From Armatimonadota bacterium (GTDB lineage: Bacteria; Sysuimicrobiota; Sysuimicrobiia; Sysuimicrobiales; Humicultoraceae): a DNA stretch of 64,000 bases. The position numbers and the translations under genes were made by a program. Location: NCBI GenBank assembly GCA_031459855.1, contig JAVKHP010000001.1, forward strand, positions 3,090,139 to 3,154,138. The letters run 5' to 3'. Shown piece by piece: positions 1-64,000 of this stretch. Within the stretch, counting starts at the first letter, position 1. Every line of letters starts with the position of its first letter. Below the pieces are notes generated by a model, which was given only the letters and a program-made list of their open reading frames with translations, was not told where the DNA came from and did not search any database.

Positions 1-376
1 GCTCCCGCGGCCAGTAGTTGACCAGCGCCCACCACGACGGGGTGTAGCCCAGCCGGCCCGTGAGCACGTTGGTCAGGACCGTCTCGCGCTTGACCAGGTT
101 GAACTGCTGGAAGATCATCCCGATCTGGCGGCGCAGGACGCGCAGCTGCTCGGGCGACAGCGCCGTGACGTCGACGTCGTCGACGTAGACCTTGCCGCTG
201 GTGGGCTCGATGAGGCGGTTGATGCACCGCATCAGCGTGGACTTGCCCGACCCCGACAGCCCGATGACGATGAGGAACTCGCCCGGGCGGACGGCGAAGG
301 TGACGTCGGTCAGGGCCCGGGTGCCGTCGGGGTAGACCTTGGTCAGGTGCTCGACGCGGACCGCCGCCCCGGCCAT
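1..376 (-). CDS. phnC: Phosphonate/phosphate ABC transporter ATP-binding protein, partial
   Basis: This is the N-terminal 125 codons of an ABC ATPase; the rest lies beyond the window edge. The Walker A motif GLSGSGKST is at residues 39-47 and the Q-loop region MIFQQFNLV lies near residues 88-96. The Q-loop wording and the following KRETVLTNVL stretch are typical of PhnC-type ATPases. The ATG start follows a GAGGAG-type ribosome binding site. It lies 71 bases downstream of a PhnD-like binding-protein gene on the same strand, so the pair very likely forms an importer for phosphonate, phosphite or phosphate; the permease should follow outside the window. The exact substrate cannot be told from sequence. 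Confidence 0.9.
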   Translation of the reverse strand, partial: MAGAAVRVEHLTKVYPDGTRALTDVTFAVRPGEFLIVIGLSGSGKSTLMRCINRLIEPTSGKVYVDDVDVTALSPEQLRVLRRQIGMIFQQFNLVKRETVLTNVLTGRLGYTPSWWALVNYWPRE

Positions 377-447
377 GGGCGCTCCTCATGCGGCGGGGGA
401 GAGGTCCGCCCCTCTCCCCCGCCTGTCCCAGCCCGCACGCCCGAGGG

Positions 448-1401
448 TCACCGCGGCCGTACGAGCTCCTCCAGGTTGAGCCCGAGGAACTTGGCCGCGT
501 CGCGGATCGGCTGGAAGTACTCGTCGAACGTCTTGAGCTTCGTCATCTTGTAGGTCGTGGTCAGCGCCTGGAAGTCGGCGAACCCCTGGATCTGGTACAG
601 GCGGTCGATCGTCTCCTTCCCCGGCGCGGTCTCGGCGATCCGCAACAACGCCTTGGCGGTGCGCTCCTTCACGTCCTCGGCCAGGCCGCGCCGGAAGGCG
701 ACGGTGTCGTTGGGGATGGGGTCGGTGTACATCAGCACCCTGACCTTGTCCTTGACGTCCCGGTACTGGGCCTCCACGCGGGTCCGCGCGTCGCTGAAGA
801 CCTCGTCACCGAACGTGGCGCCCGCGTCCACCGATCCCGTGTAGATGGCCAGGACCACCTTGTCGTGTCCGCCCGCGAAGACGACCTGACTGAAGAAGCG
901 GTCGGGGTCGATGCCGTGTTTCTTGAGCAGCGCGGCCGGGAACAGGTACCCCGACGCCGACGCCGGGTCGACGAACGCGAAGCGCTTCCCGCGCAGGTCC
1001 TGCAGGGACTTCACGTTGAGGTCGGCCCGGTAGAGGATCTGCGACTTGTAGAAGGGCAGATTGGCCCGAATGCTCACCAGGCGGACGTCCGCCCCGCAGC
1101 GCTGGTTGGCCAGCACGTAGGCGAACGGCGCGAGGAACGCCACGTCCACGCGGTTGGCGCACATCGCCTCGATGGTGGCCGCGTAGCTCGTGGGCACCTC
1201 CGCCCGCACCCGGTAGCCGGTCGCCACCTCCAGCATCTTCGCCAGCGTGCTGCCCGTGGCCAGCACCCGTTGCGCGTCCAGCGACGGGACGAACGCCAGC
1301 ACCAGGCTCGTCTGCCCTGCTGCCGGCGACACCGGACCGGCGGCGCCGACCGCCAGCCCGACCACCAGCGCCACCACCATGCTGCCCATGCGACGCGTCA
1401 C
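448..1401 (-). CDS. phnD: PhnD-family phosphate/phosphonate periplasmic-type binding protein
   Basis: This is the extracytoplasmic solute-binding subunit of the importer encoded with phnC just downstream. I chose the GTG start reading VTRRMGSMVV because it gives a compact signal peptide (RR, hydrophobic core, AAG end) and has a G-rich Shine-Dalgarno; an upstream in-frame ATG at 1458 is possible but adds an Arg-rich leader. The mature part has PhnD-family features: an early SLDAQRVLATG stretch, CANRVDVAFLAP (residues specifying a ligand-gated binding lobe) and FVDPASASGYLFPAALL, the signature found in PhnD/phosphite-binding proteins. About 317 residues, normal for the family. Ligand (phosphonate, phosphite or phosphate) is unresolved. 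Confidence 0.86.
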   Translation of the reverse strand: MTRRMGSMVVALVVGLAVGAAGPVSPAAGQTSLVLAFVPSLDAQRVLATGSTLAKMLEVATGYRVRAEVPTSYAATIEAMCANRVDVAFLAPFAYVLANQRCGADVRLVSIRANLPFYKSQILYRADLNVKSLQDLRGKRFAFVDPASASGYLFPAALLKKHGIDPDRFFSQVVFAGGHDKVVLAIYTGSVDAGATFGDEVFSDARTRVEAQYRDVKDKVRVLMYTDPIPNDTVAFRRGLAEDVKERTAKALLRIAETAPGKETIDRLYQIQGFADFQALTTTYKMTKLKTFDEYFQPIRDAAKFLGLNLEELVRPR

Positions 1402-1479
1402 GGCGACACCCCCATCGGGACGGCGCCTGCCGTCCCGCGCTCCCCCCACGGCTAGCATACCAGCCGGGTCGGGCCGCGG

Positions 1480-2007
1480 CTACTTGCGGGGCACGACGGT
1501 TACGGCGCTCACGCGACCCTGGTCGCCCTCGATGCGAAAGCGGATCCCCTCCGCCTCGTACGACAGCAACACCGCGCCCCGGCCCACGCCGGAGAGCCGC
1601 TCGGGCGGGCCGTAGTGCGTGAAGACGTCGCGGAAGGTCGACTGCCCCAACGCCACGCCCTTGCTCGTGACGAATCGGGCGTGGTCGGTGAAGATGAAGT
1701 CCACGCCGCCGGCCTCGCCCTGCCGCTTGGTCCACGAGACGACCAGCACCGACCGGTCGCCCTGCGGGTAGACCCAGTAGACGTTGAGCCCGCCGTCGGC
1801 GGCCCGATCGTTGGAGATCTCGTCGGGCATGCCCAGCCGGTTCAGCACCTGTTGCTGCGTCATGCCCAGCTGGATGTCGCCCACGGCATGTCCCGGCACG
1901 ATGATCCAGTTGGCCGGCCCCTGCGGCTGGGTGCGTGTCTGTGCGCTCCCCCCGACGGCCGTTGTCAGCACCAGCAGTACCGCCGCACCTGCGATGATCC
2001 CGCGCAT
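1480..2007 (-). CDS. Secreted protein with two BamE/SmpA-like half-repeats, function unknown
   Basis: This is a 175-residue protein with a clear signal peptide (MRGIIAGAAVLLVLTTAVGG followed by SAQ). After it come two similar segments: DIQLGMTQQQVLNRLGMPDE near residues 47-66, and GVALGQSTFRDVFTHYGPPE near residues 117-136. The pattern G-(M/S)-T-x3-V-x3-(L/Y)-G-x-P is the helix-turn signature of the BamE/SmpA-like fold, which is found in many small secreted proteins besides BamE. I do not claim it is BamE: no Gram-negative outer-membrane machinery is visible here and there is no lipobox cysteine. It sits 78 bases upstream of the phnD-like gene on the same strand and could share its transcript. 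Confidence 0.7.
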   Translation of the reverse strand: MRGIIAGAAVLLVLTTAVGGSAQTRTQPQGPANWIIVPGHAVGDIQLGMTQQQVLNRLGMPDEISNDRAADGGLNVYWVYPQGDRSVLVVSWTKRQGEAGGVDFIFTDHARFVTSKGVALGQSTFRDVFTHYGPPERLSGVGRGAVLLSYEAEGIRFRIEGDQGRVSAVTVVPRK

Positions 2008-2350
2008 CCCTGCTCCCTCCGATTTCGCCTCGACGCCCCGCTGCCGGCTCGCCGGATGACCCCATGGCGCCGGCGGCCGGCTCCCGGCGTCCGCGGTGTG
2101 CCATGGTTGCCCTTCAGTGTAGCACGTTCCCGCAGGCGTGGAGGGGTGCCCGGAGGCGAGCGCGCGACCGCACGGCGCTCATCGCACGGCGCCCGCCCGA
2201 CGCGGGCGGACGGGCGGCCGTCAGCCCCCTGCACACGCGTAGAGATCGGGCGCGAACGGAGCGCACGGCCGGCCTGGGGCCGCGCCCCGGAACGCGATCC
2301 GACCGGAGAGCGCGGCCTGGGGCCACGGGCCCGGGCTCAGCGGCCCGGGC
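2008..2350. other. Intergenic region, no gene seen
   Basis: This is very GC-rich sequence between the small secreted-protein gene and the end of nrdJ. Open frames across it have no plausible start, domain or codon pattern and overlap one another on both strands. The part next to nrdJ carries short G/C-rich repeats (separate entry). It should contain the promoter for the 2007-to-1 operon, but I cannot point to convincing -35 and -10 hexamers. Confidence 0.55.
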
Positions 2351-2354
2351 TCAG
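2327..2354. repeat. 14-bp tandem repeat overlapping the nrdJ stop codon
   Basis: Two adjacent 14-base units, GGGCCCGGGCTCAG and CGGCCCGGGCTCAG, differ at one position. The second covers the nrdJ stop codon. Each unit contains the self-complementary CCCGGG, so the transcript could form a GC-rich hairpin at the 3' end of nrdJ, but no U-tract follows; I do not call it an intrinsic terminator. Confidence 0.6.
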
Positions 2355-4822
2355 CATCGTGAGTACCCGCACTGCCGGCAGGTCGCGCAGCCGTTCTCGT
2401 GGACCAGCGAGCTGCCGCAGTCGGGGCAGATGCCGATGAACTCCAGGGCCATGTCACCCATGCCCCGGACCTGCTGCGCCTCCGCCACCCCCTCGCCGGT
2501 CCCCCCGGCCACGGGCGCGAGCGGCGACGCCGCGGCGGACGGGGCGAAGCGCAGCGTCTGCTGGCGGGCCCGCGGGCCGGGGTCGGGCAGCGCGTCGGCG
2601 CGCGGGAAGGCCTTGTCCGGGCGGAACCCGTCGCCGTAGAGCGCGCGGCCCAGGGCCAGGGCCACCGCCTGGGCGATGGTCGTCACGCGGACCACCGTGC
2701 CGTCGGCCGAGCGATCGAACGCCACCTCACGGCTCTGCACGCGCCAGAGCTGCTCGATGACGTCGCGGGGGTCCAGCCCGCCGCGCAGGGCCAGCGACGC
2801 CATGCGGCCGATCGCCTCGGCCTCCACGTCCAGCGAGTGCACGAACACCTCGCAGATGCCCAGCTCGTCCTCGTTGATGACCACGTAGACGCGACCCCGC
2901 GGCGTCTCCACGCGCTCGGTCCGACCGGTGGTCACCTTGGGGCGGGGCCGCGGCGTCACCGACAGCCGCGCCGGGGCCACCGGGGCGACGGTGGCGACGA
3001 CGGGTTGACTCCGCGCGTGCTCGTCGGTGATCAGGATCCCCTCGCGGCTCCCCTCGCGGTACACGGTGATGCCCTTGCACCCCAGCTTCCACGCCAGCAG
3101 GTAGATGCGCTCGACCTCCTCGGGCGGCGTGTCGTGGGCCAGGTTGACGGTCGAGGAGATGGAGTGGTCGATGTGGCGCTGGATCGTCGCCTGCATCCGC
3201 ACGCGCCCCTCGGGCCGGATCTGGTGGGCGGTCACGAAGTAGTCGGGCAGGTCCTCCTCGCGCTCCACCCCAAACCGCGCCATGTACTCCCGCACCAGCG
3301 GGTGGTACACGCGGAACACGTCCTGGGACAGCGACTCGCTGCGCCGAATGTACGACAGGTCGAAGATCGGCTCGATCCCGCTGGTCACGCCCGCCAGCGC
3401 GGCGCCCGAGCCGACCGGTGGCACCGTGAGCAGCGCGACGTTCCGCAGCCCGTGGCGCTCGATCCGCTGCCGCACCCGTGGCGCCAGCCCCTGGATGAAC
3501 GGTGAGGACAGGTGCGCGTCGCGGTCGTAGCCCGGGAAGGGACCCTTCTCGGCGGCCAGGGAGACGCTCTCGTCGTAGACCGTGTTCTTGATCCGGTCGA
3601 ACAGGCCGTCGACGAACTGGATCGCCTCGTCGCTGTCGTAGCGCAGGCCCAGCTTGATCAGCATGTCGCCCAGGCCCGTGAACCCCACACCGATGCGCCG
3701 CGAGTACAGGCTGGCGGCCTTCTGCGCGGGCAGGGGGTGCTTCTCGGCGTTGTAGTCCAGGACGTTGTCCAGGAACCGCGTGGCGTACCGCAGGGCCCGC
3801 TCCAGCGGGTCCCAGTCCACCCGGGCCTGGCTGGTGAACTCGTCGCGGACGAAGCCCGCCAGGTTGACGTTGCCCAGGCAGCAGCAGCCGTAGGGCTCCA
3901 GCGGGATCTCACTGCACGGGTTGGTGGTGATGACCCCCATGCCGTTGTACTCGGAGGTGGACCAGCGCTTGACGGTGTCCCAGAAGATGACGCCCGGCTC
4001 GGCGTAGTCGCGCGCCCCGCGGATCAGCTCCGTCCAGACCTCCCGGGCCCGGACCGTGCGTCGCACCGTGGCCCGCTCGTTCTCGAAGACCAGGTCCCAG
4101 GTACCGTCCTCCTCCACAGCCCGCATGAAGGCGTCGGAGACGCGCACGCTGATGTTGGCGTACCGCACCTTGTCCAGGTTCCGCTTCACCTTGATGAAGT
4201 CCAGGACGTCGGGGTGCGAATCGGCGATGGTGATCATGAGGGCGCCGCGGCGCCCTGCCTGCCCGATGGTGCCGGTGGTCAGGGAGAACAGCTCCATGAA
4301 CGACACGGCGCCGGTGCTGCTGCGGGCGGCGTTGTTCACCGGCGCCCCCCGGGGCCGGAGGATCGAGATGTCGGTCCCCACGCCGCCGCCCAGGCTGTAG
4401 GTGCGCGCCGCCTCCTTGGTCCACTCGAAGATGGCCTCGATGGAGTCGTCCTTCACGGGGAGGACGTAGCAGTTGAGCAGGGTGACGCGCTTGGGATTCC
4501 CCGCCCCGTGCATGATGCGGCCCCCGGGGATGAACCGGAACGCGTCGAGCAGCCAGTAGAAGCGCCGCTCCCACTCCTCCCGCAGCGCCGGCGTGGCCTC
4601 CACCGACGCCAGCTCGCGGGCGATGCGCCGCCACATCTCCTGCGGCGTGTGCTCCAGGACCCGGCCCTCGCGGTCCCGCAGGGCGTACTTGTCGTGGAAG
4701 ACGCGCGCCCGGAGCTCGTCGCCGCCGAACGCGGCAAGGGTCTGGGCTGGCAGGTCCGGTGCGGCGGCTGCGGCGAGGCGGGGCGATGCCAGCGGCTGCG
4801 AGAACGACGACGCGCCTTCCAT
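2351..4822 (-). CDS. nrdJ: Adenosylcobalamin-dependent ribonucleoside-diphosphate reductase (class II)
   Basis: This class II ribonucleotide reductase makes deoxyribonucleotides with coenzyme B12 as radical source, independent of oxygen. The predicted protein has 823 residues. The catalytic loop NPCSEIPLEPYGCCCLGNVN holds the conserved NPCxE motif (active-site Cys and Glu). An N-terminal stretch ending in FHDKYALRDREGRV matches the family. Near the C-terminus there is a TSCPD-type segment (ELGICEVFVHSLDVEAEAIG) and then a zinc-ribbon tail with CPDCG, CATC and CGYSRC, which supplies the reducing cysteines. I chose the ATG preceded by GGAGGTGCCCTG; upstream in-frame codons give low-complexity Arg/Ser sequence. 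It is 28 bases downstream of nrdR, so it is probably repressed by NrdR from the same promoter. No cobalamin riboswitch was recognised upstream. Confidence 0.95.
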   Translation of the reverse strand: MEGASSFSQPLASPRLAAAAAPDLPAQTLAAFGGDELRARVFHDKYALRDREGRVLEHTPQEMWRRIARELASVEATPALREEWERRFYWLLDAFRFIPGGRIMHGAGNPKRVTLLNCYVLPVKDDSIEAIFEWTKEAARTYSLGGGVGTDISILRPRGAPVNNAARSSTGAVSFMELFSLTTGTIGQAGRRGALMITIADSHPDVLDFIKVKRNLDKVRYANISVRVSDAFMRAVEEDGTWDLVFENERATVRRTVRAREVWTELIRGARDYAEPGVIFWDTVKRWSTSEYNGMGVITTNPCSEIPLEPYGCCCLGNVNLAGFVRDEFTSQARVDWDPLERALRYATRFLDNVLDYNAEKHPLPAQKAASLYSRRIGVGFTGLGDMLIKLGLRYDSDEAIQFVDGLFDRIKNTVYDESVSLAAEKGPFPGYDRDAHLSSPFIQGLAPRVRQRIERHGLRNVALLTVPPVGSGAALAGVTSGIEPIFDLSYIRRSESLSQDVFRVYHPLVREYMARFGVEREEDLPDYFVTAHQIRPEGRVRMQATIQRHIDHSISSTVNLAHDTPPEEVERIYLLAWKLGCKGITVYREGSREGILITDEHARSQPVVATVAPVAPARLSVTPRPRPKVTTGRTERVETPRGRVYVVINEDELGICEVFVHSLDVEAEAIGRMASLALRGGLDPRDVIEQLWRVQSREVAFDRSADGTVVRVTTIAQAVALALGRALYGDGFRPDKAFPRADALPDPGPRARQQTLRFAPSAAASPLAPVAGGTGEGVAEAQQVRGMGDMALEFIGICPDCGSSLVHENGCATCRQCGYSRC

Positions 4823-4850
4823 CAGGGCACCTCCATGGGCTGCGGTCGAC

Positions 4851-5369
4851 CTACCGGGGTCGCGTGTCAGGGATGGGGAGCAGCGGCACCTGCGCGCGCG
4901 CGGCTTCCTCGCGCCGCTTGCGTTCCTTGAGGGTCTCGATCTCCTCGGCAATCGAGTCGACGTCCCGGAAGCGGCGGTGCTCGGACGCAAACCGCACGTA
5001 GGCGACGTCGTCCAGCCGGCGCAGACGCTCCATGACCAGGTCGCCGATGGCGGCGGACGCGACCTCCTGGGCGCCCATCTGCCGGACCTCCCGTTCCACG
5101 TCGTCCACCAGCTGCTCCAGCGCCTCCATCGAGATGGGCCGCTTGCCGCACGCGCGCAGCAGGCCGTTCAGGATCTTCTGCCGGTCGAACGGCTCGCGCC
5201 GCCCGTCGCGCTTCACCACCATGAGCGGGGCCAGGTCGGGCCGCTCGTAGGTGGTGAACCGACGCCCGCAGGCCTTGCACTCGCGCCGGCGCCGCACGGC
5301 CCGGCCCTCCAGGACCGGCCGGGAGTCCAACACCTTACTGTCCTCGTGGCCACAGAGCGGGCATCGCAT
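4851..5369 (-). CDS. nrdR: Transcriptional repressor NrdR
   Basis: NrdR senses ATP/dATP and represses ribonucleotide reductase genes. The 172-residue protein starts with MRCPLCGHEDSKVLDSRP and has the zinc ribbon ligands C3, C6, C31 and C34 (the second pair in CKACGRRFTTYER). The ATP-cone follows from about residue 49 (MVVKRDGRREPFDRQKI). The length is slightly above the usual ~150-160 because of a charged tail rich in Arg, Lys and Glu. It lies 28 bases upstream of nrdJ on the same strand, the classic arrangement for autoregulation together with its target. A promoter with a possible operator is visible just upstream (5400-5429). Confidence 0.96.
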   Translation of the reverse strand: MRCPLCGHEDSKVLDSRPVLEGRAVRRRRECKACGRRFTTYERPDLAPLMVVKRDGRREPFDRQKILNGLLRACGKRPISMEALEQLVDDVEREVRQMGAQEVASAAIGDLVMERLRRLDDVAYVRFASEHRRFRDVDSIAEEIETLKERKRREEAARAQVPLLPIPDTRPR

Positions 5370-5399
5370 AGGGGGCCCCCACCGGTAGAGGCACCGTTG

Positions 5400-5429
5400 A
5401 TTCTAGGAGCCCAAGATCTAGCGTGTCAA
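5400..5429 (-). promoter_or_regulatory. Sigma70-type promoter of nrdR-nrdJ with NrdR-box-like spacer
   Basis: On the minus strand there is a perfect -35 TTGACA (5429-5424), an 18-base spacer and a -10 TAGAAT (5405-5400, five of six matches). The predicted start is near 5393, about 24 bases before the nrdR ATG. The spacer contains CTAGATCTTG, AT-rich and near-palindromic, placed where an NrdR dimer would block RNA polymerase. It is only a partial match to the NrdR-box consensus, so the operator role is inference. Confidence 0.7.
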
Positions 5430-5502
5430 CGTCGCCCAGCGCCGCTGGGACGCGCTGGGCGCGCGCGGGCGCCCGTTTTCGGGCCCGGGCTGGCCCCTGG
5501 CG

Positions 5503-6711
5503 TCAGTTCGTTCGCCGGTCCGCCTCGAGCAAGCGCGCCCCCAGGGCCAGCACCGGAACGGCCGCAAGCCCCAGCGACCCCACCGTCACCGCCAGGGCCC
5601 ACGGCCGGGCATCCCCCAGCAGGACCCCGCGGAACGCCCCCACCGCGTTCAGCACGGGCACCAACGGCGCCCACCAGGAGGCCGCCCAGTGGCCGAGGAA
5701 CGGCTCCAGGGCCACCGGCACCGCCACGAGCAGGTAGAGCGCCGTGAACGCCTGCTGCGCTTCCCCGAGCGTGCGTGCGCCCAGGCTGGCGGCGAGCTGG
5801 AGCGCCGAGAGCAGGGCCGCCAGGGACATCCCCACGACGAGCAGAAGGCCGGCAGCTGGTAGGGGCAGCGTCACCTCCACAGGCCCTGGTGAGAGCAACC
5901 GCGCGCCCAGCCGGGCCGACGCCACGCCCGCGGCCACCATCACCACCAGCGCGAGGGTCGCCGGCGCGAGGACCGCCAGGAACTTCCCGAGCACGATCGC
6001 CGACCGGGGTGCGGGCGCGGTCAGCAGCGCGTCCAGGCTGCCCCGCTCGCGCTCCCCCACCCCTACGTCGAGGGCGGCGTACTGCCCGCCCAGCAGCAGC
6101 CACACCGCCAGGAAGAAGGGCAGGGCCGTGGCCAGCAGGTGCGCGCCCACGCGATGCGGCGGCGCGACGTTTCGGGGCTCGAGGCCGATCGTGACCAGCG
6201 CCGCGGGGTCCAACCCCCGTGCCCGCGCCGCCGTCTCGAGGTCGTGGAGGGCCCGGCGCGCCACCAGCCTCGTCAGCCGCTCAAGCGCCGCGCGCGACGC
6301 CGGCCGACTCTCGTCGTACAGAATGACGACCCGGCGCGGCCCGCCGGGGCGCGGGCCGGTGTCCACCAGGACGGCGTCCACCTCGCCCCGCAGGAGGGCG
6401 TCCTGCGGATCGGAGACGGTCACCGGGTGCAGCACGCCTTCGGTGAGCCCATCGGCGACCAGCCCCCCGGCGTCGCCACCGGTGAGCGCTACCCGCACCG
6501 GCCGACGTTCCAACGCTGTCTGCTGCTGGCGCGCGAGCATCGGGAGGACGAAGACCGCAACGGGCATGAGCAGGGCCGGGAGGAGCACGGCTGCGACCAC
6601 CGTGCGCCGATCGCGGCGCGTCTCGGCGAGCTCCTTGGCCGCCACGGCGCGGGCCGCCCGCCACCACCGGCGCGGGTCCCGGCCTGCGCGGCCACCGGCC
6701 CGGGATCCCAT
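5503..6711 (-). CDS. ABC-2 type (NatB-like) transporter permease
   Basis: This is a 402-residue membrane permease. A cytoplasmic Arg-rich N-terminus with AAKELAETRRDRRT leads into the first membrane span (VVAAVLLPALLMPVAVFVLP). A large, mostly extracytoplasmic domain of ~150 residues follows, then five or so hydrophobic spans in the C-terminal half, including GERERGSLDALLTAPAPR, the coupling-helix motif typical of NatB/ABC-2 exporters. The ATG overlaps the stop of the upstream M50 protease gene as TGATG, so the two are translationally coupled. No ATPase gene is in this part of the window; it must borrow one or be encoded apart. Substrate unknown. Confidence 0.85.
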   Translation of the reverse strand: MGSRAGGRAGRDPRRWWRAARAVAAKELAETRRDRRTVVAAVLLPALLMPVAVFVLPMLARQQQTALERRPVRVALTGGDAGGLVADGLTEGVLHPVTVSDPQDALLRGEVDAVLVDTGPRPGGPRRVVILYDESRPASRAALERLTRLVARRALHDLETAARARGLDPAALVTIGLEPRNVAPPHRVGAHLLATALPFFLAVWLLLGGQYAALDVGVGERERGSLDALLTAPAPRSAIVLGKFLAVLAPATLALVVMVAAGVASARLGARLLSPGPVEVTLPLPAAGLLLVVGMSLAALLSALQLAASLGARTLGEAQQAFTALYLLVAVPVALEPFLGHWAASWWAPLVPVLNAVGAFRGVLLGDARPWALAVTVGSLGLAAVPVLALGARLLEADRRTN

Positions 6712-7793
6712 CACCACCCGAGCGGCAACCGGACCGCGCTCAGCATGAAGATCACCAGCAGCACCCCGCCCACGAGCCAGCGCGACCGGCTGATGGGGGT
6801 GACGTCGTCCAGGGGACCCACGTGGCCACGCCGCATCAGAAGGAGGATCAGCAGCGCCATGGGCAGGAAGCCCATGACCGCGGCCAGAGCGGCGCCAGCA
6901 TACGAGACCACCAGGTGCACCCGTGGGCCGAACAACGCTCGCACGGCGTGCCCACCGTCCAGCATCCCGGCCGGCAGCAGGTTGATGCTGGTGACGATCA
7001 AGCCGATCCAGCCAGCGAACAGCACGGGGTGGCCGAGCACGACCGCCTCGGGCGGACGCGGGAGCAGCCAGTCGACGAGCCAGCGGATGAGCAGCGGGTC
7101 GGGAATCGCCAGGAACCCTTCCAGGCCGGTCGGGGTCACCACGTACGAGCGCGAGATCCCGTAGAGGAGCACGGGAATGGCGGCCAGGAAGCCGGCCACG
7201 GGTCCGGACGCGCCCAGGTCCATGAGGCTGTCGCGGTCGGGCGCAGGGGTTCGCGTGACGATCACCGCGCCCATGGTGCCCACTGGCGGCAGCATCGGCA
7301 GGAAGTAGGGCAGGCTGGCGTCGATGCCACGGCGGATCGCCACAAGCTTGTGCCCCATCTCGTGCGCTCCCAGGATGAACATCACCGAGGCCGAGAACAG
7401 CACCCCGCCGGCCACGGGCGCGTCCAGGAACCCGGCGCGCACCAGCGCCTGCGACTGCAGGTAGCCCGCGACGAACGTCGTGGCCACGGTCGCCAGCAGC
7501 AGGAGGAGGTTGACCTGCCAGGCCCAGCGACCGCGTGGGGGCCTGGGCAGCAGCAGGAGCGCCAGCCGGCCGTCGCGCCGCCGCAGCAACGGGAGGAAGC
7601 CCAGCGGCTCCAGCCGGCGTCGCAGGTCCACGAACCGCACGCCGGGCGCGTCCATCGCCGGCAGGAAGAACAGGGGGGGCGCCTGGTCCGCCGGCACCGC
7701 GCCGGGGAAGAGCACCTCGACGATCCGGCGCGCGACCTCCAGACGCTCGGCGAGCGCCGGTCCGTCTCCTCCGACCGCTGACACGTCGTCCAC
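6711..7793 (-). CDS. Site-2-protease-like M50 family membrane metallopeptidase
   Basis: This is a predicted intramembrane zinc protease of 360 residues. The zinc-binding motif HEMGHK is present, and the distal motif region reads LLPAGMLDGGHA, matching the NxxPxxxLDG aspartate motif of M50 proteases. The first ~110 residues form a soluble segment; multiple hydrophobic spans follow, with GPVAGFLAAIPVLLYG resembling the family's GP-rich loop. It starts with GTG, and the ribosome binding site is weak. It lies 82 bases downstream of ftsZ and is stop-start coupled to an ABC-2 permease. The family cleaves membrane-bound anti-sigma factors or signal-peptide remnants; the substrate here is unknown. 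Its position after ftsZ hints at an envelope role but does not prove it. Confidence 0.87.
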   Translation of the reverse strand: MDDVSAVGGDGPALAERLEVARRIVEVLFPGAVPADQAPPLFFLPAMDAPGVRFVDLRRRLEPLGFLPLLRRRDGRLALLLLPRPPRGRWAWQVNLLLLLATVATTFVAGYLQSQALVRAGFLDAPVAGGVLFSASVMFILGAHEMGHKLVAIRRGIDASLPYFLPMLPPVGTMGAVIVTRTPAPDRDSLMDLGASGPVAGFLAAIPVLLYGISRSYVVTPTGLEGFLAIPDPLLIRWLVDWLLPRPPEAVVLGHPVLFAGWIGLIVTSINLLPAGMLDGGHAVRALFGPRVHLVVSYAGAALAAVMGFLPMALLILLLMRRGHVGPLDDVTPISRSRWLVGGVLLVIFMLSAVRLPLGW

Positions 7794-7875
7794 GATGCTG
7801 GCCTGGCCGGGACCGATCCGCCAGCGGGCGCGTGCGCCCGCCCGGCCGCGCGGATGGCGCCGGGACGCGCGGGCC

Positions 7876-8934
7876 CTAACGCCGCCGCAGGAACGCCGGA
7901 ATGTCCAGGTCGTCGATGAGCTTCACCGGCTCGCGGGCGCGTTCCTGACCGGGCGCCGGCACCGCGTCGTCCCGCCGGGCCGCCTCGAAGCCGGTGGCGA
8001 TCACCGTGATCCGCACCTCGTCCCGCGCCTTCTCGTCGATCACCGCGCCGAAGATGATGTTCGCCTCGGGATCGGCGGCGTCCCGCACGATCTGGGCCGC
8101 CTCGCTCACTTCCAGCAATCCCAGGTCCAATCCGCCCGTCACGTTGATGAGCACGCCGCGGGCACCGTCCATCGAGGTCTCCAGCAGCGGGCTGCTGATC
8201 GCCGCCTGCGCCGCGCGCACGGCCCGGTCCTCGCCGGTGCCGACCCCGATCCCGATCAGCGCCGAGCCCGCCTCCGCCATGATGGTGCGGACGTCGGCGA
8301 AGTCCAGGTTGATCAACCCGGGGATGGTGATGAGATCCGCAATGCCCTGGACCCCCTGGCGCAGCACGTCGTCGGCCGTGCGAAACGCCTCGATCACCGT
8401 GGCCTGCCGGTCGATGATCTGCAGCAGCCGGTCGTTGGGGATGGTGATGAGCGTGTTGACCTTCTGCTTGAGGGTCCGAATGCCCTCGTCGGCCACGGCG
8501 GCCCGGCGCTTACCCTCGAAGCCAAAGGGCCGGGTCACGACCCCGATGGTCAGGGCGCCGTGCTCGCGGGCCAGCTCGGCGATCACCGGAGCGGCGCCGG
8601 TCCCGGTGCCGCCGCCCATGCCGGCCGTAATGAAGACCATGTCCGCCCCTGCCAGCGCGTCGTGGAGCTCTTCGCGGCTCTCCTCGGCCGCCTGCCGACC
8701 GACGGCAGGATCCCCGCCCGCCCCCAGCCCCTTCGTGAGCTTGGCGCCCACGTGGATCTTGCGGTCGGCCGACGAGAGCGCCAGGGCCTGGGCATCGGTG
8801 TTGATGGCGATGAACTCCACGCCGCGCAGGCCGGTGGCGATCATGCGGTTGACCGCGTTGCTGCCACCTCCGCCGACGCCCACGACCTTGATCGCGGCGG
8901 CATATCGACGAAGATCACGCTCCGGGTTGGCCAT
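7876..8934 (-). CDS. ftsZ: Cell division protein FtsZ
   Basis: FtsZ is the tubulin-like GTPase that forms the division ring. The 352-residue protein shows the N-terminal [17 protein letters not shown], the GTP-binding signature GGGTGTG (in [19 protein letters not shown]), and the T7 loop [10 protein letters not shown]. The C-terminal conserved peptide [12 protein letters not shown] ends the protein, following an unusually short linker of roughly 20 residues. The ATG at 8934 was chosen because it starts [11 protein letters not shown] and follows GGAGGAGGAGC; a longer in-frame extension is only the shadow of ftsA. It is the last gene of the dcw cluster. Confidence 0.97.
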
Positions 8935-9014
8935 CGGCGCTCCTCCTCCTGATCCGCGCGTTCCTCCTGGACCCACACGTCCCTGCACTGACCCGTGCAC
9001 CGGGTGACCCGCGG

Positions 9015-10253
9015 TCATCCGCCCTGCAGCACGTCGCGCAACCACGCCCGCGCACGCGCCCAGAACGACGCCGCGCCGTTGCGCGCGCCCCCGGCGGTGT
9101 AGGCGCGGCCGCGGGCGCCGTAGAGGACCAGCCCCACCCCGGTGGCGAAGGCGGGCGACCCCACCGCTTCCACCAGGCCGGCGATGTGGCTGGGCGCTCC
9201 GATGCGCGCCGGCATGCGCAGGCGCTGTTCGGCGTAGCCATCGATGCCCTCGAGCTGCGCGGTCCCGCCCGTCAGCACGATGCCGGCGGGCACACGGTGC
9301 AGGAACCCGCTGCGTCGGATCTCGTCCTCCACCAGCGCGAAGATCTCCTCCAGGCGCGGCTCGATGACCTCGGCCAGGGCCCGCCGCGGCAGGATCCGCG
9401 GCTGACGGCCCCCGACGGCGTACACCTCGATCATCTCGCCCTCGCTGACGTACGCCGGCGCCGCCGCGCCCCACCGCACCTTGAGCTTCTCGGCCTCGGG
9501 CATGGCCGTGCGCAAGCCCACGGCGATGTCGCCGGTCAGGTGCTGGCCGGCCACCGGGAGGATCGCCGCGTGGCACAACCCGCCGTTGGCGAAGACCGCC
9601 ACGCTGGTCGTGCCGCCGCCGATGTCGGCGACCACCACACCGAGCTCGCGCTCGTCGGGGGCCAGCACCGCCTCCGCGGAGGCCAGCGGCTCGAGGACCA
9701 TGGCGTCGACCTCGACCCCGGCGCGCTGCGCGCACTTGGCCACGTTGGCCAGCGCCGTAGCGACGCCGGTGACGATGTGGGCCTCCACTTCCAGCCGCGT
9801 GCCGTACATCCCGACCGGCCGCTTCACCCCGTCCTGCCCGTCGACGATGAAGTCGCGCGGCAGCAGGTGGATCACCTCACGGTCGGACGGCGGCAGCGCG
9901 GCCATGCGGGCGGCGTCGATCACGCGCGCCACGTCCCCGTCGCCGATCTCGTGGTCGGTACGCGCCACCGCCACCACGCCGCGGGCCTCGGCCGACGCGA
10001 TGTGCTCGCCGGAGACCGCCACGTAGGCCGTACGCACCTCCACGCCGGCCATCCGCTGGGCGCGCTCCAGCGCCTGCCCGATGGCCGCCGCCGTCCCGTC
10101 CAGGTCGACGACCACGCCGCGGCGCACCCCGGGCGACGGGGCCGTCCCGACGCCGACGATGTGGACATCGCCGTCGTCGTCGGCCTCTGCCACGATGGCC
10201 GCGACCTTCGTGGTCCCAATATCCAGGCCCGCGATGGAGCCTCGTCGCGCCAT
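9015..10253 (-). CDS. ftsA: Cell division protein FtsA
   Basis: FtsA is the actin-like ATPase that anchors FtsZ filaments to the membrane. It has 412 residues. The phosphate-1 loop [13 protein letters not shown] lies near the N-terminus, [15 protein letters not shown] is the phosphate-2 loop, and [14 protein letters not shown] is the adenosine motif. The SHS2/1C region lies between. The final residues ([15 protein letters not shown]) form an amphipathic helix suited to membrane targeting. It lies 80 bases upstream of ftsZ and 61 bases downstream of ftsQ. The short gap before it carries a CTAG-containing motif also found before nrdR and mraZ. Confidence 0.96.
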
Positions 10254-10314
10254 ATGCTACCTGTAGTAGGCGAATGGCTTCGGCTGCCCCCAGATCTAGG
10301 CGGCTATTCCACGC

Positions 10315-11190
10315 CTACCGGACATCTCCTCCTCGTACCGGCACCACGACCAGCGACCCCGCGTACCGGAGGTCGACGATCCGCGGCACGATGCCGCGGG
10401 CGACGAGCGCCTCCAGCATCTCGGGAAGGCGCGCCAGGCGGTCGGGGAGGTCCTCCCGCAGCGTAGCGCGGACGACGAGGTCCGGGGCGAACGCCATGGC
10501 GACATCGCCGCCCTCGCGCACGACCACCCGCGCCAACCGCGCCGCCATGGGGGCGGGGAGCGCGTCCAGGGCCCCCAGGGCTGCGCGCACCGCCCCGGTG
10601 GCCACGCGGGCACCCGGAACCAGCACCTGTGGCGGTGCCACGCGGTCGTCCACCACGGGCAGTCCGGCCGGGTCGGCGGCGACGGCGACCACGATCCCGT
10701 CGTCCCCGACCAGGGCGAACTGCCCGCCGCTGCCCACCGCCACGCGGGGGATCCGCTCGGTCACCTCGATCTCGACCGCGTCCGGCCACCGCACGCGCAC
10801 GCGGGCCGCGCTGATGCGCGGGTGGGCCTGGAGCCGCGCCTGTGCGTCTGCCGGCCGGACGGTGATCAGTGGGCGGCCCGAGGCGATCCCGGCGACAGCC
10901 GCGACAGCGTCGGGCGACAGGACGCGGGCCCCGGTCACCTCCAGACGCCGTACCTGGAAGAACGCCGACCCCGGGACCGACACCACCGCCAGGAGCCAGG
11001 CCATGACGACGCCAAAGCGGAGGATCCGAAGGACCGAAGCCGGGGACCCTGCCGCGACGGGAGCGGTGCCTGCCCCGGAGGGGGCTGCCTGCGGGGACCG
11101 CGCAGGGCGGTGTGGCGCCTGCGCGAGACGCCGACGGCGCCATCGGGCAACCGACGATGCTGCGTGCGAGGTGTGCGAGGTCAGAGGCAT
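10315..11190 (-). CDS. ftsQ: Cell division protein FtsQ/DivIB
   Basis: This is a bitopic division protein linking FtsL/FtsB to the septal machinery. Of about 291 residues, the first ~60 are a basic cytoplasmic tail (RWRRRRLAQAPHR), followed by a membrane span (VVMAWLLAVVSVPGSAFF). A POTRA domain begins at FQVRRLEVTGARVLSPDAV and a beta domain follows. The ATG start lacks a strong ribosome binding site, and a GTG two codons upstream is an alternative. Length, topology and position between murB and ftsA agree with FtsQ. Sequence conservation in this family is low, so context carries weight. Confidence 0.88.
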   Translation of the reverse strand: MPLTSHTSHAASSVARWRRRRLAQAPHRPARSPQAAPSGAGTAPVAAGSPASVLRILRFGVVMAWLLAVVSVPGSAFFQVRRLEVTGARVLSPDAVAAVAGIASGRPLITVRPADAQARLQAHPRISAARVRVRWPDAVEIEVTERIPRVAVGSGGQFALVGDDGIVVAVAADPAGLPVVDDRVAPPQVLVPGARVATGAVRAALGALDALPAPMAARLARVVVREGGDVAMAFAPDLVVRATLREDLPDRLARLPEMLEALVARGIVPRIVDLRYAGSLVVVPVRGGDVR

Positions 11191-11228
11191 GATCACGATC
11201 CAGGTGCGACGGCGTCGTCTCGATCGTC

Positions 11229-12149
11229 TCAGAAGTCGCCCAGCAGCTTGACCTCCAGGTCGAGGTGTACCCCGGCGTGCACGGCCAGCCGCGTGCGCAC
11301 CTGCTCGATGAGCGCCAGCACGTCGGCCGCCGTCGCCCCGCCGGTGTTCACGATGTAGTTCGCGTGCACCTCCGAGATCCGCGCGCCCCCCACCGCCAGC
11401 CCCTTCAGGCCCGCCGCGTCGATCAGGCGACCGGCGTGGTCCCCGGGCGGGTTGCGAAAGATGCACCCGGAGCTGGGCGGGCCGATCGGCTGGGTGGCTC
11501 CCCGCAGCGCCAGCCACGCCTCCATCCGGCGCATCACCGCCGCAGGCTCGTCGGGCTGCAGCACCAGCGTGGCCGACGCGACGATCCAGGGCTCCGTCTG
11601 CAGCACCGACGTCCGGTACCCGAACTGCAGCGCGGCCCGGTGCAGCCGGCGCGGGCCGTCGGGGGTGAGGAGGTCGACCGCGTACACCACCTCACCCATG
11701 GCGTGGCCATGCGCGCCGGCGTTCATGACCACGGCCCCCCCCACCGACGCGGGAATGCCCGCGGCGAACTCCAGACCGGCAAGCCCTGCTCGTGCCGTGC
11801 GCAACGCCAGGGCTGGCAGGCCCGTGCCGCCCTCCGCGACCACCCGCGTACCGTCGATGTGCACGCGGTCGAGCCCTTTCCCGAGCTTGACGACGACGCC
11901 GCGGATCCCGCGGTCGCCGATCAGGACGTTCGAGCCCGCGCCCAGCACCACCGGACGGACGCCTTCGGCGAACAGGACGTCGCAGGCCGCCCGGAGTTCC
12001 CGCATCGACCGCGGAATGACCAGGAGGTCGGCCGGGCCGCCGATGCGGAACGAGACGTGGCGCGCCAGCGGCGCGTTGCGCCGCACGTCGCGCACGACGG
12101 CCCGGAGCCGTTGCTCGAGGGCGGCCAGCGGCCGCGCCACCGTCGTCAC
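11229..12149 (-). CDS. murB: UDP-N-acetylenolpyruvoylglucosamine reductase MurB
   Basis: MurB reduces UDP-GlcNAc-enolpyruvate to UDP-MurNAc using NADPH and FAD. The 306-residue protein has the FAD-binding segment SFRIGGPADLLVIP, the GAGSNVLIGDRGIRGVV motif, the loop GIPASVGGAVVMNAGAHG, and the C-terminal SSGCIFRNPPGDHAGRLID, which holds the catalytic Ser. The GTG start overlaps the murC stop as GTGA; the longer open frame is an out-of-gene extension over murC. The arrangement murG-murC-murB-ftsQ is typical of Gram-positive-like dcw clusters. Confidence 0.95.
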   Translation of the reverse strand: MTTVARPLAALEQRLRAVVRDVRRNAPLARHVSFRIGGPADLLVIPRSMRELRAACDVLFAEGVRPVVLGAGSNVLIGDRGIRGVVVKLGKGLDRVHIDGTRVVAEGGTGLPALALRTARAGLAGLEFAAGIPASVGGAVVMNAGAHGHAMGEVVYAVDLLTPDGPRRLHRAALQFGYRTSVLQTEPWIVASATLVLQPDEPAAVMRRMEAWLALRGATQPIGPPSSGCIFRNPPGDHAGRLIDAAGLKGLAVGGARISEVHANYIVNTGGATAADVLALIEQVRTRLAVHAGVHLDLEVKLLGDF

Positions 12150-13552
12150 GACCGCTCCTCCGCGCCGGCCGGCGCCGGATCGCGCAACCGCAGGCGCCCC
12201 AGCAGCGCGTCCGCCACTGCGCCGATGTCGCCCGCGCCCAGCGTCAGCACCAGGTCGCCCGGCCGCACCAGCCGCTCCAGCGCGGCCAGGACGTCCTCGG
12301 CGGTGGGACAGTAGGTCACCGCGCGGTGCCGGCCGACGGCGTCCACGATCAGCTGCGCGCTGACCCCCGGGACCGGGCGCTCGCCGGCGGGGTAGATCTC
12401 CGTCACGATCACCTCGTCGGCCAGCGCGAACACCTCGCCGAAGGCGCGGTGCGTCGTCCGCGTGCGCGAGAACCGGTGGGGTTGGAAGACGGCCACCAGG
12501 CGCCGCCCGGGCCACCCCTCCCGCGCGGCCTGCAGCACCGCCGCCAGCTTCACCGGGTTGTGCGCGTAGTCGTCGACGACCAGCACGCCGGCAGCCTCGC
12601 CGCGAATCGCGAACCGGCGCGCGGCCCCCCGGTACCCCCGCAGGGCTGCCAGCGCGGTCTCCAGGGGCACTCCCACCGCGCGGGCCGCGGCCAGGGCCCC
12701 CAGGGCGTTGGCGACGTTGTGCCGGCCCGGTACCTGCAACTCCAGCTCCCCTGCCGGCCGCCCGCCCACGGTCAGGCGCGCGCGGGTGTGTGTTCCGTCC
12801 ACGCGCACCGCGTCGCCGCGCACCTCGGCCTTCGGATGAAAGCCGTAGGTGACCACGGCGCGCCCGAGCCCGGCGACGACCGCGCGCACCGCCGCGTGGT
12901 CGATGCAGGCCGCCACGAAGCCATCATGCGTCACGCCCCGCAGGAAGCGCGCGAACACACCCACCAGGTGCGCCGCCGACGTGTAGAAGTCCCGGTGGTC
13001 GGTGGCGTCCAGGCTGGTCAGCACCGCCGCCGCGGGCCGCACGTGGACCAGCGACCCGTCGCTCTCGTCGACTTCGGCCACGATCCACTCGCCGCGGCCA
13101 GCCCGCGCGTTCCCATCGTAGTCGGGCACCTCGGCGCCGATGAGCGCCGTCGGGTCGAGCCCGGCCGCCGTGAGCACCCGCGCCAGCATCGCCGCGGTCG
13201 TGGTCTTGCCGTGCGTTCCGACGACGGCGACGCCACGGCCGGCCGCCATCACGGCCCCCAGCAGCTCGGCCCGATGGTAGACCGGCAAGCCGCGCCGCCG
13301 CGCCGCGTCCACCTCGGCGTTGCCCTCCCCGATGGCCCGCGAGACCACCAGCGCGTCGGCGCCGTCTACGTGCGTCGCGTCGTGCCCGCACGCGATGCCG
13401 ACCCCGAGCCGGCGCAGGCGCGCCGTGGCCTCGGACTCGCGCAGGTCGCATCCCGAGACGCCGTAGCCGCGGTGCAGCAGCACCTGGGCCAGCGCGCTCA
13501 TGCCGGCGCCGCCGATCCCCACGAAGTGCAGGTGTGCGCCCCGCGCGATCAC
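12146..13552 (-). CDS. murC: UDP-N-acetylmuramate--L-alanine ligase MurC
   Basis: MurC adds L-Ala to UDP-MurNAc. The 468-residue protein opens with the dinucleotide-like loop HFVGIGGAGMSALA, and the ATP loop GTHGKTTT is canonical. The central domain has EVDESDGSLV and the carbamoyl-lysine region. In the C-terminal domain the usual DDYxHHPTE is changed to DDYAHNPVK (Asn at residue 332), a pattern closer to other Mur-ligase-family members. The GTG start overlaps the murG stop (GTGA). No paralogue such as Mpl is seen, so this is presumably the functional MurC. Confidence 0.94.
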   Translation of the reverse strand: MIARGAHLHFVGIGGAGMSALAQVLLHRGYGVSGCDLRESEATARLRRLGVGIACGHDATHVDGADALVVSRAIGEGNAEVDAARRRGLPVYHRAELLGAVMAAGRGVAVVGTHGKTTTAAMLARVLTAAGLDPTALIGAEVPDYDGNARAGRGEWIVAEVDESDGSLVHVRPAAAVLTSLDATDHRDFYTSAAHLVGVFARFLRGVTHDGFVAACIDHAAVRAVVAGLGRAVVTYGFHPKAEVRGDAVRVDGTHTRARLTVGGRPAGELELQVPGRHNVANALGALAAARAVGVPLETALAALRGYRGAARRFAIRGEAAGVLVVDDYAHNPVKLAAVLQAAREGWPGRRLVAVFQPHRFSRTRTTHRAFGEVFALADEVIVTEIYPAGERPVPGVSAQLIVDAVGRHRAVTYCPTAEDVLAALERLVRPGDLVLTLGAGDIGAVADALLGRLRLRDPAPAGAEERS

Positions 13553-14676
13553 GCTGGCGCCTCCCGGGCGACGGCGCGCTGCGCGGTCCGCGCCACCAGC
13601 GTCGCCACCACCTCGGCGGCGTCGGGCCGCCCCAGCTGGCGGCTCGCCCTCGCCATCGCCGCGCGCCGGGCGCCATCCGCGATCAACGCGCGCACGACCT
13701 CGAGCAACGCGCCGTCACCCAGCGCCGCGTCGGCGATGCGCACCGCGGCGCCGGCGGCCACCAGGACCGCCGCGTTGTCCTCCTGGTGTCCGTCGGCGGC
13801 GTGTGGATACGGCACCAAGATGGCCGGCAGGCCCCATGCGGTGACCTCGGCCAGCGTCGCCGCGCCTGCGCGGCAGAGCACCAAGTCCGCGCAGGCGTAG
13901 GCGTCGCCGATCGGATCCAGGTACGGCACCGCCACGTGGCGGATCGCTCCAGGGCCACGGTCACGCCGGTCGATCGCCTCGCGGACCCACTGAACGTGGG
14001 CCGCGCCGGTCTGGTGCAGCAGCTGCAGGCCGCCCTCGCCCATCAGGAGGTCGGCGAGGCGGCAGGCCGCGCGGTTCAGGCTGTCGGCGCCCTGGCTGCC
14101 ACCGAGCACGAGCAGCGTCAGCCGCTCGGGGTCGAGCCCCCAGCGGGCCAGGCCACGGGCGCGCTCGCCCTCCAGTGCCCTTTGGCGGACCGGGACGCCG
14201 GTGACCTCCACGCGCCGCGCACCGAGGCGGGCACCCGCCGCAGGATGGGGCACCGAGACCCACCGCGCCCAGCGGGCCAGTACGCGGTTCGCCAGTCCTG
14301 GCCGCATGTTCTGTTCCTGCAGCACCAGCGGTCGCCCCAGGGCGACGGCCGCCACGCCCACGGGCACGCTCACGTACCCGCCGGTGGCGACCACCACGTC
14401 GGGCCACAGGCGGGCCAGTACGGCCAGCGCCTGGGCCGCGCCCACGCCGGTGGCGACCAGCGCGCCGACCATGGCGACGCCGCGGCCCCGCACCAGCGGC
14501 CGGGCGCGGATCCTGCGGTACGGCCACCCTGCCTGCGGCACGATCTGCGCCTCCAAGCGGTCGCCGCCGATGAACACGATCCCCGCGTCCGGGTGCCGCC
14601 GCCGCAGCGCCTCCGCAATGGCCAGGCCGGGGTACACATGCCCGCCGGTGCCACCGCCCGTGATGACGACCTTCAT
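13549..14676 (-). CDS. murG: UDP-GlcNAc transferase MurG (lipid II synthesis)
   Basis: MurG transfers GlcNAc to lipid I at the inner face of the membrane. The 375-residue protein has the N-terminal G-loop VVITGGGTGGHVYPGLAIA, a second glycine loop LVLGGSQGADSLNRA, and the UDP-binding region VLCRAGAATLAEVTAWG followed by PYPHAADGHQEDNA. The ATG overlaps the ftsW stop as ATGA. The larger open frame upstream is a shadow of ftsW. All expected motifs are present. Confidence 0.96.
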   Translation of the reverse strand: MKVVITGGGTGGHVYPGLAIAEALRRRHPDAGIVFIGGDRLEAQIVPQAGWPYRRIRARPLVRGRGVAMVGALVATGVGAAQALAVLARLWPDVVVATGGYVSVPVGVAAVALGRPLVLQEQNMRPGLANRVLARWARWVSVPHPAAGARLGARRVEVTGVPVRQRALEGERARGLARWGLDPERLTLLVLGGSQGADSLNRAACRLADLLMGEGGLQLLHQTGAAHVQWVREAIDRRDRGPGAIRHVAVPYLDPIGDAYACADLVLCRAGAATLAEVTAWGLPAILVPYPHAADGHQEDNAAVLVAAGAAVRIADAALGDGALLEVVRALIADGARRAAMARASRQLGRPDAAEVVATLVARTAQRAVAREAPA

Positions 14677-15866
14677 GGCGCCACGAGCGCGCGAACGCCG
14701 CCCGTCCGGGCAGGCTGGTGCCCGGGCCGGGCAGGCGCCCGCTCGGCCGGTCGGGCACGCTGCGCGTACCGCGAGATGTTCAGCAGCACCCCGACCTGGA
14801 GCATCGTGGTGACCATGGACGAGCCACCGAAACTGACGAACGGCAGCGGGACGCCGGTCACCGGCAGGCTGCCGGTCGCCACGCCCATGTTGAGCAGCGC
14901 CTGCCCCGTCACCGATATCGTGATGCCGGCCGCGAGCAGACTGCCGAACCGGTCGGGCGCGTACGCCGCGATGCGCAACCCGCGGTACGCAAACACCGCG
15001 AACAGCACCAGCAGCCCCAGCGTGCCCACCAGCCCGAGCTCCTCCCCGAGGATGGCGAAGATGAAGTCCGTGTGCCGCTCCGGAAGGTAGAAGAACTTCT
15101 GCCGGCTGGCGCCCAGTCCCAGGCCGACGATGCCGCCGGAGCCGAACGCCAGCAGCGCCTGGATGATGTGGAAGCCCGCCCCCTGCGGATCGCGCCACGG
15201 GTTCAGGAACGCCACGATCCGCGCCATCCGGTAGTCGGCCACCACCACGGCTGCGGCCACCAGCGGGAGCGCGGCGCCCGCGATCAGCCCCAGGTGCAGC
15301 GGTCGCGCGCCGCCCAGGAACAGCATGACGAACACCGCCGCCCCCAGCACCAGCGCCGAGCCCATGTCGGGCTGGCGCAGCGCCAGCGCGCCCAGCAGCC
15401 CGGTGATCAGCAACGGTGGGACCACGCCGCGCCGGACATCCCCCATGCTCAGCCCGCGCCGGGTGGCGAACTGCGCGACGTAGAGCAGCACCGCCAGCTT
15501 GGCGAGCTCGACCGGCTGCAGGCGCAGCGGCCCGACGACGAGCCAGCGCCGGGCGCCGCCCGCGACGACCCCGATCCCCGGGATCAGGACCAGTCCCATG
15601 AGCACCACCGCTACCAGCAGCACCGGCACGGCCAGACGCCGCCAGTGGAGGTAGTGCACGTGCCACGCCACGCCCAGCGCCGCCAGTCCCAGCGCCGCCC
15701 ACAGGGCCTGGCGCTTGAAGAAGTACGCGCTGTCCTGCACCCGTTCGAGCGCCACGATGCTGCTCGCACTGTACACCATCACCAGGCCCACGGCCACCAG
15801 GGCCAGCACGCACGCGAAGAGCGCCACGTCGCCGGTGCGTCGATGCAGGGCCGCGACGGTGCCCAC
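14673..15866 (-). CDS. ftsW: Septal peptidoglycan glycosyltransferase FtsW (SEDS family)
   Basis: FtsW polymerises lipid II together with FtsI. The 397-residue polytopic protein has about ten hydrophobic spans, the early motif VMVYSASSIVALE, the PVELAKLAVLLYVAQF segment, the large extracellular loop with NPWRDPQGAGFHIIQALLA, and the C-terminal signature PFVSFGGSSMVTTM. The cytoplasmic tail is long, basic and proline-rich. The GTG start overlaps the murD stop by one base (TAGTG). Its place between murD and murG supports FtsW rather than RodA. Confidence 0.95.
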   Translation of the reverse strand: MGTVAALHRRTGDVALFACVLALVAVGLVMVYSASSIVALERVQDSAYFFKRQALWAALGLAALGVAWHVHYLHWRRLAVPVLLVAVVLMGLVLIPGIGVVAGGARRWLVVGPLRLQPVELAKLAVLLYVAQFATRRGLSMGDVRRGVVPPLLITGLLGALALRQPDMGSALVLGAAVFVMLFLGGARPLHLGLIAGAALPLVAAAVVVADYRMARIVAFLNPWRDPQGAGFHIIQALLAFGSGGIVGLGLGASRQKFFYLPERHTDFIFAILGEELGLVGTLGLLVLFAVFAYRGLRIAAYAPDRFGSLLAAGITISVTGQALLNMGVATGSLPVTGVPLPFVSFGGSSMVTTMLQVGVLLNISRYAQRARPAERAPARPGHQPARTGGVRALVAP

Positions 15867-17368
15867 TAGCGCCCCGCCTCCTCGACGGCCATCGCAGGCA
15901 GCGACGCGACCAGCTGGCAGAACCGGTCGCCGCGCTCCCGATAGTCCGCGAACTGGTCGAAGCTCTCGCAGCCGGGCGACAGCAGCACCGCCTCGCCGGG
16001 ACGCGCCGCAGCCCGCGCCGCTGCCACGGCGCGCTCCAGCGTCTGCACCTGGACCACGGCCAGCCCGCGGGCCCGCGCCAGCGGGGCCAGCGCCGCAGCC
16101 AGCACGGGCGCCGTGGCACCGATCAGGTAGACGCCACGCGTCGCGATCGCGGCCAGAGCATCGACCATCGGCTCGAACTCCTCCGCGCGCGGCGTCTGGC
16201 GGTACCCGCCCGCGATCAGGTGGACCGGCCGGCGCATGCTGCGGATCGCCGCGGCGGCCGCCGCCGGGTTGGTGGCCAGCGAGTCCTCATAGAAGGCGAC
16301 GCCGTCGCGCTCGGCCACCAGCCGGCATCGATAGGGAAGCCCCCGGAAGGCGCGCAGGGCTTGCGCCATGGCCTCGGGCGGCACTCCCACGATCGCCGCT
16401 GCCGCCATGGCGGCCAGGGCGTTCTCGACCACGTGGTCCCCGGGCACTGCCAGCGCCGCAGCATCCAGCACGCGCACTGGCTGCCGACCCGCCAGCACGA
16501 GCCAGCCGTCCGCGAGGTACGCGCCCCGGGGGACCACGCGACGACGGCTGAACCAGTGGACCTGCGCGCCCAGTCCCGAGGCCATGCCCGCCACCAGCGG
16601 ATCGTCCGCGTTCAGCACCGCGCAATCTGAGGGGCGCTGCCAGCGCACGATCGTCCGCTTGGCCTCCACGTACGCCTCCAGGCTCCCATGGTCGTCCAGG
16701 TGGTGCGGGGCGATGTTGGTGACCACGGCGACGTGGGGGCTGTAGGGCAGGCCAACGAGCTGGCGATTGCTGATCTCCAGCACCAGCCACGTCTGCGGTG
16801 TCAACCGCTCCAGCGCGTAGACCGCCGGGACGTGCGTGCGGTCGTTCCCCGAGACCACCGCCGGGATTCCCGCGGCTTCCAGCATGGCACCGAGCAGGGT
16901 GACCACCGTGAACTTCCCGTTGGTGCCGGTGACGCCCAGCACCGGCCCCGGGTGCACCTCGAAGTACAGACGCGTCAGGCTCCACAGCGGGATCCCCCGC
17001 GCCACCACCTCGCGCACCGGCGCGTTCTGCGGATAGCGGAACCACGACTGGGGCGCGAAGACGAGCTCGGCCTCTTCCAGCCCCTCAAGGTACCGCGCGC
17101 CCTGCCGCCACGTCACCGGGCCGGCCCACAGGCGTGCCACCAGCGCGGCGCGGCCCGCCGCATCCAGCCAAGGATGGGTGCGGTCCACCGTGGCGGCGAA
17201 CCGCTCCGCGGGCTCCACGTCGTGCGCGGTGATCGTCGTGATGCCGTGGGCCAGCAGGAAGTCGAGCACCGCCGAGCCCTCGGTCCCCGACGGCCCGAGC
17301 ACGTGGATCCGCCGGCCGCGGAGCCGGGCCAGAACCGCCTCGAGGCGTGCGGCTGCCGCAGTGTTCAT
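15866..17368 (-). CDS. murD: MurD-position Mur ligase (UDP-MurNAc-L-Ala:D-Glu ligase, divergent motifs)
   Basis: By position (mraY-murD-ftsW) and fold this is MurD, which adds D-Glu to UDP-MurNAc-L-Ala. It has 500 residues, slightly long. Visible motifs: P-loop GVTGTNGKFT, with Lys152 followed by Phe153 where Ser/Thr is usual; NIAPHHLDDHGSLEAYVEAK, with the lysine that is carbamylated in the family; NADDP; and the C-terminal LSPGCESFDQFADYRERG. Two hallmarks are altered: DSKATN reads DSLATN (Leu364 for Lys), and the GGxDKG motif reads GGYRQTP (388-393). In E. coli MurD, lysines of these motifs contact D-Glu. The enzyme may be a divergent MurD or one that accepts a different amino acid; no second murD is visible. 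ATGA overlap with mraY. Confidence 0.85.
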   Translation of the reverse strand: MNTAAAARLEAVLARLRGRRIHVLGPSGTEGSAVLDFLLAHGITTITAHDVEPAERFAATVDRTHPWLDAAGRAALVARLWAGPVTWRQGARYLEGLEEAELVFAPQSWFRYPQNAPVREVVARGIPLWSLTRLYFEVHPGPVLGVTGTNGKFTVVTLLGAMLEAAGIPAVVSGNDRTHVPAVYALERLTPQTWLVLEISNRQLVGLPYSPHVAVVTNIAPHHLDDHGSLEAYVEAKRTIVRWQRPSDCAVLNADDPLVAGMASGLGAQVHWFSRRRVVPRGAYLADGWLVLAGRQPVRVLDAAALAVPGDHVVENALAAMAAAAIVGVPPEAMAQALRAFRGLPYRCRLVAERDGVAFYEDSLATNPAAAAAAIRSMRRPVHLIAGGYRQTPRAEEFEPMVDALAAIATRGVYLIGATAPVLAAALAPLARARGLAVVQVQTLERAVAAARAAARPGEAVLLSPGCESFDQFADYRERGDRFCQLVASLPAMAVEEAGR

Positions 17369-18339
17369 CGGGCGGCGATGACGCCGAGCACCAGGCAGAC
17401 TCCGCCGGCGGCGTAGAACCGCCGGACCACCTGGGGCTCCGACCAGCCCACGAGCTCGAAGTGGTGATGCAGTGGGCTCATGCGCAAGATGCGCCGGCCT
17501 CCGGTCGCCTTGAAGTAGGCCACCTGCGCCAGCACCGACGCCGCTTCCGCCACGAAGACGCCGCCGATGATCGCCAGGGGGAGTTCCGTGCCCGTGGCCA
17601 TCGCCAGCGCCGCCAGGCCTCCGCCCAACGCGTTGGACCCCACGTCACCCATGATGAGGCGCGCAGGGTACCTGTTCACCGACAGGAAGCCCGCTGCCGC
17701 GCCAGCGATGGCGGCGGCCACCACGGCCGCGTCGGGTGCCGCGCGCCTGGCGGCCACGAGCGCCAGCCCCGCCGCGGCCGCGGCCGACAGCCCTGCGGCG
17801 AGCCCGTCGAGCCCGTCGGTGAGGTTCACGGCGTTAGCGAACCCCGTGAGCCACAATGCGGCGACGACAGCGTAGGCGCCGCCCAGGTCGATCGCGGCAC
17901 CGCCGGGCAGCCGCACCGCAGACCCCAGCGTAGCGGCCGTGACGCTGCCCAGCAGCAGGCCCAGCCCCAGTTGCAGGGTCAGCCGCTCCCTGGCCCGCAG
18001 GCCCAGATTGCGCCCCCGGCGCACCTTCTGCAGATCGTCGAGGAATCCGATGGCCCCAAACCCCAAGAGGCCTGCCAGCCCCAACCCGACCCGTGCCGTC
18101 CAGCCGCCCGTGATCGCTGTCGCCAGCACCACGGCAGCCACGATCAGCACGCCGCCCATGGTCGGCACGCCGGCCTTGGCCCGATGGCGCGCGGGGGCAT
18201 CCTCGCGGATCTGCTGCCGCGACCCCAGGGCCGACAGCCACGCCACCGCCCGCGGTGCCGTCACCAGCACCGCCGCAGCCGCCAGCAGGGCTGCCGCGCC
18301 CGCCTGCGCCCACAGGGGCCACGTCGCCACCGCGGTCAC
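17365..18339 (-). CDS. mraY: Phospho-N-acetylmuramoyl-pentapeptide transferase MraY
   Basis: MraY makes lipid I from UDP-MurNAc-pentapeptide and undecaprenyl phosphate. The 324-residue polytopic protein has GVPTMGGVL, the catalytic aspartate pair in GFLDDLQKV, NAVNLTDGLDGLAAG, the nucleotide-site motif LIMGDVGSNALGG, and the MraY signature SPLHHHFELVGWSE near the C-terminus. The GTG start overlaps the murF stop (GTGA). The C-terminal hydrophobic segment ends at the murD start. Confidence 0.96.
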   Translation of the reverse strand: MTAVATWPLWAQAGAAALLAAAAVLVTAPRAVAWLSALGSRQQIREDAPARHRAKAGVPTMGGVLIVAAVVLATAITGGWTARVGLGLAGLLGFGAIGFLDDLQKVRRGRNLGLRARERLTLQLGLGLLLGSVTAATLGSAVRLPGGAAIDLGGAYAVVAALWLTGFANAVNLTDGLDGLAAGLSAAAAAGLALVAARRAAPDAAVVAAAIAGAAAGFLSVNRYPARLIMGDVGSNALGGGLAALAMATGTELPLAIIGGVFVAEAASVLAQVAYFKATGGRRILRMSPLHHHFELVGWSEPQVVRRFYAAGGVCLVLGVIAAR

Positions 18340-19736
18340 AGCGAGCCCGCCGGCGCTCCTGCGCCCAATCCGGCCACGAGGCGCTCCATCGCCACGGCGC
18401 GCGACCCCTTGATCAGCACCGCATCGCCGGCCCGCACCATGCCGCGTACCACCGGCAGGGCAGCCTCGACGTCGGGCACCCAAACGAGGGCGTCGGCCGG
18501 CATCCCGGCGGCCATCGCTCCCTCCACGTAGCCGCGCGCCGCGGGTCCCACCGCCAGCAGCACCGCGGGACGCACGGCCGCGGCTGCCCGGCCGACGTCG
18601 CGGTGCAGCTCGTGCGCCTGTGGCCCCAGCTCGCGCATCTCCCCCAGCACCAGCACCCGTCGCCGCGCGCCGCTCACCTGATCCAGCACCTCGAACGCCG
18701 CCCGCATCGACTGGGGGCTGGCGTTGTACGAGTCGTCGACCACGAGCACGTCGTCGATCAGCACCACCTGCTGGCGCATCGCGGGTGGACGCGCCTGGCG
18801 CAGTCCCGCGGCCACCTCGGCGACCGGCAGCCCCAGCGCCACACCCACGGCCGCCGCCAGCACCGCGTTCTGGACCTGGTGACGCCCGGGCAGCGGCAGC
18901 AGCACCTCCGCCTGCTCGCCGCCGCCGTGGAGCACGAAGCGCATGCCGTCGCCCGCCGGCGCGACGGCGGTGGCGCGGACGTCGGCGTCTGGCCCCAGGC
19001 CTGCGCGCAGCACCCGACTGCGGACGTCGCGAAGCACGCGCGGGGTCCACGGGTCGTCGGCGTTCACGATGGCGAGGCCATCGTCGGGCAGGCTCTCGAG
19101 CAGCTCGGCCTTGGCTGCCGCGATCGCCTCGTGGGAGCCCAGCAATTCCAGGTGCGTGTCGCCGATGAGGGTAACGACGCCCAGCTGGGGCCGCGCCATG
19201 GCGGCCAGGGCGCGAATCTGCCCGCGGCCACGCATCGCCATCTCCAGCACCGCCACCTCGTGGTGTGGTCGCAGCCCCAGCAGCGCCAGCGGCACACCGA
19301 GCTCGGCGTTCCACGACTCTGCGGTACGCGCGACCCGCCAGCGCCGCGCGAGCACGTGCGCCGTCAGGGCCACCGTCGTGGTCTTCCCCACGCTGCCGGT
19401 GATCCCCACGACGACCGGTGCCAGCTGTCGCCGCCACAGCGCCGCCACCGCCCCCAGGGCCCGCAGCGTATCGTCGACCACGATGGCCGGCAGCCCGCGG
19501 GCTGCCGGCGGCTCGCTGACCAGCGCCAGCACGGCGCCCCGCGCGGCCGCATCGTCCACGAACCGGTGCCCGTCGGTGGTGGTCCCCCGCAGTGCAACGA
19601 ACAGATTGCCGGGCGCGGCCGTGCGACTGTCGATGGTCACGCCGGTCACCGCCGCGGGCACCGCGCCCCCCGGCGGCACCACGAGCCGGCCGCCGGTGGC
19701 TGCCACCAGGTCGTTGACCATCAGGCGGACGCTCAC
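18336..19736 (-). CDS. murF: UDP-MurNAc-tripeptide--D-Ala-D-Ala ligase MurF
   Basis: MurF adds D-Ala-D-Ala to the tripeptide precursor. The 466-residue protein has the N-terminal SRTAAPGNLFVALRG, an intact P-loop GITGSVGKTTTVALT, the ENRH-type region, NADDPWTPRVL, and DDSYNASPQSMRAAFEVL in the C-terminal domain. It starts with GTG in a GTGA overlap with murE. Unlike the MurD and MurE of the same cluster its P-loop is canonical, so the changes there are not a general feature of the cluster. Confidence 0.95.
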   Translation of the reverse strand: MSVRLMVNDLVAATGGRLVVPPGGAVPAAVTGVTIDSRTAAPGNLFVALRGTTTDGHRFVDDAAARGAVLALVSEPPAARGLPAIVVDDTLRALGAVAALWRRQLAPVVVGITGSVGKTTTVALTAHVLARRWRVARTAESWNAELGVPLALLGLRPHHEVAVLEMAMRGRGQIRALAAMARPQLGVVTLIGDTHLELLGSHEAIAAAKAELLESLPDDGLAIVNADDPWTPRVLRDVRSRVLRAGLGPDADVRATAVAPAGDGMRFVLHGGGEQAEVLLPLPGRHQVQNAVLAAAVGVALGLPVAEVAAGLRQARPPAMRQQVVLIDDVLVVDDSYNASPQSMRAAFEVLDQVSGARRRVLVLGEMRELGPQAHELHRDVGRAAAAVRPAVLLAVGPAARGYVEGAMAAGMPADALVWVPDVEAALPVVRGMVRAGDAVLIKGSRAVAMERLVAGLGAGAPAGSL

Positions 19737-21226
19737 GGCGTGGCCGTCCTTCCCGCCGGCATCCCGGCCCGGAGGAGCGCGCGGGCAACCTGCCGGTCAT
19801 CGAAGGGGTGCTTCACCCCGCGAATCTCCTGGTACGGCTCGTGTCCCTTGCCGGCGATCAGGACCAGATCGCCGGCCCGCGCCGTCGCCAGAGCCAGGGA
19901 GATCGCCCGGCGCCGGTCCGGCTCGACCATGACCTCCACCGCGCGCCCTGCGGCACCCTGCACCACGCCCGGCCGGATCTCCTCGATGATCGCCAGCGGG
20001 TCTTCCCCGCGCGGGTTGTCCGATGTGACGACGACGACGTCGCCCCACTCGGCCGCGATGCGGCCCATCAGCGGCCGCTTGGTGCGATCGCGATCGCCAC
20101 CGCACCCGAACACCACGATGAGCCGACCGGCGGTGATCGCCCGTGCGGCGCGCAGCACGTTCTCGAGCCCGTCGGGCGTATGCGCGTAGTCCACCACGAC
20201 CCCAAACGGCTGTCCTTCGTGCAGCGCCTCGAAGCGCCCCGGGATGCCCGGCATGGCGCCGAGTGCCTCGACCATCGTGGCCAGGGGCACACCCTGCGTG
20301 AGGCCGACGGCTACGGCCGCCAGCGCGTTGGCGACGTTGAAGGCGCCGACCAGGCGCAGGCGGACACGCGCCGTGCCCTGCGGCGTCTCGATCACGAACG
20401 TGCTGCCGCGCTGATCCAGCTCGACGTCGCGGCCCCGAACGTCGGCGGGCGCCCGCAGGCCGTAGGTGACGACGGGCGCCCGACTCACGCAGCGCATCAC
20501 GGCCGCGGCCGGGTCGTCGGCGTTCAGGACGGTCCAGCCCGACGGCGGGACCATGGCGAACAGCCGCGCCTTCGCTGCGCGGTACGCCTCCAGGCTGCCA
20601 TGGAAGTCCAGGTGGTCGCGGGTGAGGTTCGTGAAGACCGCAACCTCCACGCGCGTGCCGGCGACCCGCTCCAGCACCAGCCCGTGGGACGCCACCTCCA
20701 GGGCGGCGTAGCTGCACCCCCGGTCCACCATCTGCCGCAACGCGGCCTGCAGCGCCGGCGCCTCCGGCGTCGTGCGGTCACCGGGCATCGTCGCGCCGTC
20801 CACCACGACGCCCATGGTCCCGATGATCCCGCACCGCTGCCCGGCGTGGCGGAGGATCGCCTCGACGAGGAACGTCGTCGCCCCTTTCCCGTTGGTGCCG
20901 GTCACGCCGATCACCCGCAGGTGGCGCGACGGATGTCCGAAGAACGCCGCAGCCAGCAGTCCCAGGGCGCGACGGCTGTCGGCGACACGGATCCACGTCA
21001 CGCCGGGCCGCGGCGGCACCGGGCGGTCCACCAGCACGGCGGCCGCGCCGCGCGCGATCGCCTCGTCGATGAACGCATGCCCGTCGTGCTGCTGACCCCG
21101 AAGGGCGGCGAACAGGAAGCCGGGGCGCACCTCCCGGGAGTGGTACGCCAGGCCCGCGATCTCCCGGTCCGCGTCGCCGGCCACCGACGGCGCGTCGAGC
21201 TCCGCCAGCAGCGCGCGTACCCGCAT
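19733..21226 (-). CDS. murE: UDP-MurNAc-L-Ala-D-Glu--diaminoacid ligase MurE
   Basis: MurE adds the third-position diamino acid. The 497-residue protein carries DNPRGED (the DNPR motif associated with meso-diaminopimelate specificity), LTRDHLDFHGSLEAYRAAK with the carbamoyl-lysine, and VVDYAHTPDGLENVL. The P-loop reads GTNGKGATT: Lys114 is followed by Gly-Ala instead of the usual Thr-Thr, resembling the GTNGKGS form of folylpolyglutamate synthases. The ATG with GGGAGG upstream was chosen over an in-frame start ten codons earlier. murE is separated from ftsI by 66 bases, one of the few real gaps in the cluster. Confidence 0.94.
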   Translation of the reverse strand: MRVRALLAELDAPSVAGDADREIAGLAYHSREVRPGFLFAALRGQQHDGHAFIDEAIARGAAAVLVDRPVPPRPGVTWIRVADSRRALGLLAAAFFGHPSRHLRVIGVTGTNGKGATTFLVEAILRHAGQRCGIIGTMGVVVDGATMPGDRTTPEAPALQAALRQMVDRGCSYAALEVASHGLVLERVAGTRVEVAVFTNLTRDHLDFHGSLEAYRAAKARLFAMVPPSGWTVLNADDPAAAVMRCVSRAPVVTYGLRAPADVRGRDVELDQRGSTFVIETPQGTARVRLRLVGAFNVANALAAVAVGLTQGVPLATMVEALGAMPGIPGRFEALHEGQPFGVVVDYAHTPDGLENVLRAARAITAGRLIVVFGCGGDRDRTKRPLMGRIAAEWGDVVVVTSDNPRGEDPLAIIEEIRPGVVQGAAGRAVEVMVEPDRRRAISLALATARAGDLVLIAGKGHEPYQEIRGVKHPFDDRQVARALLRAGMPAGRTATP

Positions 21227-21292
21227 GCGGACGACCTCCCGAAAGCCCCCGCCCATTATAGCAGCCGCCCCCAGAGCCGACCGCCGCGCGTC

Positions 21293-23077
21293 TCAGCGAT
21301 CCACCGCCGCTGCGGGCGCCACCCGCAGGTGCCACAGCGTCTGCGCCGCGATCGCCCGGAAGACCGGCGCGGCCACCACCCCACCGTAGTAGGCCCCGCG
21401 GGGCTCGTCGAGCAGGACGAACACGGCCAGGACCGGCCGGTCGGTGTGCACGATCCCCAGGAACGACGCGATGTAGGCGTCGGCCCGATACCCGCCGCCC
21501 GGCGCCGGCTTCTGGGCCGTTCCGGTCTTGCCCGCCACGCGGTAGCCGTCGAGCTTGGCCAGTGTGCCGGTTCCGCGCTCCACCACCTCGTCCATCATCG
21601 CCAGGACCTGCCGCGCCACCTGCGGGCTCGTGACGGCTCGCGCGGGCTCGGCCGCGGGCACGCGGATCGTGCGGCCCGCCGGGTCCCGGACCTGGCGCAA
21701 CACGCGGGGACGCACCCACACGCCCTCGTTGGCCAGCGCGGCCCCGGCGGCCAGCATCTGCAGCGGCGTGACCGAGATCCCCTGCCCGAACGCGATCGTC
21801 TGCAGCCCCGGGCCCAGCCAGTGGTCCGGCGGGGGCACGAGCCCCACGGCCTCGCCCGGGAGCTCCACCCCGGTCGCGGCCCCGAAGCCAAAGCGGCGGA
21901 TCGTGGCGTAGAAGCGCTCCTTGCCCAGCCGCGTGGCCACCATGGCGACGCCGACGTTCGACGAGTTGGCGATGATGTCGGTCAGCGTCTGCCGGCGGTA
22001 GACGCGCCCGTGCGCCTCGCGAATGAGGTGGCCGGCGACGCGGTACGTGCCGTCGCTGGTGAAGACGTCCTGCAGGCTCACCACACCGTGCTCCAGCGCC
22101 GCCGCTGCCAGGACCACCTTGAACGTCGACCCCGGCTCCACCACCGCCGCGATCGCGGGGTTGCTCCAGCGGGCGGGCGGCACCGCGTCGAAGCGGTTGG
22201 GGTCGAAGCCGGGCGTGGCGGCCACGGCCAGCAACTCGCCGGTCGTCGGGTCCATGACCAGGACGACCCCTGCCCGCGCCCGCGTCTGCGCCACCGCCAG
22301 GTCCAGTTCGCGCTCGGCGATGTGCTGCACCACCTGATCGATGGTCAGCACCACGTCCGCACCGTCCCGGGGTGGGCGGACGATCCGCTGGGTCTCGACC
22401 AGGGGGCGGCCCATCGCATCCCGCTCGACCGTGGCGCGCCCTTCAACCCCGCGCAGTTCCTGGTCGAACGCCAGCTCCGCGCCGGCGAGGCCCTGCGTGT
22501 CGAGGCCGGCGAAGCCCACGACGTGGGCTGCGAGAGGGCCGTTGGGGTAGACCCGACGGTACTCGGTGCGCAAGCCCAGCTGGGTGCCAAGGCGCAACGC
22601 CCGCACACGCTCGGCGACGGGCTGCGGCACCTTTCGGGCCAGCCAGACGAAGTGCTTGCGCCCGTCGAGCCGGGCGGCCACGTCCGCGACCCGCAGGCCC
22701 AGGATGGGTGCGACCGCGCGGGCGAAGGCCTGAGGGTCTGGGATCGCGGACGGGACGGCGTAGACGGACGGGGCCTCGACGGTCACCGCCAGCGGACGCC
22801 CGGCGCGATCCAGCAGCCGGCCCCGGACCGGCGCCAGCACCACCGTCTCCTGCTGCTGACGCTCGGCCAGCGCCTCGAGCTGGCCGGCGTCGAGGACGTG
22901 CAACGTGATCAGCCGCACCGCCAGCGCCAGCATGGCGACCGCCATGGCGCCGCCCACCACCACGGCCCGGGTCCGAATCAGCCGGTGGTGCGCGCGCTCC
23001 TCGCGGGCGACACGAAACGAGCGACTTCCGGACCGCTCACCCGCCCCAGGCGGCCGCCGATGACGGTGGCCGGTCAT
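21293..23077 (-). CDS. ftsI: Septal transpeptidase FtsI / class B penicillin-binding protein
   Basis: FtsI cross-links septal peptidoglycan. The 594-residue protein has a basic cytoplasmic tail, one membrane span (VVVGGAMAVAMLALAVRLITL), the class B dimerisation domain starting VRGRLLDRAGRPLAV, and the transpeptidase domain with active-site Ser in EPGSTFKVV, the SxN motif SSN and the KTG motif GKTGTAQKP. No PASTA repeats are present. The ATG overlaps the ftsL stop (ATGA). Neighbours and length are standard. Confidence 0.96.
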   Translation of the reverse strand: MTGHRHRRPPGAGERSGSRSFRVAREERAHHRLIRTRAVVVGGAMAVAMLALAVRLITLHVLDAGQLEALAERQQQETVVLAPVRGRLLDRAGRPLAVTVEAPSVYAVPSAIPDPQAFARAVAPILGLRVADVAARLDGRKHFVWLARKVPQPVAERVRALRLGTQLGLRTEYRRVYPNGPLAAHVVGFAGLDTQGLAGAELAFDQELRGVEGRATVERDAMGRPLVETQRIVRPPRDGADVVLTIDQVVQHIAERELDLAVAQTRARAGVVLVMDPTTGELLAVAATPGFDPNRFDAVPPARWSNPAIAAVVEPGSTFKVVLAAAALEHGVVSLQDVFTSDGTYRVAGHLIREAHGRVYRRQTLTDIIANSSNVGVAMVATRLGKERFYATIRRFGFGAATGVELPGEAVGLVPPPDHWLGPGLQTIAFGQGISVTPLQMLAAGAALANEGVWVRPRVLRQVRDPAGRTIRVPAAEPARAVTSPQVARQVLAMMDEVVERGTGTLAKLDGYRVAGKTGTAQKPAPGGGYRADAYIASFLGIVHTDRPVLAVFVLLDEPRGAYYGGVVAAPVFRAIAAQTLWHLRVAPAAAVDR

Positions 23078-23532
23078 CGCCGCCGCGCGCGCGCCTCGGC
23101 CTCACGGTCCGCGAGGAGCCCGACCAGCCGGCGCAGCGTGCTGGGTGGCGCGGGCGCCTGGGCCCGTGCCGTGGCCGGCCCGATGGTGATGGCGGCGAGC
23201 TGCGGCTGGCGGGGCGGCACCATGCCCAGCTCTGTGGTGGCGATCCGTTCGATCCGTTGCGGGGCCCGCAGCGCCGAGGCCATCGCGGCCAGCCGCGCCT
23301 GTTCGGCGCGCAACTGCGCGACCTCCCGCTGGAGCCGCAGGATCGCATAGCCCGTCTCCGCTCGCTGGGCCCGCTGGGCGACCAGGAACAGAGCGGGCAG
23401 GGTGCAGAGCACCGCCATCACCATCGCACCGGCCACCGGCGACAGACGCCGTCGGCGTCCCCGGCTGCGACGGATCGGCCGGTCGGGGATCCAGACCGGG
23501 TAGACCCGGGCGTGCTGCGCAGTGGCGTTCAT
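23074..23532 (-). CDS. ftsL: Cell division protein FtsL
   Basis: This is a small bitopic division protein of 152 residues. It has a basic N-terminal tail (RRSRGRRRRLSP), one membrane span (GAMVMAVLCTLPALFLVAQ), then a leucine/heptad coiled coil (ILRLQREVAQLRAEQARLAA) and the typical RIERIATTELGMVPP ending. Recognition rests on topology, the ERIA..LGM motif and position between rsmH and ftsI; it overlaps both through ATGA junctions. Confidence 0.9.
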   Translation of the reverse strand: MNATAQHARVYPVWIPDRPIRRSRGRRRRLSPVAGAMVMAVLCTLPALFLVAQRAQRAETGYAILRLQREVAQLRAEQARLAAMASALRAPQRIERIATTELGMVPPRQPQLAAITIGPATARAQAPAPPSTLRRLVGLLADREAEARARRR

Positions 23533-24614
23533 GACGGCGGAACATCGCGCCGCCAGGGACGAGAGCGCCGGAAGCCGGGTGCCGGAGGGGAAGCGTCAGG
23601 CAGGATGGAGGGGAGGGTGGGATCAGCGCTGTGTTGCCCGGCCTCCGGCGCATCTGTCGAACCGTCGTGGGGCAAGCGTTCCGCAACCCGCAGCTTCGCA
23701 CTGCGCGCCCGCGGGTTTCGCGCGAGCTCGTCGGCCGACGGCGTCTGGGGCCGGCGCGTCAGCACGCGCAGCCATCGCCGTCCGCCGCAGGTGCAGGTGG
23801 GGCTCCCGGGAGGGCAGGTGCAGCCACGGGAGAGACGCAGGAAGGTGTGTTTGACGAGACGATCTTCCAGGGAGTGGAAGGTGATGACGCAGAGTCGACC
23901 GCCCCCCCGGAGAGTCCCCACCGCATCGGGCAGTGCGCGTTCGAGGTGTTCGAGTTCCCGATTGACCGCGATCCGCAGGGCCTGGAACGTGCGCGTCGCC
24001 GGGTGCGTCCCGGGTGGCCACGCGCGCCGGGGAATCGCCGCGGCGACGACCGCCGCCAGCGCGTCGGTGGTCGCCAGAGGCCGGTGCGCCACGATCGCCC
24101 GCGCGATCCGCCGCGCCCACCGTTCCTCGCCGTACCGCCAGATGAGGTCGGCCAGGGCGTCCTCCGACAACGTGTTCACCAGCTCGGCAGCCGTGTGCGG
24201 CTCACTGCGGTCCATGCGCATGTCGAGCGGCCCCGACCGGAGGAAGCTGAACCCGCGGTCTGGCGTCTCAAGCTGCAGCGACGAGACTCCAAGGTCCATC
24301 ACGATCCCGTCCACCGCCTCTATCCCGAGGTCCGCGACCACCTGGCGTATCGCCGCGTAGTTCGCGTGTCGAAGCTGGACTGCCGCGCCAAACCGCGCGA
24401 GCCGACGCGCCGCCACCGCCAGGGCCTCGGGATCGCGATCGATCCCGATCAGCAGCCCGCCGGGCACGATCCGCGCCAGGATCGCCTCCGCGTGGCCGCC
24501 ACCGCCGACCGTGGCGTCCACGAACACCCCCCCTGGCCGCGGGGCCAACCAGGCGAGGACTTCCTCGAGCATCACCGGAACGTGTCCGGTGGCGTCAGCG
24601 GTCCCCGCCGCCAT
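23529..24614 (-). CDS. rsmH: 16S rRNA (cytosine(1402)-N4)-methyltransferase RsmH
   Basis: RsmH methylates C1402 of 16S rRNA. The 361-residue protein begins with HVPVMLEEVLAWLAPRPGG, has the SAM-binding VDATVGGGGHAEAIL, DGIVMDLGVSSLQLETPDRGFSF, and AVNRELEHLERALPDAVGTL with ITFHSLEDRLVKHTF. A C-terminal extension of about 60 low-complexity residues goes beyond the usual ~310. It is the second gene of the dcw cluster, five bases after mraZ. Confidence 0.96.
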   Translation of the reverse strand: MAAGTADATGHVPVMLEEVLAWLAPRPGGVFVDATVGGGGHAEAILARIVPGGLLIGIDRDPEALAVAARRLARFGAAVQLRHANYAAIRQVVADLGIEAVDGIVMDLGVSSLQLETPDRGFSFLRSGPLDMRMDRSEPHTAAELVNTLSEDALADLIWRYGEERWARRIARAIVAHRPLATTDALAAVVAAAIPRRAWPPGTHPATRTFQALRIAVNRELEHLERALPDAVGTLRGGGRLCVITFHSLEDRLVKHTFLRLSRGCTCPPGSPTCTCGGRRWLRVLTRRPQTPSADELARNPRARSAKLRVAERLPHDGSTDAPEAGQHSADPTLPSILPDASPPAPGFRRSRPWRRDVPPS

Positions 24615-24619
24615 CCGTC

Positions 24620-25042
24620 CTAGATGCTCAGTTCCTCGATCTGCTCGGCGATCTTCGGCGCCGACTTCCTGGCCTGCTCGAGGTAGGTCTGCCAGGTCGC
24701 GAGGCTCCAGATCTCCACCCGGCTGACCAGACCTACCACCACGACCTCCCGCTCGATCCCCGCGTGCTGCCGCAGGTGTGGCGGCAGCGTGATCCGCCCC
24801 TGGCGGTCCAGGTCCAGGTCAACGGCACCGGCCAGCAGGTACCGCATCACGTCCCGTTTGCTGGTCGAGAGCCGTTTCAGGGCCTCTTCGACCCTGGCCC
24901 ACTCCGTGGGCGAGTACACCGTGACGCACGGGTCGATGCCCCGGGTGGCGATCACCTGGTCGCCCAGCGCGCGCCTGAACCTGGGGGGCAGCACGACGCG
25001 GCCCTTCTCGTCCAGGGCGTACTGGAACTCTCCTCGGAGCAT
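24620..25042 (-). CDS. mraZ: Transcriptional regulator MraZ
   Basis: MraZ is a SpoVT/AbrB-fold DNA-binding protein that controls the dcw operon. The 140-residue protein has two half repeats with the DKGRV/RQGRI signatures (YALDEKGRVVLPPRFR and DLDRQGRITLPPHLR). I chose the ATG giving MLRGEFQYALDEKGRV, the standard MraZ N-terminus; a GTG two codons upstream lies inside the operator. It is the first gene of the cluster and its own operator is visible directly before the start codon. Confidence 0.96.
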   Translation of the reverse strand: MLRGEFQYALDEKGRVVLPPRFRRALGDQVIATRGIDPCVTVYSPTEWARVEEALKRLSTSKRDVMRYLLAGAVDLDLDRQGRITLPPHLRQHAGIEREVVVVGLVSRVEIWSLATWQTYLEQARKSAPKIAEQIEELSI

Positions 25043-25043
25043 C

Positions 25044-25088
25044 CCCACTCCTCACCACTTTGTCCCACGCTATTCTCCAGGTTCCCAC
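25044..25088 (-). promoter_or_regulatory. MraZ operator: GTGGG repeats at 10-bp spacing
   Basis: On the minus strand, reading toward mraZ, GTGGG-like pentamers begin at 25088 (GTGGG), 25078 (GGAGA, degenerate), 25068 (GTGGG), 25058 (GTGGT) and 25048 (GTGGG), exactly ten bases apart. MraZ is known to bind direct TGGGN repeats with this helical phasing. The last repeat ends two bases before the mraZ ATG, so the operator covers the ribosome binding site region and likely the transcription start. Confidence 0.85.
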
Positions 25089-25218
25089 AAACTCCTCCTG
25101 GTAGACGCGAACCAACTCGGAAATTTTTCCGCCGGCGTCGACATGCAGCCCTCGGCCAGCCGCAGCACGGCCGCCATGGACGTGTCGGGTCCTGCTGGCG
25201 GCTGTGCGCCGGTCGGAC

Positions 25219-25264
25219 CTAGATGTCGTTGCTCCTAGCCACGGCTCGCCCACATCTAGCAACG
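25219..25264. repeat. Nested inverted repeats upstream of mraZ
   Basis: CTAGATGT (25219-25226) pairs with ACATCTAG (25252-25259), and CGTTGCT (25227-25233) pairs with AGCAACG (25258-25264). The two pairs interleave, so they cannot both form one hairpin; they look more like a protein-binding palindrome set than an RNA stem. The site is about 130-220 bases upstream of mraZ and contains a motif shared with the nrdR and ftsA upstream regions. Confidence 0.55.
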
Positions 25265-25428
25265 GCGATACAGCGAAACTGTGAGCGCGGATGTGCCGTC
25301 CTGCTGACCAGGACACCGCGCGGGCGCCGTGGAGCCGCCAGGTTGGGGGACACATCCTTGTGACACGCGGGCGTACCGGTGAGAGCACGTGGGTCGCGCG
25401 CCCGGCGTGCGCTGAACGTCACCTGCCG

Positions 25429-25661
25429 GTGCAGGGGCGTTCGGGGTTAGGCCTGGCAGTCTCCCCTGTGGCCCGTACTCGCGTTCGGTGGGGAGCTCGT
25501 GCCGAAGGGTCTTCGGAGTACGATTGGCAGGTCCTGACCGCTGCCGGACGCCGTGTGCGCCTCATAGCCCGTGCCGGAGGTTCTTCGGGTTAGGTTGACA
25601 GTCTTCGGCGCTCGTGGGCTACGACGGGGTGCAGACGCCCGTGCCGGGTTAGGATTGACGG
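25429..25661 (+). repeat. Degenerate direct-repeat array, ~70-bp period, four copies
   Basis: Related segments start at 25429, 25499, 25571 and 25641, i.e. spacing 70, 72 and 70. Each starts GTGC(C/A)G and contains GGTTAGG or a decayed form, followed by TTGACA, TTGGCA, CTGGCA or TTGACG. Copies share roughly 20-33 bases and differ in the remaining ~37. The format recalls a decayed CRISPR array, but the copies are too divergent and no cas gene is near. The TTGACA-like cores suggest duplicated promoter-like units instead. Confidence 0.55.
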
Positions 25662-25701
25662 AGGACTGGCGGCGGCCAGCTGCTGCCCTGCGCGCCCCCG
25701 G

Positions 25702-25734
25702 ACGGGATCGTCAGGAGAACGGGATCGTCAGGAG
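25702..25734 (+). repeat. Tandem duplication of a 16-bp unit
   Basis: The sequence ACGGGATCGTCAGGAG occurs at 25702-25717 and again at 25719-25734, one base apart, without mismatch. It is most likely a recent slippage or duplication product; no function is suggested by the sequence. Confidence 0.85.
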
Positions 25735-25878
25735 CGGTAGGTCAACCCCGAAGTGCGGCCGGGGCGCTGGTGGTATCGCGACGTTGGGGGCCCGGACCGG
25801 ATCGCTGCCACCGAGACTACAACCCCAACTGAGCGGCCGGTGGGTGGTGGCGTCGTGGCACCACCGAGGCGCTGCTTG

Positions 25879-26631
25879 TCAGTCGCGTGGCCTGGACCGT
25901 GCGCGGGCCTCTCCCGGTGCTGGCGGCTGTAGCCGTCCGATGCGGCCTCGTACCCTGCGCAACAGCCACTGGGCCTGCTCTCCCAGACCGAGCACGCCGT
26001 CCAGTTCGTGGCGGAGCGCGATCCCTTCGGGCGTGTCGGCGATCGCGGGGCTCGGGTGCGTCACCACCATGATGCCGCCGTCTGGCAGGATCTCGACCAT
26101 GAACGCCAGCGAGGTGAGCACGCGGGCCGGCCCCACTCTGGCCACAAGCTCAGGTCCAAGGAAGTTCGCCCACTGGAGCAGTGGGGGCTCCACCTCCCCC
26201 GCCCCCCCGAGGCCCTCCCACTCCCCGGACCCGACAGCGCCCCAGGGAGCCTCGAGAAAGAGGTAGAGCCCCTTGCACACCCCCAGCAGCCGCTCGACTT
26301 CCTGACTGGAGGACAGCGTGTCCGCCGGCACGACAAGCCCTACGCGTGTCGGGCTGGTCCGCGGGTTCGGGCTGATCGCAAGCGAGAGCACCGGCTCCGG
26401 CGTGTTCTCGGCCACGCGTAGAAAGGTGGCCTCCCCGGCGGCCCCCAGCTGCTCGAGGAGCGCGGCGGACCGCGTCCCGGTCAGCCGATGCAGGGCTCCG
26501 TCGGCGGCCCGCCGGACCAGCTGCGGCGCGTAGGGGCCGCCCTGCGCCTGCAGGGTGTCCAGAATCGCTCTCACCATACCCGGCTGGATCGGACGGTCGA
26601 CGACGAACCGGGCCACCACCTGTCCCGGCAC
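25879..26631 (-). CDS. Unrecognised 250-residue protein
   Basis: I do not recognise this protein. The GTG start at 26631 is preceded by GAGGTGGGG at good spacing and gives VPGQVVARFVVDRPIQPG; longer in-frame upstream sequence is low-complexity and was excluded. The protein looks soluble, without signal peptide or membrane spans. It reads as a mixed alpha/beta domain: helical first third (MVRAILDTLQAQGG, LVRRAADGALHRLTG), a middle strand-rich part (PVLSLAISPNPR, RVGLVVPADTL), then WANFLGPELVARVGPARVL and EILPDGGIMVVTHPSPA. The FGPEL/ILPDGG-type pattern resembles some toxin-immunity proteins, but I would not assign that. It lies alone between the repeat array and the island, pointing away from the HD-GYP genes. 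Confidence 0.65.
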   Translation of the reverse strand: MPGQVVARFVVDRPIQPGMVRAILDTLQAQGGPYAPQLVRRAADGALHRLTGTRSAALLEQLGAAGEATFLRVAENTPEPVLSLAISPNPRTSPTRVGLVVPADTLSSSQEVERLLGVCKGLYLFLEAPWGAVGSGEWEGLGGAGEVEPPLLQWANFLGPELVARVGPARVLTSLAFMVEILPDGGIMVVTHPSPAIADTPEGIALRHELDGVLGLGEQAQWLLRRVRGRIGRLQPPAPGEARARSRPRD

Positions 26632-26803
26632 CTTGCCCCACCTCGCCTTCGCTTCCGGCTGGTGAGATACAGGTGTAGCGCCCCGATCTCTCCGCGGTCT
26701 CTCACGCCGTTGCAGGGCGGCATGATGACACCCCGTGGGCGCCCGCCCGCGTAGGGGGCAACCGCGGCGCTGCGGGGACGCTGGGGGGCTCTGGGCTTTC
26801 AGG

Positions 26804-26851
26804 TGCAAGCTCGCAGGAAGCCCTGCCTGCTCCCTGGAAGCTTGCAGGAGT
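26804..26851. repeat. Inverted repeat and overlapping direct repeat near the island edge
   Basis: TGCAAGCT (26804-26811) is inverted as AGCTTGCA (26839-26846). In addition AAGCTCGCAGGAAG (26807-26820) and AAGCTTGCAGGAGT (26838-26851) form a direct repeat, 31 bases apart. The position at the drop in G+C makes it a candidate boundary or scar, but no matching copy was found at the other end of the island by eye. Confidence 0.5.
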
Positions 26852-27103
26852 CTGAACGAAAAGCGCGTATTTCAATAAAGTAACCGGACCGACAGCGCAG
26901 CAGGTGCGGCACTCCACGCCGCCGAGCCGCCTCGTCGCGAGAAGCTCGTGGAAGTCCACGATTACGAGGCGCGCGTCATCGTAAGCGATCCATAGCGCCG
27001 CCTGCACGAGAGCGTACCCGCCGAGGTGGGGAATGAGGATTATACGCGCTCTCAGCAATGCGATAGCGCGTGGGTTGTTAGTGTACAACGATCGCGAGAT
27101 CTA

Positions 27104-27130
27104 AGACCGTCGGTCTGGTTCTTCTTTTTT
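27104..27130 (+). terminator. Possible small hairpin with T-tract upstream of the first HD-GYP gene
   Basis: AGACCGTCGGTCT (27104-27116) is self-complementary apart from its central base and is followed by GGTTCTTCTTTTTT. It resembles a weak intrinsic terminator or attenuator reading rightward, although the loop would be very small. It ends just before the proposed start of the HD-GYP gene, so it could instead be an operator. Confidence 0.3.
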
Positions 27131-27133
27131 GAG

Positions 27134-28402
27134 ATGATGCAGACGATCTCGCCACCCGTCCAATGGTTCACGTTGGCCGTCATTGCGACAGCTGAAGTAG
27201 TTCTGGCATTTTCTTTGCATCAAGTATCGTGGCAGCTGTGGCACGAATTGTTGCTTTTCTACATCGTGACCGTAGTAGCGTACTCAGTACGTGTACCCGA
27301 TCCTAGAGGTGGTGCTGTCACACCTAGCGATGTCCTCTCATATCTCGCGACCTACCTTTTCAATCCCCCTACAGCTCTGCTGGTCGTTGGGACGGGGCGT
27401 ACGTTGGGTTACGTGGTTTCCCGAGGATGGATACCGTGGCGGGCGCTGTTGAACGGCGCACAGATGGGAATCAGCGTTGCAATCGGTGCACTAGTATTCT
27501 CTGCGTTGGGTGGCACGCCCGGCCACATCGACTTGGAAAAAGGACACCTGGCGCTGGTTGCGGCGCCGCTCGCGCACCAAGCGGCGAACAACTTTTTCTA
27601 CGCGTACAGCTTCAGCAGATGGCGCGGAACAAGTCTGTCAGCTATTTGGCTCGTCGGGATCCGGGATCTTTTTTGGCCCAACCTACTGCATATTCCGACT
27701 GCCATATTTTTAGGGATCCTCACCACAAGAGTGACAGCCTTTGCGATTGTGCTGTACATGCTTTTGCTCCCGTTTCAGTGGCGGGCGTTGCGGCTTTATC
27801 TCGGAAGAAGACAGCTCTATGCTCAGATCGTAGACAGGCTTGTAGTGGCGATGGATGTCGACTTTCCTTCGAGCGGAGCGCACGCGAGAAGGGTCGCGGC
27901 CATCGCAGTGGCAATTGCAGAAGAAATGCGCTTGGGTGAGACTCACGTCGAGGCCATTCAGTTTGCTGCCCTATTACACGACGTAGGGCTAATTGGGAAG
28001 GTGGATCTGTTGCAAAAGCATCGATTTGATTCGGAAACGAGTAGGAACTTCGAAGAGCACGTATACGTGGGTGCGAGCATCGCACAAGAACTGCCACGCA
28101 AGGATATCGGACTGTTGGTGCTCCACCACCACGAGCGCTACGACGGGCAGGGATACCCGAAGGGGCTCAAGGCAGACGCGATCCCCTTGGGGTCACGGGT
28201 GATTGCTGTGGCTGAGTATGTAGATAGTATGAGGTTCGGTCTCCCCCCCTATACCGTTGCGTCCGAGGAATCAGATGTGATTGCTGCCGTTCGAAACGAG
28301 AGCGGGCGCGCATTCGACCCGGAAGTCGTTGATGCTTTTTTGCGGGCCGTTGCCAAAGGACTGTTCGTGCGATTGGGAGAAAAGACAGCGTTCATCCCGT
28401 AG
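27134..28402 (+). CDS. Membrane HD-GYP domain protein with degenerate catalytic motifs
   Basis: The 422-residue protein has about 240 hydrophobic N-terminal residues forming six to eight membrane spans, then an HD-GYP domain, the class that hydrolyses cyclic di-GMP. Seen in the domain: GAHARRVAAIAVAIA, H282-D283 in LLHDVGL, EEHVYVGA, HHHERYDGQGYPKGL. Two changes stand out against the consensus: the Lys of HDxGK is Leu286, and the metal-ligand Asp of VADxxDA is Glu361 (VAEYVDS). It may be weakly active or act as a sensor. The ATG lacks a good ribosome binding site, but the resulting length equals that of the downstream paralogue exactly, which supports it. A second HD-GYP gene follows after 16 bases. 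Base composition is AT-richer than the core genome. Confidence 0.85.
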   Translation: MMQTISPPVQWFTLAVIATAEVVLAFSLHQVSWQLWHELLLFYIVTVVAYSVRVPDPRGGAVTPSDVLSYLATYLFNPPTALLVVGTGRTLGYVVSRGWIPWRALLNGAQMGISVAIGALVFSALGGTPGHIDLEKGHLALVAAPLAHQAANNFFYAYSFSRWRGTSLSAIWLVGIRDLFWPNLLHIPTAIFLGILTTRVTAFAIVLYMLLLPFQWRALRLYLGRRQLYAQIVDRLVVAMDVDFPSSGAHARRVAAIAVAIAEEMRLGETHVEAIQFAALLHDVGLIGKVDLLQKHRFDSETSRNFEEHVYVGASIAQELPRKDIGLLVLHHHERYDGQGYPKGLKADAIPLGSRVIAVAEYVDSMRFGLPPYTVASEESDVIAAVRNESGRAFDPEVVDAFLRAVAKGLFVRLGEKTAFIP

Positions 28403-28418
28403 CACTCTGGAGCTGCGC

Positions 28419-29687
28419 ATGACGATAGATTGGGTTACTCATTTCGGATCCTCGCTGTGGAGCGCCAGTTTGGCTGTAGCGGGCGCTGGTTTTTCGGCCG
28501 GTGTAGCTCTCCTGGCGGTGACCACATCGCAAGCGTGGGTACCCTTGCTACTTCTCTTGGCTCTTGGGGTTATTGGGGACATTTTCCGCATACGTTTGAG
28601 TCACCATAGTGAGATTGCGCTGCGGTCTGTTCCTGCTTTCGTTGCGCTCTGGAGTATTGGGGTGCCGGCGTACTTGCTCGTCGGCTTGTCGCCGCTAGCC
28701 GTCCTTGGAGCGATCCGCAGGGATAGGGAATGGGCGCAAACCTTTGCACGCGAGGCAACATCTCTTTGGGTCGGGCTGGGCACCCAGGGCATCGTGGAGT
28801 CAGTCATCTTCCACGTGTCCTCCTCCGAAACGACGGAGAGCCTTTTGGTGCACATGTCTGGCCCACTAGCTTACTGGGTGTCGACCTTGGTGATGCAGGC
28901 GTTCGCTATTCACCGCCAAGAAGGCGTGGCGTATCGTTCACTCGCGCGCGGACTTAGCCGCGAGGCCTTACCCCACATTTTCGTGCTGAGTGCCGCCGCA
29001 GTCACGTTAGGGTACTTGCTGGATAGGTTTGGAGCCGCAGCGATGGCCGTTGCGGCCGTGGTCCTAGTCGAAGGCTACTATCCATGGAAACTTGTCGGTG
29101 AGCAGAGTGGGCTGCTTCTCACCAGCCTTCAGATGATGGCGCAAGCCGTAGACCTCAAGGATCCTTACACGTCCAATCACTCGCAGCGAGTGGCGCGCCT
29201 TGCAGTTCGGCTTGCGCGGGAACTGGATTTGTCAGAGGCGGAGGTGGAGCGCGTTAGGATCGGTGCTTTGCTACATGACTTAGGCAAGATAGGAGTGAGC
29301 AACGAGATCATTCGGAAGCCAGGGAAACTAACCTTAGAGGAATATCGTGCCGTCATGAAGCACTCAGAAGTCGGTGCGGACATTATCGAACCCCTTGAGA
29401 TTCTTGGGGACTCCGCAGCCATGGTGCGACACCATCACGAGCACTGGGACGGATCGGGGTATCCAGATGGCCTAGCTGGGCGAGCTATTCCACTGGGCGC
29501 AAGAATCATACTTGTGGCCGACGCGTTCGACGCGCTTACGACGGACAGGCCCTATCGCAAAGGTACGAGTCCGGAGAAAGCCCTAGAGGTAATTCGAGCA
29601 AACGCGGGCGTGCAATTTGATCCAGACGTAGTAAGGGCTCTTGAGCGTATAGTCACGCGGCACGGATCGAGTAGCGTGACGTTGTGA
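28419..29687 (+). CDS. Membrane HD-GYP domain protein, canonical phosphodiesterase motifs
   Basis: The 422-residue protein has an N-terminal membrane region of roughly 220 residues (including VAGAGFSAGVALLAV and LLLLLALGVIGDIF) and then a full HD-GYP domain. All consensus elements are present: NHSQRVARLAVRLA, H286-D287-L-G-K290 in LLHDLGKIGV, KHSEVGADII, RHHHEHWDGSGYPDGL, and VADAFDALTTDRPYR with Asp368. It is therefore expected to degrade cyclic di-GMP to pGpG or GMP at the membrane. The ATG has a TGGAG site seven bases upstream. It follows the degenerate paralogue by 16 bases and precedes a large regulator by 45, forming a three-gene unit. Confidence 0.92.
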   Translation: MTIDWVTHFGSSLWSASLAVAGAGFSAGVALLAVTTSQAWVPLLLLLALGVIGDIFRIRLSHHSEIALRSVPAFVALWSIGVPAYLLVGLSPLAVLGAIRRDREWAQTFAREATSLWVGLGTQGIVESVIFHVSSSETTESLLVHMSGPLAYWVSTLVMQAFAIHRQEGVAYRSLARGLSREALPHIFVLSAAAVTLGYLLDRFGAAAMAVAAVVLVEGYYPWKLVGEQSGLLLTSLQMMAQAVDLKDPYTSNHSQRVARLAVRLARELDLSEAEVERVRIGALLHDLGKIGVSNEIIRKPGKLTLEEYRAVMKHSEVGADIIEPLEILGDSAAMVRHHHEHWDGSGYPDGLAGRAIPLGARIILVADAFDALTTDRPYRKGTSPEKALEVIRANAGVQFDPDVVRALERIVTRHGSSSVTL

Positions 29688-29732
29688 AAGGACAGCTGGA
29701 AATCGTGAGATAGTGCACGGGAGCGTAGGCAT

Positions 29733-32700
29733 ATGAAAAGCGCTGCCCTGAGGCTGTTTGGCCGCTTTTCGTTAACAATGTCCTCGCATCAAGTTTCTCT
29801 GGGTGACAAAGAAGAAGCGTTGCTTGCCGTTCTTGCCCTGGGAGACGGAGGCGCCACTCCAAGATCTCGTGTGGCAGGGATGCTTTGGCCCGACCACTCA
29901 GAGTCTCGGGCACGGGCAAACCTGAGCACCGTTATCTGGCGGGTAAGAGCCGCAGTTAAGCGACACGACCTACGGGGCGATCTACTTTTGTCAGATGCGT
30001 CTCGCATTTGGTTAGACACGTCACGTATTTGGGTGGACGTTCAGGAGTTTAGGAAGGGAGCAATTGCCAAGCCCGGACAGTTACTAGACCTAGAGGCGTT
30101 GGGGCGCGCGGTAGCCAGTATGGAGCTCTATGTTGGAGACCTGTTACAAGACTGGGACTATGAGTGGTGCGTGTTGGAGCGGGAGTCACTCCGCGAACTC
30201 TACCTTTGCACCGCCGAGGCGGTCATCGACGGTTTCGAGCAACGGCATAGATGGGACGTTGCGCTTAGATGCGCCCGCAAGGCGATACAGATGGATCCCT
30301 ATCGGGAGCGGCTCCAGCGTGCGCTAGTGCGTCTCTTGCTGCGAAGTGGAGACCGGGCAGCGGCTTTGGCACAGATCTCTAGATTCGCCAGACTGGTAAG
30401 ACACGAATTTGGTGTCGAACTCGACAACAGCATTCTCGACCTTTCTCGTGCGATGCGAGGGTCTCATCCGTGGCTGTCCCGCACGGAGGGCAATCCAATT
30501 GCACAGAGCCACTTTCCTCCTGCGCGAGAGCTTCCTTTGATTGGACGTCTTGTCGAGAGACAATGCCTCCTTGCCGCTCTTGAGAGAGCAAGAAACGGCA
30601 AGGGCACTGGGATCTTCATCACAGGTGACGCCGGTATGGGCAAGACGAGGTTGCTCAACTGGTTTTTGGAGGAGTGGGCTGCTTTCGGTGGCATCACGAA
30701 GCGGGGCCGGTGCATCGAATTTTGTCAACCGGTGGCTTATCATCCGGTCAAAGACCTCCTCGGGCTTGAACTCTCTGGCCAGCATGAAGCGCACTCAGTT
30801 GAAACCGGTGTAGGAACCAGCCCCAACGACAATTACTCTGGGCCTGCCAAGAGCGGTGCTCGGCTACACTTCACGCAGGTGATGTCGAAAGTTGAGGCGC
30901 TTACGACTCAGCGGCCGGTCCTATTAGTCATCGAGGACGTACAGTGGGCCGACGCCTATACCGTTGACCTCGTCGCATTCCTCCTGGAGAGGGCCAATGG
31001 TCTTCGCCTTGTCGTAGCAGTTAGCGCGAGCTTGCCGCTGACTTCGTCCCAGGTCGCGCTGCACTATCGCCTGCAGCGCTGTGCGGACATTGCATTGAGA
31101 CTGGCACCCTTGACAAGGTCAGAAATTGCCGAGCTGGTTAGCAATGTTGCGGCAGGTCTGGAGGATCCGGCTCGGGCTATTGATCGAGTTTGGCTCGAAT
31201 CGGAAGGCAACCCTTTTATCGCCTTGGAGGTTCTTAAAGTCATTGGCACCCGGAACAAAACCTCCGATCGACGCATGAGGGTCTCGGTACTACCAGGGAA
31301 TGCTGCGTCATCCGATGCAATGCCTGATGCAGTCCGTTCACTCCTACAGCGGCGCCTGTGTGGGCTTCCTCCGGACGCACGGACGGTTGCCGAGGTCGCC
31401 TCCGTGCTAGGGCGAAGTTTTGATTTGGAGGTACTCACCGGACTCGCAGGTATAGAGACACGTGAACTGCAGGCTGCAGTGGAACTGCTAGATGCTGCCG
31501 GTGTGTTTCAGCGCGAACAGTCAACCATTAGGTTTTCGTTAGAGCAATACCGCCTCCTGTGCTACGAGCGCCTGCCTCCGCGCGACCGCGTGACGTATCA
31601 TCAAAGAGCTTACAAGATTCTGCTACCGCGTGGCGACGCCGCGGCTACAGAGCTAGCTTGGCATCAGTATGCATCAGGATGCCTTAAGAGAGCCGCACGG
31701 TGGTGGGAGGCGGCGGGTGATCGGGCGGCTGCCGCGTACCAGTATGAAGTGGCAGACCGGGCTTACAGCATGGCAGCGGAGTGCTGGAAACGAGTTAGTC
31801 GCCGAGGTGCAACTGAGAGTGTTACTTGTAGCGAGTTTCGAGTACTGAGCAAACTCGACGAAGTAATGACAGTGATGGGACGAACTCGAGAGCGGCGTGA
31901 AGTACTTGATGAGATGAGAGCGCTGGCTTCGCGGGATCCCTCCAAGAAGCTTTTGGCTTCCTGGTATCTCCGCGCCGCATGTTTTGACGAGCACGTAGGC
32001 AATTTTGATACAGCAGTGCGACTCGCAAGGAGAGCCTGGCATCTGGCTGGTAGTCTCAGAGCGCAGGATCTGCAGGTGACAGCTCTACGAGACTTTGCAT
32101 GGGCGCTGAGTAGAGCGGGCCGGAATTGGAGAGCCCTGGCGGCCTTCAGGGCGTGCCTGAGACGGGCGCGATACGCAGAACCACGCGAAGTCATTACGGC
32201 GCTTTGGCAGACTGCCGTGGTATGCATCAAGCTATCTGATTTCGCACTGGCCTCGGCGTGCCTAGAGCGGGCCAAGTTAGCAAGCAAAGTATCAAGTTTC
32301 GTGCATGAAAGTTCGGAGATATTAGGTGTAGAAGCGATTGCGGATAAATGGATGGGCAGGCCAGAAGCAGCGAGAGAAAAACTAAGCCGTTCGATGAACA
32401 TCGCGAAGAAGAGACGTGACCGTGTGATGATAGCTCGTCTCGACTTTCACCTGGCAACGCTTGATTGCCTTGAAGGACAGCTTGGCCAGGCTCTGTGTAG
32501 ATTGCGCAGAGCCATTGTGGCAAGTCGTGAGATGGAGTATGTGAGGACGCATCTTTCCTGCCTTACCGAAGTTGCCAGCGGGCTTGGCCGTGTGATAGGC
32601 AGCTTTGAGTTGGCCCGGATGGCGGTACGGCATGCTCTTAGAATCGCACACTACACTCAAAGCCGATTTCTGTATGCTGTTTGTAGAGATGCGGAGGCGC

Positions 32701-33362
32701 AGTTACTTATCGAAGAAGGGCGCTTCGCTGAAGCGGGATTCGTGGTAGCGGATGTGTTTGAGACGCTTAAGGCTGCGGGATATCCTGTGGCTGGCCTGTC
32801 AGAGGCGGTGATGCGACGCGGCGTCATCAGTCTGCTCCTTGGACAGGTCGAGACGGCGCTCGCGGATCTGGAGACAGCAGCGAGGCTGCAGTCTCAAGCC
32901 GGCGATCGGCTCCTTCTGGTCAACTGTTTGAGCTACTTAGCAGCAGCCTATGCAGCGATTGGCAACATGGCATCCGCCCTCGCCGTGTCCACCGATGCGG
33001 TTCGACTGCTTCAAGCAACTAATCACGCGAACCCTCAACCGCAGCGGATCTATTGGCACCATTACCTGATCCTCAAGTGCATGGGCCTAGAACCACGTGT
33101 GCCGTACCTACAGAGGGCGGCAGAACTGATTGAAACAAGGGCCGTCACGCTCTCACGGGCACAACAGCGGCGGTTCAAGACGGCGGTTCCATTGAACCGT
33201 GAGATCTTGGCGGCCTGGGAACACTATCGGCAGACTGGCGCAGAGTTGGAAGCGGTCGACTTGCGCGGGGGAGTCTTGCCAAATCCGATGGGAAGGCTGG
33301 ATGGTGGCGTGCCTGTGTCCGCGAAGGCTCACCCGACGGAATGCTTGGGAACCGTCTCCTGA
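29733..33362 (+). CDS. Large BTAD-AAA-TPR transcriptional regulator (SARP-like)
   Basis: This is a 1209-residue regulator. Residues ~1-95 form a winged-helix-like DNA-binding domain (EEALLAVLAL, TPRSRVAGMLWPDHSE, LSTVIWRVR). Residues ~100-240 are the bacterial transcriptional activation domain (BTAD), ending RLVRHEFGVELD. An AAA/STAND ATPase follows, with Walker A GDAGMGKT at 298-305 and Walker B VLLVIEDVQWAD from 396. The remainder, from about residue 600, is helical TPR-like repeats (AVRLARRAWHLAGSL, ALADLETAARLQSQAG). No C-terminal LuxR helix-turn-helix is seen. Such proteins integrate ligand or protein signals to activate promoters. It lies 45 bases after the canonical HD-GYP gene, so it may control or respond to the cyclic di-GMP enzymes; the target is unknown. 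Confidence 0.88.
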   Translation: MKSAALRLFGRFSLTMSSHQVSLGDKEEALLAVLALGDGGATPRSRVAGMLWPDHSESRARANLSTVIWRVRAAVKRHDLRGDLLLSDASRIWLDTSRIWVDVQEFRKGAIAKPGQLLDLEALGRAVASMELYVGDLLQDWDYEWCVLERESLRELYLCTAEAVIDGFEQRHRWDVALRCARKAIQMDPYRERLQRALVRLLLRSGDRAAALAQISRFARLVRHEFGVELDNSILDLSRAMRGSHPWLSRTEGNPIAQSHFPPARELPLIGRLVERQCLLAALERARNGKGTGIFITGDAGMGKTRLLNWFLEEWAAFGGITKRGRCIEFCQPVAYHPVKDLLGLELSGQHEAHSVETGVGTSPNDNYSGPAKSGARLHFTQVMSKVEALTTQRPVLLVIEDVQWADAYTVDLVAFLLERANGLRLVVAVSASLPLTSSQVALHYRLQRCADIALRLAPLTRSEIAELVSNVAAGLEDPARAIDRVWLESEGNPFIALEVLKVIGTRNKTSDRRMRVSVLPGNAASSDAMPDAVRSLLQRRLCGLPPDARTVAEVASVLGRSFDLEVLTGLAGIETRELQAAVELLDAAGVFQREQSTIRFSLEQYRLLCYERLPPRDRVTYHQRAYKILLPRGDAAATELAWHQYASGCLKRAARWWEAAGDRAAAAYQYEVADRAYSMAAECWKRVSRRGATESVTCSEFRVLSKLDEVMTVMGRTRERREVLDEMRALASRDPSKKLLASWYLRAACFDEHVGNFDTAVRLARRAWHLAGSLRAQDLQVTALRDFAWALSRAGRNWRALAAFRACLRRARYAEPREVITALWQTAVVCIKLSDFALASACLERAKLASKVSSFVHESSEILGVEAIADKWMGRPEAAREKLSRSMNIAKKRRDRVMIARLDFHLATLDCLEGQLGQALCRLRRAIVASREMEYVRTHLSCLTEVASGLGRVIGSFELARMAVRHALRIAHYTQSRFLYAVCRDAEAQLLIEEGRFAEAGFVVADVFETLKAAGYPVAGLSEAVMRRGVISLLLGQVETALADLETAARLQSQAGDRLLLVNCLSYLAAAYAAIGNMASALAVSTDAVRLLQATNHANPQPQRIYWHHYLILKCMGLEPRVPYLQRAAELIETRAVTLSRAQQRRFKTAVPLNREILAAWEHYRQTGAELEAVDLRGGVLPNPMGRLDGGVPVSAKAHPTECLGTVS

Positions 33363-33759
33363 CCCCGTGTGCCGTTTTCCGCGATGGTCTTCGAAGCCAC
33401 GGACGCCGGAAGAAGCACGTTGGAGCTGTCCCCCTTGACGCAGCTGACCCACACGGTGCTGGCTTCCTCGGCACGGCACCGGTAGACGCGTCGCTGCGGG
33501 CCCCATAGGCATCACTAGCCGCAAGCCTCCCCGGGCCCGGCCCACTTGCTCCCGCCACAGCCCCGAACTCGTAGACCTCCGCAGCCCCCGTCGAACCAAA
33601 CACCCCGCTGCGCGTCCTGGCGGTCGCGGATCGCCTTGGCGTCCAGTCACAAGGGCAACCGCCGGTAACTTGCCCTGCCAATCCCGCGGCTATCTCTCCA
33701 CGGAGCCCGAATTCCTACCCATTACCCAGAACGCTACTCATCTCGCCAGAGCCGCCCAC
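33363..33759. other. Convergent intergenic region with possible gene remnant
   Basis: This high-G+C patch lies between the convergent BTAD regulator and MFS genes, inside an otherwise AT-richer island. On the minus strand a stretch of about 50 codons near 33.35-33.50 kb (RVYRCRAEEASTVWVSC then VKGDSSNVLLPASVASKT) has coding-like third-position bias, but stops lie just upstream and no start exists. It could be the tail of a decayed secreted protein. No terminator was recognised. Confidence 0.4.
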
Positions 33760-35292
33760 CTACTTCGACGATCCAAACCTCGTAATCAGCGCGCGAACCA
33801 CGACAGCCGCGATAACGGTGGCGGCCACGACTCCGGTCGCGATGACGTTCTGCAGTGGAAACGCAACCAAGAAGACAAGCCAAAACGCTGCAACCATCGC
33901 AAGGACGACGCTATTCAGCCATACTTGCTCTTCTCTAGCAAACTCGGGACTGCACCGATCCACAAGGCTGACGAAAAAGTCTGACAGGATGCGTTCCGCA
34001 AATACGCCTATTCCGAGTCGTGTGTTTGCACCGATTGCCCGCCCGTCGTAGTGCCAGACGCTTGGAAACCTGATAGCAGCGAGCAGTGTTCCAATCGTGG
34101 AAATGGTCGCCATGGCCAAGATGGAAAACCTAACCCCGACCGCGTCCGCAACCCACCCGAAACCCACTAACGACACTGCGCGCATCAATGCAACTAGTAC
34201 CTGCCTGGTAGTGATAGTACGGCCCATCTTGTCAGCTGGAGTGTATTCCATCAGGATCGTGGCTACACTAATAAAGACGATCATGTTGGCAAAACCCGCC
34301 CAAAAGTTCGCAACAACTAACATCGCAACGTTCGCCGATAACCCCACCGCCGCAACGGCCATGGCCCATAGAAGGTAGGCGGCAACGATGACGTGCCCCC
34401 TGCGCAGAGTCAAGCCGCACCATGCAAGCAGTAAGGATGCCGCAACATAGCCAATCCCTCCGCTACTCTGGAACCAACCAAACTGCTGGTCTGTGACTCG
34501 CAGCACCCCTTTTGCCATCGGTGTCTGGAGGGAATTTAGGCCAGCAACCCAGTAGCCACCGAGCACGAGGGCAAGTAGTCCCAGTTGAATCTTGTCGTTC
34601 TTAACATAGCGAAGACCCTCAACTATTGAATGGAATACTCCCTTTTGATGCACGTCCGCCGGATTGACAGCACCGACGTCCCCGTTGGTTATTTTTAAAA
34701 GACTAACCAACACGGCCGATGCTAAGAACGTGATCCCATCCAGGTAAAGCGCCGTTTGATAGCCAAGTGTCGAAACAACTAATCCTGCCAAAACTGGCCC
34801 AATGATCTCCGTGCCTGAGTCCATGGATGCGAATAGGGCATTGGCCTGTAGTAAGCTACCCCGAGGTACAGACTGAGGGATGCACGCAAACATCGCGGGA
34901 CGAAAGAAAGCGGTCGCCGCTGATATTAGAAAAAGGACCACGTACACCAGAAGAAGGTTGCGCTCCATCAAATCGGGAATAGCAAAGACGAGAGTAGCGC
35001 GTATCAAATCAGCATAAACTAGAATCTTGCGGCGGTCTAGACGGTCGACCAAAGCGCCGGCTGGCACACCAACGACTGCCGAACCCACCAGCAACGCCAT
35101 AATCGCAAACGACACTGACAGCGCCGAGCCCGTCTTCTGATAGACCCAGAGCGAGATGGCCATCCAGTGCAGTCTGTCGCCCAGTTGTGAGATGAGCTGG
35201 CCGGTCCACAGCAGGGCGTAGTTCCGATGCCGCATGACGGACCAGAACCCGCCTGCACCGGGCTCAGCGATGTCGGCGACGGAAGAGGTCAT
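33760..35292 (-). CDS. MFS transporter (macrolide/enterobactin-exporter type)
   Basis: This is a 510-residue major facilitator with about twelve membrane spans. The N-terminal half has FWSVMRHRNYALLWTGQLIS, the family's typical opening, and motif A-like sequence GVPAGALVDRLDRRKIL after span 2. FRPAMFACIPQSVPRGSLLQANAL is typical of the MFS_3/EntS-like drug or siderophore exporters. A soluble-looking loop near residues 420-450 and two extra C-terminal spans follow. The substrate is not inferable. The ATG codes MTSSVADIAEPG; the first codons lie in GC-rich DNA and the rest is AT-richer, which marks the right-hand edge of the island. It is convergent with the BTAD regulator. Confidence 0.87.
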   Translation of the reverse strand: MTSSVADIAEPGAGGFWSVMRHRNYALLWTGQLISQLGDRLHWMAISLWVYQKTGSALSVSFAIMALLVGSAVVGVPAGALVDRLDRRKILVYADLIRATLVFAIPDLMERNLLLVYVVLFLISAATAFFRPAMFACIPQSVPRGSLLQANALFASMDSGTEIIGPVLAGLVVSTLGYQTALYLDGITFLASAVLVSLLKITNGDVGAVNPADVHQKGVFHSIVEGLRYVKNDKIQLGLLALVLGGYWVAGLNSLQTPMAKGVLRVTDQQFGWFQSSGGIGYVAASLLLAWCGLTLRRGHVIVAAYLLWAMAVAAVGLSANVAMLVVANFWAGFANMIVFISVATILMEYTPADKMGRTITTRQVLVALMRAVSLVGFGWVADAVGVRFSILAMATISTIGTLLAAIRFPSVWHYDGRAIGANTRLGIGVFAERILSDFFVSLVDRCSPEFAREEQVWLNSVVLAMVAAFWLVFLVAFPLQNVIATGVVAATVIAAVVVRALITRFGSSK

Positions 35293-35398
35293 GAGTCTGC
35301 CTGGACGGGAGTGAGCACCCGGTTGCGCGCCACCGGTGGAGCCATGGGGGACCGCAGGCCAGGAAACTGACGACGGCGGCCCGAATCATCCGAGGTCA

Positions 35399-36604
35399 AT
35401 GCGAGGTCCGCGAGCGTTCCTCCTACTCCTCATGCTGCTGGCGACGCCTGTCCCGCCCCCGGCAGCGGCGCAGGTGCCGGTCGCCACGCGTCCGGGCGTG
35501 GATGTTCTGCTGGGGTCTCCCGGCCTCCTGCAGGGTCGCCGTATCGGGCTGGTGACACACGCTGCAGGGGTCACCAGCACCGGCGAGCCGACGTGGGCTG
35601 TGCTGCGGCGGGACCCGCGGTTCCTGGTGACCGCGCTGTTCGCACCGGAACACGGGCTAACGGGAACGCTGCCCGCCGGGCAGCCGGTGCCTGACGGCAA
35701 CGGGGACCTGCCGGTCTTCAGCCTCTACGGCCGCACCCGCCGCCCCACGCCTGCCATGATGGCGCACATCGATCTCTTCCTCATAGACCTGCAGGACGTG
35801 GGAACGCGGGCGTACACCTACGCCTCCACCATGGCGCTGGTCCTGCAGGCCGCGAAGGACGCGGGCAAGCCGGTGGTGGTGCTGGATCGCCCCAACCCCA
35901 TGGGCGGGCTGCACCTGGACGGCCCGGTGCTCGAGCCACCTTACCAGTCCTTCATCGGTCTCTATCCCATTCCGCTCGTGCACGGCATGACCATCGGCGA
36001 GCTGGCGCAGCTGTTCAACGGCCTCTTCGACATCGGGGCAGACCTCACCGTGATCCCCATGCGCGGCTGGACACGGCGCATGACCTGGCAGGAGACTGGG
36101 CTCCCGTGGGTGCGTCCCTCCCCCAACATCCCGACGATGCTCACGCCCTTCTACTATGCCGCCACGGGGGTGCTCGACGGCACGACGCTGTCGGCGGGGG
36201 TCGGCACCGACGCGCCGTTCCAGCTGATCCACAGTCCGTGGCTCGATGGGGCGCGGCTGGCCGCGCGCCTCAACGCGGTGGGGCTGCCGGGGGTCGTGTT
36301 CGACCCCTACGCGTTGCGAGGGGAAGATCCGCCGCGGGCGGTGCGGCTGGTCGTCACAGACCCGCTGGGGTTCCGGCCGGCGACGACCGCGGTCCACATT
36401 CTGGTCGAGACGCGCCACCTGCACGGGCCGCTCCTCGCGTTCGTCGCTCAGGGGGGTCGGTACAGGTTCGACTACGTGTGGGGCACCAGCGGCGTCCGTG
36501 AAGCGATCGACCGCGGGGCGCCGGCCTGGGCGATCGTTGCACGCTGGGACGCCGAGTTGCGCCGGTTCCAGATGTTACGCAGTCCCTACCTGCTCTACCC
36601 TTGA
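35399..36604 (+). CDS. namZ: Secreted NamZ-like exo-beta-N-acetylmuramidase (DUF1343)
   Basis: Proteins of this family remove terminal MurNAc from peptidoglycan fragments during cell wall recycling. The chosen ATG (GAGG upstream) gives 401 residues with a clear signal peptide (FLLLLMLLATPVPPPAAAQ). Family motifs: RPGVDVLLGS, GRRIGLVTHAAGVTSTGEPT, LFAPEHGLTGTLPAGQ, FSLYGRTRRPTPAM, DLFLIDLQDVGTRAYTY, VVLDRPNPMGG and GLYPIPLVHGMTIGELA. The C-terminal half matches the known second domain in length. It lies alone between the island and the RNase P gene, on the plus strand. An in-frame ATG 21 codons upstream would place the signal peptide internally and was rejected. Confidence 0.9.
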   Translation: MRGPRAFLLLLMLLATPVPPPAAAQVPVATRPGVDVLLGSPGLLQGRRIGLVTHAAGVTSTGEPTWAVLRRDPRFLVTALFAPEHGLTGTLPAGQPVPDGNGDLPVFSLYGRTRRPTPAMMAHIDLFLIDLQDVGTRAYTYASTMALVLQAAKDAGKPVVVLDRPNPMGGLHLDGPVLEPPYQSFIGLYPIPLVHGMTIGELAQLFNGLFDIGADLTVIPMRGWTRRMTWQETGLPWVRPSPNIPTMLTPFYYAATGVLDGTTLSAGVGTDAPFQLIHSPWLDGARLAARLNAVGLPGVVFDPYALRGEDPPRAVRLVVTDPLGFRPATTAVHILVETRHLHGPLLAFVAQGGRYRFDYVWGTSGVREAIDRGAPAWAIVARWDAELRRFQMLRSPYLLYP

Positions 36605-37003
36605 GAGGGAGGGGTATGTCCTCCTGCAGGCCAACCGGGTAGTTCGAGATCGTGCGCCGCCCGGATGCGCCGCTTGAGGGCGGCGGCATATGCGCGTGGG
36701 CAGGCCAACGGCGCGAGCACTGTCTCTACCACTGAACCGGAGCAGCGACGTCCGGCGCCGGGCCGAAGGTCACGTGGAATGAGCGCTACCCCAGAAGGCG
36801 GAGCGCCACCGGTCTCACCCGAACGCGACACCGCCGCAGGAAAACCGCCACCGGCGCGACACGTCCGGCGGCTGGCGGAGGTCGGCGGATACCGCTCGCC
36901 TCTCGGCGGACACCGCTCGCCTCGTCAGCGGGCAGCGCTCTCGCCGCCGCCGAGATGCGCGCGCCCCCCGGGCGAGGGCATGCCGGTCACGGACGGCGAG
37001 GAA
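36605..37003. other. Intergenic region with 21-bp tandem repeat
   Basis: No gene is supported between namZ and the 3' end of the RNase P RNA. A 21-base unit, CGGCGGATACCGCTCGCCTC plus T, is repeated directly at 36883-36903 and 36904-36924 with two differences, and a decayed third copy may follow. Open frames here are Arg/Pro-rich on both strands and unconvincing. Confidence 0.55.
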
Positions 37004-37369
37004 ACGGGAGCAGGTCTGTAAGCCGGGTTCTGTGCGCCGCGCGCTCGCCGCGCGGCGCGACGGTCATCTCTCTGCGACCGCGGTTGCCCGCGGCCTCCAG
37101 CAGCCTACCCGGGGATCGGCGGGCCGCCTCATCTCCCCCTACCTGGCCTTGCTCCGGGCGGGGTTTGCCTGGCCGGACTGTCGCCAGCCCGCCGGTGGGC
37201 TCTTACCCCACCGTTGCACCCTGGCCGCCGCGTGCGCGCGCGACGGTGGTCTGTTTCTGTGGCACTCTCCCTGGGGTCGCCCCCGCTGGGCGTTACCCAG
37301 CGCCCTGCCCTGCGGAGCCCGGACTTTCCTCGGCGCGATTCGCGCCGCGACCGTCCGACCTGCTCCCGC
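37004..37369 (-). ncRNA. rnpB: RNase P RNA
   Basis: The catalytic RNA of RNase P, which matures tRNA 5' ends. On the minus strand the 5' part GAGGAAAGTCCGGGCTCC (about 37340-37315) is the universal P4/CR-I region, and the 3' end ACAGAACCCGGCTTA is the matching CR-V. The terminal helix P1 is perfect: GGGAGCAGGTC at the 5' end pairs with GACCTGCTCCC at the 3' end (37016-37006). Internal landmarks GCCACAGAAACAGACC and GGTAAGAGCCCACCG are present. The ends are set by P1 and are accurate to a few bases. Confidence 0.95.
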
Positions 37370-37695
37370 AACCATGGTAGCATCCCCGGCGCGGGGCGCA
37401 AAGGTGCAGAATACTGCGTTCCTCGCCGCCCGCCACCGCGCGCTGTGCCCGCATGCATCCCGATGGCATCAAGAGGTAGGCCGCGGTGTCCGTCCCGTCG
37501 TCGGCGTGGCGCGCGACCGGGGTCGGGGTGTTGGCTAGAGGTATTCGCCTATGCTGCGGAATCCGGACCGTCTGCCCACCCGAGGGTGTGGTAGCATTGG
37601 TGCCGACTGGAGGCCCTCACCTTGACCATGGCCGTTCCCGTTGACCGGCCTGCGTCGAAGGGTGTGGTAGCGCGGGTGTCGACGGGAGTCCTCAC
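37370..37695. other. Intergenic region between rnpB and rnhA
   Basis: No protein gene is supported. It holds the rnpB promoter and two ~43-base direct repeats (separate entries). Both flanking genes are on the minus strand, so the region also serves as the rnhA downstream sequence; no clear terminator hairpin with U-tract was found. Confidence 0.55.
37374..37402 (-). promoter_or_regulatory. Extended -10 promoter of rnpB
   Basis: On the minus strand TTTGCG (37402-37397) is separated by 17 bases from TACCAT (37379-37374), preceded by TGC, so the element reads TGCTACCAT, an extended -10. The proposed 5' end of the RNase P RNA (37367-37369) starts five to seven bases downstream, as expected. The -35 is weak. 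Confidence 0.6.
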
Positions 37696-37698
37696 CTA
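37581..37698 (+). repeat. Direct repeat of ~43 bp at 75-bp spacing
   Basis: The segments 37581-37623 and 37656-37698 share GGGTGTGGTAGC, then (T/C)G(C)CGAC(T/G)GG(A/G)(G)-(C/T)CCTCACCT. A shortened third piece, CTGTGGTATCC, begins near 37701 inside the end of rnhA. GGTAGCAT in the first copy resembles the extended -10 seen in other repeat families of the window. The second copy ends on the rnhA stop codon. Confidence 0.6.
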
Positions 37699-38367
37699 CG
37701 CTGTGGTATCCGCCCTGTCACCGGCGGTGCCGCCAGTTGTACCGCGTCCGCGTGCGTCGACGACGATGCGCAGTCGGTGCTCCCTGGGCAGGGGGCCTCC
37801 CGCGCGCAGGTGTGCGCTCACCCGTTCGGCTGCCAGGTGCTGCAGCCTGGCAAGCGCTGCGGTCTCGGTCGGCGCGGTGGCTTCGCAGTCTGGCAACGCC
37901 GGCACCCACGCGCGCCAGCCTGCGGGGCCCGGGGCCACCAGCGCCGTGAGCTCGACCACCCGACTGACCGCCGTGGCGTCGAGGGCACGGTTGGCAAGGG
38001 CGTCGGCTGCAGCGTTCTCGGTCCGCGGCACGTGCCGGATACGCCACCGGCGGAATTGGCGCAGCGCCGTCAGCACGTCCTGGTGGAGGGGCCGGAGGTG
38101 GGGGCTCTTCACGCGGTACGCGCCGCTGACCTGGCGCACCAGCAGGTCGCTGTCGGCGAAGATCTCCACCTCATCTGCGCCCATCGCCCGCGCCTCGGCC
38201 AGGGCTCGGAGCAGCGCCCGATACTCCGCGACGTTGTTGGTGGCGTGGCCCAGGGCCTCGGACAGCTCTGCCAGCGTCTTACCCTGCGCGTCCTGGATGA
38301 CCACCCCAAGAGCGGCTGGCCCGGGGTTGCCCCGCGACGCGCCGTCCACGAACAGACGCAGTTTCAC
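37696..38367 (-). CDS. rnhA: Ribonuclease HI with C-terminal extension
   Basis: This enzyme degrades RNA in RNA-DNA hybrids. The 223-residue protein starts (GTG) with KLRLFVDGASRGNPGPAALG, the type of start found in Bacillus YpdQ/YpeP-like and archaeal RNase HI, with catalytic Asp in FVDG. Glu in NNVAEYRALL, Asp in IFADSDLLVRQ and the final Asp in AAADALANRAL complete the DEDD set. About 85 residues follow the RNase H fold (TAVSRVVELTALVAPG to the end) and match nothing I recognise. A zinc-ribbon protein gene ends 26 bases upstream on the same strand, so the pair is probably co-transcribed. The ribosome binding site is weak. Confidence 0.88.
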   Translation of the reverse strand: MKLRLFVDGASRGNPGPAALGVVIQDAQGKTLAELSEALGHATNNVAEYRALLRALAEARAMGADEVEIFADSDLLVRQVSGAYRVKSPHLRPLHQDVLTALRQFRRWRIRHVPRTENAAADALANRALDATAVSRVVELTALVAPGPAGWRAWVPALPDCEATAPTETAALARLQHLAAERVSAHLRAGGPLPREHRLRIVVDARGRGTTGGTAGDRADTTA

Positions 38368-38393
38368 CGCGCGGCCCGCACCCGTGCGCCCGC

Positions 38394-39116
38394 TCACGGG
38401 GCGGGCAGCACCACGAGCAGGCGGCCGCAGCCGTCGCAGGCGGCCAGGAGCGCAGGGTCGTCCTGGAGTCGGACGACGAGGCGCTCGGGCACGACGACGT
38501 GGCACCCCTCGCAGACCCCCGCGCGCACGAGCGCCACGGCGATCCCCCCCTTGGCCTGTCGAAGGCGCTCGTAGCGGCGGTACACCGCCTCGTCGATGCC
38601 CTCCAGGAGGGCGGCCCGCTGTGCCTCGAGCGCCGCCAAACGCGCATCCAGCGCAGCCACCGTTGCCCGGTACGCGTCCAGGCATGCCGCCAGCGCACGC
38701 TGTGACTCGAGGAGACGCTGTCGGGCAGCACGCTCTGCAGGCTCCAGACGCTCGAGGTCGCCCAGGAGGCTCAAGAGCTCGTCTTCACGGTGGGCTTGCT
38801 GCCGCGCGAGCTGCGCGACTTCCTCCTGCATCGCCGCCAGCTCCTTGGGATTCCGCACGCGGCCACTATAGAGATCGGCCTCCACCCGCGCGCGTTTGGC
38901 TTCCAGCGCGGCAATCGCCAGTTCCGCTTCCTTGGCCCGTCCGTGCACCTGACGAACACGCTCGGCGAGCTCGGCGACCTGCGCTTCCGCCGCCGCCACC
39001 TCGGCGCGTGCGGCAGCGCCGTCGTCGAGCGCGGCGCGCTGGGCTGCAAGCTGCGCGAGCGCCGAGTCGACCTGCTGGAGTTGGTACAGCACGGCCCTGG
39101 CCACCGAAGACCCCAT
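38394..39116 (-). CDS. Coiled-coil protein with C4-type zinc ribbon
   Basis: The 240-residue protein is a long antiparallel coiled coil (residues ~5-180, with AARAEVAAAEAQVAELAERV and LARQQAHREDELLSLLGDLE), followed by a zinc ribbon CEGCHVVVPERLV ... CDGCGRLLVV. NPKELAAMQEEV is the family signature between the helices. These CdsZ-like zinc-ribbon proteins occur widely, often next to RNase H or Nif3-family genes, and the molecular role is not settled. The ATG at 39116 gives MGSSVARAVLYQLQQVDS; longer upstream frames are implausible. It immediately precedes the RNase HI gene. Confidence 0.85.
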   Translation of the reverse strand: MGSSVARAVLYQLQQVDSALAQLAAQRAALDDGAAARAEVAAAEAQVAELAERVRQVHGRAKEAELAIAALEAKRARVEADLYSGRVRNPKELAAMQEEVAQLARQQAHREDELLSLLGDLERLEPAERAARQRLLESQRALAACLDAYRATVAALDARLAALEAQRAALLEGIDEAVYRRYERLRQAKGGIAVALVRAGVCEGCHVVVPERLVVRLQDDPALLAACDGCGRLLVVLPAP

Positions 39117-39258
39117 CGTGACTTCGCGGTGGGAAGCGATCTCCCCTGGCAGCCGGCCCCAGTGGTGGTCGCCGAAGGCTGGGGAGGTGACTGCGCAGTG
39201 GTACGCCGTCTCCCGGCAGGGCGGACACGGCACCGGACTGCAGGTGTGGAAGGAATCG

Positions 39259-39951
39259 TTAGCGCCGGGCCTTGGCTTTCCCCCCGGGGCGCGCCGCCGA
39301 CTTGCCGGCAGCCGGTGGCGTCGGCTTGCGTTCCTCCCTGGGTTCTTTGCCCGCTGGCGGCCTGGCCTCCGGACGGGCGACCACCCGCAGCGGCTGCGCC
39401 CCGCCGGGTTGCGGCTTCGGCGGAACACCCGGGCGCGCCCCGGGTGCGGCGGTCGCTGGGCGCGGCGGCGCGGGCGGCCGGACGGGAGCCGGCGGCCGGG
39501 TGCGGGCCACGGTCAGCGCGCGAGGTGCGGCTTTGACTTCTTCGAGCGGCGGCAGCGGCTTGATCCGCTTTCGTTTGGCCTCCCACCACTTGAGGTAGTC
39601 GCGCCCCAACCGCTCGAAGTAGTCGAAGGCGTCGGGCCAGTCCAGCTCCCGCCGCATCCCCTGGATGATAGGCTCCACTTTGGCCCAGGGAATCGGGAAC
39701 AGCTCGTAGACCGCTTCGCGATCGACGGCGTCGTGCTCCACCAGGAACCCGAGGTTGTCGCAGAACACCGCCACCCGCAGCAGGTTGTTGAACCGGATAC
39801 TTCCGGGAGGGCACTCGATGATGAACTGCTCGTAGTCCTTGAAGTCGAACTGGAAGACCACGTACTGCATCGCCTCCAGGTTCTGGGGGGAGTCCGCCAG
39901 CTCCAGCAGGCGCAGCATCGTCTCCAGGTGCGGCTGAGCCAGTTTCTTCAC
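39259..39951 (-). CDS. Protein of unknown function, helical domain plus disordered basic tail
   Basis: The 230-residue protein has a structured N-terminal part (1-140) and a Pro/Ala/Arg/Lys-rich C-terminal tail (140-230) that is probably disordered and nucleic-acid- or membrane-binding. The structured part, with YVVFQFDFKDYEQFIIE, RFNNLLRVAVFCDNLGFLVE and REAVYELFPIPWAKVEPII, resembles DUF4760-like proteins in which a helical bundle follows a region with membrane spans; no spans are seen here. It starts at an ATG in a minus-strand run shared with the zinc-ribbon and RNase HI genes, 142 bases upstream of them. Function is not inferable. Confidence 0.7.
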   Translation of the reverse strand: MKKLAQPHLETMLRLLELADSPQNLEAMQYVVFQFDFKDYEQFIIECPPGSIRFNNLLRVAVFCDNLGFLVEHDAVDREAVYELFPIPWAKVEPIIQGMRRELDWPDAFDYFERLGRDYLKWWEAKRKRIKPLPPLEEVKAAPRALTVARTRPPAPVRPPAPPRPATAAPGARPGVPPKPQPGGAQPLRVVARPEARPPAGKEPREERKPTPPAAGKSAARPGGKAKARR

Positions 39952-40044
39952 CGGGCGTCACCTCAGGTTGACCGCCATCGTGGTCCGGCAGGCTCGGGAT
40001 CTCACCTCCAGCCGGGGCATGTCGGCAACGGATTCGCCAAAATT

Positions 40045-40068
40045 CGATGTTTTCCCTGCGAAACATCG
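40045..40068. repeat. Perfect 8-bp inverted repeat
   Basis: CGATGTTT (40045-40052) and AAACATCG (40061-40068) flank an 8-base centre. It could be a repressor operator or small hairpin in the leader of the leftward gene that starts at 39951. Confidence 0.6.
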
Positions 40069-40162
40069 TCCGCAAGGTCCGACACTATGGAATTTGCGCC
40101 TGGAAACACTCGGGGACCAGCGAGCCGCCTCAGTCGGAGCGTCTGGCACCCAAGATACAGAT

Positions 40163-40191
40163 AAAATAAATAATACACTACTTAGTGCCAA
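40163..40191 (-). promoter_or_regulatory. Possible leftward promoter for the 39951 gene
   Basis: On the minus strand TTGGCA (40191-40186), a 17-base spacer and TATTTT (40168-40163) form a plausible sigma70 promoter in the only AT-rich patch of the area. It is about 210 bases upstream of the start codon, so the leader would carry the inverted repeat at 40045-40068. Confidence 0.4.
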
Positions 40192-40286
40192 TTTTGGTGG
40201 TCTGACCGCCGTACGGGGTCTACAAGCACTTGTCTGCCGAGAGCGCCGGTGGTGAACTGCCAGTGTATCTACAGGATATCAACACC

Positions 40287-40383
40287 GCCGCCGGTGGCGT
40301 CGGGCCGATGGTAGGCTGAGTCCCGGCAAGCACCGTATCCTTTGGGCCACGGCCGCCGGCGCCGTCGGGACGATGGTATACTG
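40287..40383 (+). repeat. 32-bp direct repeat at 65-bp spacing, second copy forming the tRNA-Val promoter
   Basis: Copies at 40287-40318 and 40352-40383 agree at 27 of 32 bases (GCCGCCGG, G, CGTCGGG, CGATGGTA, CTG). The second copy contains TGGTATACT, an extended -10 placed just upstream of tRNA-Val; in the first the same place reads TGGTAGGCT and should be inactive. Confidence 0.7.
40374..40382 (+). promoter_or_regulatory. Extended -10 element of tRNA-Val
   Basis: TGGTATACT gives TG-n-TATACT, five of six matches to TATAAT with the TG extension. It ends five bases before the mature tRNA 5' end. No -35 is recognisable, which fits an extended -10 promoter. Confidence 0.65.
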
Positions 40384-40387
40384 GGGC

Positions 40388-40463
40388 GGGCGAGTAGCTC
40401 AGCGGTACGAGCGCCTCCCTTACACGGAGGAGGTCGGGGGTTCGAGACCCTCCTCGCCCACCA
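40388..40463 (+). tRNA. tRNA-Val (anticodon TAC)
   Basis: A 76-base cloverleaf: acceptor GGGCGAG pairs with CTCGCCC, the D arm has TAGCTCAGCGGTACGAGC, the anticodon stem CCTCC/GGAGG closes the loop CTTACAC with anticodon TAC, and the T arm is GGGGGTTCGAGACCC. The discriminator A and the CCA end are encoded. Confidence 0.95.
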
Positions 40464-40500
40464 GGCAGCCATCGGGGCGAGAGACCGCACGCAGGGCCCC

Positions 40501-40667
40501 GTGGCATGATCCCGCGGGATCTGCATCGGTCACCGGCGTGGTTGCAGTGAGAGAACCATTCCCAAGCCAGGTGCTACAATCCATACGATTGCCACCGATC
40601 CCCGGCGTGGCGCCAGCGGGCGAGCCATGTCCGAGCCACGTGGTGGTATAATCCACCACGATTGCCA
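40501..40667 (+). repeat. Tandem promoter-like repeats upstream of the binding-protein gene
   Basis: Units at 40532-40594 and 40601-40667 share CCGGCGTGG, an (A/G)AGCCA block, then a -10-like core, then ATCCA...ACGATTGCCA. The cores are TGCTACAAT (ending 40580) and TGGTATAAT (ending 40652); an older copy with GGCATGAT ends at 40510. Cores are spaced 70 and 72 bases. The last is a perfect extended -10, with a predicted start near 40659 and ATG at 40686. Confidence 0.65.
40644..40652 (+). promoter_or_regulatory. Extended -10 promoter of the peptide-type binding-protein gene
   Basis: TGGTATAAT is a perfect TGn extension plus TATAAT. It lies 33 bases upstream of the ATG, which has GGAGG five bases before it. 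A second extended -10, TGCTACAAT at 40572-40580, lies one repeat unit upstream and may act as a tandem promoter. Confidence 0.7.
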
Positions 40668-40685
40668 TTGACCCCGGAGGTGCCC

Positions 40686-42254
40686 ATGGTCCGTGTGCCG
40701 TGGTTGACCCGTCGCCTCGTTCCGCTCTTTCTGCTGCTGCTCCTCGCATGGGGGCCGCTGCTGCCGGGACACGCGCAGCAACCCAGGCGCGGAGGCGTGC
40801 TCCGTTTCGCGCTGGCCGGCGAGCCGCCAACGCTCGACCCGCATGCCACCACGGCGCTGATCGCCGCCTACGTGATGCATCACGCCCTCGAACCGCTGTT
40901 CACCGTGAACAGCCGGCTGCAGCCGGTGCCGATGCTGGCCGAGCGCTACAGCGTCAGCCCTGACCGGCGAACCTACACGATCACCCTGCGCCGGGGCGTG
41001 CCGTTCCACCACGGGCGCGAGATGACCGCCGACGACGTGGTGGCGTCGTTGACCCGCTGGGGGCGCGTCAGCCCGCGCGGCCGCGCCGTGTTCGCCAACG
41101 TGGAGACGATCCGCGCCAGCGATGCCGCCACGGTGACCATCCGGCTGCGGGAACCCAACGTCCTCCTCATCACCGACCTGGCCTGGTGGGCGCAGCCCGC
41201 GGTCATCTACCCCAAGGAGATCCTGGACGAGGCCGGCACCGCCCCGCTGCGCCGGTTCATCGGCACGGGACCCTTTCGTTTCGTGGAGTACGTCCCCGAT
41301 CGGCACATTCGGTTCGAACGGTTCGACCGGTACGCGGCGCGGACGGACCGTCCCGACGGCATGGGGGGCCAGCGCATCGCGTACCTCGACGGGCTCCTGT
41401 TCACGCCCGTCCCGGATCCGGCGGTGCGCACGGCGCAGGTGATTCGCAACGAGGCCCATTTCGCCGAGATCCTCAACCCTGACGAGTACGAGCGCCTGCG
41501 CCGGGAGCCCGGCATCGTCCCCGTCAAGGCGCCGCTGCCCAGCACGCTCGCCTTTGTGTTCAACAAGCGCTCCGGGCCGATGACGAACCCCAAGCTGCGG
41601 CAGGCCTTCGCCGCCGCGCTGGATGCGCCGGCCATCCTGCGCGCCACCTATGGGCATCCTGAGTTCTTCCGGTTGAACCCCAGCCTGCTGCCCAAGGAGC
41701 ACTACATGTGGACCGACGCGGGCAAGGAGTTCTACAACCGGAACGACCTCGCCCTGGCGCGCCGGCTCCTCCAGGAAGCCGGCTACCGCGGCGAGCCGCT
41801 GCGGTGGCTCGTGATCTCCGACTTCTTCTGGGCGTACAACTCCGCCCCGGTGGCGAAGGCCCAGCTGGAGCGCGCGGGGTTCACCGTGGAGCTGATCGTG
41901 ACCGACTGGCCCACCAACCAGACGCTCCGCAACCGCGCCGAGGGGTGGGACATCACGCCCGTGCACTTCCCGACGGTCGCCGATCCGACGATCCATCTGG
42001 CGTTGAGTCCGACGTACGTGGGCGGCTACGAGAGCCGGGAGCAAGCGGCGCTGGTGGCGCTGATGCGGCGCCATGCGGACCCCAAGGTGCGCATGGAGTT
42101 GTGGCGGCGCTCCCAGGCGCTGTTCTGGCGCGATCTACCTATGGTCATCATCGGCGAGGGGTTCTTCATGCACGGGCACCGGCCCGAGCTCAAGGGCTAC
42201 AACGGCCTCCCCTCGCACTACTTCTGGAACACTTGGCTGGAACCGTCGCGGTAG
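40686..42254 (+). CDS. Peptide/nickel-type ABC transporter substrate-binding protein (SBP family 5)
   Basis: This secreted solute receptor has 522 residues with a signal peptide (WLTRRLVPLFLLLLLAWGP, cleavage near HAQ). The family 5 signature is present: RGGVLRFALAGEPPTLDPH at the mature N-terminus, LAERYSVSPDRRTYTITLRR, FHHGREMTADDVVASLTRW, and FIGTGPFRFVEY. No lipobox cysteine is seen. Family members bind oligopeptides, glycosides or metal complexes; the ligand is unknown. No permease or ATPase genes follow; instead an oxidoreductase gene begins nine bases downstream, so it is an orphan receptor or its transporter is elsewhere. A strong ribosome binding site and a perfect extended -10 imply good expression. 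Confidence 0.92.
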   Translation: MVRVPWLTRRLVPLFLLLLLAWGPLLPGHAQQPRRGGVLRFALAGEPPTLDPHATTALIAAYVMHHALEPLFTVNSRLQPVPMLAERYSVSPDRRTYTITLRRGVPFHHGREMTADDVVASLTRWGRVSPRGRAVFANVETIRASDAATVTIRLREPNVLLITDLAWWAQPAVIYPKEILDEAGTAPLRRFIGTGPFRFVEYVPDRHIRFERFDRYAARTDRPDGMGGQRIAYLDGLLFTPVPDPAVRTAQVIRNEAHFAEILNPDEYERLRREPGIVPVKAPLPSTLAFVFNKRSGPMTNPKLRQAFAAALDAPAILRATYGHPEFFRLNPSLLPKEHYMWTDAGKEFYNRNDLALARRLLQEAGYRGEPLRWLVISDFFWAYNSAPVAKAQLERAGFTVELIVTDWPTNQTLRNRAEGWDITPVHFPTVADPTIHLALSPTYVGGYESREQAALVALMRRHADPKVRMELWRRSQALFWRDLPMVIIGEGFFMHGHRPELKGYNGLPSHYFWNTWLEPSR

Positions 42255-42263
42255 CCGCACGCC

Positions 42264-43139
42264 GTGGCCACGGTGCGCGTGGGCTTCATCGGGCTGGGCG
42301 CCATGGGGCTGCCCATGGCCGAACGCCTGCTGCGGGCAGGGTTCCCCGTGGTGGCCGTCCGCCACCGCGACCATCGCGGCCCCACCGCCCTGACGGCCGC
42401 CGGCGGGCGCGTCGTCGACACCCCGGCCGCCCTGGCGCCACTCGTCGACGTGGTCGTGACGATGCTGCCCTCGTCACGTGAGGTCGAGGCCGTCGTCACC
42501 GGCGAGGCCGGCCTCGAGCCGGACCTGCGGCCCGGGCAGGTGGTTTTGGATATGGGCACGAGTGACCCTGCCGCCACGCGAGCGCTCGCTGCGCGACTGG
42601 CGCCGCGCGGGGTGGACGTCGTCGACGCACCGGTGAGCGGCGGCGTCCGAGGCGCGGTGGACGGCACGTTGCTCATCATGGTCGGGGGCGCCCCGGCGGC
42701 CGTGGCGCGGGTCCGCCCGATCCTGGAGGCACTGGGCAGCCATCTCGTGCACGTGGGGCCCGTCGGCGCCGGCCACACCCTCAAGCTCGTCAACAACCAC
42801 GTGGCCCTCACCACCATGGCGGTGTTGGCGGAGGCCATGGCGCTGGTCCGCGCTGCCGGCCTGTCGCCGACAGACGCCCTCCAGGCGCTCCGGCACGGGT
42901 CGGCCGACAGCGCGATGCTGCGGGCACTGGCGCACCGGCTCCAGACGCGGCAGTTCGAGCCCGGGTTCAGGATCCGGCTGGCGCACAAGGACCTGACGCT
43001 GGTCCAGCGGCTGGCTGACGCTCTGGGCGTCTCCCTGCGCGTGGGGGCCAGCGCACGCCTGATCCTGGAGGAAGCACTGGCCCGAGGTCAGGGGGAGCGT
43101 GACATCGCGGCACTCGCCGCAGACCTCGACGTATCCTGA
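42264..43139 (+). CDS. 3-hydroxyisobutyrate dehydrogenase-family NAD(P)-dependent oxidoreductase
   Basis: This is a beta-hydroxyacid dehydrogenase of 291 residues. The Rossmann loop VGFIGLGAMGLPMAERLL is at the N-terminus, the substrate motif reads VVDAPVSGGVRGAVDGTL (the DAPVSGG signature), and the catalytic lysine lies in GHTLKLVNNH. VLDMGTSDPAATRAL is also conserved. The start is GTG nine bases after the upstream stop, with a weak ribosome binding site, so translation may be coupled to the binding-protein gene. Substrates in the family include 3-hydroxyisobutyrate, tartronate semialdehyde and similar compounds; the specific one is not determined. Confidence 0.9.
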   Translation: MATVRVGFIGLGAMGLPMAERLLRAGFPVVAVRHRDHRGPTALTAAGGRVVDTPAALAPLVDVVVTMLPSSREVEAVVTGEAGLEPDLRPGQVVLDMGTSDPAATRALAARLAPRGVDVVDAPVSGGVRGAVDGTLLIMVGGAPAAVARVRPILEALGSHLVHVGPVGAGHTLKLVNNHVALTTMAVLAEAMALVRAAGLSPTDALQALRHGSADSAMLRALAHRLQTRQFEPGFRIRLAHKDLTLVQRLADALGVSLRVGASARLILEEALARGQGERDIAALAADLDVS

Positions 43140-43230
43140 CGCCCATTCCGGCGGGAGCACGAGGCCTACGTGCCCGTGTCGGCTGCCCCCTGGTGGCTGG
43201 TCCGCCGGCGGTGACGGCGCAGGGGGGGCG

Positions 43231-44502
43231 CTATCCTGCCTCGCGGGCCTGGACCCCAGCCCGCACCACCCGGGCGCCCAGCGCCGTGAGTTTGTGCTCG
43301 AGGGCTTCGTAGCCGCGATCGAGGTTTTCGACCCGGGAGATCTCCGTCTCGCCCTCCGCCGCCAGCGCGGCGATCACCACCGCGGCACCGCCCCGGATGT
43401 CGGGCGCCTCTACGGGCGCGCCCGAGAGTCGCGTCGGGCCGGTCACGTGGACGTTCTCTCCCTCCACCCGGATGTCGGCGCCCATGCGGCGCAGTTCGTC
43501 GGTGTAGGCGAAGCGGGCTTCGAAGATCCGCTCCCGCACCGTCGAGGTGCCCCGGGCCTGGGTGAGCACCGCCACCATCTGGGGGTGGAGGTCGGTGGCG
43601 AACCCCGGGTAGGGCGCGGTGTCGACATCCACCGGCCGGAGCTCGTCGGAGCCGCGCACCCGCACGCCCTCGGCGGTGACCGCCACCTCGACCCCCGCCT
43701 CCTCCAGCTTGGTGAGCAGGGCGGTGACGTGTTCCGGGATCATCCCCTCGACGAGCACGTCGCCGCCGGTGGCCGCGCCCGCCAGCAGGTAGGTGCCGGC
43801 TTCCAGCCGATCGGGGATGATCGTGTAGGTGGCGCCGTGCAGCGCCTTGACCCCCTCGATGGTGATCGCGTGGGTGCCGGCGCCCTTGATCCGCGCCCCC
43901 ATCAGGTTCAGGAAGACCGCGGTGTCGACGACCTCGGGTTCGCGCGCGGCGTTCTGCAGCACGGTAGTGCCGCGGGCGGTGCTGGCGGCCATCATGAGGT
44001 TGATCGTCGTCCCCACGCTGCTCCGCGGCACGTAGAACGCCGTCCCCTTGAGCCGCCGGGCCGTAGCCTTCATGTACCCATGCTCGGTGGTGACACGCGC
44101 GCCCAGGGCCGCGAAGCCCCGCATGTGGAAGTCCACCGGTCGCGCCCCAATGGAACACCCGCCCGGCAGCGGCACCTGGGCCCGCGCCAGCCGCCCCAGC
44201 AGCACGCCCGCCATGTAGAACGAGGCGCGCATGCTGCGACAGAGTTCGTAGGGCGCCACGTGGGTGGTCAACGTGCGCGCGTCGATGGTGAGCCGGCCGC
44301 TGCGGAAGGTGATGCGCGCCCCCAGGGCTTCCAGGATCTCGATCAGCGTCAGGACGTCACGGCAGTAGGGCACGTTCTCGAGGGTGGAGACGTCGGCGGC
44401 CAGGGCGGCCGCCGCCAGCACGGCCAGCGAGCTGTTCTTGCCACCTGCGACCCGCACCGTCCCGCGCAGCCGGCGGCCGCCGGTGATCACCAGTTTGTCC
44501 AC
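43231..44502 (-). CDS. murA: UDP-N-acetylglucosamine 1-carboxyvinyltransferase MurA
   Basis: MurA is the first committed enzyme of peptidoglycan synthesis, transferring enolpyruvate from PEP to UDP-GlcNAc. The 423-residue protein begins [20 protein letters not shown] (GTG start, AGGGGG upstream) with the KN pair in [10 protein letters not shown]. The loop [16 protein letters not shown] has the active-site Cys, so fosfomycin sensitivity would be expected. [18 protein letters not shown] and the C-terminal [20 protein letters not shown] are conserved. It is the last gene of the long minus-strand run, 32 bases after ireB. Confidence 0.96.
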
Positions 44503-44534
44503 TCGATTCCCCCTGCCGCGCGTGACGGTGGCTG

Positions 44535-44804
44535 CTACGGTGTGGGCGCGCGCAACCGGTGATCCACGTAGGCCTGGACTAGCTCCTCCAGCAGGGCCAG
44601 CCGGTCGACCTGCCGGATCACCTTGCGCGCGTCGCCATGGCTCGTGATGTAGGTCGGATCGCCCGACAGGAGGTACCCGACGATCTGCTCGACCGGATTG
44701 TACCCGCGCTCCTCCAGCGCCCGGTAGACGTAGAGCAGGACCTCCTGGGTGTTGCGCCGCGTGACGCCGCCCCGAAAGACCCCGGTGCGCTCCCGCTCGT
44801 CCAC
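44535..44804 (-). CDS. ireB: IreB/ReoM-family regulatory phosphoprotein (UPF0297)
   Basis: This is a small cytoplasmic regulator of 89 residues. The core [40 protein letters not shown] and the [13 protein letters not shown] segment are hallmarks of UPF0297. I chose the GTG at 44804, which has GGGAGGTG at proper spacing and gives [12 protein letters not shown]; this puts a Thr at position 7, matching the Thr7 phosphorylated by the PASTA kinase in Listeria ReoM. ReoM controls ClpCP-dependent degradation of MurA; IreB affects cephalosporin resistance in Enterococcus. Here the gene lies 32 bases upstream of murA, strong context for the same role. No kinase or phosphatase gene is in the window. 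Confidence 0.93.
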
Positions 44805-44869
44805 GTCGCTCACCTCCCGTACACCAGCCTCGGAGGCGCCCCGGATCCTTCGGGACGGCCACGCGCCAG

Positions 44870-44945
44870 TGGTGGGCCCGCCTGGCTTCGATCCAGGAAC
44901 CTGCGCCTTATGAGGGCGCTGCTCTACCACTTGAGCTACGGGCCC
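44870..44945 (-). tRNA. tRNA with CAT anticodon (Met, or Ile2)
   Basis: A 76-base cloverleaf on the minus strand: acceptor GGGCCCG pairs with CGGGCCC, D arm TAGCTCAAGTGGTAGAGC, anticodon stem GCGCC/GGCGC with loop CTCATAA, T arm CCTGGATCGAAGCCAGG, and an encoded CCA end. The anticodon CAT means elongator Met, or Ile2 if modified to lysidine; sequence alone does not settle this. It starts nine bases after the truA stop, so it is probably processed from the same transcript. Confidence 0.93.
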
Positions 44946-44954
44946 GCGGGACGA

Positions 44955-45764
44955 TTATAGCATCGCCCCACCACGTCGTGACGCGCCGTCGGGCGGTACG
45001 CGACGCGCCCCCGCGCCGGGCGGCGCCGGCTGGTAGGACACCCCCAGCAGGTACAGCCCGCCGGGCGGTGCGGCCGGTGGTACGCGAGCTGGATCGCCTG
45101 CGGCCAGCAGCGTGCCCACGGCACCGGCCGGCAGCATGCCGCGCCCGACCTGCAGGAGGGTCGCGACGATGCGCCGCACCATCTGCCGGAGAAACCGGTC
45201 GGCGACGACCGTGATCACCACGAACGTCCCCCGGCGGGTCACCGTGGCCTCGGTCAGGGTGCACTCGGTGGTCCTGGTGGTCGTGCCGGCGACGCGAAAG
45301 GCCGCGAAGTCGTGGCGGCCGACCAGCGCGGCGGCGGCCGCCTGCATGGCCTCCAGGTCGAGCGGCTCCGGCACGTGGTACGCGTAGCGTCGCAGCAGCG
45401 CCGAGGGGAGCGGCCGGGCCAGCACCAGGTAGCCGTAGGCGCGCCACCGGGCGTCGCGCCGGGCGTGGAACCCTGGCGGTGCGTCGTCGACGGCGCGCAC
45501 GACGACGTCGGGCGGAAGCAGGGCGTTCAGCCCGGCCCGGATGCGCTCGGTGGACAACCGGCTCGCGGTCACCAGGTGGGCCACCTGGCCCAGGGCGTGG
45601 ACGCCGGCGTCGGTGCGTCCGGCTCCCACGACCCGCGTCGGCGCGTTGAAGAGGCGGCTGGCCGCGCCCTCGAGCACGGCCTGCACCGTGGGCGCAGCAG
45701 GCTGTCGCTGCCAGCCGGCGTAGTTGGTGCCGTCGTACTCCACGACCAGGCGCAACGTGCGCAT
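44955..45764 (-). CDS. truA: tRNA pseudouridine(38-40) synthase TruA
   Basis: TruA converts U38-40 of tRNAs to pseudouridine. The 269-residue protein begins MRTLRLVVEYDGTNYAGWQR and has the catalytic Asp in VVGAGRTDAGVHALGQVAH, ARWRAYGYLVL, HDFAAFRVAG and FLRQMVRRIVATLLQVG. The ATG has AGGTAGG upstream and lies five bases after the ecfT stop. The order ecfA1-ecfA2-ecfT-truA after rplQ is the Bacillota-type arrangement. A Pro/Arg-rich tail extends the C-terminus. Confidence 0.95.
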   Translation of the reverse strand: MRTLRLVVEYDGTNYAGWQRQPAAPTVQAVLEGAASRLFNAPTRVVGAGRTDAGVHALGQVAHLVTASRLSTERIRAGLNALLPPDVVVRAVDDAPPGFHARRDARWRAYGYLVLARPLPSALLRRYAYHVPEPLDLEAMQAAAAALVGRHDFAAFRVAGTTTRTTECTLTEATVTRRGTFVVITVVADRFLRQMVRRIVATLLQVGRGMLPAGAVGTLLAAGDPARVPPAAPPGGLYLLGVSYQPAPPGAGARRVPPDGASRRGGAML

Positions 45765-45769
45765 GGGGC

Positions 45770-46576
45770 CTACCTGAAGCGCACCAACAGCACCGCCCCA
45801 GCGACCACCAGCGCGGCGGCCACGGCGTCGGCCGGGCGCCAGCGCAGTTCGCGCATACGCGTCCGCGGAGCCCCCGCCGTGTAACACCGCGCTTCCATGG
45901 CCAGCGCCAGTTCCTCCGAGCGGCGGAACGCGGAGTGCAGGAGCGGGACCACCACGGGCACCAGGGCCTGCGCGCGGCGTAGCAGCGGGCCCTGGCCGAA
46001 CTCGGCGCCGCGGGCCATCTGCGCTTTGAGGATCCGCTCGGTCTCCTCCAGCAACGTGGGGACGAAGCGCAGGGCGATCGTGGTCATCATGGCCAGCTCG
46101 TGTCCGGGCACGCCGACCCGTCGCAGCGGACCTACCAGCCACGCGATGCCGTCGGCCAGCTCCACCGAGGACGTGGTGAAGGTCAACAGGGACGCCAGCG
46201 CGACCACGAGCAGCAGGCGGCCGGCGGCCAGGGCGCCGGCGCGCAGGCCCTCGGCCGTAGCCACCAGCGGGCCCAGGGTGACCACCGGCGTCGCCTCCTC
46301 ACCGCCGGTAAAGAACGCGTTGAGCACGACGGCCAGCGCCAGGAGCGCCGCCAGTGGCCGCAGCCCCCGTGTGGCGAAGCCCAGGGGGATCCGCCCCACC
46401 ACCAGCAGCCCGCCCAGCGCCAGGGCCACCGCACCCAACGCCGCGAACGATCCTGTCAGGAACAGCGCCACCGACATGACCCCCACGGCCAGGATCTTGG
46501 TGCGCGGGTCCAGCCGGTGGAGTGCGGAGTCCCCCGGCACGTACTGCCCCAGCGGCACCGCGCTACGGATCTCCAC
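45770..46576 (-). CDS. ecfT: ECF transporter transmembrane protein EcfT
   Basis: EcfT is the membrane scaffold linking vitamin-specific S components to the EcfA ATPases. About 268 residues; VPGDSALHRLDPRTKIL is the N-terminal signature, several hydrophobic spans follow, and the two coupling-helix motifs containing ARG-type triplets appear as ERILKAQMARGAEF and a later AMEARCY. The GTG start with GGAGG was chosen; an ATG seven codons upstream is possible. It overlaps the end of ecfA2 by 14 bases. No S component is encoded nearby, so it is a shared (group II) module. Confidence 0.93.
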   Translation of the reverse strand: MEIRSAVPLGQYVPGDSALHRLDPRTKILAVGVMSVALFLTGSFAALGAVALALGGLLVVGRIPLGFATRGLRPLAALLALAVVLNAFFTGGEEATPVVTLGPLVATAEGLRAGALAAGRLLLVVALASLLTFTTSSVELADGIAWLVGPLRRVGVPGHELAMMTTIALRFVPTLLEETERILKAQMARGAEFGQGPLLRRAQALVPVVVPLLHSAFRRSEELALAMEARCYTAGAPRTRMRELRWRPADAVAAALVVAGAVLLVRFR

Positions 46577-47435
46577 GGCTCGCTCCTCCCAGCGCACGCC
46601 CGATGGCGCGCCGGGCGTCGGGCAGCGTCAGGGCCTCGGCCACCGGCACGCCGAGGGCCCGCAGGCGGCGGGTCAGCCGCGCGGCCACCGGCAGGTCGAG
46701 CCCCAGCCGCCGCACCTCCTCCTCGCGGGCAAAGACGTCGCCCACGGAGCCCGCGAGCGCGACCGTGCCGTCGCGCAACACCACCACCCGCTGCGCGAGC
46801 TCCGCGACGTCGTCCATGTGGTGGGTGACCAGCACCACGGTCTGCCCCCGGCGGTGGAGGTCGCGCAGGATCCGGCGGATCTCCCCTCGCCCCTGGCCGT
46901 CGAGGCCCGCCGTCGGCTCGTCGAGGACCAGCACTGCGGGCCGCATGGCCAGGACGCCGGCCAGCGCCACCCGCCGCATCTCGCCGCCAGACAGCGCAAA
47001 CGGCGAGCGATCCGCGAACCGCTCGGGGGGAAGCCCAACCAGGCCGAGCGCCTCCTCGACGGCCTCGGCGACCGCCGCGGGCGTCCACCCGAGGTTGCGC
47101 GGGCCGAACGCCACGTCCCGCGCCACGGTCTCTTCGAAGAGCTGGTACTCCGGAAACTGGAACACGAGCCCGACCAGGCGCCGCGCGGCACGGCGATCGG
47201 CCCGCGGCGCCCAGAGGTCCTGGCCGGCCACGAGCACGCGTCCCGCGGTCGGCCGCAACAGGCCGTTGAAATGCTGGATCAACGTGGACTTGCCCGAGCC
47301 GGTGGGGCCCAGGATGGCGACGAACTCTCCCCGGGCGATCTGCAGGGACACGCCCCGTAGCGCCGGAGCCTCCATGGGCGTGCCGCGTAGGTAGGTGTAG
47401 TGGACCTCCTCGCAGGCGACGAGTGGCTCAGCCAT
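46563..47435 (-). CDS. ecfA2: ECF transporter ATP-binding protein EcfA2
   Basis: This is the second ATPase of the energy-coupling module, 290 residues. Walker A is GPTGSGKST, the Q-loop FQFPEYQLFEETV (typical EcfA wording), signature LSGGEMRRVALAG, and Walker B VLVLDEPTAGLD. The ATG overlaps the ecfA1 stop by eight bases. Together with EcfA1 it forms the heterodimeric ATPase that drives uptake of vitamins or metal ions. Confidence 0.94.
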   Translation of the reverse strand: MAEPLVACEEVHYTYLRGTPMEAPALRGVSLQIARGEFVAILGPTGSGKSTLIQHFNGLLRPTAGRVLVAGQDLWAPRADRRAARRLVGLVFQFPEYQLFEETVARDVAFGPRNLGWTPAAVAEAVEEALGLVGLPPERFADRSPFALSGGEMRRVALAGVLAMRPAVLVLDEPTAGLDGQGRGEIRRILRDLHRRGQTVVLVTHHMDDVAELAQRVVVLRDGTVALAGSVGDVFAREEEVRRLGLDLPVAARLTRRLRALGVPVAEALTLPDARRAIGRALGGASRGDP

Positions 47436-48294
47436 CGCGCGGGGGCCGGTGGGGGGACAACGCGGCCAGCGCGGCGACCAGCCGATCCTCGGTGTGGATC
47501 CCCGGCGGCACGGGCAGCCCATCGGCGCGCAACCAGGCCGCCAGCTGGGCCACGGGCGGCGCCGCCAGCCCGGGCCGTCCGCGCTCGGCCAGGCGGTCGA
47601 AGACCTCCGCCGGGGGACCGTCCTCCATGATGCGTCCGGCCTCGAGGACCAGGATCCGGTCGGCGTCGGCCAGGTCCTCAAGCGCGTGGGAGATCATCAC
47701 CACCGTGAGGCCGTGCTCGCGATGCAGGGCCCGGACCACGCGCAGGACCTCCGCACGTCCCTCCGGGTCCAGCATGGTGGTCGGCTCGTCGAGTACCAGG
47801 CACTCCGGCCGCATGGCCAGCACGCCGGCCAGCGCCACGCGCTGCTTCTGGCCGCCCGACAGCGCATGGGGCGCGTGCCGGCGGTAGGCTGTCATGCCCA
47901 CGGCCTCCAGGGCCCACTCCACGCGACGGCGGATCTCCGCGGGCGGGAGGCCCAGGTTCTCCGGGCCGAAGGCCACGTCTTCCTCGACCACCGTCGCCAC
48001 GAGCTGGTTGTCGGGGTTCTGGAAGACCATGCCCACACGGCGGCGAATGGCCGGGACAGCGTGGCGGTCCCGCGTGTCCAGCCCGCTCACCCGCACCACG
48101 CCCGCGGTCGGCACCAGGAGGGCGTTGAAGTGCTTCGCCAGGGTTGACTTGCCGGAGCCGTTGCCGCCCACGATGCCCACGTACTCGCCCCGGCGAATCA
48201 CGCACGACAGGCCGTCGAGGGCGACGACGGCCTGGGGGGTCTCGGGATGGTAGACGTACCGGAGGTCGGTGGCCTCGAGCAGCAGCTCGCCCAC
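47428..48294 (-). CDS. ecfA1: ECF transporter ATP-binding protein EcfA1
   Basis: This is the first ATPase of the ECF module, 288 residues. Walker A GGNGSGKST, Q-loop VFQNPDNQLVATVVEEDVAFG (the EcfA hallmark), signature LSGGQKQRVALAG, and Walker B LVLDEPTTMLDPEG with the downstream His in ISHALED. The start is GTG, eight bases after the rplQ stop. It is transcribed with the ribosomal run. Confidence 0.94.
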   Translation of the reverse strand: MGELLLEATDLRYVYHPETPQAVVALDGLSCVIRRGEYVGIVGGNGSGKSTLAKHFNALLVPTAGVVRVSGLDTRDRHAVPAIRRRVGMVFQNPDNQLVATVVEEDVAFGPENLGLPPAEIRRRVEWALEAVGMTAYRRHAPHALSGGQKQRVALAGVLAMRPECLVLDEPTTMLDPEGRAEVLRVVRALHREHGLTVVMISHALEDLADADRILVLEAGRIMEDGPPAEVFDRLAERGRPGLAAPPVAQLAAWLRADGLPVPPGIHTEDRLVAALAALSPHRPPRDG

Positions 48295-48302
48295 GCGCGG
48301 GG

Positions 48303-48656
48303 CTACTTCACGAGCTCGACCAGCGCCATCTCCGCGCCGTCGCCCCGCCGGGGCCCCAGCTTGACCACCCGCGTATACCCGCCGCGACCGGCCTGATAGC
48401 GGGGCACGATCTCGCGAAACAGCCGCTTGAGGACCTTGGGGTCGGTGAGGAAGCGCCGGACCTGGCGCCGGGCGTGCACGTCGTTGGCCAGGGCCGTGGC
48501 GATCAGGCTATCGGCGATCTTCTTGGTCTCCTTGGCGCGGGCGTCGGTGGTGCGGATCCGCTCGTGCAGGATCAACCCGCCCACCAGGTCCCGGAACAGC
48601 GCCCGACGCTCCCCGGTATCGCGCCCCAGCTTGCGCCGTTTGGCTCCCAACCCCAT
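48303..48656 (-). CDS. rplQ: 50S ribosomal protein L17
   Basis: The 117-residue protein begins GLGAKRRKLGRDTGERRALF and contains ILHERIRTTDARAKETKKIAD, both L17 signatures, ending GDGAEMALVELVK. L17 lies near the exit tunnel of the 50S subunit. It is the last ribosomal gene, 13 bases after rpoA. Confidence 0.97.
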   Translation of the reverse strand: MGLGAKRRKLGRDTGERRALFRDLVGGLILHERIRTTDARAKETKKIADSLIATALANDVHARRQVRRFLTDPKVLKRLFREIVPRYQAGRGGYTRVVKLGPRRGDGAEMALVELVK

Positions 48657-48669
48657 CGCCCGTCGCCCC

Positions 48670-49632
48670 CTACGGCTGCTCCGGCTGGCGCAGGCTCAGA
48701 CCGTGCGCCGCCAGCTTCTCCTTGACCTCGTCCAGCGACTTGCGCCCGAAGTTCTTGACCGCCACGATCTCGTCCTCGGTCTTCTTCACCAGGTCGCCCA
48801 CCGTGTGGATGCCGGCGCGCTTGAGGCAGTTGTAGGGGCGCACCGACAGGTCGAGCTCCTCGATGGGCATGGCCAGCAGCCGGGCCCGCTCGGGATCCTC
48901 GGGGCCCCCGAAGGGCGCGCCGGCGCCGGTCTCGTCGGCGATGGCGGCGAACAGCCGGAAGTGGTCGATGAGGATCCGGCTCGCCTCCTGCAGCGCTTCC
49001 TCGGGCCGCACCGACCCATCGGTCCAGATCTCGAGCACCAGGCGGTCCAGGTCGGTGGCGTGCCCCACCCGCGTGTCCTCCACCACGTAGTTCACCTTGC
49101 GGACCGGCGAGAAGATGGAGTCCACGGGGATGACGCCGATGACGTGCTCGCTCCGGCGATGGCGCTCGGCGGGGACGTAGCCCTTGCCCCGCTCCACCAC
49201 GATCTCCATGGCCAGCCGGGCGTCCCGGCGGTCCAGCGTCGCCAGGTGCAGCCCGGGATTGACGATCTCCACCTCGGGATCGGGCTGGATGTCCGCTGCC
49301 GTGACGTCCCGCTTGCCGTGCACGTCGAGGCGCAGGAGCTTGGGCTTGTCGGTGTACAGCCGCAGCGTGAGCTCCTTCAGGTTGAGGATGATCTGCGTCA
49401 CGTCCTCGACCACGCCCGGAATGGTGGAGAACTCGTGCAGCACCCCGTCGATCTTGACCGACGTGACCGCCGCGCCCGAGATGGACGACAGGAGCACGCG
49501 GCGCAACGCGTTGCCCACCGTCACGCCGAACCCCCGGTCGAGCGGTTCCACCACGAACTTCCCGTAGGTATCCGAGAGCTCGGCGTACTCGACCTTGGGG
49601 GTCGGTGCCTCCCACAGCGTACCCACACTCAT
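48670..49632 (-). CDS. rpoA: DNA-directed RNA polymerase subunit alpha
   Basis: The alpha subunit dimer nucleates RNA polymerase assembly. It has 320 residues. The N-terminal domain has GKFVVEPLDRGFGVTVGNAL and RRVLLSSISGAAVTSVKIDG; the C-terminal domain has LDLSVRPYNCLKRAGIHTV and ARK-type helix NFGRKSLDEVKEKL. The linker (about residues 230-250) is Gly/Ala-rich. Located between rpsD and rplQ as usual; a 99-base gap separates it from rpsD. Confidence 0.98.
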   Translation of the reverse strand: MSVGTLWEAPTPKVEYAELSDTYGKFVVEPLDRGFGVTVGNALRRVLLSSISGAAVTSVKIDGVLHEFSTIPGVVEDVTQIILNLKELTLRLYTDKPKLLRLDVHGKRDVTAADIQPDPEVEIVNPGLHLATLDRRDARLAMEIVVERGKGYVPAERHRRSEHVIGVIPVDSIFSPVRKVNYVVEDTRVGHATDLDRLVLEIWTDGSVRPEEALQEASRILIDHFRLFAAIADETGAGAPFGGPEDPERARLLAMPIEELDLSVRPYNCLKRAGIHTVGDLVKKTEDEIVAVKNFGRKSLDEVKEKLAAHGLSLRQPEQP

Positions 49633-49731
49633 GATCTCCAGACCTCCCGATCGGCCACCCGACCCACCAGCAGCCGCCCGTCCGTGCGCCGCGGGGCGCC
49701 AGCGGGCGCGCCGCAGCGGTGCGGGCGACGG

Positions 49732-50355
49732 TCAGCGCGAGTAGTACTCCACGATCAACTGCTCCTGCACCGGCACGTCGATCTCTTCCCGGGCCGGCAG
49801 GGCCAGCACGCGCCCCGTCAGGCGCGCGGGATCGAACTCCAGCCACGACGGCGGTCGGCGACCGGGCAGGGACGCCAGCTCCTTCATGCGCGGGGGCATG
49901 GCCGCCGGCGCGCTGGGCCCCACCACCTGGCCGGGCCGCAGCTGGTACGACGGGATCGTCACCCGACGCCCGTCCACGGCGATGTGGCCGTGGACGACCA
50001 GCTGCCGCGCTTCCTTCCGGGACGCCGCGAAGCCCAGGCGGTAGACGACGTTGTCCAGGCGCGTCTCCAGCAGCTGCAGCAACCGGGTCCCGGTGACGCC
50101 CTTGGCCTTGGCGGCACGCTCGAAGTAGTTCTTAAACTGCGTCTCCAGCAGCCCGTAGATCCGGCGCAGCTTCTGCTTCTCGCGCAGACGGACGCCGAAC
50201 TCGCTGAGCTTCCGGCGTGACACGCCGTGCATCCCGGGCGGCTGGGGGCGCTTGTGCACCGGGCACTTCTCCGTGTAACACTTCTCGCCCTTGAGGTAGA
50301 GCTTCATGCCCTCGCGCCGGCAGAGCCGACAGACCGAGCCCGTGTACCGTCCCAT
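49732..50355 (-). CDS. rpsD: 30S ribosomal protein S4 (zinc-binding type)
   Basis: S4 initiates 30S assembly. The 207-residue protein is the C+ form: [16 protein letters not shown] with zinc ligands C9, C12, C26 and C31. The S4 RNA-binding domain contains [20 protein letters not shown] and [18 protein letters not shown]. Position rpsK-rpsD-rpoA is standard. Confidence 0.98.
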
Positions 50356-50371
50356 GCGTGCCTCCTCGCTC

Positions 50372-50761
50372 CTACACCCGTCGCCGCTTCGGCGGCCGGC
50401 ACCCGTTGTGCGGCACGGGCGTCACGTCCCGGATGAGGCTCACCTCGAGCCCGGCGGCTTGCAGCGACCGGATCGCCGCCTCCCGCCCGGCCCCGGGCCC
50501 CCGCACCAGCACCTCGATCTGGCGCACCCCGTGCTCCATCGCCTTGCGTGCTGCCGCCTCCGCCGCCAGGCTCGCCGCGAACGGCGTGCCCTTGCGGGAC
50601 CCCTTGAAGCCCACGGTGCCGGCGCTGGCCCACGCCACCACGTTCCCGCGCGGGTCGGTGATGGTCACGATGGTGTTGTTGAAGCTCGAGCGAATGTGGG
50701 CCACGCCCGCCGGCACGTTCTTGCGCTCACGCCGCCGCGTCTTCCCGCCCTTGGTCGCCAT
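50372..50761 (-). CDS. rpsK: 30S ribosomal protein S11
   Basis: The 129-residue protein shows [39 protein letters not shown] and [20 protein letters not shown], and ends with the RPPKRRRV tail. S11 lines the platform near the mRNA exit. Sixteen bases separate it from rpsD. Confidence 0.98.
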
Positions 50762-50774
50762 GGCCGCCCCCCGG

Positions 50775-51167
50775 CTACGCCTTGGGCGCCGGCGCCGCGG
50801 CCTTCCGCCGCACGCCGACGGTCTTCCGGGGCCCCTTGCGGGTCCGGGCGTTGGTCCGTGTCCGCTGGCCCCGGACCGGCAGGCCGCGCTTGTGCCGCAG
50901 GCCTCGGTAGCACCCGATCTCGATCAGACGCCGGATGTTCATGGCCACCTCGCGGCGCAGGTCGCCCTCGACCTTGTAGTGGCGCTCGATGTACTCCCGC
51001 AGGCGCGTCACCTCGTCCTCGGCGAGGTTGCGCACCCGGGTGTCGGGGTTGATCCCCGTCGCCTGGCAGATGGCCCGCGCCCGGCTGGGGCCGATGCCGT
51101 AGATGTAGGGCAGCGCCGCCTCGATGCGCTTGTCACGTGGCAGGTCGACACCTGCGATCCGTGCCAT
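50775..51167 (-). CDS. rpsM: 30S ribosomal protein S13
   Basis: The 130-residue protein begins [20 protein letters not shown] with the helix-hairpin [18 protein letters not shown], and has [20 protein letters not shown], the S13 signature, with a basic tail. S13 sits on the 30S head and bridges to 23S rRNA. It follows rpmJ closely. Confidence 0.98.
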
Positions 51168-51176
51168 GGTGGCCTC

Positions 51177-51290
51177 CTATCCCTGCTTCTGCTTGTGCTT
51201 GGGGTTCTCGCAGATCACGAGCACCCGTCGTCCCCGCTTGACGATCTTGCACTTCTCGCACATGCGCCGTACCGATGCGCGCACCTTCAT
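51177..51290 (-). CDS. rpmJ: 50S ribosomal protein L36
   Basis: This very small gene encodes 37 residues, starting [20 protein letters not shown] and ending HKQKQG. The zinc ligands C11, C14, C27 and H32 are all present, so this is the zinc-containing form. It lies between infA and rpsM, the usual place. Confidence 0.97.
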
Positions 51291-51379
51291 GGCCCACGCC
51301 TCCTGCGCCTCCCGCCCCCGCCTCCACCGCCGGGGCACGCGCCACGTCTGGGGGATCGGCGTCGCACCGCCATCCCCTC

Positions 51380-51598
51380 CTAGCGATACCGGTACGTGAT
51401 CCGTCCCCGGGTCGGATCGTACGGCGAGAGCTCCACCTTCACGCGGTCGCCGGGCAGGATGCGGATGAAGTGGATGCGCATCTTGCCCGAGATGTGCGCC
51501 AGCACCTTGTGCCCGCTGGCCAGCTGCACCCGGAACATGGCATTGGGCAGCACCTCGGTGACCGTGCCCTCGACCTCGATCGCGTCCTGCTTGGTCAT
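51380..51598 (-). CDS. infA: Translation initiation factor IF-1
   Basis: The 72-residue S1-like/OB-fold protein begins [19 protein letters not shown], with [20 protein letters not shown] and [20 protein letters not shown], and ends [11 protein letters not shown]-1 occupies the A site of the 30S subunit during initiation. The ATG overlaps the stop of the KOW-protein gene (ATGA). Confidence 0.97.
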
Positions 51599-51885
51599 GC
51601 CCCCTCCTGTGGGGTCGCCAGCGCCTGCCGCAACTCCTCGTCGGTGGCCGGCGCGCCCGCCCGCAGCCGGTCCGCCAGCGGGACCGCCGGCCCGTGCACC
51701 ACCAGGTGCTTGACGTTCTTGCGCTTGGGCCGGGCCCAGGTGCGCTTCCGCCCATCGGCCACCAGCACCATGTCGTTGCCCGCCGCCGCGATCACCACGT
51801 ACCGGTCGCCGGCGTCGCGGCCGGCGCGCGAGGTCACCACCATCCCAACGAGGTCTCCTGCCGCAGGCTTCCCCACGCTACCCAC
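51595..51885 (-). CDS. KOW-domain RNA-binding protein (L14e/YbzG-like)
   Basis: This 96-residue protein has a KOW-like N-terminal half ([20 protein letters not shown], then [16 protein letters not shown]) and a basic middle ([15 protein letters not shown]), resembling the L14e-like proteins found between map and infA in Bacillota (YbzG in Bacillus). It probably binds rRNA or the ribosome. The GTG start is weak; another GTG three codons downstream is possible. It overlaps infA by four bases and follows map by six. Confidence 0.85.
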
Positions 51886-51891
51886 AATCGA

Positions 51892-52689
51892 CTAGTATAT
51901 GGCGCCGGTGCCATCGCGTCCAGCGTCCGGATCCAGCGTCAGGATCTCGGCACCCTCCCGCGTCACCGCCACGGTGTGCTCCGCGTGGGCGGCCAGAGAG
52001 CCGTCGCGGGTGCGCACGGTCCAGCCGTCGGCGTCGATGCTCACGTCGGGACTGCCCAGGGTCACCATGGGCTCGATGGCCAGGGTCATGCCCACCACCA
52101 GGCGCGGCCCGGTCCCGGGGCGGCCGACGTTGGGCACCTGCGGCTCCTCGTGCAGGTGCCGTCCGATCCCATGGCCGGCGAACTCGCGGACCGCCGCGCA
52201 CCCGGCCGCCTCGATGACCGTCTGGATGGCCCACCCCACGTCGCCGATCGTCGCGCCCGGGCGGACCTGGGCGATGCCGCGAGCCAGCGCCTGCTCCGCC
52301 GTGTCGATCAGGCGGCGGACGTGGGGAGCCACCTGGCCGACGGGGAGGGTGCGGGCGACGTCGGCGTGAAAGCCGTGCAGGTAGACGCCCAGGTCGATCG
52401 AGACGATCTCCCCTTCCCGGAGCACGCGCGGACCGGGGATCCCGTGCACCACCTCGTCGTTGACCGAGGTGCAGATGCTCGCCGGAAACCCCCGGTAGTC
52501 CTTGAACGACGGCACCCCGCCCGCACCGCGGATGAAGGCCTCCGCGATCCGGTCGAGCTCCCCGGTGGTCACGCCCGGCGCCACGGCCGCGGCCACCGCC
52601 CGCAGCGCCCGGGCCGCCAGTCGCCCCGCCTCGCGCATCCGCGCGATCTGGTCCGGCGTCTTGAGCACGATGGTCCGGGACGCCTTCAC
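51892..52689 (-). CDS. map: Methionine aminopeptidase type I
   Basis: This enzyme removes the N-terminal Met from nascent proteins. The 265-residue protein has IVLKTPDQIARMREAGRLAA, DYRGFPASICTSVNDEVVHG, the metal-ligand Asp residues in VSIDLGVYLHGFHADVART, GHGIGRHLHEEPQVPN and GMTLAIEPMV, with the final Glu in AHAEHTVAVT. The GTG start overlaps the adk stop (GTGA). There is no N-terminal SH3-binding or zinc extension. Confidence 0.97.
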   Translation of the reverse strand: MKASRTIVLKTPDQIARMREAGRLAARALRAVAAAVAPGVTTGELDRIAEAFIRGAGGVPSFKDYRGFPASICTSVNDEVVHGIPGPRVLREGEIVSIDLGVYLHGFHADVARTLPVGQVAPHVRRLIDTAEQALARGIAQVRPGATIGDVGWAIQTVIEAAGCAAVREFAGHGIGRHLHEEPQVPNVGRPGTGPRLVVGMTLAIEPMVTLGSPDVSIDADGWTVRTRDGSLAAHAEHTVAVTREGAEILTLDPDAGRDGTGAIY

Positions 52690-53342
52690 GGCCGTACCCG
52701 GAGACCCAACAGCGCCAGCAGGCGCCGGTAGGTGGTCTCGATGTCGTCGTCGGCGGCCAGTTCGGCGTACAGGCCGCGGGCCCGGTAGAACGCCAGCAGG
52801 GGCTCCGTCTGTTCCCGGTAGACCTCGAGCCGCCGCCGGACGGTGGCGGGGGCGTCGTCCTCCCGCTGGAGCAGGACACTGCCGTCTACGTCGCACCGGC
52901 CCGGCACCCGCGGGGGACTCGAGTAGACGTTGTAGATGTGGCCGGCGGCCTGGCAGACCCGGCGGCCCGAGAGCCGCCGGATCAACGTCTCCTCGCTGGC
53001 CCGGAAGTAGACCGCCCGGTCGAGGGTGCGCCCCAGCCCGGTCAGCACCGCCTCCAGGGCCTCGGCCTGCGCCAGCGTCCGGGGGAAGCCGTCCAGGACG
53101 AACCCGGCGGCGGCATCGGGCTGCTGCAGGCGCTCGGCCACCAGGCCGATCATCACCGCATCGGGCACCAGCTCGCCGCGTTGCACGTACTGCGCTGCCT
53201 CCCGACCCAGCGCGGACCCCGCCGCGATGGCCGCCCGCAACATGTCGCCGGTGGAGATCTGCGGCCACCCCTCCCGTTCGTGCAGCAGCCGTGCCTGGGT
53301 GCCCTTCCCGGCACCGGGCGGACCCAGGAAGATCAGGCGCAT
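52686..53342 (-). CDS. adk: Adenylate kinase
   Basis: Adenylate kinase interconverts AMP, ADP and ATP. The 218-residue long-lid form has the P-loop FLGPPGAGKGTQARLL, ISTGDMLRAAI, VLDGFPRTLAQAEAL, and the lid from RRLSGRRVCQAAGHIYNVY to GRCDVDGSVLLQREDD. Only two of the four zinc-ligand cysteines expected of the Gram-positive lid remain (C in RRVC and in GRC), so it likely no longer binds zinc. Located between secY and map as in Bacillota. Confidence 0.97.
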   Translation of the reverse strand: MRLIFLGPPGAGKGTQARLLHEREGWPQISTGDMLRAAIAAGSALGREAAQYVQRGELVPDAVMIGLVAERLQQPDAAAGFVLDGFPRTLAQAEALEAVLTGLGRTLDRAVYFRASEETLIRRLSGRRVCQAAGHIYNVYSSPPRVPGRCDVDGSVLLQREDDAPATVRRRLEVYREQTEPLLAFYRARGLYAELAADDDIETTYRRLLALLGLRVRP

Positions 53343-53349
53343 CGGCGGG

Positions 53350-54624
53350 TCACTTCATGAACCCTTCGTAGTGGCGCATCAGCACGTAGGCTTCGAGCTG
53401 CTTCATCGTCTCGAGGGCCACACCCACCACGATCAGCAGCGACGTGCCCGCCAGGTACAGGGTGAGGACGCCGGTGCCCCGGGCCAGGTAGACGGGCAGG
53501 ATGGCGATGAGCGCCAGCACCAGGGCCCCCACGAAGGTCAGACGCTCGGTCACCCGTGCCAGGTAGTCGCTGGTCGGGCGGCCCGGCCGGATGCCCGGGA
53601 TGAACCCGCCGTACTTCTTGATGTTGTTGGCCACGTCGTTGGGGTCGAACGAGACCGCGGTGTAGAAGTACGTGAACACGATGATCAGCACGAAGTACAA
53701 CAGGTCGCCCAGCGGCTGGCCCGGGAGGATCTTCTGGCTGTTGGCCCGCAGCCACTCCCACCGGGAGAACTGGGCGATGGTGCCGGGGAACTGCAGCACC
53801 GACACCGCGAAGATGATGGGGATGACGCCGGCCTGAATGAGGCGCATCGGCAGGTGGGTGGACTGGCCGCCGTACACCCGGCGGCCGACCACCCGCTTGG
53901 CGTACTGCACCGGGATCTTCCGCACGGCCGAGGTGATCAGCACCACGGCCACGATGCTGGCCAGGATCACCAGGACGTCCAGGACGAACTGGTACCACGC
54001 GACCTCGCCGGCCCGGACCAGGGTGAGCGTCTGCGCCGTCTGCGCGGGCAGCCGGGCGACGATGCCGCCGAAGATGATGAGGGAGACGCCGTTGCCCACG
54101 CCGTACTCGGTCATGATCTCGCCCATCCAGGTGAGCAGCATCGTGCCGGCCACGAGGGTGACGAGGATCGTGGCCAGGACCAGCGGCCGGGCCTCGGGGA
54201 TCGCGCCCTGGCTCTGGATCAGGTAGATCTGGCCGATGCCCTGGATCACGGCGAGCACGACGGTCAGGTACCGCGTGTACATGCCGAGCTGCCGGCGGCC
54301 CGCCTCGCCCTCCTCGGTGGCCATCTCCTTGAGCCGGGGGAACACCACCTGGAGGAGGCTGAAGATGATGGACGCCGTGATGTAGGGGAAGACGCCCAGC
54401 GCGAAGATGGCGAAGTTCGACAGCGCGCCGCCCACGAACAGGTCGAGGAAGCTGAACAGACTGCCGCGCTGGCGGAACAGGCTCTCGATGGCGGCCACGT
54501 TGACCCCGGGCACCGGGAGGTGGGCACCCAACCGGTACAGCGCCAGCATCACCGCCGTGAACAGCAGGCGGCGGCGCAGGTCCGGGATGCGCAGCGGATT
54601 GGAGAGCGAGCGCACCTGCATCAT
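53350..54624 (-). CDS. secY: Protein translocase subunit SecY
   Basis: SecY is the core channel of the Sec translocon. The 424-residue protein has ten membrane spans, MLALYRLGAHLPVPGVNV as the plug-region start, QLGMYTRYLTVVLAVIQG, and the conserved cytoplasmic loop VRKIPVQYAKRVVGRRVYGG. The end NDVANNIKKYGGFIPGIRPG to MRHYEGFMK is typical. The start is ATG-ATG in an ATGA overlap with rplO. Confidence 0.98.
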   Translation of the reverse strand: MMQVRSLSNPLRIPDLRRRLLFTAVMLALYRLGAHLPVPGVNVAAIESLFRQRGSLFSFLDLFVGGALSNFAIFALGVFPYITASIIFSLLQVVFPRLKEMATEEGEAGRRQLGMYTRYLTVVLAVIQGIGQIYLIQSQGAIPEARPLVLATILVTLVAGTMLLTWMGEIMTEYGVGNGVSLIIFGGIVARLPAQTAQTLTLVRAGEVAWYQFVLDVLVILASIVAVVLITSAVRKIPVQYAKRVVGRRVYGGQSTHLPMRLIQAGVIPIIFAVSVLQFPGTIAQFSRWEWLRANSQKILPGQPLGDLLYFVLIIVFTYFYTAVSFDPNDVANNIKKYGGFIPGIRPGRPTSDYLARVTERLTFVGALVLALIAILPVYLARGTGVLTLYLAGTSLLIVVGVALETMKQLEAYVLMRHYEGFMK

Positions 54625-55088
54625 CGCCGCACGAGCTCCACGCGGCCGCCAGCGGCCTCGATCGCCTGGCGGGCGCCGGCAGAGACCGCGTGCACCCGCA
54701 CCGTGAGCGGGTGCAGGAGCCGCCCGGTGGCCAGGATCTTCACCGGTCCCCGGCCGACGAGCCCGGCCCCTCGCAGCACCTCAGGGGTCACCTCGGTGCC
54801 CGCGGGAAACCGGTTGAGGTCGCCGAGGCCCACCTCGTGCACGGGCGGGCGCGGCTTCCCGCCCGTCATGTTGCTCCCGGCACCCCGCACGCCGCGGCGA
54901 AACGGCAGCCGCTTGACCAGCGGCGTCTGGCCGCCTTCGAAGCCCGGGCGGGGACCACGCCCCGCGCGGGCCTTCTGCCCCTTGCGCCCGCGCCCGGCAT
55001 AGGCGCCGCGGCCGGAGCCGAGCCCCCGGCCGACGCGGCGTCGACGGCGCCGTGCGCCCTGCGCTGGCTTCAGCGTTGTGATGTCCAT
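54621..55088 (-). CDS. rplO: 50S ribosomal protein L15
   Basis: About 155 residues: MDITTLKPAQGARRRRRRVG, GRGLGSGRGAYAGRGRKGQK, RPGFEGGQTPLVKRLPFRRG and the C-terminal VHAVSAGARQAIEAAGGRVE. The ATG at 55088 suits the GGAGGAG site; a GTG three codons earlier is too close. The gap to rpsE is only 41 bases, so no rpmD (L30) gene fits between, although it normally lies there. Confidence 0.97.
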   Translation of the reverse strand: MDITTLKPAQGARRRRRRVGRGLGSGRGAYAGRGRKGQKARAGRGPRPGFEGGQTPLVKRLPFRRGVRGAGSNMTGGKPRPPVHEVGLGDLNRFPAGTEVTPEVLRGAGLVGRGPVKILATGRLLHPLTVRVHAVSAGARQAIEAAGGRVELVRR

Positions 55089-55129
55089 CGTCCCCACTCC
55101 TCCGGGCCCTCCGGTCCGGACACCCCCGG

Positions 55130-55642
55130 TTACCCCCGGCGGACGGCCAGCTCCACCGGCCGGCCCCGCAAGCGCCCGACCTCCTCTGGCAGCCGCAGCT
55201 GCTCCAGGCCGTCGAGGGTCGCGCGGGCGACGTTGATGGGGTTGGTCGACCCCAGCACCTTCGTCAGGATGTCCTTGATGCCGGCAGCCTCGAGGATGGC
55301 GCGCACCGCCCCCGCCGCGATCACGCCGGTTCCCGGCGCCGCCGGCTTCAACAGCACCGAGGACGCTCCGAACTCCCCCACCACCTCGTGGGGAATGGTG
55401 GTCCCCAGACGCCGAACGTGCATCAGGTGCTTCTTGGCGTCCTCGACCCCCTTGCGAATGGCATCGGGCACCTCGGCCGCCTTGCCCAGACCCACGCCCA
55501 CATGGCCGTTCTCGTCGCCGATCACCACCAGGGCGCTGAAGTTGAACCGCTTGGCCCCCTTGGTCACCTTCGCGACCCGATTGATGAAGACCGCCTTCTC
55601 GAACGAGAGGTTCACCGTCGATGGATCGATCCGCTGCGACAC
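55130..55642 (-). CDS. rpsE: 30S ribosomal protein S5
   Basis: The 170-residue protein begins (GTG, GGGAGGAG site) [20 protein letters not shown], with [39 protein letters not shown] and [12 protein letters not shown]; the C-terminal half has [20 protein letters not shown] and [20 protein letters not shown]5 lines the mRNA entry channel. Upstream in-frame codons are not coding-like. Confidence 0.98.
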
Positions 55643-55661
55643 GCGTCTCCTCCCGTCTCGC

Positions 55662-56030
55662 TCAGAACTGCAGGCCCGCAGCCCGGGCACCATCAGCCAG
55701 GGCCTTCACCCGACCGTGGAACTTGTACCCGCCCCGGTCGAACACCACGCGCTGAATGCCCCGGGCCAGCGCCCGCTGCGCCAGCACCTGGCCGACGGCC
55801 ACCGCCGCCTCGGTCTTCGTCTTGCCGGCCACGAGCCCCCGCACCTCGGGATCCAGGGTGGACGCGGCCACCAGGGTCCGGCCGGTGGTATCGTCGATGA
55901 GCTGCGCGTAGATCTGCTTGAGGCTCCGAAACACCGACAGGCGCGGCCGCGCCGGCGTGCCGCGCACCCGCGCCCGAATGCGCAGGTGACGACGCTTGCG
56001 CAGCGCATTGCGGTCAGCACGGATCAACAT
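55662..56030 (-). CDS. rplR: 50S ribosomal protein L18
   Basis: The 122-residue protein has [37 protein letters not shown] and the end [20 protein letters not shown], all typical of L18, which binds 5S rRNA. The order rplF-rplR-rpsE is standard. Confidence 0.97.
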
Positions 56031-56055
56031 GACGGTCCTCTCCTGGGCGCATCCG

Positions 56056-56607
56056 CTAGGCCTTGCCCACGGCGCGGCCGGCCTTCCCGGGCTTGAGCCG
56101 CAGCCGCTCCCCGGCGTAGCGAATGCCCTTCCCTTTGTAGGGGTCGGGGGGACGAATCGCCCGGAGCCGGGCCGCTACCTGGCCGACCAGCTCCTTGTCG
56201 GCGCCCGTGACCACCAGGCGGGTGGGCTGGGGGACGTCGACCTCCACGCCCGGCGGCGGCGTGAACTCCACCGGATGCGAAAACCCCACCTGGAGCGTCA
56301 CGGCCCGCCCGTGCTTGGCGGCCCGGTAGCCCACCCCGACGATCTCCAGCTCGACGCGATAGCCCTCCACCACGCCCTTGACCATGTTGGCGATCAACGC
56401 GCGGGTGAGCCCGTGGAGCGCACGGTGCTGCCGGTGGTCGCTCGGGCGCGCCACCGTGACCTGCTGGTCCGCCACGGCCACGCGCATCTCCGGGTGCACC
56501 TGACGGGTCAGCGTCCCCTTGGGGCCCGTGACGGCCACGGTGCGCCCCGAGACCGTCACGGTCACGCCCTGGGGCACCGCGATGGGCAGACGGCCGATGC
56601 GCGACAT
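56056..56607 (-). CDS. rplF: 50S ribosomal protein L6
   Basis: The 183-residue protein starts [20 protein letters not shown], has [36 protein letters not shown] and the C-terminal [20 protein letters not shown] signature. I chose the ATG with AGGAGG upstream over a GTG-type start six codons before. L6 lies at the factor-binding site of the 50S subunit. Confidence 0.98.
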
Positions 56608-56618
56608 CTCCGTTCCTC

Positions 56619-57023
56619 CTACCACACGTAGCAGATGACCTCGCCGCCGACGCCGCGGCGCCGTGCCTCACGGTCGGTCATCACGCCCTGGGACGTGGAC
56701 AGGATCGCGATCCCCAGCCCCCGGCGCACGGCCGGGACCTCGTGGCGCTTGGCGTAGACCCGGAGTCCCGGCCGGCTGACCCGTCGTACCCCGGTGAGCA
56801 CCTGCTCGCGGCGCGGCCCGTAGCGCAGCTGCAGCCGCAGCTGCGGCTGCGGCGGACGGTCGATCACCTGGAAGTCGGCGATGAACCCCTCGGCCTTCAG
56901 AATCCGCGCGATCTCCACCTTCATCCGGCTCGCCGGCACGACGACGTGGTCGTGCCGTGCCGCGTTGGCGTTGCGCAGCCGCGTCAGCATGTCGGCAATC
57001 GTGTCGGTCACCACACCACCCAC
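56619..57023 (-). CDS. rpsH: 30S ribosomal protein S8
   Basis: The 134-residue protein has [39 protein letters not shown] and ends [20 protein letters not shown], then GGEVICYVW. The GTG start has AGGAGG eight bases upstream. S8 binds the central domain of 16S rRNA and in many bacteria also autoregulates the spc operon. Confidence 0.98.
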
Positions 57024-57033
57024 GGGCGCCCTC

Positions 57034-57219
57034 CTACCAGCTCGCCTTCACCATGCCGGGGATCTCGCCCCGGTACGCCAGCTGCCGCAGGCAGATGCGG
57101 CACAGCCCGAACCGGCGAAAGACCGCGCGGGGGCGTCCGCACCGCAGGCAGCGGGTGTACCGCCGCACCGGGAACTTGGGATCGCGCTTCCACTTCTCGA
57201 GCATCGCTTTCTTGGGCAC
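57034..57219 (-). CDS. rpsZ: 30S ribosomal protein S14, type Z
   Basis: The 61-residue zinc form: [20 protein letters not shown], then C24-x2-C27 in [10 protein letters not shown] and C40-x2-C43 in [10 protein letters not shown], ending [11 protein letters not shown]. The GTG start follows GGGAGCC at proper spacing and lies one base after the rplE stop. The short zinc form is usual in Gram-positive-type and thermophilic bacteria. Confidence 0.97.
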
Positions 57220-57220
57220 G

Positions 57221-57796
57221 TCAGGCTCCCTTCTCCCCATCGGGGCCGCTCCCCGCCTCGCGCAGCGGCAGCCCCAGCAGGCGCAACAGCTCCCGGGCCT
57301 CCTCGTCGGTCTGGGCCGTGGTCACCACGGTGATGTCCATGCCCCGGATCTTGTCGACCTTGTCGTAGTCGATCTCCGGGAAGATCAGCTGCTCCCTGAT
57401 CCCCAGGTTCAGGTTCCCGCGGCCATCGAAGGCACGTTCGGAGACGCCCTTGAAGTCCTTGATGCGGGGCAACGCGATCGAGAACAGCTTGTCGAGGAAG
57501 TCGTACATCCGGTCGCCCCGCAACGTGACCTTGGCGCCGATGGGCATGCCCTGCCGCAGTTTGAACGCCGCGATCGACCGGCGCGCCCGGGTGACCACCG
57601 GCCGCTGGCCGGCGATCGCCGTCAGTTCCTCCACGGCCTTGTCGATCTGCCGGGGGTCCTGGACTGCGGCGCCCACGCGCATGTTGATCACGACCTTCTC
57701 GACCTTCGGCACCTGCATGACGTTGCGGTACTGGAACCGCGCACGCAGGTGCGGCACCACCTCGGTCCGGTACCGCTCCTTGAGCCTCGCTGCCAT
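57221..57796 (-). CDS. rplE: 50S ribosomal protein L5
   Basis: The 191-residue protein has [58 protein letters not shown] and [21 protein letters not shown]5 contacts 5S rRNA and P-site tRNA. A short acidic tail is added. The order rplX-rplE-rpsZ-rpsH is standard. Confidence 0.98.
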
Positions 57797-57814
57797 CGCG
57801 CTCCTCGCCTCGCC

Positions 57815-58153
57815 CTACGTGTCGAGTTGCTCCCCGCAGCGCTTGCAGTAGCGCACCCGGCTGCCGTCGCCGAGCACGCGGCGGCCCATGCGGCTCGCCT
57901 CCCCGCATCGGGCACACACCACCATCAGCCGCGCCACGGGCAGCGGCGCCTCCTTCTCGACGATCCCGCCCTGGGGCACCTTCCGGTTGGGCTTCACGTG
58001 GCGCTTGACGACGTTCACACCCTCCACGATGGCAGCCCACCGGTCGGGGAGCACCCGGAGGACCCTGCCCCGCTTGCCGCGGTACTTGCCCGCCAGGACC
58101 TCCACCATGTCGCCCTTCCGGAGGTGCAGCCGCGGGCGCCCCTGGCCAACCAT
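57815..58153 (-). CDS. rplX: 50S ribosomal protein L24
   Basis: The 112-residue protein has the KOW motif [20 protein letters not shown] followed by [22 protein letters not shown]-terminal zinc ribbon is intact, with CARCGE and CKRCGE. L24 is an assembly initiator at the tunnel exit. Confidence 0.97.
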
Positions 58154-58172
58154 GCGCGTCCCCTCCCGCCCC

Positions 58173-58541
58173 CTACAGGACCTCGGGGGCCAGTGACACG
58201 ATCTTCATGAAGTGCTTCTCGCGCAGCTCCCGCGCCACCGGGCCGAAGATCCGGGTCCCGCGGGGGTTCTGCGCGTCCGAGAGCAGGACGGCGGCGTTGT
58301 CGTCGAACCGGATGTACGACCCATCCGGACGCCGCAGCTCCTTGCGGGTGCGCACGATCACCGCGCGCACCACCTCGCCCTTCTTGATCGGGCTGTTGGG
58401 AATCGCCTGTTTCACCGACGCCACGATGACGTCACCCACCGTGCCGTACCGGCGGTGGGAGCCGCCGAGCACCCGAATGCACAGCAGTTCCCGGGCGCCG
58501 GTGTTGTCCGCCACCTTGAGACGGGTCTGCTGCTGGATCAT
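58173..58541 (-). CDS. rplN: 50S ribosomal protein L14
   Basis: The 122-residue protein has [60 protein letters not shown] and ends [20 protein letters not shown], a full L14. It lies under the factor-binding face of the 50S subunit. Confidence 0.98.
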
Positions 58542-58550
58542 GTCGTCCTC

Positions 58551-58811
58551 CTACCCCTGGGCCCGGCGCACGACCTCGACGACCCGCCAGCGCTTCTCCC
58601 GGGACAGCGGCCGGGTCTCCATGATCCGCACCAGGTCGCCCACCCGGGCCACCTGGCCCTCGTCGTGGGCCTTCACCCGCCGGGTCCGCCGGATCGTCTT
58701 CTTGTAGAGCGGATGCCGGGTGACGGTCTCCAGCTCCACCACCACGGTCTTCTGCATCTTGTCGCTGGTCACCACGCCCAGGTGCGTCTTCCGTCTGCCA
58801 CGCGCCGTCAT
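58551..58811 (-). CDS. rpsQ: 30S ribosomal protein S17
   Basis: The 86-residue protein has [40 protein letters not shown] and [20 protein letters not shown]. The ATG at 58811 gives the expected length; the longer open frame upstream runs over rpmC and rplP and is not coding. Confidence 0.97.
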
Positions 58812-58837
58812 GCCTCGCCTCCGCCCGGTCGGCACCG

Positions 58838-59026
58838 TCAGGTCCGCTCGCCGCGTTCGTGCAGCACGGTCCGAAGCCGCGCCACCTCCCGGCGCAGTTC
58901 CCGGATCCGCCCGGTGTTGCGCTGCTGCGAGATCTTGACGCGCAGCGCGAACAGCTCCCGCTGGGTGTCCTCGAGCCGCTTGCGCAGCTCGGCCACCGAC
59001 AGCTCCCGCAGCGCCCGCGCCTTCAT
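58838..59026 (-). CDS. rpmC: 50S ribosomal protein L29
   Basis: This two-helix protein of 62 residues has [20 protein letters not shown] and [20 protein letters not shown], then [15 protein letters not shown]29 sits next to the tunnel exit and docks trigger factor and SRP with L23. Three bases separate it from rplP. Confidence 0.97.
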
Positions 59027-59029
59027 CCC

Positions 59030-59443
59030 TCAGGCCTCCACCCGTCGCACGAACTTCGTATCGATGGGCAGCTTGTGCGACGCCAGCTCCATCGCTTCCC
59101 GCGCCTGGTCCTCGGGCACGCCGGCCAGCTCGAACAGGATGCGGCCCGGGCGCACGACGGCCACCCAGAACTCGGGGTTGCCCTTCCCGCCGCCCATCCG
59201 GGTCTCCGCGGGCTTCTTGGTGACCGGCTTGTCCGGGAAGACCCGAATCCACAGCTTGCCGCCCCGCCGGATGTACCGGGTGATGACGCGGCGCGCAGCC
59301 TCCAGCTGCGCGCTCGTCACCCAGCCCGGCGCCAGCGCCTGCAGGCCGTACTCCCCGAAGGCCACCGTCGAGCCGGCGTAGGCCTTGCCGGCCATGGTGC
59401 CCCGATGGGCCTTCCTATACTTGGTGCGCTTGGGCATCAACAT
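59030..59443 (-). CDS. rplP: 50S ribosomal protein L16
   Basis: The 137-residue protein starts [20 protein letters not shown], with [40 protein letters not shown] and [20 protein letters not shown]. The MLMPKR start matches the family and places the first 29 bases inside the 3' end of rpsC, an unusually long overlap for this operon. Confidence 0.97.
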
Positions 59444-60203
59444 CCGTGCCCTGCCTCCTGACCGTCACCGCCGGCGTGCGCGTCGGAATGACCACCGGCC
59501 CCCCGGCCCCGCTCACGGGTGCCGGCGCCCCGGCAGCCTCCTGCCGCGGCGCGCGGCGCACCTCGGCCTCGCGCCGTCCCTCGGGCAGCACGTCGCCCCG
59601 GTAGATCCAGACCTTGACCCCGATCCGCCCGTAGGTCGTCAACGCCTCGGCCACGCCGAAATCGATGTCGGCGCGCAGCGTGTGCAGGGGGACGCGCCCC
59701 TCGCGGTACCACTCGTAGCGGGCGATCTCCGCGCCCGCGAGTCGACCGCTGCAGGCGATGCGGATGCCCTTGGCACCCGCCCGCAGGCTACGCTGCACGG
59801 CCTGCTTCATCGCCCGCCGGTACGCGATGCGCCGCTCCAGCTGCTGGGCCACGTTCTCGGCCACCAGCTGCGCCTCCAGCTCGGGGCGCCGTACCTCGTT
59901 GACCGACAGCAGGATCTGGCGGCCCGTGGCGGCCTCCAGCTCCTTCTTCAGGGCGTCGATGCCCGTCCCGCCGCGGCCGATGATGATCCCCGGCCGGGCC
60001 GAGTGGATGATGACCCGCACACGGTTGGCGGCGCGCTCGATCTCGACCCGCGAGATCCCCGCGCGGTGGAGCTTCTGCTTGATCAGGGTGCGGATCTGCT
60101 GGTCCTCCGCGATGAGCGCCGCCATGTCCTTGGCGTACCAGCGCGACTCCCAGTCGCGGATGATCCCGACCCGCAGCCCGATGGGATTGACCTTCTGGCC
60201 CAC
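59415..60203 (-). CDS. rpsC: 30S ribosomal protein S3
   Basis: The 262-residue protein (GTG start) has [20 protein letters not shown], the KH domain with [40 protein letters not shown] and [20 protein letters not shown]. The C-terminal ~50 residues are a Pro/Ala-rich tail longer than in E. coli, and its last ten codons overlap rplP. Confidence 0.98.
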
Positions 60204-60218
60204 GTGTTCCCCTCCGCC

Positions 60219-60560
60219 TCAGCGGGCCGCCCGCTCGCCGACCACGATGGTGATGTGGCTCGACCGGCGCGCCGCGATGTCCGCCCGCCCCCGCGCCCGC
60301 GGGACCAGCCGCTTGATGGCCGGCCCGCGGTCGGCGTACGCCCGCGCCACCACCAGGTCGTCGGGGTCGAGCTCGTAGGTGTTCTCGGCGTTGGCCACCG
60401 CCGACTTCAGCACCTTGCCCACCGTCCGGGGCAGGGGGCCCCGGAGGGCCTGCAGCCGTGCCGCAGCCTCGCGCACCGGCAGCCCCCGCAGGCCTGCCAG
60501 CACCCGCCGGACCTTCCGGGGCGAGACGCGCACGTAGCGCGCAGTTGCCTTGACCTCCAT
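60219..60560 (-). CDS. rplV: 50S ribosomal protein L22
   Basis: The 113-residue protein has ATARYVRVSPRKVRRVLAGL, LKSAVANAENTYELDPDDLV and RAYADRGPAIKRLVPRARGR, ending SSHITIVVGERAAR. L22 lines the exit tunnel with a beta-hairpin. Located between rpsS and rpsC. Confidence 0.98.
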   Translation of the reverse strand: MEVKATARYVRVSPRKVRRVLAGLRGLPVREAAARLQALRGPLPRTVGKVLKSAVANAENTYELDPDDLVVARAYADRGPAIKRLVPRARGRADIAARRSSHITIVVGERAAR

Positions 60561-60577
60561 CGCGCTCCTCCCCGCGC

Positions 60578-60862
60578 CTACTTCAACGCCGTGGACCGCT
60601 CGGTGTGGGCGCCGTGCCCGCGGAACGTGCGCGTCGGCGCGAACTCACCCAGCTTGTGGCCGACCATCTGCTCGGTGACGTAGATCGGCACGTGCTTGCG
60701 TCCGTCGTACACGGCGATGGTGTGCCCGACGAACTCCGGCAGGATCGTCGACCGCCGGGACCATGTCTTGATCACGCGCCGCTCGCGCGCGCGATTCAGC
60801 GCCCGCACCTTCTCCAGCAGGTGCTCGTCCACGAACGGCCCTTTCTTCCGTGAGCGTCCCAT
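60578..60862 (-). CDS. rpsS: 30S ribosomal protein S19
   Basis: The 94-residue protein has [40 protein letters not shown] and [20 protein letters not shown], then [18 protein letters not shown] standard S19 of the 30S head. Confidence 0.98.
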
Positions 60863-60893
60863 GACGTGTTCCGCGCCCCCTTGCGCTCCCCGC

Positions 60894-61718
60894 CTAGCGA
60901 CGTCGCTTCACGATCAGCGCGTCGCTGCGCTTGCGCTTGCGGGTCTTGGCGCCCAGCGTCGGCTTGCCCCACGGGCTGACCGGACCGGGCATGCCGATCG
61001 GGGACCGCCCCTCGCCGCCGCCGTGCGGGTGGCTGGCCGGGTCCATGGCGACACCGCGCACCGTGGGCCGCCAGCCCAGCCACCGCTTGCGCCCGGCCTT
61101 GCCGAGCTTGATGGCCTCGTGCTCGACGTTGCCGACCTGACCCACCGTCGCGCGGCAGTCGAGGTGCACGAGTCGCACTTCCCCCGAGGGCAGCCGCAGG
61201 TGCGCGTACTCGCCCTCCTTGGCCATGATCTGCGCCCCGGCACCCGCGGCGCGCACGATCTGCCCGCCCCGCTTGGGTTGCAGCTCCACGTTGTGCACCA
61301 CGGTGCCCACGGGAATGGCCCGCAGGGGCAGGGCGTTCCCCGGCCGGATGTCGGCGTCGGGCCCCGAGGTGACCACGTCGCCCACCTTGAGGCCCACCGG
61401 CGCCAGGATGTACCGCTTCTCGCCGTCGGCGTAGTGCACCAGGGCCAGCCGCGCCGAGCGGTTCGGGTCGTACTCGATGGCCGCCACGCGGCCCACCACG
61501 CCGTCCTTGTCGCGCTTGAAGTCCACCACGCGGTACCGCCGCTTGTGGCCACCGCCCCGGTGGCGGACCGTCACCCGGCCCTGGTTGTTCCGCCCCGCGG
61601 ACTTCTTCAACGGCTGCACCAGCGACCGCTCGGGGGTCCGCTTGGTGATCTCGTCGAACGTGGCCACCGTCATGAAGCGTCGGCCTGGTGTCGTGGGAGT
61701 GAACGTCTTGATGCCCAT
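60894..61718 (-). CDS. rplB: 50S ribosomal protein L2
   Basis: The 274-residue protein has [40 protein letters not shown], the histidine-bearing [20 protein letters not shown] and [20 protein letters not shown]. The conserved His near the peptidyl-transferase centre (in the SHPHGGG segment) is present. Confidence 0.98.
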
Positions 61719-61735
61719 GGCCGTCCTCCCGGGCC

Positions 61736-62020
61736 CTACGTCAGGCTCTCCAGATCGATCTTGGCGCCGGGGGCGAGCGTGACGATCGCCTTCCGCATGC
61801 CGGGGGTGGTGTAGACGTGGCGTCCCCGCCGCCGCGTGCGCCCCCGGAGGTTCATGATGTTGACCTTGCGCACCTTGACCGCAAACAGGGCCTCCACGGC
61901 CTGGCGGACGGCGATCTTCGTGGCGCCCGGCGCCACCTCGAAGGTGTACTTGCCGGCCTCCGTGCCCCGGAGGCTCTTCTCGGTCATGATCGGACGCCGC
62001 ACGATCTCCCAGGGGTTCAC
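61736..62020 (-). CDS. rplW: 50S ribosomal protein L23
   Basis: The 94-residue protein has [40 protein letters not shown] and [20 protein letters not shown]. The GTG start overlaps the rplD stop (GTGA). L23 provides a docking site for SRP and trigger factor at the exit tunnel. Confidence 0.97.
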
Positions 62021-62646
62021 GACGCCAGCACCTCCTGCAGCTCCGCCAGCGCCGCCTGCGTGATCAGGATCGGCTTCGGGAGCAACAGCGCGCGGATCGT
62101 CAGCCGCCGGGCCGCCACCACCCGCACCCCGCGCAGGTTGGCGGCTGCCCGCGCCAGGCCGGTGTCGGCTGCGCCCGTGATCAGCACGGCGCCGCTGGCG
62201 GCGCCTGCGGTCTGCAGCAGCCGCGCGGCCAGGGCCGTCCGCTGCACCGACGCCTCGGGCGGCCCCTGCACCACCGTGACGCGGCCTGCCTGCGCCTGTG
62301 CCGATAGGGCCGCGCACAGCGCCAGGGTGCGCTCGCGGCGGTTGAGCTTCCGGTGGTAGTCGCGCGGCCGCGGCCCGAAGACGATCCCCCCGCCCGTCCA
62401 CAGCGGCGACCGCCGGCTGCCGTGACGGGCCCGGCCGGTGCCCTTCTGCCGCCAGGGCTTGCGGCCACCGCCGCGCACCTCGCCGCGCGTCTTCGTGGCG
62501 TGCGTCCCCCGCCGGACGTTGCCGTGTTCGATCACCAGCGCCTGGTGCAGCAGCGGCCGATGCGGTCGGAGCCCGAAGATCGCGGCGGGGAGCTCCACCT
62601 CGCCGGTGCGCGTGCCGGTGACGTCCACTGCGGGCGCCTTGACCAT
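62017..62646 (-). CDS. rplD: 50S ribosomal protein L4
   Basis: The 209-residue protein has [40 protein letters not shown] and [20 protein letters not shown], the L4 hallmark loop. The ATG at 62646 has AGGAGGG upstream. In many bacteria L4 also regulates the S10 operon; the regulatory leader would lie outside the window, upstream of tuf or rpsJ. Confidence 0.97.
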
Positions 62647-62657
62647 CGCAGGCCCTC

Positions 62658-63272
62658 CTACGCTGTCCGGACCACGAGCAGCGCCCCCCGGGTGCCCGGC
62701 ACCGCGCCGCGCACCAGCAGGAGGTTGCGCGCGGGGTCGACCCGCACGACCCGCAGGTGCCGCACCGTCACCCGGGCCCGCCCGTGGCGTCCCGGCATGC
62801 GCTTGCCGGGAAACACCCGCGCCACGTTCGACGATCCGATGGAGCCCACGGCCCGGTGCATCAGGGACACCCCGTGGGAGTCGCGCTGGCCGCCGAAGCC
62901 GTGCCGCTTCATGGCCCCGGCAAACCCGCGGCCGATGCTGGTGCCCGTCACGTTCACCAGCTGGCCCGGCTGGAACTCCGCCACCGTGATGGTCTGGCCG
63001 ACCTCGACCGGGTGGGCGGGCGGTGGCAGCTCCCGGATGATGCGGTGAGTCGGCAGCTTGCGCCGGGCGAAGACGCCCCGCTGCGGCTTGGACACGCGGC
63101 GCTCGGGCACGGGCTCGAACGCCACGCGCACCGCTGCGTAGCCGTCGCGTTCGGGGGTGCACTGGTCCACGACCACGCAGGGACCCGCCTCGATGACGGT
63201 GACCGCCACGCTGCGGCCCTGCTCGTCGAACACGCGGGTCATACCCAGTTTCCGCCCGAGAATCGCCGCCAT
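62658..63272 (-). CDS. rplC: 50S ribosomal protein L3
   Basis: The 204-residue protein begins [20 protein letters not shown], has [40 protein letters not shown] and [20 protein letters not shown], with the Gln of the GGQ-like HGFGGQR site that is methylated in some bacteria. The gene order rpsJ-rplC-rplD is standard. Confidence 0.98.
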
Positions 63273-63284
63273 TGGTCCTGACCC

Positions 63285-63596
63285 CTACAGCTTGATCTCG
63301 ATGTCCACCCCGGCCGGGAGGTCGAGGTGCATCAGCTCGTCCACGGTCTTCTGCGTGGGCTCGAGGATATCGATCAGGCGCCGATGGGTCCGGATCTCGA
63401 AGTGCTCCATCGACTCCTTATCGATATGGGGGGAGCGAATCACGCAGTAGACGTTCCGATTGGTCGGCAGCGGCACCGGACCCGACACCCGCGCGCCGGA
63501 CTTGCGCACGACGGTGACGATCTTCTCCGCGGACTGGTCCAGCACGCGGTGGTCGAACGCCTTGAGCTTGATCCGGATCTTCTGCGCGACCGCCAT
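63285..63596 (-). CDS. rpsJ: 30S ribosomal protein S10
   Basis: The 103-residue protein has [40 protein letters not shown] and [20 protein letters not shown], then [21 protein letters not shown]10 is also NusE, the transcription antitermination partner of NusB. It follows tuf by only two bases. Confidence 0.98.
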
Positions 63597-63598
63597 GG

Positions 63599-64000
63599 CT
63601 AGTCGATCACCTTGGTGACGACGCCGGCGCCCACGGTGCGCCCTCCCTCCCGGATCGCAAACCGCAGCCCCTCCTCCAGCGCCACCGGCGTGATCAGCTT
63701 CACCCGCATCGTCACGTTGTCCCCCGGCATCACCATCTCCACCCCGCTGGGCAGCACAATGTCCCCCGTCACGTCCGTCGTCCGAAAGTAGAACTGCGGC
63801 CGGTACCCCGTGAAGAACGGCGTGTGCCGCCCCCCCTCCTCCTTCGTCAGCACGTACACCTCCGCCTCAAACTCCGTGTGCGGCTTGATCGTCCCCGGCT
63901 TCGCCAGCACCATCCCCCGCTCCACTTCGTCCTTCTCCACCCCCCGCAGCAGCACCCCAATGTTGTCCCCCGCCAGCGCCTCCTCCAGCGTCTTCCGAAA
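63599..64000 (-). CDS. tuf: Elongation factor Tu, C-terminal part
   Basis: The last 133 codons of EF-Tu; the 5' part lies beyond the window edge. Domain 2/3 sequences are clear: [60 protein letters not shown] and [20 protein letters not shown], ending [10 protein letters not shown]. The tight spacing to rpsJ indicates co-transcription of the str and S10 clusters. Confidence 0.97.

Follow-up and report, generated by a model that had tools for sequence, protein, structure and literature searches.

Judged from its sequence, MurD of the bacterium analysed here (phylum Sysuimicrobiota in GTDB) is a phylum-wide variant of this ligase with a rebuilt acceptor site: it appears to be the sole MurD of the whole phylum and to form a subfamily, still working by its looks, that goes back to a one-time rebuilding, in the common ancestor, of the site for the acceptor amino acid and the acyl-phosphate. 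Both D-Glu at position 2 of the peptidoglycan stem and the MurI-MurD pair are regarded as near-universal and as targets for drugs. With every MurD position that controls the choice between D and L altered, no MurI, and an ordinary MurE, this phylum is a ready-made experiment on which MurD residues are needed, and points either to an unrecognised D-Glu source or to an L-Glu route invented a second time.

The murD gene and its setting

The window, a stretch of 64,000 nucleotides, contains a dcw cluster that extends downward from 25048 to about 7.9 kb, in the order mraZ, rsmH, ftsL-like, ftsI, murE, murF, mraY, murD, ftsW, murG, murC, murB, ftsQ, ftsA, and ftsZ, the Mur genes being identified by profile and the remainder from translations. 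Four of them recur below:

19733..21256, minus strand: murE, DAP type (DNPR), zero phylum-specific changes
18336..19736, minus strand: murF, ordinary by profile and column comparison
15866..17368, minus strand: murD, 500 amino acids, the only MurD in the genome
12146..13552, minus strand: murC, DDYAHNPVK in place of DDYAHHPTE

The murD reading frame starts with ATG and has zero internal stops. Its product scores 293.1 bits against TIGR01087 (murD; cut-off 211.95), and since the match spans only profile positions 77-439, the N-terminal domain is too divergent for alignment. The AlphaFold model (pLDDT 91.8) finds MurD as its best fold match, with a Z of 36.7 over 425 aligned residues for the E. 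coli enzyme. A second murD, which an earlier note on this DNA had proposed seeking, was not found by a TIGR01087 search of the whole genome, where the other matches are MurC, MurE, MurF, and one protein outside the dcw cluster that, from its location, is probably FolC. Elsewhere in the window, translations suggest two neighbouring membrane proteins with HD-GYP-like domains (27026-29687, plus strand) and, directly after them, a large SARP/AfsR-like regulator (29733-33362).

A rebuilt acceptor site, fixed across the phylum

The altered and retained motifs are listed below in order along the protein, with E. coli MurD numbered as in the literature (open reading frame number minus 1):

17036..17053, minus strand: PQSWFR, P106-R111, in place of SPG (E. 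coli 71-73), with W109, F110, and R111 inserted; nearly invariant in the phylum
16907..16927, minus strand: P-loop GTNGKFT, residues 148-154, with F153 at E. coli S116, where other MurD have Ser/Thr
16832..16849, minus strand: GNDRTH, residues 174-179, in place of GN-IG at E. coli N138, a two-residue insertion with R177 and H179
16757..16777, minus strand: EISNRQL, residues 198-204, in place of ELSSFQL, with N201 and R202 at E. coli S160 and F161
16691..16705, minus strand: HHLDD, residues 222-226, with H222 at the D-Glu contact D182 (PMC4652230)
16658..16660, minus strand: K237, equivalent to the carbamoyl-lysine (E. coli K198), kept
16268..16285, minus strand: DSLATN, residues 362-367, with L364 at E. 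coli K319; T366, at T321, is kept
16175..16210, minus strand: GGYRQTPRAEEF loop, residues 387-398, three residues longer than usual, with the invariant R390 adjoining the K348 position
15932..15970, minus strand: CESFDQFADYRER, residues 467-479, with S469 (S415) kept and E468 and R477 new

The motifs GTNGKFT (with F153), DSLATN (with L364), and GGYRQTP (residues 387-393) thus stand as the earlier note had given them, and its picture of a ligase that looks functional but has a changed acceptor pocket agrees with the present comparison, in which the catalytic residues are kept and the set of active-site residues truly differs. Equivalents of the catalytic K115, E157, H183, K198, R302, and D317 are all present, and invariant in 30 MurD of the phylum; retained in this protein are the carbamoyl-lysine K237, E198, H223, R347, D362, T366, and S469. 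In E. coli MurD, D-Glu is contacted by D182, T321, K348, S415, and F422 (PMC4652230). Here T321 and S415 are kept, D182 is His, F422 is Tyr (frequent elsewhere too), and the K348 position is Gln, with Arg390 one residue earlier. An inhibitor of MurD binds with one carboxylate at K348/T321 and with its other at S415/F422, in a pocket lined by F161, N138, S159, and G73 (PMC3527612); N138 and S159 are kept here, and F161 and G73 are changed. The equivalent of E. coli H301 is mostly Tyr, A414 has become Glu, and E423 has become Arg.

Two lysines had been singled out as D-Glu ligands that were both lost. Of these, Lys348 is indeed a D-Glu contact, but Lys319 is reported near ADP and UMA, closing in once ATP has been hydrolysed (PMC4652230), so that the assignment was only half right. 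Likewise, Lys319 has given way to Leu as claimed, whereas the loss of Lys348 was overstated: the conserved Arg390 adjoins its position, where 11 of 80 ordinary MurD carry Arg, and the charge is probably retained through this residue.

The phylum was sampled through 43 genomes, all from one order, 40 of which have one strong MurD match (including all 28 with at least 90% completeness), at 53-71% identity to this MurD. Thirty of these proteins were aligned and compared, residue by residue, with 80 MurD from other phyla. L364 occurs in all 30, and position 319 of the others is Lys in 79 and Thr in one (a Candidatus Uhrbacteria MAG, near 493-1842, reading DTTATS, the sole one of the 80 without Lys there). 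Position 153 is Phe in 28 and Tyr in two, against Thr (63), Ser (16), or Gly (1) at the corresponding position 116 elsewhere. R390, N201, R202, D176, R177, H179, W109, R111, E468, and R477 are present in 30/30 and H222 in 29/30, whereas the S160 position of the 80 others is Ser in 79 and Thr in one; D182 is variable in ordinary MurD too (Ala, Thr, or Asn in 14/80). Position 16 is Glu in the phylum and Ser (68) or Thr (12) in the others. Fixation of the motif residues in the 30 aligned proteins means that neither chance nor sequencing error produced them, and what had looked like the peculiarity of one organism belongs to the phylum. In a tree, the phylum MurD fall into one clade (support 1.0, stem 0.63), and MurD2 stands elsewhere, on a very long branch of its own.

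Remodelling is concentrated in MurD

Columns were called clade-specific when invariant in the phylum with a residue nearly absent elsewhere. There are 30 among the 144 invariant columns of MurD, many of them at the substrate site, versus 12/828 in ten other dcw proteins pooled (MurC 3, MurE 0, MurF 1, MurG 0, MraY 1, FtsW 0, FtsI 1, RsmH 1, MurB 2, FtsZ 3), counts that are only roughly comparable because order samples and alignment sizes vary between genes, and with a Fisher p of ~2e-17 that is indicative only, as columns within one protein are not independent. Among columns at least 85% conserved in other phyla, 8/64 are switched in MurD and 8/606 in the other ten proteins, with 0/100 in MurE, a clear contrast despite the rough comparability. 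In MurC, the phylum's DDYAHNPVK differs at residues 332 and 335, apparently in the same domain 3 region as DSLATN of MurD.

Candidate sources of D-glutamate

A canonical MurI and a MurL, whose genes the earlier note had also proposed seeking, were not found in the phylum. No phylum genome (0/43) has a MurI over the TIGR00067 cut-off, which 12 of 18 genomes outside the phylum exceed; weak partial matches to this profile were rejected as MurI, being to an asp_race/CuyB-type gene. MurL was likewise absent (0/43) with queries that included the Xanthomonas sacchari and Pseudonocardia proteins, swapped in for an initial query fragment that scored 435 bits on NCBIfam NF041275; as a control, the profile gave over 240 bits to left-out MurL of ~37% identity. 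No MurL-like neighbour was evident at four MurD loci of non-phylum genomes without a TIGR00067 match. Class IV transaminases are present in the phylum, none over the cut-off of TIGR01121 for D-amino-acid transaminase, a weak negative, as this cut-off is narrow and is passed by only 1/14 control genomes.

The asp_race/CuyB-type racemase (266 bits on NF052483, both catalytic cysteines present) lies in a block ileS-racemase-dksA-like-lspA (within G000:C1:3070140-3090139), found in 9/10 relatives' loci examined (in one, ileS lies beyond the stretch examined), and has matches at 52-59% identity in 32 phylum genomes. This aspartate-type racemase is ancestral in the phylum. By analogy with Vibrio fischeri, where overexpression of the aspartate racemase RacD can provide the D-Glu of peptidoglycan (PMC12502697), it could be the maker of D-Glu. 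It has been cleanly lost in G006 (97% complete) and G002, where ileS is directly followed by dksA, and has no match in G008, G009, and G014; the MurD pocket is unchanged in all five. Other PF01177 proteins of racemase-lacking genomes have mostly GCFxDPG-type motifs and resemble hydantoin/allantoin racemases, and the two aspartate-type catalytic motifs were not seen in them, the one exception being a G002 paralogue of 34% identity.

DapF was considered as a further source and is disfavoured. The chlamydial enzyme can racemise glutamate, for which both active-site cysteines are required (PMC5885031), but the sole DapF homologue of the phylum (here G000:C1:601867-602682, minus strand; TIGR00652, 245 bits) has Ser for both (EKSGNG and MASGSS, codons AGC and TCG; 15/15 sequences) and would therefore be a poor source. 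An identical Ser/Ser pair occurs in a DapF-like protein of a Streptomyces plasmid. At least one near-complete genome thus has no recognised D-Glu source.

What the enzyme may add

We favour, tentatively and at a little short of an even chance, the reading that the incoming substrate is D-Glu and comes from a source other than MurI. The enzyme would still couple glutamate to UDP-MurNAc-L-Ala via the usual acyl-phosphate route, given that carbamoyl-Lys237, Glu198, His223, Arg347, and Asp362 are kept. The side-chain carboxylate would be gripped by S469 and the backbone of Y476, as in E. coli, and the alpha-carboxylate by T366 and the new arginines R390, R202, and possibly R177, replacing K348. 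With Lys319 gone, closure following ATP hydrolysis would have to depend on other residues. D-Glu would come from the aspartate-type Asp/Glu racemase in most members and from another enzyme where this is absent, and stem position 2 would remain D-Glu. D-Glu is the substrate of Streptococcus mutans MurD, which carries Arg at 348 (PMC8788868). Against this reading, the one other enzyme among the sequences compared to have a hydrophobic residue at Lys319 is MurD2, which uses L-Glu, and loss of the racemase in G006 and G002 left the MurD pocket as it was.

A serious rival, if a more doubtful one, is that this MurD is an L-Glu ligase analogous to MurD2, acting with an unrecognised epimerase, so that MurI became dispensable and was lost. 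Xanthomonas MurD2 adds L-Glu, and the changes E197D/R358K switch it to D-Glu; the positions that set stereospecificity in MurD and MurD2 (D182, K319, K348; PMC8788868) are all altered in the phylum, with T321 and S415 kept, and with K319T, E. coli MurD can take L-Glu (PMC8788868). In X. sacchari MurD2, positions 16, 182, 319, and 348 are Glu, Glu, Ile, and Arg, and the phylum's pairing of Leu at 319 with Glu at 16 recalls its Ile/Glu, a combination foreign to the 80 other MurD; MurI is missing throughout, and at least two genomes have lost the aspartate-type racemase as well. Yet a MurL profile sensitive enough for the control above finds nothing in the phylum, no candidate epimerase was identified, 182 is His rather than the Glu of MurD2, the remaining phylum-specific residues are not common to MurD2, the tree keeps the two apart, and two of the three stereo-controlling positions (182 and 348) vary in D-Glu enzymes as well. 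The fuller version, in which the whole phylum came to an L-Glu-adding MurD independently of Xanthomonas MurD2 and an unrecognised family of epimerase stands in for MurL, seems to us unlikely. That glutamate is handled in a new way, as the earlier note had offered, survives in these readings, L-Glu included, at which it had hinted only via MurD2 and MurL.

Its other suggestion, that a different amino acid takes the second position, fares worse. Such an enzyme, adding for instance D-Asp from the aspartate-type racemase and giving a novel stem peptide, would suit the several Arg and His residues newly placed about the acceptor site and the ancestral aspartate/cysteate-type racemase, but is improbable: MurE has to bind whatever residue MurD adds, and it shows zero clade-specific changes in 126 invariant columns and scores far over the DAP-type cut-off, and an ordinary MurE reading the product of a remodelled MurD counts against a new second amino acid. 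Moreover, bacteria examined to date are described as strictly conserving D-Glu at position 2 (PMC5885031), and some members have lost the racemase with MurD unaltered. That the gene is a degenerate or moonlighting homologue, the true D-Glu-adding enzyme lying elsewhere, is scarcely credible: many usually conserved residues are replaced, but there is no other MurD in the genome, and the protein is strongly conserved over the phylum, keeps its catalytic residues, and is encoded inside an intact dcw cluster.

Comparison with known enzymes

The phylum enzyme shares with canonical MurD (TIGR01087; E. coli, S. agalactiae) the fold, the dcw position, the carbamoyl-Lys, E157, H183, R302, D317, T321, and S415, and passes the curated cut-off. 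It differs in K319 to Leu, D182 to His, F161 to Arg, S160 to Asn, S116 to Phe, and H301 mostly to Tyr, in GNIG to GNDRTH and SPG to PQSWFR, in A414 to Glu and E423 to Arg, and in a longer GG loop with R390. With MurD2 it has in common a hydrophobic residue at 319, Glu at 16, altered 182 and 348, and the absence of MurI, but where MurD2 has E197 and R358 (Glu at 182, Arg at 348) it has His222 and an Arg390 shifted by one in a longer loop; these residue differences, the absence of MurL from the genome, and the separate place in the tree indicate that it lies outside MurD2, even if it may act alike. Gram-positive MurD of the S. mutans type resemble it in having Arg for Lys348 and a D182 that is not conserved, but keep Lys319, S160, and F161. 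MurT of MurT/GatD has the same Mur ligase fold but amidates the D-Glu of lipid II together with GatD, whereas the gene described here is the murD of a dcw cluster and scores over the MurD cut-off.
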